A DNA stretch of 64,000 nucleotides, from positions 252,093,956-252,157,955 of the forward strand of contig NC_081824.1 of assembly GCF_030867095.1 (NCBI RefSeq). The letters run 5' to 3'. Under the pieces are notes generated by a model. It was not told the DNA's origin, searched no databases, and saw only the letters and a list, made by a program, of their open reading frames with translations. Positions 1 through 64,000 of the stretch are shown in pieces. The DNA is from Alligator mississippiensis (Eukaryota; Chordata; Crocodylia; Alligatoridae). Each line of letters opens with the position of its first letter. The stretch's first letter is position 1. A program made the position numbers and the translations under genes.

Positions 1-472
1 TGCCCAGGAACATGACGTTTGTGGGAGGCACTGGGCACATTTGGCAAGGACAGTGAAGTGTCTGAGTGAGCTCACCACAGTGGAGGGAATTCATTCCATT
101 TGGCTGATGGACTGAACAAGCTTAGCACTTTCTTTCACTTTGGGATTTGCAGCTCTTGAATTTCCCTTCTTTGTTAACCTCTTTCTCTCTCCTTCCTCCA
201 CCTGAACTTTATGTGGTCCAGTACAGCCCTGAGGCCCTTTATATAGTCCATGAGGAGTAGACAGAACCAGTAGGCAGGCCTGTTTTTATGGTGCATATGT
301 TCTCAGATAAGCTCCAGCGTCTCCAAGACACTTCTTTCTCTATCCTAGACCTCAGCAAAGGTTGGAAGATCTCTGGAATGAAGGAAAGGTGATTGTTTAA
401 GGCTAACATTTAACTTTAAAAGTTATTTGGTAAGTGATATCTCATCACAGCAATGTCACCTTAGGTATTAGT
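1..472. other. Unassigned spacer
   Basis: No exon, RNA gene or repeat family is recognisable. The sequence is mixed composition with only short chance reading frames. Confidence 0.5.
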
Positions 473-668
473 GGGTGCATCTACACGTGCAATTAATGCT
501 ATTTGGCTTTACTATGCAGTAAATTTGCAGGTAGTATCCAGGTAGTAAATTTACTGCACAGTAGACTAACTTACTATTCAGTAAATGCCTGTACTTGTAG
601 ATGGTGACACTTTACTGTGGAGCAGATTAGTCTACTGCACAGTAAAGTGTCTTGTGTAGACACAGCCA
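473..668. mobile_element. Foldback MITE, TACTGCACAGTA family
   Basis: A short non-autonomous DNA transposon relic. It opens with a GCATCTACACGTGC-like end and closes with a TTGTGTAGACAC-like end, which are imperfect inverted repeats. The interior is built from repeated TACTGCACAGTAAA-type palindromic words. Positions 608-649 form a 42-bp near-palindrome whose outer 12 bp pair perfectly. The same words recur at 34875-35030 and 52741-52850, so this is a family and not a chance hairpin. There is no coding capacity. The superfamily is uncertain, with Harbinger-like or hAT-like both possible. Confidence 0.6.
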
Positions 669-1734
669 ATGTGTAGCTGCTGAAAGGCCACACAGCAACG
701 CCAGTCCCTGGTGTTCAACACTCATGAGGCAGCCTTCCCTCAAATCACAAGGTTGGCAAAATATATAATATAATTATGAATGCATAGCTCACATGTTTTG
801 TTTTGTGGTGCAGTGGCTCCAGGACTCTCAATTTCAAGCTTTACTCTGCATACACAGGGGTGGGTAGACATATCCTTGTTTAAAACTGGAATATTAGATT
901 CTCAGGTAATGAGAGGATTCCTGTGGTAGGGAGCTGAAGATGTCCCCACTCTGAACTGTAAACATGATAAAGCTGCAAGAGGCAGCAGCAAGCAATAGCA
1001 GAAGGCAGACAAGGGCCCAGCTCCTTGATAACTGCCCAGGAGGGGCCTGTCCCAGCACTGAAGCTGGGAGATGCAAAAGTGAGGTTAAAGCCCATTTAAG
1101 TGTGAGGCTGCCCCATGGCAGCTGGAGTCCTAGTGTAAATTAGAATGGCCTTATGGCCCTGGGAGTCCTTCCAGTGGCCAAGGGTTGCTGGGGCAATGGG
1201 CATCCATGCTCCATTTTCTCTTGGATCTGTCACTCACTGGGGAGTGATGGTGCCACAGGGACTCCTAGTGGGGCTGTACACCATGTAGGACCCACCACAC
1301 TGTGATGCAGTGTTTCTAACTCTCAGCATGTTCCCTCTGAGGATTTTAGGCCCTGTGGGTGCTGGTATCTCCAGCCCTACTCAAAGGAAAGCCACCTCCT
1401 CATGTCTCTGCCTCCTGGGGATGAGCAACCAACCAAAGATGCTGTAGGAGTGGTGGGGGAACACAGCTCTCTGCTCTTTCCCCTAGGAGATGGGATGAGT
1501 TTGGGGTAAGAGAGGGGAAAAGGGAAATCCTGCTGCTGCTTTCACAAAGGGCCTTAGGAGCCCAGGTGTTCAGATTGGCTCTACTCCCTCTCTCTCACCC
1601 TCTGCCCCCCCACCACAGCCACTGCTTCTCCACTAAACAGTGGGCCTGTTTGTCTCTCCCCTCCCCATACTTCCTCATTATCCTTGCAATGCTTGGGGAC
1701 AGTGAAAAAGCAGCCTTCTCCCAGCCTCTGCACA

Positions 1735-1769
1735 GGTGTGTGTGTGTGGCTGTGTGTGTGTGTGTGTGC
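1735..1769. repeat. (TG)n microsatellite
   Basis: Imperfect TG dinucleotide run interrupted once by GGC. Confidence 0.9.
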
Positions 1770-1992
1770 ATGCACACAGAAGTATGCATACATGCATGTA
1801 CAAGTGTGTGCAAATGTGTGAAGAGGCATTGCTAGAAGCACAGATGGGAAAAGGTGACATTTATTCATGAGAATGTGGGGATTTATAGAGCAGCTGGAGG
1901 CTCTGCACCATGAGACAGCCTGCAGCAGAGGCCAAAATCACCTCATTTATCCAGACAGGAGAACAAACAGCACTGTAACTCTCTCTAACTGT

Positions 1993-2016
1993 CCCTCCCC
2001 CTCCCCCCCCCCCCCC
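1993..2016. repeat. Poly-C tract
   Basis: Near-pure cytosine run followed by a short CA run. Confidence 0.85.
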
Positions 2017-2331
2017 AATACACACACTGGGTATGGCCTGAGGAGTTCAAGCATCAAAACGCAGACTAAAGCCCAATTGCTTAAAAAACAAACACCTCAC
2101 AAGTTTGGGGACATCTGAATCACAATTGCTTTATTTTGGGATTGGCAGCGCCTGCTTGGGTTTGCTGGATGTGGAGTGCTTTGTACTGTTAGGTCTGTCC
2201 CAGTGTCTGGTATCACAGAGACCAAATTATGCTTTCCAGATCAGTTTGTTCTGAGCCATCCCCTGGAGATCTCTGATCCACTACAGTTCTTAGGAGGAGT
2301 TCATCTAGGGTAGCTCACATGCATTACAGTG

Positions 2332-2470
2332 TGAATCATAGAGAAGTAGAGCTGTAAGGGACTTCTGGGGGGTCACATCCAGTCCAACCACCTGCTCAGG
2401 GCAGGACCATCCTTATCTTAAACCATCTTAGATAAGTGTTGGTCTATCCTGTTCTTAAAAATGTCAGGAA
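2332..2470 (-). mobile_element. CR1 LINE 3' tail, old
   Basis: The sequence begins AATCATAGAG and runs through a stretch typical of the CR1 3' untranslated region read backwards, including GTCCAACCACCTGCTCAGGG. It is a severely 5'-truncated CR1 copy with no reverse transcriptase left. Substitutions throughout suggest an old insertion. Confidence 0.7.
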
Positions 2471-4725
2471 CAAACCCTCATGCACAACTTTCAGGCATAA
2501 CGTTTAAAACTGGATGGGAACCAACTAAATCTGACATTTGCTGGACCAGACACACCTCTACAGTACCCCTTGCATTATCACTGGCAGGTGTGCACAGTGT
2601 GGACAAAGTGGAAGGACAATGTTACCGATCAGAATTTTTCATTTACTCACATCTGAAAATGTGTTTTATGTCCTTGGTAGAAGCCAAAGAAGAGCTGGGG
2701 TATGTGGGTCTAGGACTGGATGGAGCAGAGTTTAACCCATGGGGCAGTGTGGAAAAGTGGTTTGTAGTTTACTTGTGCTTTCCTCTAGTCTTGTTATGGG
2801 TTTTGTACAGGGCTGGTCCCCCTGTCCTGAGTCCGAGCAGCCTGAGGGTTGCTCTACCTAATGCTGGTAAATAGCCATAAGAAGTTGACATTACAGCCAA
2901 GAAGTTGTATGGCTCGGGACCAAACTGGCCACAGCCCCGTTCTCTGGCTATGTAATTTTTTTTTTCACAACACTCATTTCAGAGAGGGGTTGTGAATAAT
3001 GGCATGTACATCATCTCAGTTTCATAGCACAATCAGCTTTACACTAAGGGGATCCCCAGCCTGGGCTGGCTAGACTAGCTATAAAGCCAGATTGCACTGG
3101 TGGGTGGTATAATGTAGAAATGTTGGTGCAGTGTAATGTAAACTGGTGCTTATTGTTTCAGTGTGGTCAGTGGCCCCTTCTGTGCTGCTGACTCCAGCCA
3201 AGATACAGGTGTCCCTAAAAGGGCAAACTATGTTAATCTGTCCTGGAAATACCAGGAGGGAGACAGAGACAGAGAGAGACAGAGAGAGAGAGATACCCAC
3301 CAAGCCCAGTTGCCACAGTTCCCTTTCTATCCATTGGAATCTAGCTGAGTCCCTTCGAGCCCAGAAGATTCACTGCAGCTACAGCCCTCATTCTTACAAA
3401 AGCGATGAGAGGAACTGAGTTGCAGGACACCTGGACAGCCCTTTGGTAGGTCCCCCAAAGGCCAGGGGAGAAGGAAATAAAGGACTGTGGGGCATAATTG
3501 TGTTTCTTTCAAATGTGCTGTTTGTCCACAAGCTCTGACTGCACCCCTGAAGCTGCAGCTCCATTGTGGCTGCCATAAAGTGTTCCTAGGTTGCTTTTGT
3601 ATTTATAACACTTGTCTTCCCTGTTCTGTGCCAGCTTGGAGAGGTCAGCTATTCACCAAGTAAAGGGAAGCCATTCCACACCAAGTACAGAGTGTTCTGC
3701 TTTTGCCATTTAGTTATTACAAGCAGCCTCCCAGCTGTCAGCAGATCTGCCAACAGATCATTGTGTTTGGGGGCACTGAAGCATTGTGAAGGGGGTGTCA
3801 GGAAGAGCAGGAAGACAAACAGGACTCTAGCTGCTCATGGGTGGCCTGTGGAAACATGCATATCTTTCAATAGCATGGGCAAACCCTCTTTAGCAAAACT
3901 CCTGTTAGCGAATCCTTAGGTCAATCAAAGACCAGTTAAGTTACCTAATGTTACCTGGAGAGCTCTTAGCAGAGTTGTAGAGAGACCATTTTGGGAGGCA
4001 GAATGAGGTCAGAAAGCAGGCATGCTGGGTTCTGGGTAAGGAAGATCGTCAGCCTCATTGGTAGCTGGCTCACAAACTCCTCTTTTCTGCAGCCAATGCC
4101 TTAATACTCACAGCCCAAGGTCTGCAAAGCCAGTTCCTCTGCCTCTTGTCAGAGCCTTCCAGTTCAGCCTTGTGGAGCACTTGAGTTCCAAAGGGCTGAC
4201 AATGAGCTCCTGGGGAGCACCCCATTTTTGCAGGGCAAGGAGGAAACAAGTTCTACAAATGCTTTCCAGCAGGTGTTACATGTTACAGTTCAAACATGTA
4301 GAGACCTTGGAACCAGCCTGTTCTCAGTTCCCACTACCAGTAGACAGGGAAATAAAACAGAGCGGACAATGGAATCCCAGGCTTTCTGGGGCCAGATTGG
4401 TGCTTTCTCTGTCCTGGGCTGAGACGGGGAGGGAGATGCTGAGAGGAACTATGTTTCTTTATCACCTGTGCACCTTCTGAGTGTGGCTGGGGACCACTCC
4501 AAACATCTGTCCCTGGTTCTTTGGGGAATTGCAGTGTTAAAATTGATGGCCAAAGGGCCGATGTCCAGCTGGGCATTCTGATGGGCTGCGAGATTTTCCC
4601 TAACTGAACCCGCCTGTACCAATTGCCATTACCAATTGCTCCTCTACTGGTAAACCCTGGCACTGCGTTGGCTTGGGACACTATTGTGCAAATTAATGAG
4701 CACAGGTGGGAAGCTTAATAATGAG
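2471..4725. other. Unassigned spacer
   Basis: No exon or named repeat is recognised. A GA-rich microsatellite lies at about 3260-3293. Open frames here are short and match no family I know. Confidence 0.5.
3260..3293. repeat. (GA)n-rich microsatellite
   Basis: Purine run made of GAGACA and GAGAGA units. Confidence 0.85.
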
Positions 4726-4963
4726 TTAGGGGTGTTAAACATGTGGCCCGTGGGCCACATCAAACCCATGACCTGGAAGCCGGTGGGCCAGGGCCACAGA
4801 ATGGGGCTCCAGAGAATTTGAGGCCTCTGAGCCAGCAATGGACATGTCTGTTGGCAACAGCAGGGTGAGTGAGGGCTATGCAGGGCAGTCCTATGGTTCT
4901 GGCCTGGAAAAAGCTCTACAGTCTAGACCTGACCCTAGGGCCCAGCGTGATTTTTGACACCCC
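4726..4963. mobile_element. hAT-type MITE
   Basis: The left end reads TAGGGGTGTTAAAC and the right end reads TTTTTGACACCCCTA, giving inverted terminal repeats of the CAGGGGTGTCAAA class common in amniote hAT derivatives. The 8 bp outside each end share about five positions, a decayed 8-bp duplication. A GTGGCCCGTGGGCC word just inside the left end is also typical. It is non-coding. A second, better preserved relative lies at 41933-42419. Confidence 0.55.
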
Positions 4964-6982
4964 TAATAAGGAAAAATCAGGAAGCAACACCAGGCACTTG
5001 GCAAGCTGGCCTGGAGCACCTGAAGCCATACAGCTGGAGGCTGCACTTCTCATAAGTACTTGCAAAGCACGTCAGCATGTGCTTGCTTTTGTGCCCTATT
5101 GGACCACAGGGACACAACTAGGTTAGCGACTGCAGCCCACTGGGGTTTCGGGTTAAGCTTTTGCTTAAACACTTTGCTGGATCAGGACTGTGAAGTCTTT
5201 CTGGGTTATACTGGACACAGCCGGGCACGTTCTTTGTTGCAGTTAACACTTGTGAATTCAGCCTCCCTTTTTTCCCCATAAATGACTAGTTTGTGAAGTG
5301 ATCCTGATTTCTGTGACTGTATTTGCTGTTCAGAAGTATTTGTCCACCAGTTAATAGTTGCTCACCAAATCTTTGCTTCAGCTACTTGTTTTTACTTATT
5401 TGCAATTCATCAAGTCTCCTTCTCTGGGAGGCCATTTTATAATAAGCCATGGCTGAATTTACTTACAGACTCTATGGTCACCCATAGAAAACCAAAGCAG
5501 TAACTTCAGCAGCAGAAACAGAAGGCTCTCAAGCATCTCTCCTCTATTTCTCCTTTGCTCCTTTCTCTCTACTCCTGCTGCTCCTGGGATCAGCCACTAG
5601 AGGGAAACAAGATCACACAGATCAGGTCAACGTATCTTATCTTTGTTAAGTATGAGATCCCAGTCACCTTTACTCATGCGATTAAGTGGACAACTGAAGT
5701 CTTTTAACCAGGAGACTACCGCAGCAGTAGTAGGTTAGTACAAAGTAAAGTATCATTAGTGATAGCAGTAGAAGCCATACTGTAGGTCCTAGTCATCCCA
5801 CTCATGGAGCAGAACTCACTGTGCTTGGTGCTGTACAAACATGGAACAAAAAGATGGTCTCTGTCCCACAGACCTTCTAAGGACCTTATTTCTTCAAATA
5901 TTGGGCACTGTCTAAGAATAACTAGCTCCTCTACAATTCTTAAATTAGGTATTAAAAAAGGAAAAGCCTCTTATATGCATTATAGAGATTATATCTTTGT
6001 ACATGTATCTTTATTTACTGGGCTTTTCCCCCTAAATTGAAAGTCATAAAATTTGGATGCATCTTAAGTTGAAGCAATGTGGTAAGTCATAGAAGATGAA
6101 TAGTAAATGGAAAAATGGTGCGTTTCTTGGTGTGAATGATCAGATGTCAGAAGTTCATTAACATTTTCACAGACACCCAAGAGGAATCCAAATTCTAATC
6201 GCCTACAAAATAAAGACACCACTAAGAATTCCAAATCAAATCTGTTATATTTGCTGGTGCACAAAAAAGCAATAGACGCTCCCATTCTGAATGACTTCTG
6301 TTTCACATTTGGAGAACAACACTAAAACAGGAGTGCAGCCTCTGTGAGAAAGCATGTAGTGTTTGTGTTTGCTTCAATAGTTTGCATGGGTACAAACAGA
6401 AAACGTCTCCTGGTTTCTGCAGCCAGTGTGGTACTTGAAGATATAAAAGTATGGTAGACCTGCTGCACCTGATGCAAAAGCACACAGGAATATGGAATTG
6501 GATACTTAGACTCTGGACTGCAGAACAAGAACATTATGTGATGCCTACGCTGGTTCTACATCACTTTTGAGACTGCTGCTGCCAAAAAGTAAGTCCTGCC
6601 CCCACATTTTTGCTCTACCTACTGCAAAACCAGAAACAGAATGGTGAGGGCATTCATGGGATACCCACATGACTGCTCTGAAATGCAGAAACCTGGGACT
6701 GAGCACTCCAACATGGGCACACATCTGTTTGTTTATATTTGATTTTGTTCTAGAGGGAGTTTCTGGTCTGTGGTGCAGTTCTGCTAACTTGCTCCTCTGG
6801 GTCCCCTGTTGATACTAGTCCAAACACGGGTCCATCTGAACTCTCCATACTCTTCACAGCAACATGATCGGTAGGTCACATCTTAGGATCACATGCTGCC
6901 ACCCAAAGGAAACAGGAAAAGAGATGTGTAGGATGGTTATCATGTCCCATCCTTTTGGGATTTTAGCTGTCACTACAAGTCT
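4964..6982. other. Unassigned spacer
   Basis: No gene is supported. Around 5785-5890 the sequence resembles an ancient amniote interspersed repeat (words such as GTGCTTGGTGCTGTACAAAC), probably an old SINE or L3-type tail. The rest is unassigned. Confidence 0.4.
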
Positions 6983-8897
6983 TTCATAGTTTCATAGTAG
7001 CTAGGGTCAGGGGGGACCTGATCAGATCATCTAGCCTGACCCCCTGCCACGGGCAAGAATGAATGCTGGGTTCACAAGACCCCAGACAGGTGATCATCCA
7101 ACCTCCTCCTGAATTTGCCCAAGGAAGGGGCGAGGACCACTTCCCTGGGAAGTTGTTTCCAGATTCTGGCCACCCTAACTGTAAAATATTGCCTCCTGAT
7201 CTCTAACCTAAACCTATTCTCCATCAGCTTATTACCACTGTTCCTTGTCACCCCAGGTGGTGCTGGGGAGAAAAGGGCTCTGCCTATTTGCTGTTGATCC
7301 CCCCTGATGAGTTTGTAGGCAGCCACCCAGTCCCCCCTCCGCCTCCTCTTGCTGAGGCTGAATAGGTCCAGGTACTTCAGTCTCTCCTTGTAGGGCCTGT
7401 CCTGCCGCCCTCTCACCAAGTGGGTGGCCCTCCTCTGAACCCTCTCCAGGCTGGCCACATCCTTTTTAAAGTGTGGCACCCAGTACTGCACGCAGTACTC
7501 CAATTGCGGCCTGACCAAAGTCGCGTAGAGGGGGGAGTATCACCTTTCTGGACTGGCTTGAGATGCATCTTCGGATGCATGACAAGGTATGGCTAGCCTT
7601 GCTGGCTGCGGTCTGGCATTGGCAGCTCATGTTTATCTTGGAGTCAATAATGACTCCAAGATCCCTTTCTGCCTCTCTGCTTTCAAGAGGGAAACTCCCC
7701 AGCCTGTATGTATGCTGTGGATTCCTTCTCCCAAGGTGCAGCACCCTGCATTTGTCTATGTTGAATCCCATCCTATTCTCATCTGCCCACTTTTGTAGTC
7801 TGTCTAAATCTAGTTGCAGCCTCTCTCTCCCTTCAAGTGTGTCCACCTTGCCCCACATCTTAGTGTCATCAGCAAACTTGGACAGCGTGCTTTCCACCCC
7901 CTCCTCCAAGTCGCTGATGAAGATGTTAAACAGTGCGGGCCCAAGGACCGAGCCCTGAGGGACCCCACTGCTCACATCTCACCAGGTTGAGTACAACCCG
8001 TCTACCATTACTCTCTGGGTGTGCCCCACCAGCCAATTTTTTACCCATCCAACTGTCCAGGCATCAATGCCATAGTCGCCTAATTTATTGATGAGGATGG
8101 GGTGAGAGACAGTGTCAAAGGCCTTCTTAAAGTCTAGAAAGACTACGTCCACAGCGACACCATCATCCAAGGATTTAGTTCCTTGGTCATAAAAAGCAAT
8201 CAGGTTGCTCAGGCAGGACCTGACTTTGATGAACCCATGCTGATTGCCCCTGAGCGTGATCTCCCCTGCTGGCCCCCACAGATGTGCTCCTTGCTGATTC
8301 TCTCCAAGAACTTCCCGAGCACCGAGGTGAGGCTTACAGGCCTATAGTTACTTGGGTCCTCCTTCCTCCCTGTCTAAAAAATTGGGATCACATTAGCCAG
8401 TTTCCAATCCCCCTGCACCTGGCCAGATGATCACGAATGCTCATACAGCTGGGCCAAGGGCTCTGCGATGACCCCTGTCAGCTCCCTCAACACCCTTGGG
8501 TGGAGGGCATCTGGACCTGCAGATTTAAAAGTGTCTAGCCCTTCCAGAAGATCCCTAACTACATCTGCGCTGACTGAAGGCCTGACAGAGCTATCCCCGA
8601 GATTGTCCCTATTTCTGGTAGGTGGGATGTCCCGGTCCCTGTTCAAGAAAACAGAGGCAAAGAAACTGTTAAAAATATCAGCTTTCTCATCTGGCATAGC
8701 CACAAGATTACCATTTGAGTCTTGCAGGGGCCCTACATTGCCTGGTGCCCTCTTCTTGTTCCCAGTGTACTTGAAAAAGGACTTTTTGTTGTCCTTAATC
8801 CTGGACGCTAGCCTGACCTCCATCTCTACCTTGGCCTTCCTAATAGCCCTCCTACACTCCTGGGCCAAGGAGGAGTACTCCTCCTTGGTGATAGCTC
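6983..8897 (-). mobile_element. CR1 LINE copy A, 5'-truncated
   Basis: Reverse-strand CR1 retrotransposon that copies itself by target-primed reverse transcription. Its 3' end is at the two octamers TTCATAG TTTCATAG (6983-7000). Read from 8897 downward it shows the linker (ITKEEYSSLAQECRRAIRKAK), the start of the reverse transcriptase (KSAGPDALHPRVLREL), motif A (VVFLDFKKAFDTVSH, about 8130), motif B (SGVPQGSVLGP, about 7960), the catalytic FADDTK (about 7860) and the thumb region (RPQLEYCVQYW, then ERVQRRATHLVRG) to the ORF end near 7072. The endonuclease domain is missing. Reading shifts frame at least twice (near 8430-8170 and near 7500), so it is dead. Its 5' end abuts copy B at 8897. Confidence 0.9.
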
Positions 8898-10875
8898 CTC
8901 CTTCCAGAACTGGATGCAGTACTCCAACTGCAGCCTGACCAATGATGCATAGAGGGGGAGGATCACCTCCTTGGACCTGCTCGTGATGCATCTAGGGATG
9001 CATGACAAAGTGCGGTTAGCCTTCCTGACCGTGTCCCCACATTGTCGGCCCATGTTCATCTTTAAATCAGTTATGACTCCAAGATCCTTTTCTGCCTCTG
9101 TGCTGACAAGAAGGGAGTTCCCCAGCCTGTAGGTATGCTGCTGATTCTTACTGCCCAGGTGCAGCACCTTGCACTTGTCAGTGTCGAAACCCATCCTATT
9201 TTCATCCACCCACCTCTGTAACCTGTTGAGATCTAGTTGTAGCCTCTCTCTCTCTTCTAGCATGCCCACTTCTCCCCACATCTTAGTGTCATCTGTGAAC
9301 TTGAACAAGGTGCTTTTTACCCCCTCATCCAAATCACCGATGAAGATATTGCACAGTTCAGGCCCGAGGACTGAGCCCTGCGGAACCCCACTGTCCATGT
9401 CCCTCCAGGTTGAAAATGACCCCTCCACCACCACTCTCTGGGTGCGGCCCTCCAGCCAATTTCCGACCCATCTGACTGTGTAGGTGTCGACACCACAGAT
9501 GCCTAATTTTTTAATGAGGATGGGGTGAGAGACAGTGTCGAAGGCCTTCCTAAAGTCCAGGAAGACTACGTCCACTGCGACACCTGCATCTAAGGCTTTT
9601 GTGACCTGGTCATAGAAGGCCACCAGGTTGGTCTGACAGGACCTGCCTCTAATGAACCCATGTTGGTTGTCCCTAAGCATACACTCCCCTGCTGGCCCCT
9701 CGCAGATGTGCTCCTAGATAATTTTCTCAAAGAGCTTCTCCAGGACCAAGGTAAGACTAACGGGCCTATAGTTTCCTGGGTCCTCCTTCCTCCCTTTTTT
9801 GAAAGTGGGGACCACACTGACCCTTTTCCAGTTGTCAGGCACCTCGCCAGAGCACTAGGAGTGCTTGTAAAGTTGTGCCAGGGGTCCTGCAATGACCTCT
9901 ACCAGTTCTCTAAGCAATCTGGGGTGGAGGTCATCAGGACCTGCTGATTTGAACACGTCCAGTCCCAGCAGAAGTTCCCTGACTAGGTCCCCACTGACCC
10001 TGGGCCTGGCTGTGCCTCTCCTAAGTCTGTCCGGAATCCCAGTGAGGGGGGGATGCCTCGGTCTCTGCTCAGAAAAATGGAAGCAAAGAATCTGTTAAAG
10101 AGATTAGCTTTGTCATCTGGTGCTACCACCAGATTACCAAGCATGTTCTGCAGAGGCCTCACATTATTTGGCATCTTCTTTTTACCCCCTATGTATTTAA
10201 AAAAGGATTTCTTGTTATCTTTGATCCAGGTTGCTAGTCCCAGTTCCATCTCTGCCTTAGCCTTTGTAATAGCACCCCTATACTCTCAAGCCAAGGAGGT
10301 ATAATACTCTTTGGTGATGGCCCCTCTCTTCCATTGGGTGTACGCCTCCTTTTTGGCTTTGAGGCATTCGTGGATGCTTTTGGTGAGCCATGGGAGCTTT
10401 TGAGCACTCTTGCCCCCTTTGATCCGCGTGGGGATTGTCACGCTTTGGGCTTGGAGGATCGTCTTCTTAAGGAATGACCACTTGTCTTGGACTCCCAACT
10501 CCCCTCCCCCCTGGGACCTCAATGCCTCCCTCACTAGTCTCCTTACCTCATTGAAATCCGCCCTCCTGAAGTCCAGGGCTGTTGCCTTGCTGCAGGCCTT
10601 TGACACCCTGCACTGGATGGTGAATTCGAGTAGGCGATGATCGCTATTGCCCAGGTGGTCAAGCACCCGCAGTCCCCTCACCAGGTCATCGCCTGTGGCC
10701 AGGACCAGGTCCAACAAGGCATTTCCCCTGGTGGGACTGTGCACCTCCTGGGTTAGGTGGAGGTCCTGTAACTTGGCTAGGAACCTACGTGAGCGGTCAG
10801 ACCTGGCAGTGCAATCTTCTTGACTGTCTCTGGTATTCAGGCCCTGCAGGACTTCTCTGACTACCTGGATCACTT
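8898..10875 (-). mobile_element. CR1 LINE copy B, truncated at both ends
   Basis: Second reverse-strand CR1, upstream of copy A in the same orientation. From about 10873 it encodes the C-terminal part of the APE-type endonuclease (LLDLVLATGDDLV, then NSDHRLLEFTI), the linker (LPWLTKSIHECLKAKKEAY), and reverse transcriptase motif A (VVFLDFRKAFDTVSH, near 9560), motif B (SGVPQGSVLGPELCN, near 9390) and a catalytic box reading FTDDTK where FADDTK is usual (near 9290). It stops at LEYCIQFW near 8898, where copy A begins, so its own 3' end and tail are absent. The longest open stretches are 195 and 284 residues, with frame breaks near 10270, 9950 and 9700. The 5' flank (10876-10925) looks like the local minisatellite. 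Confidence 0.88.
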
Positions 10876-11254
10876 GAAGCTGGATGCTGGAACTCAGATG
10901 CCAGGTAAATGCACCTGGAAACTAAGATGCTTTAATTTGTGCAGAGCCCCCCCACGTGGCTCCGGGCAGCAGGGATCGCCCTTGCCGGCAGGAGCGGTGA
11001 GTCTGGGGGTTTTTTCTTTTTTTTTCTTAAAGGGCTGGACCTGGCCTGTGCAGGGCACCCATGGGGACACTGGGGGAGCAAGGGGTGGGATCGCAGCATG
11101 GGGCAGTGGGGGGCAGCAGGGATCACCCCCTCACCCGGTGGCACCTGGTGAACACCGGTGCTTTTTTTTGCCCAAGTGCCAGGAGCTGGGGCAGGCAGGG
11201 CAGCCATTGCTGGGCTGGGAGAGGGTTGTGGGATGGGCCTGGCCTGGCTGATTC
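10876..11254. other. Minisatellite scrap then GC-rich unassigned DNA
   Basis: The first ~50 bp carry the words CTGGATGCTGGAACTCAGATG of the minisatellite described at 11985-13850. After that comes GC-rich sequence (GGGCAGCAGGGATC words twice) that leads into the GATTCG repeat. No gene is supported. Confidence 0.45.
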
Positions 11255-11400
11255 AGAGATTCAGCAGCAGCCGAATCTCCAAATCAGATTCAGCTGAATC
11301 GAATCAGGACAGTGATTTGAATCACCGAATCGAATCACAGTCCCCCGAATTGGCCAAATCCAAATCTGAAGCAAATACTAGCTGCTTTGCACAGGCCTAC
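11255..11400. repeat. GATTCGAATC-rich dispersed repeat, copy 1
   Basis: Dense in GAATCGAATC, GATTCAG and AAATCCAAATC words, with local self-complementarity, ending in CACAGGCCTACTGGC. A related copy with the same flanking phrase (CACAGGCCTACTAGC) lies at 45740-45860. Probably a transposon-derived repeat of unknown family. Confidence 0.5.
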
Positions 11401-11984
11401 TGGCTACTTAAACTCCTACCCAGAGACCAGAAAGGGGGGAGAAATATGTTCAGAGTGGGATGGCAGTTAGCCTCTGTGAAAGGTGGGCAAAGTGGCGGCA
11501 AAAAGTCCTGAAGCCATAGCAAGACTATTTGGCTACAGGGAACTAGAGGGAGACTGCCAAGAAGGGAAAGCAGCCTGCTGGTGAGTCCAGAGTACTGAGG
11601 GAGAGGGAGAATCTTATCTGAAAGGATAGAATCTTTTGTTCTTTTGTTACCTTTGTGTCCCATCAGAGGTGGAAGATCTTTATGTTATTAAGCGGACGCT
11701 TGGTCATTTTATTCTTATGTTCTGAAAAACTGAAAACTGGAGGTTTGGGTTGGGATTAACAAAGGGGTAGAGGATGTCTCTGCAATGCCTGACCAGAGTG
11801 GAAATAGGGCCAGTGGCCCCAGTGCCTGGGAATGGCTGACGGTAGGGGCCTGGACTGGTGAAGATGCTCCCCAACAAGACTTTCTAACATACAAGTGTCT
11901 GGCAGTTTCCAAAACTGAGACGTCTTGGGAACAATACATGATGTAAGAAAGACCTTGGTGCTGCTACTTGCCTCCTAAATGTAA
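11401..11984. other. Unassigned spacer
   Basis: No gene or recognised repeat seen. Confidence 0.4.
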
Positions 11985-13850
11985 ATGTTAAGATCAAATC
12001 ATGGCAGACAAGAAAAGGAGGTGAAGCAGAGACTATGGAAGATCGTGATAGGCGGCTCTGGCCCCAAGAGAGCAGGGAAAACAGGCAGCTTACCCCCTTG
12101 CAGGATGTCTGTCAAGAGTGAGACACAGGAACAAGGAAACATGGACCTGGACACTCAGATGCTGAATCATAGTAACATGGACCAGTACACTAAGATAATG
12201 AAATGGAGAAACACAGAACTAGATGCTCAGGAGCTTTATTATGGGTCTGGATAGGCTCATAGGGTAGAACAGGGTCCTGAACAGTAAGATGCCAAAACTT
12301 GGACATGGCCACTCAAATACTGGAACACAGATCTGGATAGTCGAACAATGGAACTTGCGAAGATGGAAACAGAACTGGAGATTGAGGCTGAAACTTCACA
12401 GTAGACCTTCAAATCCTGAAAGACAGAATTGTACTTTTAGAGTCTAGAGCATACAGACATGTTACTGGATACTTAGGGACAGATTCTATTTTACCTACTA
12501 GGTGCCTAATATTCTTAAGTACTATTCCAACCAGCCTGAGTCCTTGGAAAACTGTTAATACTGGAGGTGGGTGAGTGTTCCTCCTCTTCATAGCTTTGTG
12601 TGATTTAATCTTAAAGCCAAGACATCATGTTGTAGAAGCAAATGCATTAATGTATTTTCAAGGACCCAGACAGGGTAGGATAGGATGATACTCAAACACC
12701 TAAGTTCACTTAAGCAGTAAATAAGTGGAACAGGATCTGGCTCTTACATGCTGCAACACAGCACTGGATATTGAAGCAAGAGAGTGCAGAAAAATGAAAC
12801 TGGATGCCAAGACAATGGAACTCAGAACCCAACATACTAAGAATCTGAGACTAGGGCACGAGTTACTTGGATGCTGGAACTGGGACCTGGATACTCAAAA
12901 TCTTGGACTTAGATCTTGATGTTCAGAGTCTCAAACTCCTAAGTACAGAAAAATGAAACTGTACGTTCAGAAGGTTGGGTGTGGAACTGGCTACTCGGGC
13001 ACTGGATTGTGGCTTTGGAGCCTCAGATGATGGAGCACACAAAAACAGACTCATATGCAAGAACTCACAAACCTGGCACTGCCTATACACATGCTGGAAA
13101 CAGAAAGAGGGACCAAATACTTAGATGCTGAGAATTAGACCAGGGCATTCAGAGCCTGGAACACAGAAAAAGAGACCTGGAGATTTTCCCATGCTGGTAC
13201 TTGGACATGGATATACTTGGATGCTGGAACATGGAGAAACAAACTCAATACAGATATTGGAGCATGGAAACATGGAACTGAATACTCATATGTTGGTACA
13301 TGGGAAATGTGGTCTTTGATAGCTAGTGCTGTCACTGTAGTAGAGAAATACACACCTGGATATGCAGATACTGGAGGCAAGAACCTAAAATAGGGATACG
13401 TGGACACTGGACCAGGGACCTGAACACATTCGGACACTACAATAGGGGTCTGGAAAGAGAGTGATATGAGAACAGACCTGTGTCAACTAGACTTGAAGAC
13501 TCGGACATTGGATTTTGTCACTGGAGGCACAGATGCTAGAACACAGACATGGATATCCTTATATAGTGGAACTCAAGCCAAAATACTTGGATGCCAGAAG
13601 TCTGCATTCAAAACAGAGACAAAGGAACATGCAAACAAGGACCTTTATCTACCCACATGCTGGAACAAGCAAACACAGGGACAAATACATGCAGGTTGGA
13701 ATGTAACTATGGACACTCAAACAAGGCTGCATGGAAACAGAGTCCCGCATACATAGATGGTGGGATTCAGGAACATGGAGGAGGATTTTCAGGGGCAGGA
13801 ACACCAGTATGTGGAAGCTAAGAGGGTAGCACTAGGAAGAGACTGGGATC
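11985..13850 (+). repeat. Degenerate 28-36-bp minisatellite, main block
   Basis: A long run of imperfect tandem units. A typical unit reads GATACTCAGATGCTGGAACA followed by TGGAAACATGGACCTG, 36 bp in all. Units of about 28 bp lack the AAACATGG insertion. Exact 36-bp spacing can be counted at 13209-13316. Because 36 is divisible by three, several stretches stay open as a 12-residue repeat close to MLEHGNMDLDTQ (for example near 12140-12235 and 13215-13310). I see no start-context, splice or conservation evidence for a protein, so I treat the open frame as a by-product of unit length. Related shorter blocks lie at 24720-25150, 25500-25625, 34430-34793 and inside the composite repeats. Confidence 0.7.
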
Positions 13851-14689
13851 TTCATAGGTTAGTGTTATAGGGCACCTTGCTGGCCTTTAGTGGTCCTGCT
13901 AGCTGCTGTCCTATTTTTGGACTCTCCTTTCATGCCTTGATGGGAGAAAAGAAGAAAAGAATGTACCAAAAAGGGAACAGCCACCCCATGTATGATGATA
14001 GATACCTGGCATGCTGACCTCCATTGCGGGGCTCCCCCACCCCTCATACCCTGTCCATGCCTGACAAACTCAAGTCTCAGAGATTTTGTTCTTTTGGTGG
14101 CTGTGACCCCTTCATCCAGCTTGCAGTTTCAGCACGTTTGTTCTGCTGTCAATTCCCTGTGACCTCAGCAGGGAAGCAGTTCACTCCCACATCCTCGAGT
14201 GACCCACAGCTGGGTCCTCAGGAGTTCTTACAGGGACCCCTGTCCCCCAGTCATCAACATCTCTCCTTACTACTGCAGATGCTTATGTAGCAGGGGTCAG
14301 AAGGGCATCTTTCTCATCTTTCTTCCGCACCATCACAGGGTGATATAAAGACCTTACCTGCCAAGTAAGTGCGAGGCAGAGGAGCAGTGATGCTGAGGGA
14401 AAAGATGAGAGCCGGGGAAACCCCAGGGCAGGCATGGTCATCCTTTATAAGTGCGTGCCACTGGCACTTAAAAGGGCAGGAACCCCACACCTTAGTCAAA
14501 AGCAGCCTGACCCGAGGAGACCAGAGGACTGAAAATGAGGTCTGGAAGCCCTGGGAGGGGCAAATGGTGGAAGGCAGCCTGCCAACAGCAAACCCACCAA
14601 GGTGGGTCAGAGGAGCCAAACAACTTACCTGTACGTTGGTCCTGGTCACCAGGGACAGAAAATTGGGACCTGACCAGGGACTCTGAACC
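13851..14689. other. Unassigned spacer
   Basis: No gene supported. A stretch around 14330-14690 has a CTTTATAAGTG TATA-like word and could be a decayed promoter-bearing repeat, but I cannot assign it. Confidence 0.35.
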
Positions 14690-14950
14690 TAAAAAAGAAG
14701 AGAGAGAGAGAAGAATCCTGAGGGATAGCCAGCACGGGTTTGTTGCGGGTAGGTCTTGCTTGACCAATCTCATTTCCTTCTACGACCAGGTTACCTTTCA
14801 CCTGGACAAGGGAGAAGAGATTGATGTCATATCTCTTGACTTCAAAAAAAAGTCTTCGATCTGGTATCCCATGATCTCCTCTTGGCAAAACTGGCCAATT
14901 GTGGCATTGGGTCCACCACAATCCGCTGGCTGGGAAATTGGCTTGGTGAC
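14690..14950 (+). mobile_element. CR1 LINE fragment, forward piece of a mosaic
   Basis: Forward-strand reverse transcriptase fragment. It reads RILRDSQHGFVAGRSCLTNL, ISFYDQVT, then a decayed motif A (VISLDFKK), with a frame disturbance around an A-rich run near 14845. It ends where a reverse-strand CR1 piece begins, so the two are tail to tail. Confidence 0.8.
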
Positions 14951-15300
14951 CTCTGATCATGCACGTGGCTTTTCTCTGGACTCTCTCAAGCTTCTCCACA
15001 TCCTTTTTGAATTGTGGAGCCCAAAACTGGGTGCAGTATTCCAGCTGCGGCCTCACCAAGGCTGAGTACAACAGGAGAGTGACGTCCCGGGATTTGCTTG
15101 AGAAGCATCTATGGATGCAAGCCAGTATTTTGGTTGCTTTACTAGCCGCAGCATCATATTGCAGGCTCATGTTCATCTTGTGGTTAATGATGACCCCCAA
15201 GTCTCTTTCTTCCGTAGTGCTAGCCAGTGTAGAACTGTTGAGCCTATGTTGTCTATGCCACCATCAATCTCAATTTGCTTTTATCCCTCCACTTAGACTG
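14951..15300 (-). mobile_element. CR1 LINE fragment, reverse piece of a mosaic
   Basis: Read from 15200 downward this encodes the CR1 thumb region: MGVIINHKMNMS, then LVRPQLEYCTQFWAPQFKKD and LERVQRKATCMIRG. It faces the forward fragment at 14690-14950. This tail-to-tail order is not the head-to-head order that twin priming gives, so I infer two insertions or a later inversion. A PLE pair is inserted just beyond its far end at 15360. Confidence 0.82.
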
Positions 15301-15359
15301 TTTGCAACCCACATGGTTGCCCAACTGTCCCTTCATAAGGCAGTGACACTTTCCAGTGT

Positions 15360-15374
15360 TACCTCTTTTATAGG
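15360..15374. repeat. 15-bp target-site duplication, left
   Basis: TACCTCTTTTATAGG, identical to 16997-17011. It bounds the whole inverted PLE pair. Confidence 0.85.
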
Positions 15375-15481
15375 GGTGTAGGTTGTAGCTGTGTTGGTCT
15401 AAGGACATAGGCAGACAAGGTTCCTTGGGTGAATTTGATATCTTTTATTAGACCAACCCAAATAGTTGGAGAATAGTTATT

Positions 15482-15520
15482 AAACAAGCTTTCGGGTTCA
15501 AAAACCCTTTGTCGGGCTAA
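15482..15520 (-). ncRNA. Hammerhead-ribozyme-like core, decayed copy
   Basis: On the reverse strand the order is CCGACAA (CUGANGA expected), hairpin GGGTTTTTGAACCC, then GAAA and GCTTG. It matches the better copy at 16885-16935 but has two changes in the first core box. Self-cleaving hammerheads are known in PLE tails. Confidence 0.45.
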
Positions 15521-15604
15521 GGAAGCTTCAGCAGTTGGTGCTCTTCATCAGTGCTCTTCCTGGATGGAATGAAAAGTAAAGAAGCCAGGGGCTGGGCTGG
15601 GGAG

Positions 15605-16640
15605 TCAGTTGTCAGGCAGATTGTAATGTATCAAAAATCCAATGTCTATATTTAGTCCATGATCTCTAGTATCCAGGAGGTTGATGAAATGGAGCTCATA
15701 GGCTCGTCTCTGGGAAGTGTTGTGTAAGTTTCCCTTGAGGATCAGGATGGAGAGATTGGAGAGAGAGTGGCCCTCCTGTGAGAAATGTGCCCCCACCGGT
15801 AATTGGGTATTCCTGTCTTTGATAGATTTCCGGTGTGCGTTCATTCTGGTGCTCAGTTGTTGTTTGGTCTCTCCTACATATTTTCCATCAGGGCATTTGG
15901 TGCATTGGATGAGGTATATTACATTTCTGGAGGTGCAGCTGTAAGATCCAGGGATGCTGATGGCTCTGTTGTGGGGTGTAGTAATAGTGGGGGTGGTGGA
16001 GACGTGTTGGCAGGTCTTGCATTTCTTGTCATGGCACGGTCTGGATCCTTTTGGTGTGTTCTGGGCTTGAGGAAGTTTGCTTCTGGTGATGAGGTTGGTG
16101 AGGTTCGGTGCTTGTCTGAAGGCTAGGATGGGTGGCTCTGGGAAGATCTTTTTAAGAATAGGGTCTCTTTCTAGTATGGGTTGCAGTTGTTTGAGGATTT
16201 TTTGTACAGGTTCAAGGGAGGGGTGATACGTCATAACCAGCGGTGTGCGATTTGAGGGCGGGGGGGGGGGGGGGGGTGTTCTGTACTGCAGCAGTTCTTC
16301 ACGTGGTGTCCAGGTGGCTCTTCCAAACATGCGATCTACCTCTCTGGAGGAGTGTCCCTGTTGGGTGAAAGCCTTTTTAAGATTGGTGAGGTGGCGATCC
16401 CGGGTGTTCTTTTCAGTACAAATGCGGTGGTATCTGAGGGCTTGGCTGTATATCACAGATTTTTTGGTGTGTTTAGGGTGATTGCTGGTTCTGTGCAGAT
16501 ATGTATGTTGGTCTGTGGGTTTCTTGTATACTGTGGTCTGTATTTTAATATTCTGGATATTGATCATCGTGTCTAAAAAGGAGATGCTGGTGCTGGAGTA
16601 TTCTAGAGAAAGTTGGATGGAGGGATGGTGATTGTTAAAT
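15605..16640 (-). CDS. PLE polyprotein C-terminal part with GIY-YIG endonuclease
   Basis: An open stretch of roughly 345 element-derived residues ending at 15605. Near its start FLDTMINIQN and VYKKPTDQHTYLH mark the end of the reverse transcriptase and its C-terminal extension. KKIFPEPPILAFRQAPNL and a cysteine cluster (CHDKKCKTCQH) mark the linker. VIYLIQCTKCPDGKYVGETK followed by QQLSTRMNAHRKSI is the GIY-YIG endonuclease, with the YLI and YVG elements and the arginine of R-MNAH visible. EGHSLSNLSILIL and a terminal HYNLPDN close it. A poly-C/G run encodes seven prolines in a row in the linker. The first ~20 residues of the open frame upstream of 16640 are antisense of the other arm and not real. 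Confidence 0.82.
16260..16276. repeat. Poly-G tract inside PLE coding region
   Basis: Run of about 17 G on the plus strand; on the coding strand it gives a proline string. Confidence 0.9.
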
Positions 16641-16643
16641 TGT

Positions 16644-16996
16644 GAGGGCCACTCTCTCTCCAATCTCTCAGTCCTGATCCTCAAAGGAAACTTACACAAC
16701 ACTTCCCAGAGACGAGCCTATGAGCTCCATTTCGTCAACCTCCTGGATACTAGAGATCATGGACTAAATATAGACATTGGATATATGACACATTATAATC
16801 TGCCTGACAACTGACTCCCCAGCCCAGCCTCTGGCTTCTTTACTTTTCATTCCATCCAGGAAGAGCACACACCAACTGCTGCAGCGTGCTTAGCCTGACG
16901 AAGGGTTTTTGAACCCGAAAGCTTGCTTAATAACTATTCTCCAGCTATTTGGGTTGGTCTAATAAAAGATATCAAATTCACCCAAGGAACCTTGTC
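16644..16996 (+). mobile_element. Penelope-like element, short arm
   Basis: Forward-strand copy of only the last part of a PLE: EGHSLSNLSVLILKGNLHN through LLDTRDHGLNIDIG and HYNLPDN (stop at 16812-16814), then the tail with TTGGTCTAATAAAAGATATC. It is the inverted counterpart of 15375-15720 and differs from it at scattered sites (for example V for I in LSVLIL), so the arms are related but not identical copies. It ends at CCTTGTC, short of the last ~35 bp that the left arm has. Confidence 0.85.
16885..16935 (+). ncRNA. Hammerhead-ribozyme-like core in PLE tail
   Basis: CTGACGA (16895-16901) is followed by a hairpin with five perfect base pairs (GGGTT 16903-16907 with AACCC 16912-16916, loop TTTG), then GAAA (16917-16920), then GCTTGC, which can form only a very short stem III, then TT. 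These are the conserved boxes CUGANGA - stem II - GAAA - stem III - UH in the right order. Pairing for stem I is not evident to me, so activity is uncertain. Very short stem III is a known trait of PLE hammerheads. Confidence 0.6.
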
Positions 16997-17011
16997 TACC
17001 TCTTTTATAGG
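16997..17011. repeat. 15-bp target-site duplication, right
   Basis: TACCTCTTTTATAGG, identical to 15360-15374. Confidence 0.85.
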
Positions 17012-18109
17012 TCATTCTGTTCGGCCCAACCACTTAGCTCTGTCTTTTGCACGGATGACTCCGGATGACTTTGAAACAGCCCACCATGTGAACTGGTGCA
17101 ATAGGCTGCAGCGCAGGTCCTGTGTCCATCTTTGGTAAGTAACTCACTGTAGTTTATTCTCTCAAGCAGGGTTCCCTGTTACGGTTAGTATTCAGGAGTA
17201 CAGACCTGGATGTTCAAAATCCTGACCTGGGAACAACAGACTTTGGTAAGCTGCCATTAGAATACAGAAACAGGCTACATAGAAGCTAGAAAAGGAAGAC
17301 TTGGAATATGCAACATAAAAGCTCAACAGGTAGAGCTCGCAGGATGGGGCAGGGATAAAGGACATAGTAGAGTAATGTGCAGGAACTTGGATGAGAAAAC
17401 TAAGGATGGAAACAGACGTTACCTTTTGTTGTTTTTGTGCCCTATGAAAAACCCAAACCTTCCCTGCCTATAGAGATGCATCTCAGGGATCTTGGTAAGT
17501 GGGGTAGGCTGGGCAAGTACTCTGAGGGCTTGAGGGGCCCAATCTCACACAGGAATTCTCAGGGTGCAGGTAGGGCCAGACCCCTGAACTCCTGAGAGAA
17601 CATGTCACCCAAAGTCCCACAGCATCAACAAGCAGGACAATGGGCAGTATGTGTTTTGCCCACTGAAGCAGATCAGCTGTGCTGGAACACATCCCAGAAC
17701 AGCTGATCTGCTTCATTTGGCAATTCCTGTTTCTGCCCCTAGACACTGGCATAGGAAAACAGGAAGCAGTAAACTTAGCTACAGGTACATGGAAACATGG
17801 ACCTGGAGTTGCAGGGGCTACAACCACAAAAATACAAAACTGGATTCAAAACTAGGGATATTGGAACTGAGACCTGGATAATTAATACAGGGAAAACAGA
17901 TCAGGATTAAAATAAACATATGGAGGCATATGACATAAAACCAACCCACAGCGCTGTACTCTCAGGCACAGGAACATAAAAATATAGAGTTGCATGCTTT
18001 GAAGCTTCAGCTGGGCAAAACAGACTGGGAGACTCAAAGGGCAGAACATGGGGAAAAACCCACTGCCAGGCACAAATGCTGTAAATCCAACGTGCAGGCT
18101 CTGGAACTG
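17012..18109. other. Spacer with weak minisatellite words and a hairpin
   Basis: No gene supported. Minisatellite words (GTACATGGAAACATGGACCTGGA near 17785, similar near 17195-17420) are scattered. A perfect inverted repeat lies at 17664-17715. Confidence 0.45.
17664..17715. repeat. Perfect 17-bp inverted repeat
   Basis: TGAAGCAGATCAGCTGT (17664-17680) and its exact reverse complement (17699-17715) with an 18-bp loop. It is not a rho-independent-type terminator context and is too short for a normal miRNA precursor. Confidence 0.8.
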
Positions 18110-19150
18110 CCTAACAGCAAACTTCAGCACATTCAGATGCTGCTGCATCAAAAGAAGGGCTTGGAGCCTGGATACTGGAACACAGACACTCAGAGCTGGA
18201 CACTCAGGAACTGGGACGTACAATCTGGATCTGCAGGTTCAAATGTTGGAACCTGGAGTGGGATACAAAGATGCTGGAGTGCAGAAACATGTTCCTTGAA
18301 ATGCTCTCAGGATGGAAATCAGATCTGCATATGCACATGCTGCAGGGCCCTGATGGCAGGAACCACAGATCTGGGCTTGCAAATGTGCCCATGTTTTGCC
18401 CTAGTATGCAAGGGGTTAAATGCGAATCAAAGCCCACACCCATCTCTTGCCAATCAGCTAGCCAGCAGATCACATCCTGGGCTTGCAGGGCCTCCCAGCT
18501 CCCATTCTAGCTGTCCCATGCCTTGCAGCTAGCACTGCAACCCAAGCTCAGGAGGAACGCCTAGCCATCAGAAGAACATGGGGGATACATTCAGAGGCTG
18601 GAACTCAGGAGGTTGGCTCAGAGACATACCTTGGTACCCGACTCAGGCAACTCCAACACCAGGACTCACTGCAGGGCCCTGCCAGCAGGTATCGAAGACC
18701 TGGGCCTCCAAGTCTCCAATCCACTGCCCCAGCCTGAGTTCAGGTGTACATGCTGACCCCTTGCCAGCAAGCAGGTCACATCCTGGACTCACATGCAACC
18801 TCCCAATTCCCCTTCCAGCTTTCACATGTCTTGCAACCAGCACTGTGACTCATACTAAAGAGGAATGCCTTGCCATGAGATGGATGCAGGAGATATACTC
18901 AGAGGCTAAAACTCAGACCTGCAGAGACTCACAGGCTGGAAATTAGGAGGCTGACCACGAGGCTTGCATCTTGGCACTCAATTTAGGAATTTGCATTGGG
19001 AGATTCAGGCACTCGGTCACTGACCAGGACCCTCCAAAACTGAAACTCCTCACAGCAAATTCAGGGAAGGTCACCTGGTTATTCAAGCAAAGTTCAGGAA
19101 GTAGATTCATGGGGAGCCAGGAGTCAAGATAGGAACTCCAGGTAAGCTGC
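18110..19150 (+). repeat. Composite A-B-C-D repeat, copy 1
   Basis: Non-tandem blocks in fixed order. B (18120-18300) has CTGCTGCAT, GGAACACAGACACTCAGAGC and GGACACTCAGGAACTGGG. C (18340-18400) has CTGCAGGGCCCTGATGGCAG. D (18410-18600) has GGGTTAAATGCGAATCAAAG, GCCAGCAGATCACATCCTGG and CCTTGCAGCTAGCACTGCAA. A second C-D pair follows (18660-18945). A (18947-19075) has GAGGCTTGCATCTTGGCACT and GATTCAGGCACTCGGTCACT. The same order recurs at 21745-22068 plus 23518-23740, and at 23745-24450. No coding potential is recognised. Confidence 0.65.
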
Positions 19151-19489
19151 AAACCTAAGCTGAAGTCAGGGTGAGCCAGGGATCAAAGCTGGAGATAGGG
19201 TTCCTCAAAAGTCTAAGTTAGAGTTTCAGGTGAGCAAAGTCAAGGAACTGCCAAGCAATCAAAAGCAGACACTGGAGTCTTTGCTCATACACTGTGTCTG
19301 GAGCTTTTAAAGCCTGCAATCTGTTTCCAGAAACTTCATGGAAATGATTGCTCAATTAGGACTGGCTGGGCCCAGGGCACTGATCTCAGCTTTTTATAGG
19401 TGGGGTTCTGTTTCCTTAAAGTCTCAGGGGATTGATTATGCAGATTGTTTGATTGGGACCAGCTTGGCCCTGGTGCCTGATCTGAGTTC
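19151..19489. other. Unassigned spacer
   Basis: Nothing recognised; probably decayed repeat DNA. Confidence 0.35.
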
Positions 19490-20600
19490 TCCCCTTCCTA
19501 GGGCAAATTCTTATCATAGAAGGCAGTCAGGTTGGTCAAGCATGGTTTGCCCTTGGTGAATCCATGCTGACTACTTCTATGCACCTTCTTTTCCCCAGGT
19601 GTTTAGAAATGGATTCTTTGAAGACCTGGTCCATGATTTTTCCAGGGACTGAGGTGAGGCCGACTGGTCTGCAGTTCCCCAAATCCTCCTTTTTCCCTTT
19701 CTTAAAGATGGACACTATATTTAGCCTTTTCCAATTGTCCAGGACTTCTCCTGATCTCCATGAGTTTTCAAAGATAATGGCCAGTGACTTCATAATCACA
19801 TCAGCTAACTCGCTCAGCATTTTTGGGTGCATTGCATCTGACCCCATGGAGTTGTACACATCCAGCTTTTTTAAATAGTCCCTCACCGTTCACCATTGCT
19901 AGCTGCTCACCTCCTCCCCAAACTGTGCTTCCAGGTGCAGTAGTCTGGGAACTGACCTTGCCTGTGAAGACTGAGATAAGAAAGTACTTCCGTATTCCAC
20001 ATACTATAACATGAGGTTGCCTCCCCCATTCAGTAAGGGACCCACACTTTCCCTGACCTTCCTCTTGTTGCTAACATACTTGAAGGAACCCTTCACATTC
20101 CTTTTTAGCTGCAACTCCAATTGCCCTTGGGTCTACTGGATTTCATCCCTGCATGCCTGAGCAATACTTTTATACTCCTCCCTAGTAGTTTGTCTAAGTT
20201 TCCACTTCTTGCAAGCTTCCTTTTTGTATTTTAGCTCACCAAAGAGTTTCTTGCTAAGCCAAGTTGGTCATCTGCCATACTAGCTAGTTTTCCTGAACAT
20301 CAAGATGGTTTGTTCCTGCACCCTTAGTAAGGTCTCTTTAAAGTACAACCAGCCTTTCTGGACTCCTTTTCCGCTTCAGACTGGCCTCCCAGGGGATCCT
20401 GCCCATCAGTTCCCTGAATGAGTCAAAGTCTGCTTTTCTTAAGTGCAGGGTCCTTACTCTGCTGCTCTCCTTTCCTCAGGTCTTTGCTAACTGCAGGTAT
20501 TCCAGGTTTCTATGACTGCTTAGGACCTCTATGGAGTGGTGGGCTCCGTCCAAGCAATGGCACCCTCCACAAAGGCAGCCTTGGTGGTCAGAAGCTCCTT
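19490..20600 (-). mobile_element. CR1 LINE copy D, old
   Basis: Reverse-strand CR1 middle region. From about 20560 downward it covers the end of the endonuclease and the linker, much decayed. The best open part (19886-19536) reads the first part of the reverse transcriptase: ELADVIMKSLAIIFENSWRS, GEVLDNWKRLNIVSIFKKGK and NCRPVGLTSVPGKIMDQVF. It ends near CLTNLTAFYDK at 19500. Both ends are lost and many substitutions are present, so it is much older than copies A, B or E. It lies between composite copies 1 and 2. Confidence 0.82.
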
Positions 20601-21744
20601 GTCGCAGATATCATAATTGCATTCTGCAGGTGTCATTTTTCTGGAGTAATAGGTACAGGGCGTAGGGGTCCGCAAGCCCTGCTACATCGGGACAGGACTG
20701 CCCAAATTGCAAAATTAGAGGCATTGGCCTCTGCTGTAAATGGGAAGGATGGTGTTACAGGATGACACTGGTGGGTAACTTCAAGGTTTAGTCTGCTGTT
20801 GTTCTTGTACTCCCTGTTCTTTATTCTACTGCTATGCCTTGTTGTTTAAATGAATCTGAGAGGTTGCTTCATCCCCAAAAGGGGGAATAAGAGAGTGGGG
20901 GGAGGCTGGGAGGTAAGGCTGAGCATTACTATCTCTGTCAGCCTTGTATAATTTAAATGTCTGTTATCAGCTAGTTAAGTCCAACTCTGGTTCAGGGACC
21001 CAACCTCTGGGTCTCTCCTTGTCTCAGGGAAACAGTCCTGTTTCAGTCCTTCCTGGACTCAAACCCAGAATCTTTGGCCCAATTAGTCAACAGATTAATC
21101 CTTAGGATAGGCCTGCAGGCTCCCTGCCTTTGTCACTCTGTTATAGCCTAAGCCTTGGAGCAAGTATATTCTCCTCTGATGTGGGCTCACAGCACTTCCA
21201 GGATCAATTACTGCAGAGTCCAATTCCTTTGCACTCTCCCATGTGGCCTCTTCATCTCTCCTTATAGCCACACCTGGTCCACCAGTTGTTATCAACAGAA
21301 TAGAACTGCTTTTCCACTCTGGGCCATAAATAAAGTCTGGAACAAAAAACTTCACCTCCCTGGGCTCCAAAAGGGAAAAAAAGACATCTGTCTTATCACA
21401 ACTGAGATCCCTACATCCTCAGGTTTACTCCTTGTCTATTCAGACATCCTGCTTTTTTGCTGCAGTGGTTCCTCTCCTCCCCTCTCCTTTGCAAGGATGG
21501 CCAATCCTGGCCCCCCAGCTGGACCTTCTCCTCTCTCCCCGCACTGTCTAGGACCAGTCCTTATATCCCTGGGCCCTTCACCTTTGTTGGTCACCTAACC
21601 GTGACTGCTCAAACTAACACAGGAGTCTTTTGTCAGAGGCTTGCAGTTTTTAATACGGGTGGGTCTGCAACTTGATACCAGCTGCCTCTCCTCACCCTCC
21701 TTCCCTGGTTTCTCACTCCTTCTGGCTCAAAAGTCCTAGTCTTA
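20601..21744. other. Unassigned spacer
   Basis: No exon recognised. It separates composite copies 1 and 2 and may hold decayed transposon sequence that I cannot name. Confidence 0.35.
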
Positions 21745-22068
21745 AAAGGAATGCTGACACTGAGAGCTAGGCATTCAGGAACTGGGTCGTGCCAAGACAG
21801 ATCTGCAGAACCAAATGCTAGAACTTGGACTAGAGTATGAAGACTCTGGGGCATTGAAACATGCTGCCACAGGACCATGATGACAGTGACTGCATATCTG
21901 GGCTTACAAGTGAGCACCTCTTCTGCCCCTGTTCAGCTGGCCAGCAGGTCACATCCTGGGGTTCATAGGTGGCATCCCAACTTTCCTTCTAGCCATACTG
22001 TGCCTCACAACCAACACTTTGACGCATGCTCAGGAGGAAGGTGTTGCCATCAGAAGGACCAAGGAGGT
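21745..22068 (+). repeat. Composite A-B-C-D repeat, copy 2 left part
   Basis: B (ACTGAGAGCTAGGCATTCAG, GAACTGGGTCGTGCCAAGAC), C (GGACCATGATGACAGTGACT) and D (GCCAGCAGGTCACATCCTGG, ACTTTGACGCATGCTCAGGA) in the usual order. It stops inside D at GACCAAGGAGG, where a Ty3/Gypsy fossil begins. Confidence 0.65.
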
Positions 22069-23517
22069 TGTAACAGCTGCAGGCTTGCAGCCTAGATCAG
22101 TTAGCCAGCTGGACTCTCCCCTTATCACTTTTGAACTCTCCCCTTGGACTCCATGGCACCCCAGCAACTTTCCAGCAATTCAAAGAAGTTTAGTGCTGGA
22201 AGGGATTGATGGATAGGGTACTTCAGCCACACTGGGCATATGCAGCTGCCTACTTGGATGATGTAGTAAGATGCAGTAAAATATGGGCGGACCACATTCA
22301 AAGAGTAAGGGCAGTCCTACAGTTGATCTGCATGGCTGGACTTAGGGTCAACCTGACCAAGTACCACTTAGGCAAGACCAATATCAGGTATCTTGGGTAC
22401 ATCCTGAGCAATGGCAAGACCCAACTTCTGATAGACAAGGTAGAGGCCCTTGATCCCCGGTACCCTCAACAAAAAGGTAAAATCCTTCCTAGGTATGGCT
22501 AGCTATTATTGGCAGTTTAATTCCAGGTTTGAGGCCCTCATGGCCCCCCTAACTAACCTCCTGCAAAAGGCAGCTCCGCAATAGGTTCAATGGTCACCAG
22601 GGTGCATAAGTGTGTTCAGAAAGATAAAACACTTACTGTGCAGTAACCCGGTGCTACGTTCCCCAGACATGGATAAAGAATTATAGTACAAACAGATGCT
22701 TTGGAACAGCATTTTGGGGTGCTATTCAAACAGGAATTTGAGGATGGGGAATACCCTATCATGTACCTCAGCCAGAAGCTCCTTCCCCAAGAACAAAAAT
22801 ACACACGATTAAAAGGAGTGTCTAGTGGTTAAAGGGGCCATAGAGACCCTTCAGAATTATTTCTTGGGAACCCACTTCTAATTAGTCATCCACCATGACT
22901 CATTAAAATGGCTGCCTACCATGAGGTAGATGAATCCTCCATTGATGTGGTAGCACCTAACTCTACAGCCATTCAGCTTTGAAATATGCCACTATCCAGG
23001 AACTGCACATAAAAATACAGACTTCTTCTCTGGAGCAGGGAGGGGAGAGGTGGAAGAGTGTACCCTCAGGCTCTGCTCTTGGAAGGGAGAGCATGTAACA
23101 GGCTTCAGGCTTGCACCCTGGATCAATTAGCCAGCTGGTAATGAGCCCTGTGCCTAAGGGGCTTCAGCTGGCTCAAGCAATCAGCAATAATGAGGGGAAG
23201 TTGGCTGGCCACAAATAAAAGAGACAGGAAGAGGAAGTGGTGGGTGGAGGAAGAAGTGTTTGTGTGAAGAGGGAGGATTCCTTCATGTAAGAAGGAAGAT
23301 TATAGGGTGAGAACTAATCTAGGGTTGTGGGTGTTCATTTTGTCCTGTTTTGTGTTTTCTGCAGAAGTCTATGGTGCAGATTAATCTGGGGCTTTGAAGC
23401 TTGTATAGCTAGGCCCAGAGAAAGACTGTGTTGCTGGGACCAGATTAAGAGTGGGTTAAAGGGTTCAAGGACTGATTTGAGCTTGGTAGTGCTAGTCTGC
23501 CCACACCCTGCTACACA
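22069..23517 (+). mobile_element. Ty3/Gypsy LTR retrotransposon fossil
   Basis: A shortened, broken Ty3/Gypsy element with several breaks. The left edge (22069-22112) is a remnant that matches the start of the right LTR (GGCTTGCA-CCTGGATCAATT-like words). The internal part shows a Ty3-type reverse transcriptase with a YLDDVV active-site box near 22260 and RYLGYIL near 22390, then an RNase H-like region (to about 22920). The right LTR is at about 23094-23517. The fossil interrupts a composite repeat copy, so it is younger than that repeat. Age is old by its divergence. Confidence 0.75.
23094..23517 (+). repeat. Right LTR of the Ty3/Gypsy fossil
   Basis: Begins TGTAACAGG directly after a purine-rich tract (GGAAGGGAGAGCA, 23081-23093, a polypurine tract), carries AATAAA near 23213, and ends at about CTACACA. 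Length is about 420 bp. Confidence 0.65.
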
Positions 23518-23744
23518 GTTATATTCAGAGGTTAGAACTCAGACCTGCAGTGACACCAGAGGCTGGATCTGATAAAGTCAATCCTGAGGCTCACACCTTG
23601 GCATTTCATTAGGGCAACACTGTGGCTAGAATTGGTACTTGGAGATTTGGGTGCTTAGTCATCCAACTGGACCCTCAGGAATTGCAACTTGGCATAGCAA
23701 GCTCCCACACTAGAACTCAAATGCAGCTGCAGTAAAGCCAGACC
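23518..23744 (+). repeat. Composite A-B-C-D repeat, copy 2 right part
   Basis: Resumes inside D at ATATTCAGAGGTTAGAACTC, then A (GAGGCTCACACCTTGGCATT, GGTGCTTAGTCATCCAACTG). With 21745-22068 it makes one copy split by the Ty3/Gypsy insertion. Confidence 0.6.
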
Positions 23745-24450
23745 TGGACATGCAGAGGCTGCTGCACAGAAAGGACAACTTGGAGTCTGGCTGCTAGAAC
23801 ACAGACACTTAGAGCTGGACATTAAGAAATTGGGTCAGGCCAAGACATCTGCAGACTCCAAAGCTGGAACCTGAACTAGGATATGAAGGTGTTGGGACAC
23901 ACAACCACACTTCCGGAGAGGTTTCTCCCATGAAACTTGCATCAGGATATGTACATGTTCCAGGGCCACAGTGGCAGACCTGGTCTTGCAAGTGTGCCCC
24001 TCATCTCTCCCGGCCTGCACAGGGCTAAATGCGAGTCAAAGTCCACACTCTGGTCTCTTGCCAATCACCTGGCCAGCAGGTCACATCCTGGGCTCACATG
24101 TGGCCTCCCAACTCCCCTTCTAGTCATTCCATGCCATGCAACCAACACTATGACTCATGCTTAAGAGGAGCACCTTCCTATGCAAATGAAACAGAAGATA
24201 CACTGAGAAGTTGGAACATGTGACCTATAGAGGCTGAGGCATGGATATCAGAGGTGGCTATCCCCTCCACCACGGGAACTTGCACTGAGAGAATCCAACA
24301 CTTAGTCATAGACCAGGACATTCAGAAGCTACAACTCAGCTTGGCAAACTCCCACACTAGAATGTAGAGCTAGGCACTCAAACATGGTCGCGCCAAAATT
24401 GGCAGCTGAACTCTCAGATGTTGCTGCCCGCACAGAGTGACTTTGAGCCT
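23745..24450 (+). repeat. Composite A-B-C-D repeat, copy 3
   Basis: B (AGGCTGCTGCACAGAAAGGA, AACACAGACACTTAGAGCTG), C (CAGGGCCACAGTGGCAGACC), D (GCTAAATGCGAGTCAAAGTC, GCCAGCAGGTCACATCCTGG, ACTATGACTCATGCTTAAGA), then A again (ACTTAGTCATAGACCAGGAC) and the start of another B. Confidence 0.65.
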
Positions 24451-24719
24451 GTGACTGCCTTGGTGAAGGTGTGATCAATTCCAATTTATTTTAGTAAACT
24501 GTAAGACCAATGTTTTCTCCCTTCCTGCCTCCATTTGCAAAATGGGATCAACACCTGGAATTGTTCAGACTTCTGTGTATTCATATAATGGGGGGCATGT
24601 ACATGTCCAGTGGCAGCCATAAAACTACCCCCTGCTAATACTTGGGTAGCTCCAAGGTAATGTCAATCTGCATTTGATCATCTGTAAGCTGAAACAGAAT
24701 TGTGCCCTTAGGCAGTTGT
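24451..24719. other. Unassigned spacer
   Basis: Nothing recognised. Confidence 0.35.
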
Positions 24720-25150
24720 GCAGGAAACAAGATCTGAATATTTAGATCCTGGAACATGAAAACATGGGCCTTGACATAGTGAGACATAACCCTGGATAAA
24801 TTTAGATGCTGGAACTTTGAAACATGTATCTGGATCCTTCAAGGCTGCAATACACACCATGATACATAGACTCTGAACTCAGCATTGATAATTAACTACC
24901 CAATCACATATTTGGATACTCAGAGACTGGAACTTGGACCTGGAAACTCAGAAATGGGTTCGCAGCAAAAAGTGGATGCTGAAATGCTGGATATGGATAT
25001 GCTGATCTGGAGACAACACATCAGGATACTCTGACACTAAAAGATATGCAGATGATGGACTTTCCACCTGGACACACAGACACTGGTATTCATACTGGCA
25101 AAGGAAGAAAGGAATTAGATGCTCAAAGCTTGCACCAGTAAAATTATAGA
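24720..25150 (+). repeat. Degenerate minisatellite block
   Basis: Units such as TTTAGATGCTGGAACTTTGA and GGATACTCAGAGACTGGAAC; spacing of 28 bp can be counted between GATACTCAG and GAAACTCAG near 24914-24950. Confidence 0.6.
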
Positions 25151-25499
25151 AGTGTATATAGTTGGGGTTGTTCCTGCTTTGAGTAGGGGACGCTGGAACC
25201 TGAGTGCAGCTATTTAGGGCAGAATTCTGTTTCTCCTAGTGGACAATCAAGTGCAGCTTGATTCTGCAACCAATTCTGAATTATCCAAAGGGGAGTGAAG
25301 TAGTGATTCTATACCCATTCTGTTCATGTAAGTGCCCCTGTTACAAGAATAGGGAGATGTCTGTGAGTCTCTGGAGGGTGATGCTATTCCTGGGGGCACT
25401 TAAAGTCTCAGAAGAGTCACAGAATGTCTCCTACCCTCTAGTCAGGTAACTCCAAGTTGGCTGCAAGCTGCACTTTGGACATCCATTAGGTGAAATAGA

Positions 25500-25625
25500 A
25501 TTCTGCCCATATACACTGCTGCATGAAAACACAGAACCAGATACTCAGCTGCTGAACAGGAAAACACAGACTCAGATGCTCAGATGTTGGAACCTGGACC
25601 CAGGGCACCCAGGGCCAGATTCCAG
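25500..25625 (+). repeat. Degenerate minisatellite block, short
   Basis: AACACAGAACCAGATACTCA and CTCAGATGTTGGAACCTGGA match the unit of the main block. Confidence 0.6.
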
Positions 25626-27044
25626 TCTACCTACTGGGAGTCAAAGTGGACTTAAATACCTAATGAAATTTTATTTCACTCTGCTCAAGTCCCTGAAAAT
25701 CATAAAATTAGATGCACTTGGAAAGTTGCCATCTTTGGTTAAATCTGAGTCACAAAAAGCAGTGGGGAAGAAGAGGGCCCACCCACCAATTGTATTAAGT
25801 TTTCCAGGAACTTGAGCAGAATGAAATAGGATTAAATTTAGGCACCTAAATCCACTGAGGCACCACTCATTGGAATAGGATCTAGCTGCCAGAGTTCTGA
25901 ACTCCTATGGGGTATTGAAAGAACATCCCTAGGTAAATGGGTTCCTTTGAATCAAGGATACTGGCCGTAGTGGGCCAGAAGATCCTTTCCAGTCCTAGAT
26001 TTTTTTGTTTTAGCTACAACATGTTTTCCCTCCAGGTGAATCCTCCCTTCCCTTACAACACTCTATCCATGATTGATGCATACAAAAGACTTGAGGATTG
26101 GACAAGTAGCTTAAGCTAGTTGGATAAAGTAGTATACAACTCTGTTATTTTCTGAGAGGAATTCTCAATTTTAAGTTCATCTGCTCTGGTCAGAGTGCAC
26201 TTTTTTCACTGCTTGAGGAGCCTGATTAATTGAGCTGCCTTAAGGTGATGTACTGCTTTTATAATCTCTTATTCTTTGATTTTACCATAACCATACAGAA
26301 ATTCTTCCTTCGCACTTGAAGTTATCCAATACACATTTTCTCACAGGGTTGTTGCTCTGAAGCCTTTTTAGTCTGAAAACATAAAGTTTTCATCTCAGCT
26401 TATTCCAGCCAAACTCAGCAAAATAGCATTAGTGTAACTACTTCATTAAAATAAAAGGGGAAATAATCACATTGTAACCCCAGATGGCACCCCATATGAT
26501 CCTATTTGGGCAAGAATTAAACCAATGATTCTAGCACTTACCAAAGATTAAATCCAAGGAGAAGGTAAATCAACAGTTGTTAGAATTTCTTTCCTTCTGT
26601 AAGTCTGTTCAGTGATTGTTTGGTTCAAGCATTAGCTATAGAGAGCAAAAGTTTTGGGGGACATCCTAATAGCGCAAACTCATTGATTTTTGCATGCTAG
26701 GAGCTTTTGGGAGGAAGGGGTAAGGAAGTTTGAAATATGTCCCTGACTGGTGGGCTTTGTGAATTAACATGTAGCAGTTCCATCAGGCCATGCACCAGTG
26801 CGTTTCAACAGGTAACAGAGCTAAGCCTTCTCTGGCTCTACCATGGACAGAGGCTTGAAGTAAAGAATAGCATCACTGTCATGCTGATCTGGTGGTTTAT
26901 GATTTTTTCTGATCAAGTACCCAGTCTGGATTCCAAAATCCTCTCGATGTACTGGTGAATAAAAGAATAAAAGGCACAAAACTATGCAAATTCAAAATTT
27001 AGGTAAAGTCACCACAATCCTTATATTCAAGGAAAATCTACCAA
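25626..27044. other. Unassigned AT-rich spacer
   Basis: No gene or repeat family recognised. Confidence 0.4.
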
Positions 27045-27500
27045 ACACCAGAAGATGGGCCTAGGAGCAAAAACTCATGGCTTTAGTGGACTCTAAAAAC
27101 CATGGACTAAACACAGACAGCAGTTTTATGGCTCATTGCATTTACATGCTCTCTGCTAACCAATCTGTACTCTACAGGTAATAAGGGCCTTCTTCCCTTT
27201 TGAATGATGCTGCTAGGTTATCTAATTCAACTCTCCTTTGCTTGGTTTGCAGCTACTTCTACTAAAGCCCTCTTTCCACAGCTCTTGTCAACTTCAAGTG
27301 ATTATTTTTTATTTACATAATACAGTGAAATAAAAGTCATTTTAAAGACATAATGGAGGAAAGGCACTATATACCCAAAAATGTATCTAACACCTCTCCC
27401 AACTATTTAGTAGGCTCAAGAAAAGATATTAGCAAAAAATCCTATCTTCTTGTAGAGGTCTTGGACCACCATGGTGACAACAACACTCTGACTCTACGAA
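27045..27500 (+). mobile_element. Penelope-like element relic, 3' part
   Basis: Begins near ACCATGGACTAAACACAGAC, the counterpart of the PLE coding end (GATCATGGACTAAATATAGA in 16755-16775), and runs to a tail with CCCAACTATTTAGTAGGCTC, AAGAAAAGATATTAGC and CTTGGACCACCATGGTGACA. The architecture matches 30600-30748 and the tail of the PLE at 15375. Old and non-functional. Confidence 0.6.
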
Positions 27501-28892
27501 AGCAGATATAGTCAGAGAAAAGCAAAAGGCTAAACTGGCAAAATAAGGTAAAGCTCTTAGGGTGCATGTTAACATAATGTAAACCACTTAAAAAGCAAAG
27601 TCAACCCTGCAGAATCAGCCAACACAGCTGATGGCTCGGTTTGGGCTTTTGAAACAGGTAAAACAAATTAAAGTAATAAATCATTTGATACAAGGTCCAG
27701 AGAACTTGTGATGACATACAGCTGCATTTCAACTTACTTGCGAGCTTTTCCACTCTTTTAAAGACTTTAAAGCATTCCAGTGGCCCCTGCCTTAATCAGC
27801 TTCATTGCAGTGGCATCTCAGCATAAAAATACCCTCAACTGAAGTATTTTCCTGTTTAAGGAAAATGAGAAATTTTCTTTTCAGCATGAATATTTGGATG
27901 GATGTATTTAAAATACTGGCAAATGCCACTGAACTTATTTGATTGCTTTAAGTGTATAAAAATGTGCCTGTAAAATAGCTGCTAATGCAAAATAGTTTTT
28001 TTAGTTAACCTATACATCTCATTCTTTCTCTCCCCCCCAAAGTCATATCATATTTAATGTAAGCGTTCAATTGGCAGGTTTCTTTATCTTACATTTAATT
28101 GGGTTTCCAAGCAAAGTTTGTTCTCTCTTTTTTAGCTTATGATGCCTAATTTTTATTTTTTCCTGACTTTTGTGGAAAGAGGGTTAATCATACACATGGT
28201 TTCATCTCGTAAAAGAACTGTAACAGTGGACACCATAATGGAGAGCCAGAAACTACCTAACAAGGTTAACATTAAGGGCAGAAGCAGCTTGGGTAGTGTC
28301 ACCACTCCTACATAATGGCTGGATTAAATTTAATTGATTTATATATATTTCTTATTTTTAATACCATTTTATTGGGGTTTTAACGGCAATAGGAGTATTT
28401 AAAGCCTCTGAACACATGAAGGGGCCTTCATTTTATGTAGTACTCCTGGTTGATAATATTGTGACTTATCAGTAACAAGAGAGAGGTATGTTTATCCCAC
28501 AACAACTCCAGGATTTATTTCTTTTAGAAGGAACGATGGAATTGGGAAAATGTATTTGGTTTAGTAGAGATAGGTACAGATTTGTTCAATTCCAGAAAAT
28601 TTGTAGTTCTGGATTGATATTCTTATCCTTGTACCCCAAGAAGCTTTATATGTGTTCAGACCTATGTTGGAAAGAAGCTACTGTTTAACACACAAGGGAA
28701 GATCTACCATGCTTGGGAGTTATTGCAATACACAGTTATATAATAACATTTAAATTAAACCTAAGCAATCCACTGATCAAAATAATGAACTTCTGCCTAT
28801 GGGTATCCATTTTGGATATTAGTATTTAACCTGTTCATTCAGAACATGGGTGCTGGGAAATTTCTGGTCATAACTGAAGATGAACAGAGAGA
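27501..28892. other. Spacer, possible conserved noncoding sequence
   Basis: No coding exon. About 27620-28180 is AT-rich, of high complexity and free of recognisable repeats, a texture seen in vertebrate conserved noncoding elements. That is an impression only. Confidence 0.3.
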
Positions 28893-29090
28893 GGTAGTTA
28901 ACTTTGTTAGTCTGTAGTCAGGCAGAAGGCATGGCAGGGTAGCACCAGAGATCAATCCCTGATTGATTCAGAGAGGCATAAGCTTTTGTAGGTGAAAACG
29001 TACTTCATCATAGGTTGTTACTTACAAAAACATATGCCTCTGAACAAGTTAGTCTCTAAGGTGCTACCTTGCCCTGCCTTCTACCTAAAT
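28893..29090. mobile_element. Palindromic PLE-tail relic
   Basis: Two PLE tails head to head. The left arm 28921-28946 and the right arm 29060-29085 are reverse complements at 23 of 26 positions, and similarity continues inward (AGAGGCATAAGCTTTTGTAG against AGAGGCATATGTTTTTGTAA). Both arms carry the tail phrase GTTAGTCT and the left arm keeps a hammerhead-like core. No protein is left. Confidence 0.65.
28978..29015 (-). ncRNA. Hammerhead-like core, decayed
   Basis: Reverse strand: ATGATGA (CUGANGA with one change), a short hairpin (GTAC...GTAC edges around TTTTCACC), AAAA in place of GAAA, then GCTTATGC, which forms a 2-bp stem with a 4-base loop as in PLE-type hammerheads. Confidence 0.4.
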
Positions 29091-30595
29091 ATGAACAATT
29101 ACACTTGTAGTGTTGTCCAGGTTATTTCTACTGGCCTCTCAGGAAGTGTCACAAATGTATATCAAAACTCCATAACACAAACTTAACATTGTCCATAGAG
29201 GGTGTACTCACAGTACTGAGTCTTCTCCAGCTCCTGAGAAGGTGCCTCCAGCTTCCTGCTGCTTTCCCACATAGCTCTTCCTTCTCAGGCTGTCTTGGAC
29301 TCAATTCCCTAACATGGTGGTGCTGCTACTTCCCATCTTGGCACCCTGGGTCTTCTCCCAAACCCTGTACCTAGGACTGATTTCTTCTTAGTTCTTCACA
29401 CTCCCTCTCAGTTCTTAGTTCCCAGTTCTGTCTCTCTTCTATCTCAGTCTGTCTCCTCCCCTTGGCTGTCTTCCCTGGGAGCCTCTAACTACCTGTGGTC
29501 AGCTAATTATCCCCCTCAAGTGGCCCAGCCCTAGGCAGCCTGTACTTGCTCCTGGCTACCTGCAGCTGGGCTGTAGCCCCTGCAAGCCTTCAGACTGCTC
29601 CCAGGTGCCATGAGCTAGCAGGCTGCTACACTGCAGTGGGCAGCCATCCTGATGTGAGGAATTACTGGCTTGGGTCTAGCAACTGGATGGAGTTGCACTA
29701 AAGCTTTGCCCATCTCCCTCTCTGCTGGGTGCAGCTTCTGTGCTGTTTGCCTTGCAACAAGTCTGTTCCCGAGAGGGGCAGACATTCTGTTCCTGCTGGG
29801 GGTTTCCTTCTCTATGCAGCACTTTAGTAATGAATTTCAGAGCCCCCAGAATGGATCCCCAGTGTCCGAATGTGGTGATGCAAACTCCCCTGCACTTCAG
29901 GGTCTATTCTTCCCTTGCGTTATTATTACTATTGCTACATCCCCCCCCATACCTAGAAAGGCTCAGGGTGGCTTAGACTAGCAACTGACAAGAAACAATA
30001 ATGCATTCCCCAAATGACATTCCCAAACTTAAAAACTCCACTCCACCCCACCTATTCCTGCTTCCATACTTGTCACCTAGGAGAGAAGATCCTCCAGCCC
30101 ACCCCAACTGTGCTTCCCAGCCCCTATTCACATCTCCATACAGAAATCCTCTTTCCACTGTCCACCCTCACATGCCCGCATACTCTCACTCCTTTGCGTC
30201 ACATTTAGAGGAGATCCTTCCTTCCACCCTACCACAATGTTCCCCGCAAGTCCACTGTCCCTCCTCTACTGTCCCCAAAAAAACATATAATTCTCCCTCT
30301 CCCCAGTGAACAAAACGGTAAATTGCAAAGAACCATAACAGAAAAATAATGACAAGACCCGTCTTCCCTTCAGAAGTCTTCTCCCTCTGTTTTAGGAGTA
30401 AAGTAATAAAACTCCTAAAACACCTATAACACAGAAGTTGAGAGTCAAGGAAAATAATTAGTGGGAGCAACCATTCTGGATACAAATTAGATTTAAAAGC
30501 TAAATGGCTATTTATGGAATAATGTTTGGTTTATGGATGATATGGTTAAGTTCCTGGTGCTCTAAGATTAATAAGAAAAAAATAAAGAATAAATA
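29091..30595. other. Unassigned spacer
   Basis: No exon supported. Pyrimidine-rich stretches (29940-29955, 30000-30300) produce short chance frames. Confidence 0.4.
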
Positions 30596-30748
30596 GGATT
30601 TCACTGAAGAAGAATGTGTTGCATTTGAAAGCTTGTCTAAGTCTATCCCAGCCATGCAGCTTGTCCAGTAAAAGAGATCACCCACAAAAATCCTTGCCTC
30701 TTGCTCATTTCCTGGACCATCATGGCTACAACATCACTCCAACACTAC
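30596..30748 (+). mobile_element. Penelope-like element tail
   Basis: A hammerhead-like core is followed by the PLE tail words GTCCAGTAAAAGAGATCACC, AAAAATCCTTGCCTCTT and CCTGGACCATCATGGCTACA. The same tail appears reversed at 37224-37320. No coding part is present. Confidence 0.65.
30600..30645 (+). ncRNA. Hammerhead-like core in PLE tail
   Basis: CTGAAGA (30604-30610), a hairpin AATG-TGTTG-CATT, then TGAAA (30626-30630), then GCTTGTCTAA. Boxes are in hammerhead order with CUGANGA and GAAA intact. Confidence 0.5.
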
Positions 30749-31174
30749 CTAAAAAATGAATGTTAGTTATTGCTTTTCAAAATTTTAATAACCACTAATG
30801 TATGCAGGGTTTAGGATTTTGGAATTAGCAAATAAATGCTTCAGGGGAGGAACCCAAGGAGGTTTTAATAAAAATAATCGAATCTAGAGAGCACTGATTT
30901 TAGTGAAGCTGAGGAGTTAAGTAAGAGCCAAGTCAGGCCTGAACTAGACCTTAATTATTAATGAAATAGTGTCATATGAGGTAAAAGAAGAACAAATATT
31001 TCTATTATTGGATATTCTCTGATTTTACTGTGCCCATGCAGAAATTAAAAATCATCAAGTGAAGGGTATTTTCTCAGAGGTTCTTATATATCAGCATTGT
31101 CGTTCTTAAGTTTTGTAGGCCCCAAAATATAAAAGTTTTCATTTGAGCCAATTCTGGCAAACCCACTAAGATAA
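30749..31174. other. Unassigned AT-rich spacer
   Basis: Nothing recognised. Confidence 0.4.
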
Positions 31175-31555
31175 CATAAACCCGCTATGAGGCAGCTCTC
31201 GGAGACCATAAAAACTAGGGAGGCGGTAGTCATGGGGGACCTAAACTACCCAGAAATCTGCTGGGAGACGCAGACAGCAAAGTCCCACCACTCACACAGG
31301 TTCCTATCCTGTGTACAGGACCTCCATCTGATGCAGGAGGTACATGGTCCCACTAGGGGGAATGCCTTACTGGACTTGGTATTGGCAACGGGGGATGACA
31401 TGGTAGGAGACCTACAGATCGGTGGTCACCTGGGGACAGTGATCACCAGATAATAGAATTCACCATAAGACATCAAGTGGGTAAGGTAGCTAGTAGGGTG
31501 AAAGTGCTAGACTTTAGGAAAGCTGATTTCAATTAACTCAGGCGTTTAGTCAAGG
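31175..31555 (+). mobile_element. CR1 LINE copy E, endonuclease part
   Basis: Forward CR1 beginning inside the APE endonuclease: MRQLSETIKTREAVVMGDLN YPEICW (split here for length), then QDLHLMQEVHGPTRGNALLD and LVLATGDDMV. One frame change occurs near 31440-31450, after which VLDFRKADFN and LVKDTLQSK-like residues follow. It stops at about 31555 and is continued by unrelated GC-rich DNA; CR1 sequence resumes at about 32541. Confidence 0.85.
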
Positions 31556-32540
31556 ACACACTGCAGAGTAAGAGGAATAGCCACCATGCCCAGCAGCATG
31601 GAAAGCCGGGGGCGGAGCCAGGAGAGGCTTCAACGGAGTCAGCAGCGACGCTGACAGCAGAGCCGGTAGGGAAGCCGGCTGTAACGCTGACAGCAGCACC
31701 GGCAGGGAAACCGGCAGTAACACTGGCAGCAGAGCCAGCTGGAAAGCTGGCAGCGACGTCAGCCGCAGAGGCGGCAGTGAAGTGGGGAGCGACGCTGACA
31801 GAGGGTCTAGCAGCTGCACCCGCAGCAGGACCGGCGGCAGCATCTACGGAGGAACCGGAGGTAGGAGCACAGAGAGCAGCGTTGGGGCAAGCTGGTGCTG
31901 AGATCTAGGAGTGAGCCTGCATGGAAGCCTCGGAGAACAGGTAACAAAGGGGTGTGTCCAACGGGGCCTTGTCAGGCCGCACCAGAGGGCGGCCGAAGAC
32001 CCAAAGTGGGGTTGGACGGTGGACCTTCGAGGCCCGCAGCGGCCTTAGGACGAGGCGGGGACTCAACACCCTAGTGGGGTGAGCTGCCGGGGCTGTGGAA
32101 CCCGGGCCTGAGGGAATCCATGCGGCCCATAGGCCAGAGGCACCCTTTTGGGCCTCCTGGCCCCATAGCTTAGGGGCCTTAGTTGTCACGGTGGTGGGAT
32201 AGGCACGTCACATCACAGGGTGATTAGTATAGGATGGTCAGGAGTCTAGTTGGAGGGACCACGTCCGAGGACCTCGTGGACCATACACCTGGCCCGAAGA
32301 CTCAGGCACACAGCTGGCAAGCCGTGGGCAGAGGTTGGGGAAGAGTGGAGAACGCCAAAGGGGCCTGAAGATCGGCAACCCAAGGTGGTGAATGGCCAGG
32401 GTGTAGGGGAGGTCGGAGCCCCATGAGTGCCCACCGGGAGGCGCGACAACCCTGGAGGCTCCTCCAAAGGGGAACCCCTCCACTGAAGCAACATTCCAAG
32501 TCGTGGCAGGCGAGTTAAGGGGACGTCAGCAGGGGTAGCC
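31556..32540. other. CpG-rich unassigned insert inside CR1 copy E
   Basis: About 985 bp of GC- and CpG-rich DNA that is unlike its AT-rich surroundings and does not encode the CR1 linker expected here. The first part carries a 36-bp tandem repeat (31648-31827). The rest has many CG dinucleotides and no recognised domain. No clear target duplication is seen, and about 130 codons of CR1 linker are absent, so this is a replacement and not a clean insertion. Candidate origins: a chimeric retrotransposition product, an LTR-type element part, or captured host 5' sequence. Confidence 0.5.
31648..31827 (+). repeat. 36-bp tandem repeat, five units
   Basis: Units begin ACGCTGACAGCAGCACCGGC or close variants. 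The forward frame through all five units is open as a 12-residue repeat of the type TLTAAPAGKPAV. Units 4 and 5 are more diverged. Unrelated in sequence to the AT-richer minisatellite elsewhere in the window. Confidence 0.75.
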
Positions 32541-34381
32541 TGTGGGGTCCGCCCACGAGCCCAGGACAGACACGATCCATAGTCTGGGCTAAGGCCACAC
32601 GGGAGCGCTTAATCGAACGGAGGTGGGCACAGAGTAAAAGGAAGGCCCAGGGTGGAATAGGACCTCTACTAAATAGGCATAAGCAATTAGTGACGGACAG
32701 GGGGGACAAGGCTGAACTCCTCAGTGAGTTCTTTGCCTCAGTGTTCCTAAGCGAGGGGCAAGACAAGGCTTTCACTGGGATTGTAGAGAGGCAGCAGCAG
32801 GATGCCAGACTACCAAGCGTAGACCCTGAGATGGTGCAGAGGCACTTGGAGGAACTGGATGCATTTAAGTCAGCAGGCCCGGATGAGCTCCATCTGAGGG
32901 TACTGAAGGCACTGGCTGACGTCATTGCACAGCCACTGGCGGGAATATTTGAACACTCATGGCGCACAGGCCAGGTCCTGGAAGACTGGAAAAGGGCCAG
33001 TGTGGTCCCCATTTTCAAGGGGAGGAAGGAGGACCCAGACAACTATAGGCCAGTCAGTCTCACCTCTATCCTTGGTAAAGTCTTTGAAAAAACTATCAAG
33101 GCTCACATTTGCGAGAGCCTGGCAGGTAAAATTATGCTGAGGGGAAACCAGCACGGGTTTGTAGCAGGTAGATCATGCTTGACTAATCTAGTCTCTTTTT
33201 ATGACCAGGTTACAAAACACCTGGACGCAGGAGTAGGGGTTGATGTCGTATACTTAGACTTCAGGAAGGCCTTTGATACAGTATCCCACACCATACTGGT
33301 CAACAAGTTAAGAGGCTGTGACTTGGATGACTACATGGCCCGGTGGGTGGCGAATTGGCTAGAAGGTCACACCCAGAGAGTGATGGTGGATGGGTCGGTA
33401 TTGACCTGGAAGGGTGTAGGCAATGGGGTCCCGCAGGGCTTGGTCCTAGGACCGATACTCTTCAATGTCTTCATCAGCGACTTGGACGAGGGAGTGAAGT
33501 GTACTCTGTCCAAGTTTGCGGATGACACAAAACTGTGGGGAGAAGTGGACACGCCGGAGGGCAGGGAACAACTGCAAGCAGACCTGGACAGGTTGGACAA
33601 GTGGGCAGAAAACAACAGAATGCAGTTCAACAAGGAGAAATGCAAAGTGCTGCACCTAGGGAGGAAAAATGTCCAGCATACCTACTGCCTAGGGAATGAC
33701 CTGCTTGGTGGCACGGAATCGGAAAGGGATCTTGGAGTCCTAGTGGACTCCAAGATGAACATGAGTCGGCAGTGTGACCAAGTCATCAGAAAAGCTAATG
33801 GCACTTTATCGTGCATCAGCAGATGTATGACGAACAGAACCAGGGAGGTGATATTTCCCCTCTATCGGGCGCTGGTCAGACCACAGTTGGAATACTGCGT
33901 GCAGTTTTGGGCGCTGCACTTCAAGAGGGATGTAGATAACCTGGAGAGGGTCCAGAGAAGGGCCACTCGTATGGTTAAGGGCTTGCAGGCCAAGCCCTAT
34001 GAGGAGAGACTGGGGCACCTGGACCTCTTCAGCCTCCTTGTAGCTGCCTATAAGTTCATCATGAGGGCACAGAAGGGAATTGGTGAGGCTTTACTTACCA
34101 AGGTGCCCCTGGGGATTACAAGAAATAATGGCCACAAGCTAGCAGAGAGCAGATTTAGACTGGACATTAGGAAGAACTTCTTCACAGTTCGAGTGGCCAA
34201 GGTCTGGAACGGGCTCCCAAGGGAGGTGGTGCTCTCCCCTACCCTGGGGGTCTTCAAGAGGAGGTTAGATAACCATCTAGCTGGGGTCATCTAGACCCAG
34301 CACTCTTTCCTGCCTATGCAGGGGGTCAGACTCGATGATCTATTAGGGTGCCTTCCGACCCTAAAGTCTATGAATCTATGA
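32541..34381 (+). mobile_element. CR1 LINE copy E, reverse transcriptase to 3' end
   Basis: Resumes at AKATRERLIERRWAQSKRKA and continues to the CR1 3' end, with a ~85-bp 3' untranslated region and the terminal octamers TCTATGAATCTATGAA. It is the best preserved LINE in the window. Confidence 0.93.
32690..34294 (+). CDS. CR1 ORF2 reverse transcriptase region, open
   Basis: Uninterrupted for 534 codons and open further upstream to about 32541, so the position of the first codon is arbitrary. Reverse transcriptase motifs are in order: KSAGPDELHLRVLKAL (about residue 63), SVVPIFKGRKEDPDNYRPVS (about 105), motif A VVYLDFRKAFDTVSH (about 185), motif B GNGVPQGLVLGPILFN (about 245), catalytic FADDTKLWG (about 276), then the thumb (RPQLEYCVQFW, about 403) and a C-terminal NFFTVRVAKVWNGLPREVV. 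Motif B has L where S is usual (PQGSVLGP). All catalytic aspartates are present. The upstream endonuclease half is separated by the GC-rich insert, so the element as a whole is not functional. Confidence 0.92.
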   Translation: MTDRGDKAELLSEFFASVFLSEGQDKAFTGIVERQQQDARLPSVDPEMVQRHLEELDAFKSAGPDELHLRVLKALADVIAQPLAGIFEHSWRTGQVLEDWKRASVVPIFKGRKEDPDNYRPVSLTSILGKVFEKTIKAHICESLAGKIMLRGNQHGFVAGRSCLTNLVSFYDQVTKHLDAGVGVDVVYLDFRKAFDTVSHTILVNKLRGCDLDDYMARWVANWLEGHTQRVMVDGSVLTWKGVGNGVPQGLVLGPILFNVFISDLDEGVKCTLSKFADDTKLWGEVDTPEGREQLQADLDRLDKWAENNRMQFNKEKCKVLHLGRKNVQHTYCLGNDLLGGTESERDLGVLVDSKMNMSRQCDQVIRKANGTLSCISRCMTNRTREVIFPLYRALVRPQLEYCVQFWALHFKRDVDNLERVQRRATRMVKGLQAKPYEERLGHLDLFSLLVAAYKFIMRAQKGIGEALLTKVPLGITRNNGHKLAESRFRLDIRKNFFTVRVAKVWNGLPREVVLSPTLGVFKRRLDNHLAGVI

Positions 34382-34429
34382 AACAGTAAATGCTCAAATA
34401 AAAACAAAAGGAAAAATATTGAATTAGGA

Positions 34430-34793
34430 TACTCATTCACTAGAATTTGGATCCTAATACTCAAACACTCAAACTCAGACCTGGATACTTAGATCCTCAA
34501 GCTCATGTCAGTGTAAACACAGACGCTTATATTTTGATATTTAGACATTGGAACATGGCTACATGGCACTGGATACTCAGATCATAGAACTAAGAACTTG
34601 AGACAAGACCATGGATATTCTGATGCTGAACTGAGAAACCCAGACCTGGGTTATTAGGGGCTTGGAATTCAGAAACTCACGCTTGGATTACCAAGGGCTA
34701 GAATACAGATGCTTGAAACTGGATTCTCAGACTCACATGTGGCAGAAAGTGAAAGTGAGTTTACAGAGTCAGGAACTCCTAATTGGACAGGGT
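34430..34793 (+). repeat. Degenerate minisatellite block
   Basis: Words such as ACTGGATACTCAGATCATAG, ATTTAGACATTGGAACATGG and CAGACCTGG match the main block at 11985-13850. It starts right after CR1 copy E ends. Confidence 0.6.
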
Positions 34794-34868
34794 TAGATTC
34801 ATAGATTCATAGATTGTAAGGCTGGAAGGGACCTCAGAAGATCATTGGGTCCAGCCCCCTGCACCACG
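34794..34868 (-). mobile_element. CR1 tail, very short
   Basis: Starts with ATTCATAGATTCATAG octamers and continues GGCTGGAAGGGACCTCAGAA, the CR1 3' untranslated region on the reverse strand. Only about 75 bp. Confidence 0.8.
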
Positions 34869-34874
34869 TTTGTT

Positions 34875-35030
34875 ATTAGGCTACTGTGCAGTAAACTTTA
34901 AAAAACCCTGTGAGCCAGCGCTACTGCACAGTAGCACAAGTTACTGCACATTGAATTAGTACTTGGTTAACCAAGTACTAAACTTAATGCGCAGTAACGA
35001 GGGTGCATTAATGAACATGTAGACATGCCC
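34875..35030. mobile_element. Foldback MITE, TACTGCACAGTA family
   Basis: Related to 473-668 and 52741-52850. Its centre is a 26-bp perfect palindrome (34956-34981; the half-site is TTAGTACTTGGTT) and the arms carry GTTACTGCACATT and AATGCGCAGTAAC. The right end has ATGTAGACATGCCC. Confidence 0.65.
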
Positions 35031-35235
35031 TCTGCCATATGTTTGCTGCTCCTGGTAAATGAATCTCCTGTTTCACAGCCCTGCAGATGGTTTTTAAATA
35101 TAATTCCAATGGAGTAATATTTTTCTTTGCTTCAATTTTTAACTGAATAATACAGCCCTAGGCTCCTAGCATATTAGTAAAGCTTCTAATTTATTTTTAA
35201 CTGGAGAGAAATACTTGTTGTTTTGTATGTGATGA
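35031..35235. other. Unassigned spacer
   Basis: AT-rich, nothing recognised. Confidence 0.4.
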
Positions 35236-35405
35236 GTCATAGATTCATAGATTGCAAGGCCAGAAGGGACCTTGGAAGGTCATCAGGTTCAGCTTCCCTG
35301 TACCAAGCAGGAAAGATAACTGAGGGTCAGGTGATCCCAGTAAGGTGATTGTCTAGTCTTCTCTTGATAAACCTCACCATCTGAACCCCTCCTTTCAAAA
35401 TTTTA
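35236..35405 (-). mobile_element. CR1 3' tail
   Basis: TCATAGATTCATAGATTG octamers followed by GCCAGAAGGGACCTTGGAAG and a decayed region with CTTGATAAACCTCACCATCTG. Reverse-strand CR1, strongly 5'-truncated. Confidence 0.8.
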
Positions 35406-35424
35406 AATCTGCCCATGTCTGCCC

Positions 35425-36570
35425 TTATGAGGTTAAATGCAGATCAGAATGAATACTCCAGCCTCTTTCCAATTAGCTAGCCAGCACGTCACATCCCAAG
35501 GTCCTATGCAGCCTTCTAATTCCTGCTCTAACCACCCTTTGCCTTGCAGCACTCAACGTGCCCTGCAGTCACTTGCTAAACATTCCTGTGAACAGTGAGA
35601 CAAGAGAGGATCCTCAGACTCCCAAATACAAGAAAATGGAAGTGAATTTTCAGACTCAGAAACTTCTAACTGGATGCATAGATCCAGGACCTCCAGAATG
35701 TAAGAGAAGAGATCATGAACCTTAGATTTTGAATGGAGGAAAACAGACTCAAGAACACAAAGATTCAGGAACAGACAACTGGCTATTGTAGAAGCATGCA
35801 TCACAGTGTCTGTGCACCCTATCTGTTTTTGTCATTGCTACATTCTAGGTTTAATTCTGTTGGGCATTTCAGTCAGCTTTACAACTCTGAGTTTGCTAAT
35901 GTGGTCCCCTAGCTTATGTACTGATACTTGGTGAAATGTAGGTCCAAATGAACACTCCACTGTTATTTCAAGAGCATGGCTGAGCGGTTACATGCCAGAT
36001 TCACCTGGGCCCTCCCAACTCCCTTTCTCATAACCCCAACTCCCCTTATCACAGCTCCAAGCCTGACAGTAAGACATGAAAGAGACATTCAGCCAATAGC
36101 TCAACATTGGTTTGAACAGTGAGATAGGAGAAGAGATGTGTGGCATGGTAACCACAATCAGTATACTTTGGCTTCTAGGCCAAACTACCATCGTATTTTG
36201 TCTCTGGACCACAACTTGCAACAACCCTTACCAGTTCTCATCTGATAGTGCCACCATTCATCATGCTGAGATGCTGCTTTCCATCTGCCTTGCTCCTCTG
36301 GACTTTCCAGCTACCTTGGTCACTTGAAGCTGGATCTTGAGAGGCTAGAACAAAGACCTTGGAACTCAGATGCTCAAACTGGGGCCTGGAGACTCAGAGA
36401 CTGCTACCCATCAACACCAACCTAGATATATATGGTCACTGGACCTGGGATTTCACAAATGATAGAACAAGGATCTGTATATACTCAGATGCCAGAAATC
36501 AGGAACATACACCTGGATTCTCAAAAGCTGCAACACCAACTGGTGGGTTACTCAGATGGTAGGACTGGGA
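35425..36570 (+). repeat. Diverged composite D blocks with minisatellite
   Basis: Two D-like blocks (35427-35580 with GAGGTTAAATGCAGATCAGA and GCCAGCACGTCACATCCCAA; 35930-36060 with GGGCCCTCCCAACTCCCTTT) alternate with minisatellite words (35590-35800 and 36330-36570, e.g. GGAACTCAGATGCTCAAACT). More diverged than copies 1-3. Confidence 0.5.
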
Positions 36571-37223
36571 CCTGTTTCACAAGAAGGCTTTAAAAAAAAA
36601 TTAAAGAAATTCCTAACAGGATATTCATTTTTGTGAAGTTAAGGAATTGTGCCTGACTAAGGCTTGCCCTGACTTAAATCATTCACAGGACAGACACTAA
36701 GGTAACAAAATGTCCTATTGCTCACACAGCTCTGTCTGTATTACTCTCAAGATAACAGCTTTCCAAACATTCCTTCCAAGATTAAAAATTTGTTTGCACA
36801 TTAAGAAAGAAAAAATCGGAAAACTGTGTAACTATCCTGCTGGTGATATCTGCGATAAAAATGCTGTTTAACTGGCCAACTGCAAAGTGACAGGTCAGAG
36901 CAAAACCCTGGGTTTGGATCCCTCCAAACATTCAAAAAATGTGGATTCAAAACTTATGTCTTGTCCTTCTTCAGCAGAAAACCCACAAGTCAGGATGACG
37001 ACGATCTATCTGATGTGTAAAAATGTGAGATACACTTTCTGCATACACATCTGTGCATTTATTTCTTTGTTTAAATGACATTTCTGTAGAAAGGAACCAG
37101 AAGAAGGGAGCAGAAATGAGTCATTGGAGAGGAAGCAGGAGGGTGTAGGACTCTCCTTTAAAATATTTCATTTTTAAAGACCCTAATTACAGACTGAGAG
37201 AGGAAAAATGCCCTTCTCCCAAT
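36571..37223. other. Unassigned spacer
   Basis: AT-rich, no gene recognised. Confidence 0.4.
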
Positions 37224-37320
37224 TCAAGGATTTCTTAGGGTGATATCTTTTATTGGACCAACTGTGTAGTTGAGATAAAGGTAGACAAACTTTTGAATGC
37301 AAGATATTCTTACTCTGGTC
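37224..37320 (-). mobile_element. Penelope-like element tail
   Basis: CAAGGATTTCTTAGGGTGAT, ATCTTTTATTGGACCAACTG and GTAGACAAACTTTTGAATGC match the reverse complement of the PLE tail at 30600-30700. A much decayed hammerhead-like core (reverse strand, 37291-37317) follows. Confidence 0.6.
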
Positions 37321-39039
37321 ACTTTGGCTGATTCTAAATTTAAATGTCATTAATTTCATTGAGTTGTGCCTTGATGTTACAGGACAGAAAAAAAAGGAAA
37401 AAAAAGGGATTAATCACATCTCACTGTGCTCTTCAGGATCTCAAGTATCTTAGCACACTCCCCATGAGCTCTACCCTCTACTAAACTAAATAATACTATG
37501 CCGAACACATTCTATGGTACATCCTTTTAATCCAGAAAATAGTTCTTTTCTCCAGAGAAGGTGTCCACCTTGTGGACCAAGGGGATAACTATTAACTGCT
37601 TCTTCCTTTACAAGCTACAGACAATTAAAAGCCTTCCATGCAGCAACCCCATCATGTTTGCTGCAAGCAAAGCATTAGAGGTTGAAGGATACAGTTTGCA
37701 GGTGGGAAGAGGGTCTCAGGCCTGTGGAGCTGCATCTACTGGTCACTAGATGGCAATACTGTACAATACATCTGAATGCAACCAGAAGAAGTAAAACAAA
37801 CAGCTAGGATCAGGCAAGATTGGTTAGTGTAACAGTGCTTTTGTTAAGAGGGGTTCATTGAGGGGTTCACAGCACATTAGAAAACCAGGCCACCATTTTA
37901 CACACCAAAAGAGAGGTTTGGGGAGTAGGCAATTACTTGTGAAAATCTTGGGTCACTACTTCACTGGTCCCTTTTGTGATGCTGAAGCACTGAGTATAGT
38001 AGGATATCACAGGGAAGAGTACAGCTTTTGTCAAGTTACTAGTGCCCCTTCTTTCAGGACCTGCTTTTTCCTAAGGAGTCTCCCATGTTTACAATGACCA
38101 CTATCTTGACTCCAAATTATAATATCAGAGGGGATTACATCTGAGAGAGTGAGGATTCACTCTTAGGAAGCTCTCTGAACCAGTTTTCATCTCTGTTTCT
38201 TCAGATGTTATTCTATGCAGTGCCTATGTAATTATAGATAGTCCTTCTCCATCTCAAAAGACTGAACAACTGTTAAAAGAAATCAGATTAAAAACATCCC
38301 TGGGTATTTTTATAGAAATAACAGGAACATCCCAGGATGCAATAGTTAATGCTAACAAAAAGACTCCTCAGGCTGGCTAACACTTGTAATTTTACAATGA
38401 GTCTTGTACTATTGGATGCTCTTTAGGCACCAACTTTTTGAGCCTTGTGATTCTGTAACAATTTGCCCTCTTATTGCCAAAAAATAAAGCTTGAAAACTA
38501 GATTTGAGCAGACTCAGAGGGCTTAGAAACCAGAAGGCTTAATAAAGAACCTAGGTGTACATTAAAAAAAAAAATCCTATTATTTAAGCTCATCATTTTG
38601 GTCCCAGGATTTTTAAACAGCTGGGCCTGGCTTTGCAGAGCTTTGGAAGCATAATAACACCCCAGGTGTCAGAGCTGGAAGCAAATAGATGAAGACCTTC
38701 CCAGGGGGCCAACTGTTTAGCACTTGCCTGCTACAGTCTTGCTTCACCCTCCTTTAAAGCATCTGGGGCTGGCTACTCTTGGAGACAGACTGATGAGGTA
38801 GTCAGGCCTCAGGCTGGCTCAAGACTGGTAGTTCTTCTCCCAGCTTGGCAAGTCCAGTATCATAATTGATTGGGGGATGGGTGGGGCAGAAGCCACGGGC
38901 ACCACCTTTGGAGAAGGGAGGAGCAAAAATAGCCATCACTACGATCAGCACTGCAGCGGCTGGCATTACCCTGCATGTCATGGCTGTGCCAGCTACAGAG
39001 CTGCTCTGCTCTGGACAAGTCAGTCCCATGACCCCTGTT
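37321..39039. other. Unassigned AT-rich spacer
   Basis: No gene or repeat recognised. Confidence 0.4.
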
Positions 39040-39180
39040 TTGTAATTAGGGGACACTGAAATGTGCAGAGCTGAAGAGGCCTGCTCAAAGTCACATAGCA
39101 AGTCAGTGCCAGAGCCAGAAATAAAACCCTAATTTATTCACTGTGTGTGTTTAATCACAAGACTACCCTTCCTGTGGGTC
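39040..39180 (+). mobile_element. MIR-type SINE
   Basis: CTGCTCAAAGTCACATAGCA, AGTCAGTGCCAGAGCCAGAA and ATAAAACCCTAAT match the conserved core of MIR-class SINEs on the forward strand. Ancient, shared across amniotes. Confidence 0.65.
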
Positions 39181-41932
39181 CATTTCCCTTGGTGCTGGTG
39201 TAAAGCTAAGCAAGCATCTCTGAATTTGCACTGGCCCTTAGCACCACCATTCTCCAGCTATTGTCATGATGTGAAGGCTGATGTATCTCTTCTGTGAATA
39301 CAGGGCTGACAGCAGCTGCAGTCCAGCAGCCATCTGCCCCCTCCCCCCACCCCATTTTCACCCCCTCCCCATATCAATAGCCTTTCCCCTGCACTGGATG
39401 GGCTAAAAGATATTTTAGTTTCTATGTTTATTTGGACTCTTCTTGATTACCAGCTGAGCCTGATTAGACTGCCCATGCCGTCCTTCTGGGAATGGGCTAT
39501 GTGGCATGGGGGAAGGAGGGGGAGAGGGGCACTGCTGGCACTGTGACTCCTTATTGCACTTTAGATTGCAAGATGAACTACTCTTTTATCTACTAGCTGC
39601 CCCACACACTTGGCCTCAGATGGTTAAGAGCTTTGGTTCTCATGAGTATGCTAAATCAGGCTTCCACGTATGTGGCAGCACTGAGAGTCTGTGTCATCCG
39701 CTCCACTGGGACAATGGACTCACTTTCAGGTAGGGATAACAGGCACAAGCTGCAAACTCTGGATCTTGAATCCAGTAGGCTGGGATCATAGAGGCAGGAT
39801 TCTGACCTGGAGCTGTTTCAGCAGCTCCCCGGATCTTGGAAGGGTATAAAACTTGGATCTGGTGCTGGGCTCCTCTACAGATTATTAACAGACAACAACA
39901 TACAACATGTCACTTCCTTGGTAGTAGCTGTGATCCTGTTAAAAGACTAAATGGTTTTGAATAGCCTTGGTTCAACATTCAGTTGGAGGGAAAAAGAAAT
40001 GGGAAAGGGAGGGGAAAAAAGGTTTTGAGTGTGTCCCAGGACTGGTGTAAAGGTCTTCTTGTGTGACGGCAGTGGTTCTGGAAATGCTTCTCTCCTGTAG
40101 AGAAGACATCAGAACTTCTGATACTTGTACAGATGCATTGAACACCTGGCCTCAACTGAGGTAGTGACCATGACCACAGCAGAATTTAAGAACCACTGAC
40201 GAGGTCCCTTCCAGCCCTAAACTTCTCTGAATCTGTGACATAGAGCAACTCCTTGGGACTCTGCCTGCCTCAAGGTCTCTAATACTGTTTGGGAAGAATA
40301 CCATAGTTAGGGATGACCTTGAGGTGACCCTCAAGCCCATGACCACCAGCCAGCCATCTTTACGATAAACTCCCCATGTAAGCTCTGAGCCTGATCCTAG
40401 CCCCTCTCATGCATAAAGAGCACTAAAATTCTACCATCAGCCATCCCATAATCCATTCTTCCTCTGTATATTACTTCCTCTCTTGACTGTCCATCAGAAG
40501 AATCAAACCTGGAAAGAGAGAGAAACAGGCTGCAGACCAACTCCTAGAAAGGCTTTGCCAGGGAACCTGGGATACGTTTTTGTGCTGTGCTTGAGAAATA
40601 AGCACTGCATTGGGGATGGGTTCTTGTGCAGGCTACAAGGAAGGATAGAAGTGGTCAGCTGTAGATGATAAATATCCAAATAGACTGACCTTTAATTTCA
40701 CAAGCCAACTCCTGAGTGGTGTTTTATTGAACATGGCCTTCAGCCTCTCACCCTGCCCCACATAATCCCAGGACTAAATGTGGTGACTAAAGGAAAAATC
40801 AGAGTAATGCTTACATCCTCATGCCCTCAAGTCACTCACAAGGCGGGGGTGGGGAGGGAAGGTTCATCAGCCCAATTTTATGCAGAGGAAACCTGAGGTG
40901 GAAATCCTTGCTTCTCTCCCCACCCCAGGAAAACTGGTGCAGAGATGGGATTAGAACCCAGGAAACACAACTGGAATAGGAGGAGGTTGTCAAGGACATG
41001 GTGTAATGTTGAATTGGCTGCATTGTGACAGCTGCCATGGCTCTCTGGGGCCTAGTGCTGTGACCTGAAGGGAGGAGATGGTGGCTGGCTGCTGCCTTCA
41101 GTTGTTGTGAGCCTGCAGCAGGCATCTGTATTTTTTGACAGAGGGCCGTGAACATAGGAACTCTGTTCCCTTCTAGACACACTAATGTGTGACACCATCT
41201 ACATTGCAGAGACTACTCCAGAAGATTATTTTCCCTGTAGCTGCAGTCAGAACTTCACCAGGGGGCTGGTAACTGAATATGGCCTTGCTGCCTGGCCTGC
41301 CTCCTTGTTGTAAGGGAAGCCCTTTCAGAACGGGTGAGGGTATGGCATGCATTCTGGCATTTCCAATGGCAAGTGCTCATTGGCTTCAGTAATTAAGTCA
41401 TGCACAGATGGCACCGGACCCATCCTTGCTGTCGCTTTGGAAAAGCCAGTGCATAAGATGTAAGAACTGCCATTTACTGGGTCAGATGGTTGCCCAGAGT
41501 CCTGTGTCACACAGGGGTACAACGGGGGATGCTGAAAGGCAGAGTGCAGTTACACCAAGCAGTGGAGGAGGCCGAGCAAGATTGTTTTTCATTTGTTTAT
41601 GAACCTATGAGCAGGGCCGTCCCTAGGTGGGGCACATCGTGGTGACTGCCCCAGGTCCCACGCTTTGGGGGGCCCTGTGGAGCTGGGTGGAGCAACAGTT
41701 GTGTGGAGCCAGGCAGAGTGGTAGCTTTGCATCCAGCTGCTTGCTGTGCCCCCCCCTGCTTCTTCAGGTCCGGGGCCTGTGGGATCAGAGTGGGGGCAGA
41801 CCCCTGCACGGGCTGATTTGCCTTGGGCCCCACACCCAGCTCGGGACACCTCTGCCTATGAGGTCAATGAATGGTCATGTTTGTATAAAATGGTTTCAGC
41901 CTCCACTCAAAACCCAAACATTCAGTCTAGAC
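39181..41932. other. Unassigned spacer with weak repeat traces
   Basis: No exon. A possible CR1 tail word run (40193-40240, GGTCCCTTCCAGCCCTAAAC) and a possible MIR trace (40890-40970) are too short to call firmly. From about 41612 a GGGCCGTCCCTAGG phrase resembles the start of a common vertebrate DNA-transposon-derived repeat. Confidence 0.35.
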
Positions 41933-42419
41933 CAGGAGTGTCAAACATATGACACTGGTTATATGGCCCTGGTTATGGGCTGAATGCAGCCCACAGAACC
42001 CCATAATGCAACTCCGAATGCTGCCCTACATGCTGCACCAGACTGGCCCCATGCACAATGCCCTGGACATGGGTTGCATGCAGTGCTCTCTGAGGACAGT
42101 CCCAGGCTGCTCCACATAGCACCTGTGGAGGCCAGGCCCTGGGGTGTGCTGCCTGCTGGGGCCAGTCCCAGGCTATGCTGCCTGCAGCACTCACTGGGGC
42201 TGAGTCCTGAGCTGTACCACCTGCTGAAGCTGTGCCAGCTGCAGTGCTTGCTGGGTCTAGGTTCCAGGATGTATTGCTCATACAGCAAACTCTGGACACA
42301 TTGGATCAGGCCTGTGGGGGGTGGGAGAGTGGGTCTGTGGGCTTGGTCCAACCTGTGGACCAGTCCTACACCACTCAGCTAGCCCAGGGGTGGTGGGGCA
42401 GATAATTTTGATACCCTTG
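41933..42419. mobile_element. hAT-type MITE with decayed 8-bp duplication
   Basis: Left end CAGGAGTGTCAAACATATG, right end TTTTGATACCCTTG: inverted terminal repeats of the CAGGGGTGTCAAA class. The 8 bp outside are GTCTAGAC (41925-41932) and GTTTACAC (42420-42427), six of eight identical. The interior is GC-rich with CTGCTGGGGC and CTGTACCACCTGCTG words repeated at loose ~65-70-bp spacing. No transposase. Confidence 0.65.
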
Positions 42420-44239
42420 GTTTACACTGCCTTTACTTGCTGGAGTGTGTTCAGGTGACTGCAGATACCTGAGTTGCTGTCAAAGCTTATGGACAGCTCA
42501 CCTGAATATTGGGACAGGAAGACTGGCCTGTCTGAGTGGAGCATTCTCAGAGTATGACTGTCCTGAAGAGAGATAGTAGCTGGGTTTAAACAAGGTAGCT
42601 CAAGTGCCAGAACCAGTTGTAGCTGTGGCAGCAGAGGTCCATGTGGGTTATATTTGCTCTGCTGAGGTGCTACCTTGGATATCTCTACACTTCACTGCAG
42701 TTCATGGGATGAACATACCCGGTCCTGCCGGCACTCTCCCTTTCTTTAAAGTTTATTAATACTAGTGTGAAGGAGGAGACTCTTGTCTTTGGTGACAGAT
42801 ACTTTAGGAAGACCAAGGGTGTAAACAGAGCAATGCTCATTTGGCCACATATTCCCATCCAAGGGAGAGAATTCCTAGTGCAAGCTTGGACCATATCAAG
42901 TCTGCTTGCAGTAGCATCACTAGCAGCGTTCAACTGTACTGGGTTTTTCAGGGAGAATGTTTCTTTATACTTACTGCAAAGAACCCAAGTAGTCACTGGG
43001 GTTAGATGAGCGAATCAGGAGAAAGGCTAGAATCCCACCTCTCATCCACCCACTTCCTAAGCCCTAGGAGAATTTAGCTCTGGTCTTGGTAGCTTGGTCC
43101 TGTCTGTTTTTTCCAGGGTGCCATGCCCTGCTATTACTACCCATGCAGGATTCATGCTTATCCCCACACAGCTGTTGCCAGCCAACCACAGTGCCTCTCT
43201 GAAGCAGTCTACTGTTTGAGAAGCAGCCTGTGTAGCAGGGCAGATTGGGTAAGCACAAGAGAAGAGCTCTTTTCTTTGCCATCGGACTCACATCATACAG
43301 GCAGGAGAAGATTTGCAGTTGAAGCCACATAAGTAGTTTCACCAAACTGAATTGCAAAGCAGCTGCCATGGACTTGACTGGTGGGTGGTTCTTTACCTTC
43401 CTTCATTGCAGCAGAGATTATTCTCAAGACTGGGTTGTTTGGCAAAGACAGTCAGTCTGGCTGCCTGATTTTGCTGTTGCCAAATGGCTCTCAGACCATT
43501 TTTTTGTCTGCTGGAGGAAATCAAACTCTTGCCATTATGATGAGGTTTTCCAGGCTCAGCAAAGGATATACCCACCAATTAGGGGCCTCCAAAGCTTTTG
43601 TGTTGAAAGTAGAGATGGACTACACATTGTTCCTGTTGGCAACAAGCTTGCATGACAAATAACCCATTGACTTGGCTTTGACATCAAATGTTGTGTCTCC
43701 ACATGCTTCTCTCTGAATATTGACCAATTGAGGTTTTCACTAGCCAGCATTTAAGAAGAGATGACTCACAGGACTGAACCAAGCCAGGGAAAATCCAGTT
43801 CTTCATATGTTGTCCTCTAGAGCTGGTGAAAAAAATATTCAATAGAACTTTTTTTCCACCAGAAAATGCTGCTTTGTGAAAAATAATTTTTTTGTGGAAA
43901 TGTGTCCATGTTGATAAAATTTGATTTACAAAAATCAAAATAGACCCTCTTGCTATTGACAAAAAAGGAGCATTTTGACAGTTTTAGAACATTCAAGGCT
44001 TTTTTAAGAACAACTTTTAATTGTATAATATAATTAGTGAAATGCAATCTAATAATATATGACATGCAATACAGTATGTAAATGTCAGTCACATATGGTA
44101 GGGCTGGGTATTTGACCAGTCAAATAAAGTTTGGTCAATTGACCACTCAAATATAGGTAAAAAATTGTAAAAAAAAAATGTCAGTGATTGTTTTAGTGAG
44201 CTAAAAATAAATTTTTCTGGAAAAAACCTGTTTCATTTA
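42420..44239. other. Unassigned spacer
   Basis: No gene. A stretch at about 43810-43960 rich in AAAATTTTT and TGAAAA words may be a decayed DNA-transposon MITE. Confidence 0.35.
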
Positions 44240-44540
44240 ACATTGTAAAGTTCATGAACGGTGAGTGCACTGGCGGCGGGAATGGTGGGAGCATGGCGGT
44301 GGAAGCACAGAAATGGGGAGCAGGGAGTTCCCGTAGACGCCGCCGGCACTGTCAGTGGCGGGGTGGGGTGGGGTGGGGTGGTGAACATTGACCATGGATC
44401 AGCAACCACATGCAGATGCCACTGGCAGCATCGGCAGCAGCCAGGGGCGATCAGGGACCACCCACAGACACCACTGGCATTGTCAGCAGTGCCTTTTTGA
44501 GAGGGTGCATCACCACGTGCACCCACTACGCATCGTTCCT
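44240..44540. repeat. GC-rich island with GGGGT pentamers
   Basis: GC-rich block in AT-rich surroundings, with repeated GCCACTGGCAGCATCGGCAG-type words and four exact GGGGT units at 44360-44379. It could form a G-quadruplex. No gene recognised. Confidence 0.5.
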
Positions 44541-45739
44541 GCTAAAATTCAATATTAAATATTTTACATGAATACAAATTTCAAAATTGCAGCTTTTCTC
44601 ACAAAAAAGGAAATCTGGTCCTAGTCGAGCTCAGTTAACTTACTTCCTGACTGTTCTTTTTCTTAGCCTTGTTTATTCATGTAAACCACTTATAATTTAT
44701 TTTATACCCAAACAACAATATTGAACTTAAAAAATCCCCAAGCTCAGTGTACTGTCTTCATACTAAACCTGATCCTTTCAAAAAGCAACACAAAATACTC
44801 TAAGACCTGTTCCTCTTTCATTGCCACCTTCCCTGCCCAAACCTGGGTATCTATATACTAAAATACAAAGCTAAAAGGAATTGCTTCAAGATAGATTCAC
44901 ACCCATTCCAAGGCCGGGGTGCCAACTCATTTATGCATCAAATATGACATGCCAACTACTCTTTCTCTAATACTCCTCTGTCTTCCTCTTGCCCAACTCT
45001 TCTTTCATTTTTAAGAAATACAGCCTCAGGACACTCAGGCTGAAATTTAAGCGGCCACTGAAAAAGCCACAGGTGAGGTACTTAGACAATAGCAAGTTTA
45101 TCATTTTCTACAGTGCACTTTTAAAACAGGAAGCAAACTGGCATAACTTCATTGTCTCTGACCCTTGTCCTTTGGGCTGTCTGCCATACAGTACAGTTTT
45201 TCTCCAGCCACAGAAGATGTCTGTATCTTCTCCATACCTCCTTAGCTTATGGGCAGTCCCAAATCAGGCTTTCATTTGATTCATCTTCAGCACATGTTAG
45301 CCTGATGCATGTTGGACATATGTTCAGCCTACAGCTGTACTACATTGCATTCATTAGCAGCATCTGTTGAGCTACCAGCCAGTTTAATCCCGATGCTCCT
45401 TCTAGAGCTCCTTCTGGAACACCTATATCCATACTGCTTTAACACTACTGCCAGGGAGCATACCCACTGACCTCAGCCTGTCTCTGGCCCTTACCATCGT
45501 GCCCAGACTGTGTTGACTTAGGATGACTGCCAGATCTTGATTATTTATCTCACACTTATTCCAGAGCTTTTCCAGCCTCTGATAGAACCATGGCACCCAC
45601 CAGGCCCATGGAGGTGTCATGGGCTCTATGTACACTTGCCAATGCCACAACAGTTCCCCAGCAAAGCAATGTATAAAACATACAATCTTAGATCCTCTTC
45701 CCACTGCCATACTACAATACAAACTCAAACATTTGCCCT
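44541..45739. other. Unassigned spacer
   Basis: Nothing recognised. Confidence 0.4.
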
Positions 45740-45860
45740 GCAGAAACAGTGTCTCCTGATTCGATTTGGATTTGGAGATTCGGCTACCAAATTGGGCTGA
45801 TCTCTGCCGAATCGAATCAGGGACTGAAGCTTCACACAGGCCTACTAGCCACATAAAGGT
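45740..45860. repeat. GATTCGAATC-rich dispersed repeat, copy 2
   Basis: CCTGATTCGATTTGGATTTG, GAGATTCGGC and GCCGAATCGAATCAGG words with the same closing phrase (CACAGGCCTACTAGC) as 11255-11400. Confidence 0.5.
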
Positions 45861-48189
45861 CCTGATAAAAAAAAAACAAAAAACTTTAGCTGTTTCTAGC
45901 ATTCCCTCTCCCTTTGCTTCTATCAAACTGGTCATAATGTCCTACTGTCCTCAATTGATTGAAAAAGCTGGATCATTCCTCCCCTTCTTCCACCCAGGAT
46001 AGGGACATTTACTTCTGACATTTTCCTCTAATCCACAAGCCAATCTGATTTTTCACCTTCTTTATATCCTTTGTTACTTCCAGGCCTAGTGCTGCCTGCT
46101 TGTGTACCTTTTTCTCTTTGGCTTACCTCTGGCAAGCATATAAAAAAATAGCTTTCGATCTGACTTTGACATTGGTCCACCATTGTGCTATGCTCATGTG
46201 CTTTTCTTTCAGATTTCTCCTCCTGGAGCTCCTTATATTCTTCTTGTATTGCCTTTCCCCCAGGAGGCTAACATTCAGTTTCAAGAGCCCTTTCCCATGA
46301 CTTATTTAACATCCCATCTCTCTTTTCATTTTTAATAAACACTGGTTAAAAAAAAATATACTGGTGTTACCTCTGCACTTTGCACTTTTCACCCCAAAGG
46401 GATGAATGAAACGTCTGTCTGGAACCATGTTTTCCCAGTAGGGTCAAGATACGTGAAAACTCCCTGCTGCCCCACAGACCTTCTTAACAGTGTCTAACAG
46501 ATTGTCGCTGATCAGCCTCCTCAGAGTTGTGGAGGATCTGTCTTATCCTTCTTCTCCTGTCCTCTTCCTTGGCTAAACTATTGAATTCCCCAATGGGGAT
46601 TATAGGATTTGTGTTTGGTGTACACTACCCCAATTCTGAAAAAAGACACACCTTGTCTCTCTTTCAGGAAGCACATAAACATCAGTACAAACTCCTCCTT
46701 GCCCACCTCACCTGTGGCTGGTAGCACTCAGCCAGCCACAATCTCTAACCACCTTAGGAAATGCACATGCAGCCCTTTCAAGAGGATGACCACCCCCCAC
46801 AGACTTGTTTTCAATGGTTTCTGAAACCAAGAGTACTCCCACCCTTAATCTTGCACTTTTCTCCTTGCACACCTCCCCTTCCCCCCCACTGCTGATTGGT
46901 GGAGGGGCTCTGCTGCTCGCCCCTGATTGGGGGGAGGTGATCCCACATTTGCGCTTCCTGCCATGCATGTATGGCAAGGCAGGAAGCATGATTGTAGGGA
47001 TCGTACATCAAATATCATCACACCTTGACTTGCACATCTGCCAGGGCCCCTACTTTCAATAAATGGTGTTTTGGTTCTGTGTTCTGTCTCTGATTTTTTG
47101 ATCAGACTACCAAATAACAGAAATGGAATAACTGCATAAGGAAAGGTTCCCACTGAGTGCTTAACTGGCTGTTTGCCTATATAATTACCTTAGCTGTATG
47201 CACAAATGGGGCAGCTTTGTGTGCAAATTAAAAGTGTACAGTTCTGGAAATGTGTCTCTGTGTGTCTGGGAACAGCTCAGCAACCTGTGAGCAGAGGCAT
47301 TACTCCTTCTCTGTATGGAAGTGCTCCCTTCTGCCTTGCCCCCTCTGATCTTCCTCCAAACAGCCCTGCAGGGAAAACTATTTCATTTTTTGTTTTGCGT
47401 TCCCTACACTCCGAACGTGTGAGAGAGAAAAAATGACAGCTCAGCCTTCCGGATCCTGCATGTCAAATGCCTGGGGCTGTGATGAAATATAGATCTACCT
47501 TCTGCCGGACATTGCTCTCAGGTGGTTTTCTATGCACTTGAGGCAAAAGCTGACAGCGTCCAAGGCTCACAGGAGAAACCTGGGCTTGGAGAAGAGCTGT
47601 ATTGTGGCTTAGCTAACCTGTCTCCCGCAGGCCTCATACAGATATGATATTCATTAGGGAGCACCAAGACTTCCGGAGCACAATGATCAAATAAAATGAT
47701 TAGGTACAGACCTTACCAAGGGCCCTGACTGACAAATCAATTCCTGTACTTGCTTATCTGTAGCCACCATTGATGTGTCCGACCTGCAAAGCGCTGCACT
47801 CTTCTCTCATTTTGAGATTCATCTTTAGGTGGTTATGATAGTCTTGCAGGCTCAGTCTCTTCCCTCCATTCTGACCTCATTAAAGTCAGCAGGGCTGGGT
47901 GGGAGCAACAGGACAAGAAACTGACCTTCTCATTCTTAAGAGGAAGAAGGTTGCAATGACATCTACAGGATATTGCTCAGTAAGTTTTGAACTCTCCCAT
48001 GCCGAGACAGCTAATGAGAACATCCCAAACGGCAGCACTAACGACTGCCTGTTCCAGGTGTTTCACTGTGCTTGGGGGATGCTCTGCTACATGGTTGTTG
48101 CCAGCTAGAAAATATGACTGAGGGGATGCATACTAGAAGGTTATAAAATCATGAATGGCATGGAGAAAGTAAATAAGGATTTACTGTTT
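45861..48189. other. Unassigned spacer, possible conserved noncoding sequence
   Basis: No exon supported. About 47630-47830 is a repeat-free, balanced-composition stretch that could be a conserved regulatory element; this needs alignment. Confidence 0.3.
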
Positions 48190-48680
48190 CTTTCTTTCAG
48201 AATATGATGTCATCATTGGCAGTCCCTTGATACAAGGATGACAGTCTTCCCATGAATAGGGAAGTCATTGGTGAGTCCACATTGGCTGGAGGAGGCCAAT
48301 CCAAGATCTACAAGTTGAATTACAGATGTAGCAAATAGTTCCAGGAGGAAAGGGTGGATCCTGGTGACACTGGGGCACAGCTCTTTCCCTTTGTATGTCT
48401 CATCTGTCCACCTCCATAGTGAGGCAAGTTTGCTCAAAATGATCAGTGCCTTGTTATACATCATGGTGCAACTGGGATAATTCAGTGCTTGAGTGTCCTA
48501 GGTATTGATGTTAATATTGCATTTCTTCAGGTTGGCCTTCAAGATGTGCTTGAATTACTTCTTTTGCCCACCTTTAGAGTGGTGACCATCAGTCATTTGG
48601 TAGCATAGGACCAGTTTTGGGAGCTGGTTGTCAGGCATTCTTAGGACATGTCTTATCCAATAGACCATGGTGGTATTAGC
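48190..48680 (-). mobile_element. Non-LTR retrotransposon 3' fragment
   Basis: Reverse strand. Near 48690-48560 it encodes VYWIRHVLRMPDNQLPKLVL and GHHSKGGQKK, a LINE C-terminal motif (RWxGHVxRMPDxRLPKQxLY). After a frame change it shows ICYICNSTCRSWIGL (about 48340-48295), a cysteine-bearing end motif, and a terminal GATGTCATCAT tail. It is not CR1; I do not name the clade. Confidence 0.65.
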
Positions 48681-49289
48681 TGACTTTACTGCTGGGTCTG
48701 TTCTGCCACTAGGGGGCTGGTCTGAGCCCAGCCCCAGGGCTTCTGGCTGCAACCATCTCCTGGCCAGGGCTGGGAAGCAGGCTGCTCTCTGGCAGGCCCT
48801 AGCTGCCTGCTATAAAAGCCAGCAGCCACTTCATGCCTTTGGGCACACCGTATAGAAGCCTGGTGGGTCCTGTCCAATCCCCAGGACCACTGCAGGCCTT
48901 GTGTGTCTCCCTGGGCAGAACACAGGCTACCTCTGCCTGACCTGTCCCCTCTCTTGAGCTGCTGCTTGGCCACAGGTGAGTGTCACAAAGGGCTGCAGCT
49001 TGCTGCACCCCTTGCCCAGCCCTGAGATCCCCCCGGAGCTGCTGCATGGATGTCTCTGGCAGCAGGGCCAGCACCTGATCCCTGCTGCTGCTCACCCCCC
49101 CAGCAGTATCTTCTGTGCTTGCAGGTCCTGGGGTGAAATGCCTCTTCCACATGGCACTGCTAGCAGCTGTCTAGGGCTGGCATCACAGGAACAGCCACAC
49201 TGGGGCCCGGAGAGCAGGCATAGAACATCACGTCCTCATCATCCTCCCAGTCGAGCCCTGAACCCACCTGTGTGTGCACACCTGTGCTG

Positions 49290-49520
49290 ACCACCTGGGC
49301 CCCCAACTGGACCTGGGAGGAAGTTGGCAACTTCATGGCAATCTGGGGCAGTGCCCAGGTGCTGAGGCAGTTTGAGCAGGGCGCGCACTTGAACACACAC
49401 ATCTATGAGGTCCTGTTGGATGGCATGCCTGGGGCACTCCCAATCAGTGCAGCTGTGCCACAATAAGGTCAAGACCTTGTGGGCACAGTGGATGGCTGTG
49501 ACCAATTACAGTTATTGGTC
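49290..49520 (+). pseudogene. Myb/SANT-like DNA-binding domain relic
   Basis: Reads TWEEVGNFMAIWGSAQVLRQ then FEQGAHLNTHIYEVLLDGMP, matching the start of the Myb/SANT-like domain of Harbinger-associated proteins (WT-x-E-x3-FL-x-IWGE, then helix 2 with YE-x-L or YEVLLDGM). The reading frame is then lost, although KVKTLWAQWMAVTNYSYW in another frame fits helix 3. It is followed at about 49538 by an unrelated repeat. Confidence 0.55.
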
Positions 49521-49537
49521 CAGTTGTGCCTGTAAGG

Positions 49538-49640
49538 TAGGGGCAGGCAAAATACATCCCATGGGCCAGATCCGGCCTGCCAGGCACTTTCATCTGGCCT
49601 GCAAGTACCCACCAATAGATTGTACCCTGCTCAGCCCTTC
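49538..49640. mobile_element. hAT-like repeat start
   Basis: GGGGCAGGCAAAATACATCC and CATGGGCCAGATCCGGCCTG match a widespread vertebrate DNA-transposon-derived repeat (GGGCAAACTACGGCCC class). It appears inserted in the Harbinger-type fossil. Its right end is unclear. Confidence 0.45.
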
Positions 49641-50254
49641 CACCCATAAGGGTGGGAGCAAGGCACTCATGTATACACCCACTCCCAACATACCCTATTG
49701 TGCCTCACTCCCACTGTCTTGGGTGGAAGGGCCCAGCCCTGCCAGCAGCAGCTTCCAGGCAGGACTGCTGCTGCTGCTGGTGCAGCTGCTCCGAGGAAAA
49801 CTTCTTGGCTTCCCTGGCATCCTGCTCACTCTGGGCAGCCAGTAGGGAAGCAGTGAGGGTGTAGACAGGGGTGGGGTGGGTCGGGGGCAGGGGGAGCTAC
49901 AGCTGGGTGGAAGCATGGAGCATGGGGCTGGGGATGGTGGCAGCATGGAGCTCAGCTAGGCAGAGTGTGGGTGTGAGGGAGGGTGGCAGGGGAAGCCCTC
50001 GACCTCACCCTCAGCACAGCCCTAGACCCCACTATGAGGAGCGCCTGGCAATGTTGCCACCGGCTGCCAGCAGCACTGGCTCCTCCTGGGGGGGGGAAGG
50101 GGCAGGGGGGCTGGCCAGGTGCTGGCCCACCTTGAACCATGGTCCATGGACACTGGGTGCAGCCAGTCGCCCTTGCTGATGAGGAGGTCTGTGCCAAGCT
50201 GCCAGCCCCACTAGCCGAGGACACATGGTAAGTCCTGCACTGGGGGCAGGGCCC

Positions 50255-50345
50255 TTCCAGGCCCTGCCCCTGCCCCTGCCCCCAGTCCCAGCCCCTGCCC
50301 CCTGCCCCCAGTCCCAGCCCCTGCCCCCTGCCCCCACTCCCTGCC
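50255..50345. repeat. C-rich minisatellite
   Basis: Repeats of CCCCAGTCCCAGCCCCTGCC, about 26 bp per unit, after a short (CCCCTG)n run. Strong strand asymmetry (C-rich on plus). Confidence 0.8.
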
Positions 50346-51369
50346 TGGCCTTCTAAAACTCCCCTGGCCCTGGGTCCACCCCCCTCCACAGCACGCAGAG
50401 AAGTGGGACACATTTCAGAACTTTATTTAGCAACCTGTGTCCCCACAGCTGGGTGGGCATGGGCCTCTCACACCTTGAGAAAGGTATTGATGCTGGCAGT
50501 GATGTCCTCCTTAGCAATGCAGGGGGAAGGGACATGTAGTGCTGCCACAGGTAGCCCTCCAGGCGCCAACAGAGGTTGTGGGGCAGCCCAGGCTTGCCCC
50601 CATGCCATCATAGCTCAGAGTCCTGAACCAGCAGCACAAGTATGCCTGGAGCATGAGGAGGATCATCATTGGCAGGGTGTAGTGGCTCATGCACCCTCAG
50701 CTTGCACAAACAGCTCATCATACACCACCCCAGGGCACACACAGCTCAGGGCACAGCAGCAGCATGGAGGGGGCTGGGCCTGGGCTGCCTCCCTGGAGAA
50801 GCCTCCAGTGGGGAGGGGAGGGGCATGGCCAGCCCGTGACCCCAGTTGTCTGGGAGCTCTGTGCACCCCAAGTTTGGGCGTTGTGGGCTTAATGGCAGCA
50901 CAGCGGGGGGCGGGAGGGGGGGTGTGGGCTGCAGGGGCACAAGCAAGGAGCAGGTTCTGGAACTACAGCAGCAGGTGCTGCCAGCAACCTGACCTGCCCT
51001 GGGAAGGGGGCAGGGTAGGCAGGCTGTCTGCGGCCAGTACCCAGTGAGGTACCAGCCCCAGCGAGCAAGCAGAGATGGGAGGTTCAACCAGTGGATGCCT
51101 GGACTCAGGCATGCCAGCTGACTTACCATGGTTCCTGGGCACTCATGCACAGCCAACCCCCGATCTGAAGCCAGGCAGCATATAGCCAGCCCCTGGTGCA
51201 GAGCATCTTATCTCTGAAATGTTGCAAACTCTCACAAAAGGCTTCAGTCTCTTGTCTCTGCAGGGCCAACATCTGGATGTGGGGGAAAGCCCCCAGCCCC
51301 AGAGGGGATGTGGGCTCTGAGTCACCACCACCCAGCACTGGAGCCATCTGGATGAGCCAGCTGTACCTG

Positions 51370-51640
51370 TGGCACACACTAGATAGGACAGTCCTGCTCC
51401 AGTGGCTGGTGGTAGTGGCAGAGGAATGGGAGGCATGGGAGCAGGCCTGGCGGGTGGAGGAGGTCACCCAGGAGAATTCCCAGATGGAGGGGATTGGGCA
51501 CAGCAGGAGCACTGGGCCCTGGAGTGGGAGCATATTGAGCTGTTTTGGCAGCAGGTGGCTCTCCAGGCCCAGGAAGTGGAGGCCAAGGATGCCAACTACC
51601 AGACCCTGGACACTCTCCTGGGCCTGGTGGTCATGTCCAT
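51370..51640 (+). pseudogene. C-terminal part of the Myb/SANT-like gene relic
   Basis: AEEWEAWEQAWRVEE and, in the next frame, ALEWEHIELFWQQVALQAQE resemble the acidic, coiled-coil C-terminus of Harbinger Myb-like proteins (ERRW-x-E-E-x-FW-x2-F-x-QAQA). Frame disturbed. Confidence 0.45.
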
Positions 51641-52740
51641 GACCCCCGCTGCCTGGCTCCCATCCATGGCCTTGCAGGGCCCCTATGTCCCACCCCCTGC
51701 CCCAGAACAGGTCCCTACCTGGGCTTGGCAAGAGGTCCTCCAGCACCTCCTGCCCACAGGAGCCCTGGCTGGGCCCCTGCCCCAGACTCGCCACCATCTA
51801 CTTGGGCCTGGCCCTGCCACTCACCCCACACCACACACTTGAGGACCTGGACATGCCTTACAGGAATGCTGGATCTACACTGGGGCAGCCAGAAGGGGAG
51901 TCACCCACCCTTGAGTAGCACTGTAACAGATGGCTGCAGCACAAGGCTGCCACCCACTGGGGTTTCTGTGGCCCCTGCAGGGCAATGACCCAAAGCTTGG
52001 GTGCTGAGCACCTGTCCCCGGGTTCTGCCAGCTAGGCCCCTGCCTAGGCCCCCCACTCTGGGACAGAAAAACAGAGACATTGTAAATAGTTTTGACATTG
52101 TAAGTGTGTTTTGTATTGTTGGTGGATGGGAAGGGTGGTGGAGGGGCTCTGTTTGTTGAGTGGGGAGGTATGAGGGTGGGATTTTTTAGGGAAATAAAGC
52201 TTTTTTGTTTCAAACAGGTACCTAGCTGGGAGTGGATAGGGGGTAGAGGGTGTGTGGGTGAGGGGGCAGGTGGGCTGGAGTGGGGAGTGCAGGAGGAGGG
52301 GGTCGACCAGGGCCTTCTGCACCCAGTGCCCTGGTCCCCACTGGTTCATGTGCAGCTCTCCTGGGGCCTGGGCAGGGGGGACCTGCTGGGGCCAGCAGGG
52401 CCAGCAGGGCCAGCACTGTGGCCAACAGAAGCACAGGGGGCTGGTCATTGCTACCAGGGGTAGGGCTGGAACAGCAGGGAGCTGGGCATTGCTGGCAGTG
52501 GCGGGGCAGGGGCAAGGGCTGGAGCAGCCATGGTGTGGGGAGGCAGGGGAGGCAAGGAGAGAGCTGCTGCATGCTGCCCCTGCACTGGGCACACAGCTCC
52601 TGGGCAGGGAAGGGGTTGGCCACGGATCAAAGTGCGAGGCTATTTTTCCAAGATGGTTGCCAAATGCTGGCCGATAGGGCTGGACCATGGAGCTCCCTCT
52701 GGTGGCCACAGGGACACATGGCAGGGCTGGAGAGACTAGA

Positions 52741-52850
52741 CACTAAATTTAGTGCCAAGTCTCTGCATGTTCAGATACCTGCCAAAAATCGCTAAGCTAA
52801 TGCGCAGTAAATTTAGTTGTAACTAATTACACGTAGAGACGTGTCCTATG
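52741..52850. mobile_element. Foldback MITE-type end, TGCGCAGTAAATTTAG
   Basis: CACTAAATTTAGTG palindrome (52741-52754), AATGCGCAGTAAATTTAG, and ACACGTAGAGACGTGTCC. Same word family as 473-668 and 34875-35030. It is either the right end of the Harbinger-type fossil or a separate MITE. Confidence 0.55.
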
Positions 52851-52974
52851 TTTACTTTTTTGGGAAGGTGACAATATAGATGGAAAAGAGTATTGGTCAT
52901 TCATATCTCCTTGCTTGACTCCAGTTCTAATAGTGAAAGGGTCTATTGCCGATCCTCATAATAATCCCCACAAT

Positions 52975-53345
52975 ATAAAAATGAGGGGCTTAACAATTAA
53001 ATTATTGAGAAGCAGAAGTTCTTTTTCACATAGCATGTAACTAACTTGTGGAACTTATTACCACAAGGTAATTTAACTAGGTTCAAAAGAAGTTTGGACA
53101 AATTTATGGAGGGCAAGTCCATTAGTGGGTATTAAACATGACAATTGGGGCTGCAATCTCTAATTTACAACCTCCCAGGCCTCTGGATGCTGGAAGCTGT
53201 AAGGAAAGAGGGGCAGGGGACATCAATCTGACCATACCCTGCATAAATGCTCTTCTCTTCCCCACTCTGCTACTATGAGACACAGGACACTGGGCTAGAG
53301 GGACCTGTGGTCTGACCCAGTATGACAGCTCTTACGTTCTTAAGC
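52975..53345 (+). mobile_element. CR1/L3-type LINE 3' end
   Basis: Decayed ORF end (AACTTGTGGAACTTATTACC, the common LVELIT stretch) and a 3' tail with GGCTAGAGGGACCTGTGGTC, TGACCCAGTATGACAGCTCT and TACGTTCTTA. Forward orientation, old. Confidence 0.75.
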
Positions 53346-56300
53346 CTGTTCACCATCAGTTGTGCAGTATCCACTCTTCAGTTTAAGAAGCAGACGTTTG
53401 GTGAGATGGTCAGTCCTGATAAAAGGCTTTTGTCACCCACAGCACATGAGTCACTTGTGGAACTCAGAGCCACAAGATATCACTGTGGCCAATGGCTGCA
53501 TAGGGCTTGGAAGCGGATTAGATATTTGTGTGGACAACACCTAAAGCTCTATTCACATATACTGAACAATAATCCAGTTTAGGCAGGGAATAAAACCCCC
53601 TCAGTATCCAGGCCTGAAGAATACCTTTACCCATTAGGGTAGGAGGAGACCTTCCCTGAGAGGCAGGTTATCCCAGACCTGCCTCTTGCAGGATTTCTCG
53701 CCACCTTCCTCTGAAGCAGCTGTTTCGGGCCACTGTCAGAGACAGCTATGGGACACACAGAACCACAGCTCTCCTTTAGTCTGTTCCTAGTTGATCATGC
53801 TGCACCCCCTGACAGCTCTGAGTATTTCAGGGCAGGCCAGCACCCTCTTCCACAACCCCAGAGCCCCTGTTTTACACCAATTTACCACAATACAGCCTCT
53901 TGTAGGTCCTTTCTAACTACAGAGATGAATAAAGAATTATTATCATTATGGTGATGAATAATAATTACTAATATTTTAATAATATTAAAATTAAGCGGGG
54001 GGAACCTGTGTGGTGAAGGTCTAGGGGCTGCATATGCATACCTCTCCTGCCTGTCTTTGTGTGTTGGTACATATGGTCTCAATGGATGCAGAGTGGAAGC
54101 AGCCCTGGTTTGTAGGTCCCCAATGGCCAGGTTTGTGTTTGTGTACTGGGAGAGTTAATGAGAACAGACTGCCTTTCTTTCCCTCCATTCCCCAATCCCA
54201 TCTGTTCAAACAAAAGGCTGAAAGGGAGAGAGAGCTGAGACCCTGCTGGTCAAGAGGGGAGGGATAATAACACATATCCTTGGGCTACATTTCAGCACAT
54301 GCAATCCTTTTCATGCTGTGCTAAAGCTTTTATTCAGGCAAGAGAAAGAACCACCGATATGGAGTAAGTTGCTTTCTTTTTTTTATTGAAATAAAAAAGG
54401 CTGCATCAGGCCTGAAGGATGCTATGTTCCTTTCCATCCACAGAACATTTATAAAGCGGGATTGTCTAACCAGGAGTCTAAAGCATCCCTGATATAGAAA
54501 CTGCTGTCAGGGTGTAGTGGGTGACATATGCAGAGGGGTTGGGGATGGCTTAGAAAGTCAATTTTCACCATGTTTGCACATGGTAACAGTTCCAGATCCA
54601 TGTAATTAACAATACATCAAAAGGGTGTGAAGGAAGATATATTCCTCTCTACCTTGGGGACTTGGTGGGTACTTTGCAATTCATGGTAACCCCCCATTCA
54701 CGTATTTATCATTATGGTCATGCCAAACAACTCATTTGAAGATCAAAACAGCTTTCTCTGGGACTGTTACAGCAAGAACAGTGAGAGAGATGGCACCTAG
54801 GATCCCAGAGCGGATATAGAGTGCGATAGAAGGAAATAATGTGCTACGAGGCTTTGCTGGCCTGCTGGTCTATGGCAGCCGTTACGGAGCAGTCATAATG
54901 GTTTACGAGAGAAAAATAGTCTCAAATGCCATTAGTTTAATGCTTCATAATGTCATTGTATCTGTTTTAAATGCAATCACAGAACTCAGGGGACACAGAG
55001 GTTTAAAATAAAAGGAAGGAAGAGAGTTTTCAGAAAAGTAATGGCAAGGGGTTTGGAGAAATGGGGTCTTTGCAGAACAGGGAAGTGGGAATCAGTGATT
55101 TCTTTTGTCAAGTGGGCAACACATGAGAAATAATCTGGTGGCAGTAAAACACACTCCCAATAAGAAGAAACTACACCCTCTTTGTAGTAAATACACCAGA
55201 AGGACAAGCTCAAGGGCAGGTGCAGCAGGTGGAGATTCAGAGCGCACAAGACTTGGTGCAGGTCAAGATGTTTGAAAAATTAAGAGTCTAAGCGTAGTGC
55301 AATGTAAGTACCTGTCTTGCTTGTAAGAGCCTCCCCCCCCCCCCCCCCCAAAAAAAAAAAAAATGCTTATCAGTGCTTTGAAATCCCAGCAGGCACATAA
55401 ATATGCTTCTCAGAATCTAACTGATACTCTTATGTTTGGAAATCTTGGTCATGGTCAACTGCAACTTTCTACGTGTTTCTGTTCGTGTCTGTGTTGTATG
55501 TGTGTATGATAGATACATAAACTGAACCATCCAGAAAATGAAATGAACCAGAAACACACAGAAAATTAGAAGGTTGAGCTGGAGGTTGAAGCTGACTAGG
55601 CCAGCCCAAGAGAAGTACAAAAAAAAATCCCAAACAAACAGCAAAAATGGTAAACTATAGAGATTTAGAATTTCTTTGTAACCCTCTTAGATACCAATCC
55701 TAAACACCAATGGAGCTGTTGCTCATATATGAAATTCTCTACTCTCTGGCACATTGGGGTGCCATTTACACCTATGGAAATTGGTTGTAAAGTGTTATTA
55801 AAGGATGATTGTTCATTCCCAGTGTTTTACCCTTCATTTTGCATGGGTGCAATTAAACACTATACAGAGGACTGAAGAATCCCACCATTCCCCATCTGGA
55901 CCAAGGCCCTTTAATTCTAATCCCAATGCAAGGGAATAATTTAGCTTTACCCTACCATTCCCTCACCCTTGGCTCAGATTGCAGAGGCTAATCTAATTTA
56001 GAAGGTTTCTCTGAGCAAATACCTCCTCCCTATCTCTAAACATAATCAAATGGAGGATCTATCTAATATGGAAAGTGCTCAGGATGGCACTTGTCTTGTA
56101 CATCATTCAAATGCAGACCCCAGGAGCCTGGGTTTACCATGTGTGCTATTGATATATTATCCCTACATGCCTTGGCTGAATTCATCCATCAAGCAACCAG
56201 GAGAGGTGACTTCTGGGGATTAATGATCTGGTGGCTGATGTGTGAGGTTGAAAGGAGACAGGATGAAGGGATCATGGCAGTTTTGAACATACTGAAGGGA

Positions 56301-56559
56301 TAGAAGCCTGAATATTATGGATCTAGATAGACAGCTAGACAGAAAGACAAGCAGACTTTTTAGAATTTTATTAGACCTTTGTTATAGAAATGTCAAAAAT
56401 AAAAAAGGTATATAAGAAGTATATATGGCCCCACAAGGGGTTAGGCATGAAAGCACTCATCAGTCAAACTCACATCATAATTAAAAGATTGAAACCCCTC
56501 CCTACCCTTTCCTGAAACCCTTTGCATAGTCATACTTGGGGACTAGCTGACCAGAGTGC
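53346..56559. other. Unassigned spacer, possible conserved noncoding sequence
   Basis: No exon supported. A poly-C/poly-A tract lies at 55333-55363. About 54890-54990 (TTAATGCTTCATAATGTCAT) has the look of conserved noncoding DNA, an impression only. Confidence 0.35.
55333..55363. repeat. Poly-C then poly-A tract
   Basis: About 17 C followed directly by about 14 A. Confidence 0.9.
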
Positions 56560-57310
56560 TCCTTTGATTGCTCAGCATGACACAGATTTGCCTGTGTTCT
56601 GTTGTACGGTGAAGTGCCCAAGCTCAAAGAAGCAATGCATCTGGATCAGGAATTGAAAGGAGTGGAAGGTGTCATCAGTGTTGGACCCTGAGATCCTGCT
56701 GTTCTTTAGGGTGGCTATCTTGACCTGGCACTGGACAGCCAAGGGGAGCGTGACCTGCCTAGCCAATTTCCTGCAGTGTCAGGCCACCATACAACAGAAC
56801 ACAGACAAATCTGTGGACAATGGTCAGCTAGACCCAAAGCGTGACTATATAAAGGGTTGTGGGAAAGGGTGGGAATACACTGTATATTTGCTCCAAGTCT
56901 AGTGCACCAGAGTGGGTGCTGAGGGTGCCAAAGAGCAGTTGCAGCTGGGAGCAATCAGAGAAGGCATGGAAGAAGATCTTCTCCACCTTATCCTCACAGA
57001 AGGGGCAAACCATGAACACTGATGGATCTAAGTGGCAGACAAAGGTGCCAGTGGCCAAGACCCCATGCAGCAGTTGCCAGTTGTCTTCATGATGGGCAGC
57101 TTATACAGGATGTGTCAGGCTGGGCAGATTTGTTATAGTGCTCCTGCCTTTATGTTGTGTTGAATGGGTGGTGAGGACACATGCATGGCGCACCTGGATT
57201 GTACATGTGTACAGAGTTTTTCTAGATAGGATCTCAATGCAGATCCCACCGCTACTCTTTTTTGGGCCTGGGGAGGGACAGCAGCCCTTTTCCCCAGTCA
57301 TCTATGTCTG
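56560..57310 (-). mobile_element. Tx1/L1-like LINE C-terminal fragment
   Basis: Reverse strand. NWQLLHGVLATGTFVCHL (split frames), then MVCPFCEDKVEKIFFHAFSD and CSQLQLLFGTL form the zinc-finger domain that ends L1/Tx1-type reverse transcriptases (WxLLHG, CPFC, HxFxxC). Further on VQCQVKIATLKNSRISGS fits the LAKLAI-x-K/R motif of the Tx1 C-terminus. The reverse transcriptase itself is absent. Old, with frame changes. Confidence 0.65.
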
Positions 57311-57899
57311 GAGCAAAAGGCAGCAATGGAGATGGTTTGTCCAGAGAGCTGCTGTCAGGGAGGGTTTGCCATGCATGAAGGTGGTCCTCCCAGCCAGCAA
57401 CAGTATCTGCAGGGAAGGCTGTCTTAATTTCAGCTAAGAGGCATGAAGCAAAGCAAATGGAGTGAAGCCCCAGCTAGGCAGCTAGGGCCTCAGCTGAGAG
57501 CTAGATAGACCAGGCTGGATCAAGGTAGGGGACCAGGTTGGCAGTACTGTAACTGGACCAAGAAGGCAACAAGGCTTCTGAAAATCAAGATCTCAGAATA
57601 AGGTTCAGGCAAATGACATTGCATTACCCACATTAAAACCATATCTTGCAACTCTTTTTGGGGAAGCTCCAGAGCCTCTATGCTTTGGAGCATGGACTTA
57701 TATATGGCTGAATGGGCAGTACTGTAGAAGTAGTGTGCTTTTTGCCCTCTTTATGAAAGTATGCCTGAATTTAGCCAGGTTGTGAGCTTTTCAAGAATTT
57801 GTCTGAATATGTTCAGTAGAGACTTCTCAGACCCTGCCAGTGATATTCACTACAAATTTTTTATGTATAGCACCTATGGGTGACCTTACTGGACACTGA
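57311..57899. other. Unassigned spacer
   Basis: Nothing recognised. Confidence 0.4.
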
Positions 57900-58505
57900 G
57901 TCAGAAAAGTGCAGGGCTGATAGGGATTTCCTGAGGTCATGTATTTCAGCTCCCCCTACACTAAGCCAGGGTCAAATGTACATAAACCATCCAAGACAGA
58001 TGTGTGTCTAACTTGTTCTTCTAAATCTCTAATGGAAGGGGGGGGGGGGGTCTGTTCCAAAGTTCAATGTTCCACCCTAACAGCTAAGACATTTCTTTTA
58101 ATTATCTGCCATAGTCTTTCATGCTATGATTTAAACTAGATTCTTTTTCTTGCCTTTCCCTCAGTGGCCAGTGAAAATAATTCAACAGTGCCCTTTTGAT
58201 AATAACCTTTTAAATACTGGCAGGCTGTTATTATCTTCCTCCTCAGTCTTCTCTTTTCTAGGCTAAACAAAGCTGATTTCTCCATCCTTTTTTTTTGCAG
58301 GTCATATTATCTCATCCTAATTGTTGCTCTCTTCAGTACTTTCTCCACTTTATCAACTTCTTTCTTGAAGTGCAGTGTCCAAAACTGGACACATTACTCC
58401 AGGTGAGGTCTCACCACTGGTGGCTAGAGCAGCATACCTACCTTCCTCTGACACTCTAGGCAATACATCCCACAATTAGATTTGCCATTTTTTATCAGCA
58501 TCACA
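57900..58505 (-). mobile_element. CR1 LINE, old, 3' segment
   Basis: Reverse-strand CR1 with typical ancient-copy wording: CCTCAGTCTTCTCTTTTCTA, GGCTAAACAAAGCTGATTTC, TTGTTGCTCTCTTCAGTACT and CTGGACACATTACTCCAGGT. A poly-G run lies at 58037-58049. It continues at 58780 after an interruption. Confidence 0.85.
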
Positions 58506-58779
58506 TTGAAAAGAGCTCAAAGGTCCTCTCCAAGCTTAAATGGCACATTGAACTAGCATGGTTAAGACATGCAAGCTTTTGTAGCCAATGGCACACGAGG
58601 GAGGGATATGGCCAGGAACACATTCAGCTGCCTAGCCCCACTGACCAGGTACCCAGCTACAACTGAATTAACTAGCTTCCACCTTTGGCAGAAGTGCAGA
58701 ACAGGACTTAAACTCATTTCTGAACACACAGCAAGGCACCTTGACCTTCTATTGCCATACCTCTCCCTCCTCCCATGAC
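58506..58779. other. Insert splitting the old CR1
   Basis: About 270 bp unlike CR1. Words such as GCAGAACAGGACTTAAACTC hint at a MIR-type SINE, but I cannot fix its ends. Confidence 0.35.
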
Positions 58780-58960
58780 TCCTGTTGAGTTTGCAATCCA
58801 GTAGGAGCCCCAGGTCCTCTTCTGTAGCATTACTACTTAGCCAGCTATTCCTCAGCCTGTATTAGTGCATGTAATTTTTCTATCTCTGCCCTTGTCCTTA
58901 GTGGATCTCATCTTGCTGATTTCAGCCCAGCCTCTCTAATTTGTCAGAAGGATTGTGAAA
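58780..58960 (-). mobile_element. CR1 LINE, old, continuation
   Basis: GTAGGAGCCCCAGGTCCTCT, TAGCCAGCTATTCCTCAGCC and CATCTTGCTGATTTCAGCCC continue the CR1 reverse-strand sequence in the expected order after 58505. Confidence 0.75.
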
Positions 58961-61900
58961 ATGGGCACCCATGAGAAGCTGCCATCTGTTCCCCCTATGA
59001 TCATCTGTGAGTTCATGAATAACTCAGTCCTCACCCAGTGGTCTGAATTACACCCTCTTGAGCCTTGAAGATCATGAGGTGGGAAGGATTTGATACAGCT
59101 CCTCCATATGGAGTCCAGTAAGAATGATATTACTAAGTGCAGTTCAAACCAATTTCACTCCATCAGTGGAACGGTTTTGCCTTGTGGGCCCAGACTTTCC
59201 CCTGGTCCACGCTCTGCTCTCTTCCAGCACTCTGTCCAGTAGCTCCGGTAGAACCACAGCTCCTGGTAGAAAGGTTTCCATTTCCTTTTCATTCTTATGT
59301 CTTGGTGGGAAAGGATCATTGCCCAGTGTGGCAGAGCAATGGCTTAGCAGAACACTAGCCCATTTGCTCAGCCCTCCCCCACCACAGTTTGTATCAGTTC
59401 CCTGACACCAAACAGTATGAACCCATGGCTCTCAGCCCTAGCCATACAACTAGACACCTTCAAAGCAGGAGCACTCCCTCATTCAGCCTCTTCCAGGCAC
59501 GTTCCCCAAGGCCCCCATGTCCTAACTCTCACTTCTTCCTTTTCTTTCATATTCCTTATTCATGTTCCTGTCTCTCTGACCTCCCAGCACAATTAGAGAA
59601 AATCTCCAGAGCATCATTCCCAGTGCCAGCAAAACCCTCAGCTCCAGGGTGCTCCCAGGGCCCACTTCCACACCTTCAGCAATGTCTCAAATCTGAACTG
59701 GCTTGGGGATTTCCCTGACTGCTAACTTCCCAGTCTCACTGCTGCTTGCATCTGCCATCTACATGTACACCCTTATCTCTCATGCAGAAGACTTCCCTGT
59801 TCTCAAGGACTTCTCTGTGTTTCTTGCCTTTCCCTCCCAGGTCACCTGTTAAACCTTTTCTTTATAGCCCTTAATGCATCTCTCCTCTCTCTCCCCCCCT
59901 ACCTTTTTCCATCTGTATCTTGATGCTGTACTCTGCTACTTTGCAGTTCTGCTAATTCTCCTCTGGCAAGGCAGGACAGGGTTCCTCTCCTGCCCATGTG
60001 TGGGACAAGTATCAGAGCTAACATCATGATGCTGGACTTCATGCGGATAGGTTGTCATCATAGAGTGGAACTGAGGACTCTTCTTTTCCCCAGTAAGTCT
60101 GGCCATATTTCACTCGCTCACTTTTTGATGGAATGTTTTTTACAAGTAGTGATGAGTGGAAGTGTCTTCCACAACCCCTATGGCCCTGAACAGCAGACTA
60201 GAAAATACCGCCCCCACCCCTGCTTCTTGGTCTGTCCTCTGGTACCGTCACTGTGCAGTTAGTTGTCTCTTGGCTTTGTGCTCTTCATTCTCTTCTTCCA
60301 GATTGTGCTAGATGTTTCTTTCTATTGGATGGCCCTGCTTGGCTTTCTGAAGAGCCTCTACTAGTAGGACACTTCTATTTAGGGACATACAGCCATGTTG
60401 CTGCTTTTGAGTGTTGATTAAATCAATAACAATAATCTGCAGGATGCAGTGAAAATGTCCTAGTCCAACCAGCAGCCACCCCTGGCAATGTCATCACCTA
60501 GTCCCAGGCATATAGCAACAGAGCAAATCTTCATAGCCAGGGTAATTCAGGTCTGTTCACACACACATAGACCCAGGTTTGTGTTTCTTGGCAGTCATTC
60601 CACAGTCTCTTTTCAAGAAGTTCAAGTTCAAGGGAGCTTTGGTCTCAAGTTGCACATAAGGACCCATTTTACTCTCAATGACTTGTATTTTATACAGGTG
60701 GAATACCCAAATGAGTGACCACTTCTTTCTCCTTCCTTCAGGATCCTGGATGAATGGTGAATCTAACTCTGAAATCTCAGTCTCTTTCCCCCTACCTTGC
60801 TAAATCTATTTGGTGAAGTCAGGTCGAATTTGCAGGTTTCAAGAGGACTGAAACCACATTTGGGGGCAAATTTGTCATTCATTTAAAAGGTTTTGCCAGG
60901 CTTTATTCAGAGCTTCTGGCAAATCCTCCCCTCCTAGCCCTCCACCATCCTCCTGTCAGCACCACTGTACAGGAGGAAGGGGCAGGTGTTGCCTCCAACT
61001 TCCAGATTGACTCAGCTGTAGACCATAATTATAGATGGGGCCTGTAGACCTATCCCCCTTCCTCCACTGTACACATTCTCAGGTGTGAAATACCCCTCAG
61101 GGCTCTGCTGTGCCTGCTGGGTGATATACTGAAGTGTGTGAGCTGCTCTTGCTGCCTTGAGGTCCTCTATTAGGATGGGTGCTACCCAGCTTTGCCTTGG
61201 TCACTGCAGCAGGTTCACCCACCTGGATCCTTCAGCTTGTGGAGGTGCAGATACTGAGCTGTTAGGTAAACAACTATGGCCAGCACATTTAACATGAAGA
61301 AGACATTCTCATGTTTCAGAATACAACAGTGATGCTGTTTTCCACACATTAGCCCTACCACTGCCTCTTGGGTTCCTGATGGCACTCCCTGGATTTTTGC
61401 TCCTATGAAGAACTCTTCTGGTGCTGTTGCTATCCTTTTCCTTCATGCTGAGTACTCTGCCATGTCTTGACACCCATAGTGTTTCTGCTATCTTCCCAAA
61501 CAGCAGGCATTGTCTTATTTTTTTTTAGTTTAGCACAACATGTACAGCTCCAGATGCTGTGTTATGTGGGCTTAGACTTTGAGTTCTTCATAGGCGCAAT
61601 GGAGAATGGTGCAGCAGCAAATGGCTGGCCTGCTGGCCTGAGAGCAGGACATTTATTAATGTCAAGTTGGGTTCAGGGACAGGAGTCAATTATCACTGAA
61701 AGAAAAGCCATAGGCAGTCAAAGGTAAGTGGCTAACACTCAGGGCTTACAATGGAGAGCTTATCCCTATGAAGGAAGTGCCTGAATCCAATATATGGGTA
61801 AAAACAGTGGACCTTTGATTATCTGAAGCCTACAGGACTGTCCTCTGCTCATAAGCAACACGTTCAGATATACAAGATATCTTTACTATTCAACAGCACC

Positions 61901-62385
61901 TAAAAGAAAGAGGAGCATGTAAACAAAAGCCATCTACAACAGTCCAGAACCGGTATAATAATATTACAAAACCTGATAGAAAAAAACCTGAATATGCACA
62001 GGGATTCTCTTATTTGCATTTCCGGTGACCAGGTTGGGAGTATATATAATTTACTTGTTCCTATACACGGGGTTCAGATTAAGTGAGAGTCTGCTATGAC
62101 TGTCACAGGGTACCATCTCCTGGGGTGGCTGTGAAGCCCCTGGAGGTCAAAACAAATTCTTTCTACCTTTTGGGCAGTCTTGCTCCTTGGTCAATCTGCT
62201 CTTCTTGTGCTTGCCACCCCTTGATGTAACGTTGTTATTTAACTAAGGAAGGATAACTTGGTCTTACTGTAATGACCCCTGGGTGTCTGGGGTCAACACC
62301 TTTGGGCTAATTGCATGGCTTCAGTTCACCTCTACACCATGACCCATGCCTTGCAGGTATTATTACTTGTTGATGTCACTTCAAA
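58961..62385. other. Unassigned spacer
   Basis: No exon or named repeat. Pyrimidine-rich in 59400-59900, which produces chance reading frames. Confidence 0.4.
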
Positions 62386-63372
62386 ATACTTGGCCCCTAT
62401 CTGGGACCTCAGACCTCCTGGTCCCATACTTGGCCCCTGGACACTTTTGGTCCAACTCTCTGGCCCTGTCTGGACTCCTGGACCCCTTTGGTCCCACTGT
62501 CTCTCATGGGTCCCCTAGGCCTATGAGCTCTCTGGCCCTGTGGGAGATTGCTCCTTCTGCGGGCTCAAGCTCTCTCAGGCCTCCCATTCTCTTAGCCCCT
62601 CTCCAGGCTTCTGGACCCTTCTTGTCTCACTCCTTTCTGGCCCCTGTCTGTGCCTCTGGACTGTTCTGGTCCCCTAAGGCCTCCTTCCCTTGATTTTCTG
62701 TCAGGGTGTGCTCCCGTAGCCTTTCCCCGCCGAAGGATGATCCACAACCCCATACTCATCCTTCCTTGGGGCTTGGCATCAGTGGCACTTTATAGGGGCT
62801 ACCCCACTACAATCAGCCCCACTACTGGGATCCCAACCCTCACTAGGATACAGTTGTCAGTCTTACCCAGGACCAACCTCCAGGCTATCCTGCCCCAGGC
62901 AACCCTTGCCCCTCCTGGGCTATGGGGCTCCTTGGCCTCCCACTGATGTCATACACCTATCCTGTGCTATGGGTTTCCAGCCTCATTCTTTGTGGCTCTT
63001 GGCCTACAGACCTCTGGCCCCAGCTCGCTCTCACCTCCAGGCGCCCTGGTCTCACTGGGCTCCCACTCAGCCCCTTTCTGGGCTCCCCCACTCAGCTTCT
63101 TTCTTTAGGCCCCTGGACCTCTCCTTAGGTCCCACACTCTTAGCCTCTCTCTAGGTTCCTCCAGACCCTTCAAGAGGCCCCATACTCTCAGCTCCTCCCC
63201 CTGGGCTCACCCAGACCCCTCAGTATGTCCTCTACTCTTACCTCCCTCTCTGGGTTCATCTGGACCCCTTGATAGGTCCCATATATGCAGCCCCTCTCTC
63301 TGGGCTCACCTGGACCCCTCAATATGCCCATACACTTAGCCTCTCTCTCTGGGCTCTGGACCCCTCCCTGGG
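62386..63372. repeat. Pyrimidine-rich ~50-bp minisatellite
   Basis: Five adjoining units are countable at 63130-63177, 63178-63227, 63228-63276, 63277-63326 and 63327-63372, each built as CCCATACTC, TAGCC, CTCTCTCTGGG, CTCACCTGGACCCCTC. More decayed units reach back to about 62386, with a stretch of unrelated-looking sequence around 62700-62990. Confidence 0.65.
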
Positions 63373-64000
63373 TCCCCAGGAACCTCCTCCCCCCTTATTT
63401 CCTTCACAAACCTCCAGACTCTTTCTGGAGTTACTCTCCATGGAGCCCACCAGAGCAGCAGCCCTCCTGCTAAAATAGTGCTCACAGCAGCCTCCAGGAT
63501 CTTACTGCCAGCTCTGCTCAGGGCCTAGGTTTATATCTGCTCTAAGTTCAGCCCTCCTTCTGGATTAGATGACTCCTCAACCAGTCCTGGCCCCACCTGC
63601 AGGCTGCCTGCTATGGTTTTAATGGCACCAGGGGGAAAAAGGTACCCCTTATTGGGTTACAACTGTGTCAGACCTTTGGTCTCATCAAACAGGTGCTCTT
63701 CCTGAAGGGACTGGGGACCTAAACCATTGATGCAGAGTTTGAGGCTGTCTGCAGGAGACAGGAAAAGTTCTCACTATAATACAAACTTGAGCTCAACCAT
63801 CTCATGATTCGTGCCCCTAGGGGATGTCCCCATACTAGAAGGCAGAGTCTAAAAGGATAGCTGAAGAGGCTTATAGCTCTGTGAGTCTTAGAGTGTGACT
63901 ACACTACACTATCTCCCTGGAGCTCCTTGGGAGCACTGCTCTCCAGCTAGCCCCACTCCTGCCCTTGCATACAACAAATGTGGAAAAGAGTTGGGGAAGT
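63373..64000. other. Unassigned spacer
   Basis: Nothing recognised to the window end. Confidence 0.4.

Follow-up and report, generated by a model that had tools for sequence, protein, structure and literature searches.

The analyzed stretch of Alligator mississippiensis DNA (64,000 nucleotides, referred to here as the window) contains a real hammerhead fold motif at positions 16885 to 16934 of the forward strand. We consider it probable that this motif, which belongs to a Penelope-like element (PLE) of a group that we call family 1, is a minimal type I hammerhead in the PLE pseudo-LTR (pLTR) that cuts slowly after U17, either as two copies or with the aid of protein. Judged from the sequence, it is a new case of a hammerhead kind already reported in PLEs, with its stem I identified and its fold supported by evolutionary change.

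Read along the forward strand, the motif consists of the catalytic core CTGACGA (CUGACGA in RNA, C3 to A9) at 16895-16901, an A at 16902, the two strands of stem II, GGGTT at 16903-16907 and AACCC at 16912-16916, enclosing the loop TTTG (16908-16911), GAAA (G12 to A15.1) at 16917-16920, GCTT at 16921-16924 and GCTTAA at 16925-16930. The original prediction that CTGACGA, a 5-bp GGGTT/AACCC hairpin and GAAA follow each other at hammerhead spacing is therefore borne out by the letters at 16895-16920, and both C3-U-G-A-N-G-A9 and G12-A-A-A15.1 are intact in this copy. The single A at 16902 (A10), located at the junction between A9 and stem II, was absent from that description; stem II does not close the core directly after A9, since this A precedes its first pair. 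The layout was also searched for in the whole window, as CTGANGA followed by at most one base, a hairpin of at least 4 bp and GAAA. Two hits were found, both on the forward strand, one at 16895 (5 bp) and another at 30604 (6 bp). In 100 first-order Markov sequences with the length and dinucleotide make-up of the window, the mean number of hits on both strands was 0.11 with at least 5 bp and 0.3 with at least 4 bp.

In the type I register, C3 is at 16895, so that the base immediately following H17 has to be the partner of C16894. A one-pair stem III (A16920-U16923) capping GC makes U16924 the H17 base and pairs G16925 with C16894. Stem I then continues with a G-C and an A-U pair and is followed by a T-T mismatch. 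Its 5' strand is thus AGC at 16892-16894 (positions 2.3 to 2.1) and its 3' strand GCU at 16925-16927 (positions 1.1 to 1.3), corresponding to alignment columns 8-10 and 42-44. Stem I had been considered not obvious, but it is present and was formed in the unconstrained minimum-energy fold of 16885-16934, with pair probabilities of 0.74, 0.74 and 0.60. In the same fold, the pairs of stem II had probabilities of 0.68-0.93, and one further G-C pair spanned the core. A possible outer pair of stem I beyond the mismatch, T16890-A16929, was weak (probability 0.056). Because the covariation of stem I fixes the register, the cut is predicted to fall after 16924, between U17 and 16925. The segment from GAAA to U17 (16917-16924: GAAA, G, C, U16.1 and U17) includes an AGCU palindrome.

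The motif lies in a PLE insertion at about 15375..16996, which, according to the sequence and the tail alignment, has two 3' tails that face outward in a head-to-head arrangement. The insertion is flanked by a target site duplication, with the left copy TACCTCTTTTATAGG at 15360..15374 and the same 15 letters at 16997..17011 (both on the forward strand), although the tails may share the ends of this duplication. An alignment of the two tails spans about 350 columns. The motif at 16885-16934 is in the right tail, and the left tail extends about 36 bases beyond the right one, ending in CTACAACCTACACCCC. The insertion therefore has inverted pLTRs, a target site duplication and the optional tail extension, and the portion of PMC3846280 available to us reports the same three features for PLEs, the optional tail there measuring 31 bp. 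According to excerpts of PMC11167929, reverse transcription of an Anolis PLE starts at two adjacent sites, which delimit such a tail, and the protein of this element cleaves and extends both DNA strands; two outward tails would follow from the latter activity. The tails of the window insertion and of two sister loci (L070 and L071) stop at either of two points, which are separated by about 36-40 bases, as predicted by the two start sites of the Anolis element.

The insertion also contains an open frame on the reverse strand (15605..16717), which encodes what appears to be the C-terminal part of a PLE protein, and its first codons sit inside the inverted tail copy. By eye, this frame contains letters that we take to be a GIY-YIG motif; a Pfam search with the translated piece gave no match, GIY-YIG included. 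The window copy is without the reverse transcriptase part. Among the two sister ORF pieces, a reverse transcriptase domain (PF00078, E 1.5e-11) was found in that of L071 and none in that of L070. The pLTR location of the motif is indicated by a tail that follows the end of an ORF and precedes an ORF start, and in one copy (L114) the ATG lies about 119 nt after the predicted cut. The reading of the motif as a hammerhead core in a PLE tail is supported by its position in the pLTR, by pairing that was kept in three PLE families and by models built without family 1 (see below).

Several other features were observed in and around the insertion. A run of 17 Gs occupies 16260-16276, inside the PLE open frame of the other strand. 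Open frames that by eye resemble pieces of CR1-type LINE reverse transcriptase are found at 7072-9713, 14646-15263 and 32519-34294, and the PLE adjoins one of these. A second hairpin, CCAGC...GTTGG, is located at 16941-16957, directly before CTAATAAAAGATATCA. Most of the tails seen in one set of loci (L151-L170) carry a CCAAC...GTTGG hairpin before CTAATAAAAGATATCA, and 838 exact copies of this family 3 type form were found.

A DNA search with the tail gave 40 scored places, and together with loci found earlier, 42 distinct tails were aligned. Since 25 of these (L011-L038) were letter-identical over the central 100 columns, this family, family 1, appears from its sequence to be young and recently active. 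The genome contains 3,150 exact family 1 motifs (CTGANGA, with the remainder exact) and 197 exact family 3 motifs, and the reversed-pattern control for both gave 0. Among the first 100 of the 3,150 matches, neighbors less than 6 kb apart were head to head in 10 cases, in direct orientation in 1 and tail to tail in 0. Family 2, an older one, is represented in the window by the tail motif at 30604..30634 (forward strand), CUGAAGA-A-GAAUG..CAUUU-GAAAGCUU. In this copy the upstream letters diverge from family 2, so that stem I lacks its 5' strand. The stretch from 30604 to 30740 looks like a second, older PLE tail, with the likeness to family 2 starting at hammerhead C3. In the other 39 of 40 places, family 2 showed 82-89% identity over the main piece, and its majority sequence is AGAC-CTGAAGA-A-GAATG...CATTT-GAAAGCTT-GTCT. 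Ten of 30 family 2 loci (L041, L042, L044, L047, L049, L052, L055, L056, L065 and L069) have a second, inverted tail within about 50 bases, as a head-to-head fold-back element; one more inverted tail pair, further apart, is found at L053. Family 3 was exposed by a pattern search that gave 51 matches (reversed pattern, 0), and its majority sequence is TATGC-CTGAAGA-A-GGGTG...TGCCC-GAAAGCTT-GCAAAG. The majorities of families 2 and 3 retain C3 to A9 and GAAA, and those of all three families share A10, AGCU and U17.

A covariance-model search had been named as a check of the motif, and its outcome depended on the model used. With Rfam release 15, no hammerhead match was obtained at gathering scores in the whole window or in 8 loci, nor, with E-values up to 10, over 15000-17500 (RF00163 included) or in 16 of 35 pattern loci; the motif therefore falls short of the Rfam cut-off for hammerhead type I, and the matches listed in these searches belonged to other families, all below their cut-offs. 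When RF00163 was searched genome-wide, scoring 73 of 253,571 first-look candidates, a single match was obtained, at 23.2 bits (E 3.43), below the cut-off. By eye, this match had no exact CUGANGA, and it was taken as chance; matches below the cut-off were also obtained in 11 of 14 control genomes. The models built from other PLE tail families, in contrast, recognized the motif. R1 gave 38.3 bits (E 1.1e-7) for 16885-16934 on the forward strand, and the stricter R2 gave 38.0 bits (E 5.3e-8). In two rows of R1 (L080 and L091), the letters 5' of the core resemble those of family 1; R2 has no family 1 row and leaves these two out, with the same result. The pattern locus L093, used in one of the alignments below (A1), is absent from both. 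These scores blend sequence and structure, with the shared core sequence supplying part of the window score, and the E-values are rough according to the tool's own warning. The family 2 copy at 30604 scored 31.4 bits with R1 (E 7e-6). The same motif was also recognized in the other tail of the window insertion, at 15475-15525 on the reverse strand (R1, 24.7 bits, E 3.9e-4; R2, 24.8 bits, E 2.2e-4), where the core has decayed to CCGACAA and is no longer intact. The next-best match in the window outside these three motifs had 15.1 bits (E 0.11). The two models were further used to scan 20 tails taken from the first 100 of the 838 exact matches, all on one contig, to a query made of the family 3 type tail motif outside the ribozyme. 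The motif was found at the same place in 16 of the 20, which demonstrates presence rather than independence, as the models were trained on related families, and CTGANGA and GAAA were both unchanged in 5 of the 20.

Pairing across copies was quantified in two alignments. A1 (45 rows) holds 35 of the 51 pattern matches, and the pattern demanded CTGANGA, CGAAAC and AATAAAAGAT, which left no freedom in the core, at C11.1 or at the C that follows GAAA and also accounts for the frequent CCTT behind GAAA; the 6 family 2 rows of A1 other than the window copy were likewise required to have CTGANGA and GAAA. A4 (35 rows) was made without a forced core from 16 tail-only loci, 3 family 1 rows and 16 family 2 rows. 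The tail-only loci were those left after four without a model hit (L158, L159, L160 and L162) were dropped; as they were picked by a model containing the structure, their count leans towards structure. For family 2, of 18 copies matching from the first base of the query, 2 were dropped (second places in L065 and L053), and so was the copy at 30604. In A4, 87.5% of 383 cells were paired, a level reached by 0 of 500 shuffles, compared with 73.6% after shuffling. The covariation score was 0.570, compared with 0.306 for the shuffled alignments and 0.057-0.236 when the partner was slid. Two of the five measures were unremarkable in A4, namely how many pairs had changed on both sides (reached by 50 of 500 shuffles) and how many pair types occurred (129 of 500). 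A1 agreed, with 84.5% of 438 cells paired and a score of 0.529 versus 0.282, and RNAalifold run unaided on A1 predicted stem II only, not stem I.

The original prediction had counted consistent pairing across PLE copies as support, and this is what A4 showed: in three families, both strands of stems I and II have changed and the pairing has survived. In stem II, 94.8% of the cells were paired, with both-side changes at 4 of 5 pairs, so that the stem was not left broken without compensation in the tail copies; in stem I, 78.9% were paired, with both-side changes at 3 of 5 pairs. At stem II column pairs 20/32 and 21/31, AU and GC were about equally frequent. Column pair 8/44 was GC in 12 rows, UA in 9 and AU in 7, and column pair 9/43 was GC in 15, AU in 14 and GU in 4. 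Rows within a family are not independent, and the true changes amount to a handful of events among the three families; families were assigned by a rule of ours on stem letters, which the pair counts do not use. By this rule A4 has eight family 1 rows, most of them reading CTGACAA, as CpG decay following insertion would produce. That a hairpin and a core came together by chance is scarcely credible. The motif is short, and copies within a family share it by descent, but two layouts were found in the window against 0.11 expected, models without family 1 gave E-values of 5e-8 to 1e-7, and pairs have changed across three families.

The same alignment bears on how the letters GCTTGC should be read. 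In the window copy, the AGC and GCT of AGC TT GCT are complementary, so that stem III could be a 3-bp AGC/GCT hairpin with a TT loop and stem I be absent; the two inner pairs of this hairpin stand in 33 and 31 of the 35 A4 rows. Its outer A-U position, however, forms a standard pair of any kind in just 10 of 35 rows, and the outer A-U pair of stem III is the one that a hammerhead needs most. The same 3' column covaries with the stem I strand instead, being paired in 30 of 35 rows, mainly as GC, UA and AU. This hairpin is therefore disfavored, and we regard the reading as very unlikely. GCTTGC, which the original prediction had noted after GAAA, is divided between two elements: its first GC caps stem III (A-GC-U), and the second GC, with the following T, is the 3' strand of stem I. 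Stem III is then a single A-U pair, paired in 33 of the 35 A4 rows, and the AGCU palindrome could pair two copies. The suggestion that the motif acts as a dimer fared unevenly. AGCU is present in all three family majorities, but in the two-copy fold of 16885-16934 (-23.7 versus 2 x -8.6 kcal/mol), computed with an energy model ignorant of the hammerhead core, the copies were joined via the stem II arms and not through AGCU, and the fold therefore does not support the dimer form.

Compared with the canonical type I hammerhead (RF00163), the alligator motif shares the CUGANGA core, stem II, GAAA and A15.1-U16.1, but is without a real stem III. It is closer to the minimal type I hammerheads of PLEs (Cervera and de la Pena 2014; Lunse et al. 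2017), which are alike in type I order and pLTR location. According to the available parts of PMC7761336 and PMC6466107, such minimal hammerheads lack helix III and possibly work as dimers; the latter, on the authority of Lunse et al. 2017, states that cleavage by two copies requires tandem motifs whose stem III loop is palindromic, and an excerpt of PMC7229834 describes minimal hammerhead motifs in tandem in axolotl PLEs. The near-absent stem III, the palindromic cap and the paired copies are also alike, whereas the alligator majorities have the extra A after A9 and U17, and families 1 and 3 have a mismatch inside stem I. An extra unpaired A between A9 and stem II is shared with the plus-strand hammerhead of chrysanthemum chlorotic mottle viroid, which differs in being a viroid ribozyme with loop-loop contacts. 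As the viroid A lowers the trans-cleaving rate moderately in the accessible text of PMC3705267, A10 would be expected to slow cutting. The Poseidon PLE PAc of Anolis carolinensis, as far as described in the text of PMC11167929 at hand, likewise has hammerhead stems I and II in a pLTR near the ORF start and tails that end at one of two points, but its ORF starts at stem II, not about 119 nt downstream of the cut as in L114. The PAc hammerhead at the pLTR-ORF junction cut RNA only when protein was added.

We also mapped the 5' ends of insertions relative to the predicted cut. The sample was drawn from the 40 best matches to a query at the ORF start; the 39 left after removal of the query's own locus were each fetched with 380 bases upstream, and they are the copies closest to the query and not a random set. 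Five copies ran to the edge of the fetched stretch, giving 34 mapped ends. These scattered from -228 to +120 around the predicted cut, with 1 of 34 within 3 nt of it, compared with about 0.7 expected if the ends were even. Six of the 34 all fell at -107, which is an alignment break in a CCCAG repeat, and another placement puts five at -110 to -154. With ends this scattered and only one within 3 nt, there is no visible sign that cleavage fixes where most of these insertions start, and the measured 5' ends speak against cleavage defining insert starts.

It is possible, though in our judgment doubtful, that the fold is kept for binding of the PLE protein or for placing the reverse transcription template, with cutting incidental or lost. 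The scattered 5' ends favor this explanation, as do A10, U17 and the one-pair stem III in all three majorities. In the sections of PMC11167929 available, moreover, mutating the Anolis hammerhead left in vitro insertion activity unchanged, and the hammerhead cut coincided with neither the start nor the end of any RNA-seq read. Two observations count against our main reading: the sister tail in the same insertion has a broken core, and core and GAAA are both intact in just 13 of the 35 A4 rows. Against the binding or placement explanation, stems alone would suffice for binding, yet the family 2 and 3 majorities and the 3,150 family 1 copies keep the core and GAAA. The shortest active Anolis template, as given in the same sections of PMC11167929, runs from +20 and depends on the initial 172 nt of the ORF, the greater part of which is downstream of the ribozyme.

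We therefore retain the minimal type I hammerhead as our reading, with weak, conditional cutting as the likeliest behavior to be predicted. U17 is expected to slow cutting. When RNA is read through tandem or inverted copies, two motifs may pair via AGCU; alternatively, the protein of the element may help a single motif to fold. The RNA would then be cut slowly after U17, and transcripts could thereby be trimmed to unit length. A more speculative proposal, which we hold to be rather unlikely, is that selection keeps the ribozyme weak through A10, U17 and a one-pair stem III with AGCU, so that uncut RNA serves as the insertion template and cutting is triggered when two tails meet or protein binds. 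If this were true, such a switch could be put to the test in a living vertebrate, given the thousands of exact copies. The existence of hammerheads in PLEs is established; for their role in the life cycle, the alligator provides a young family in which thousands of motifs are exact, along with two older families with compensated stems, and these natural variants could show whether cutting, two-copy pairing or help from protein is selected.
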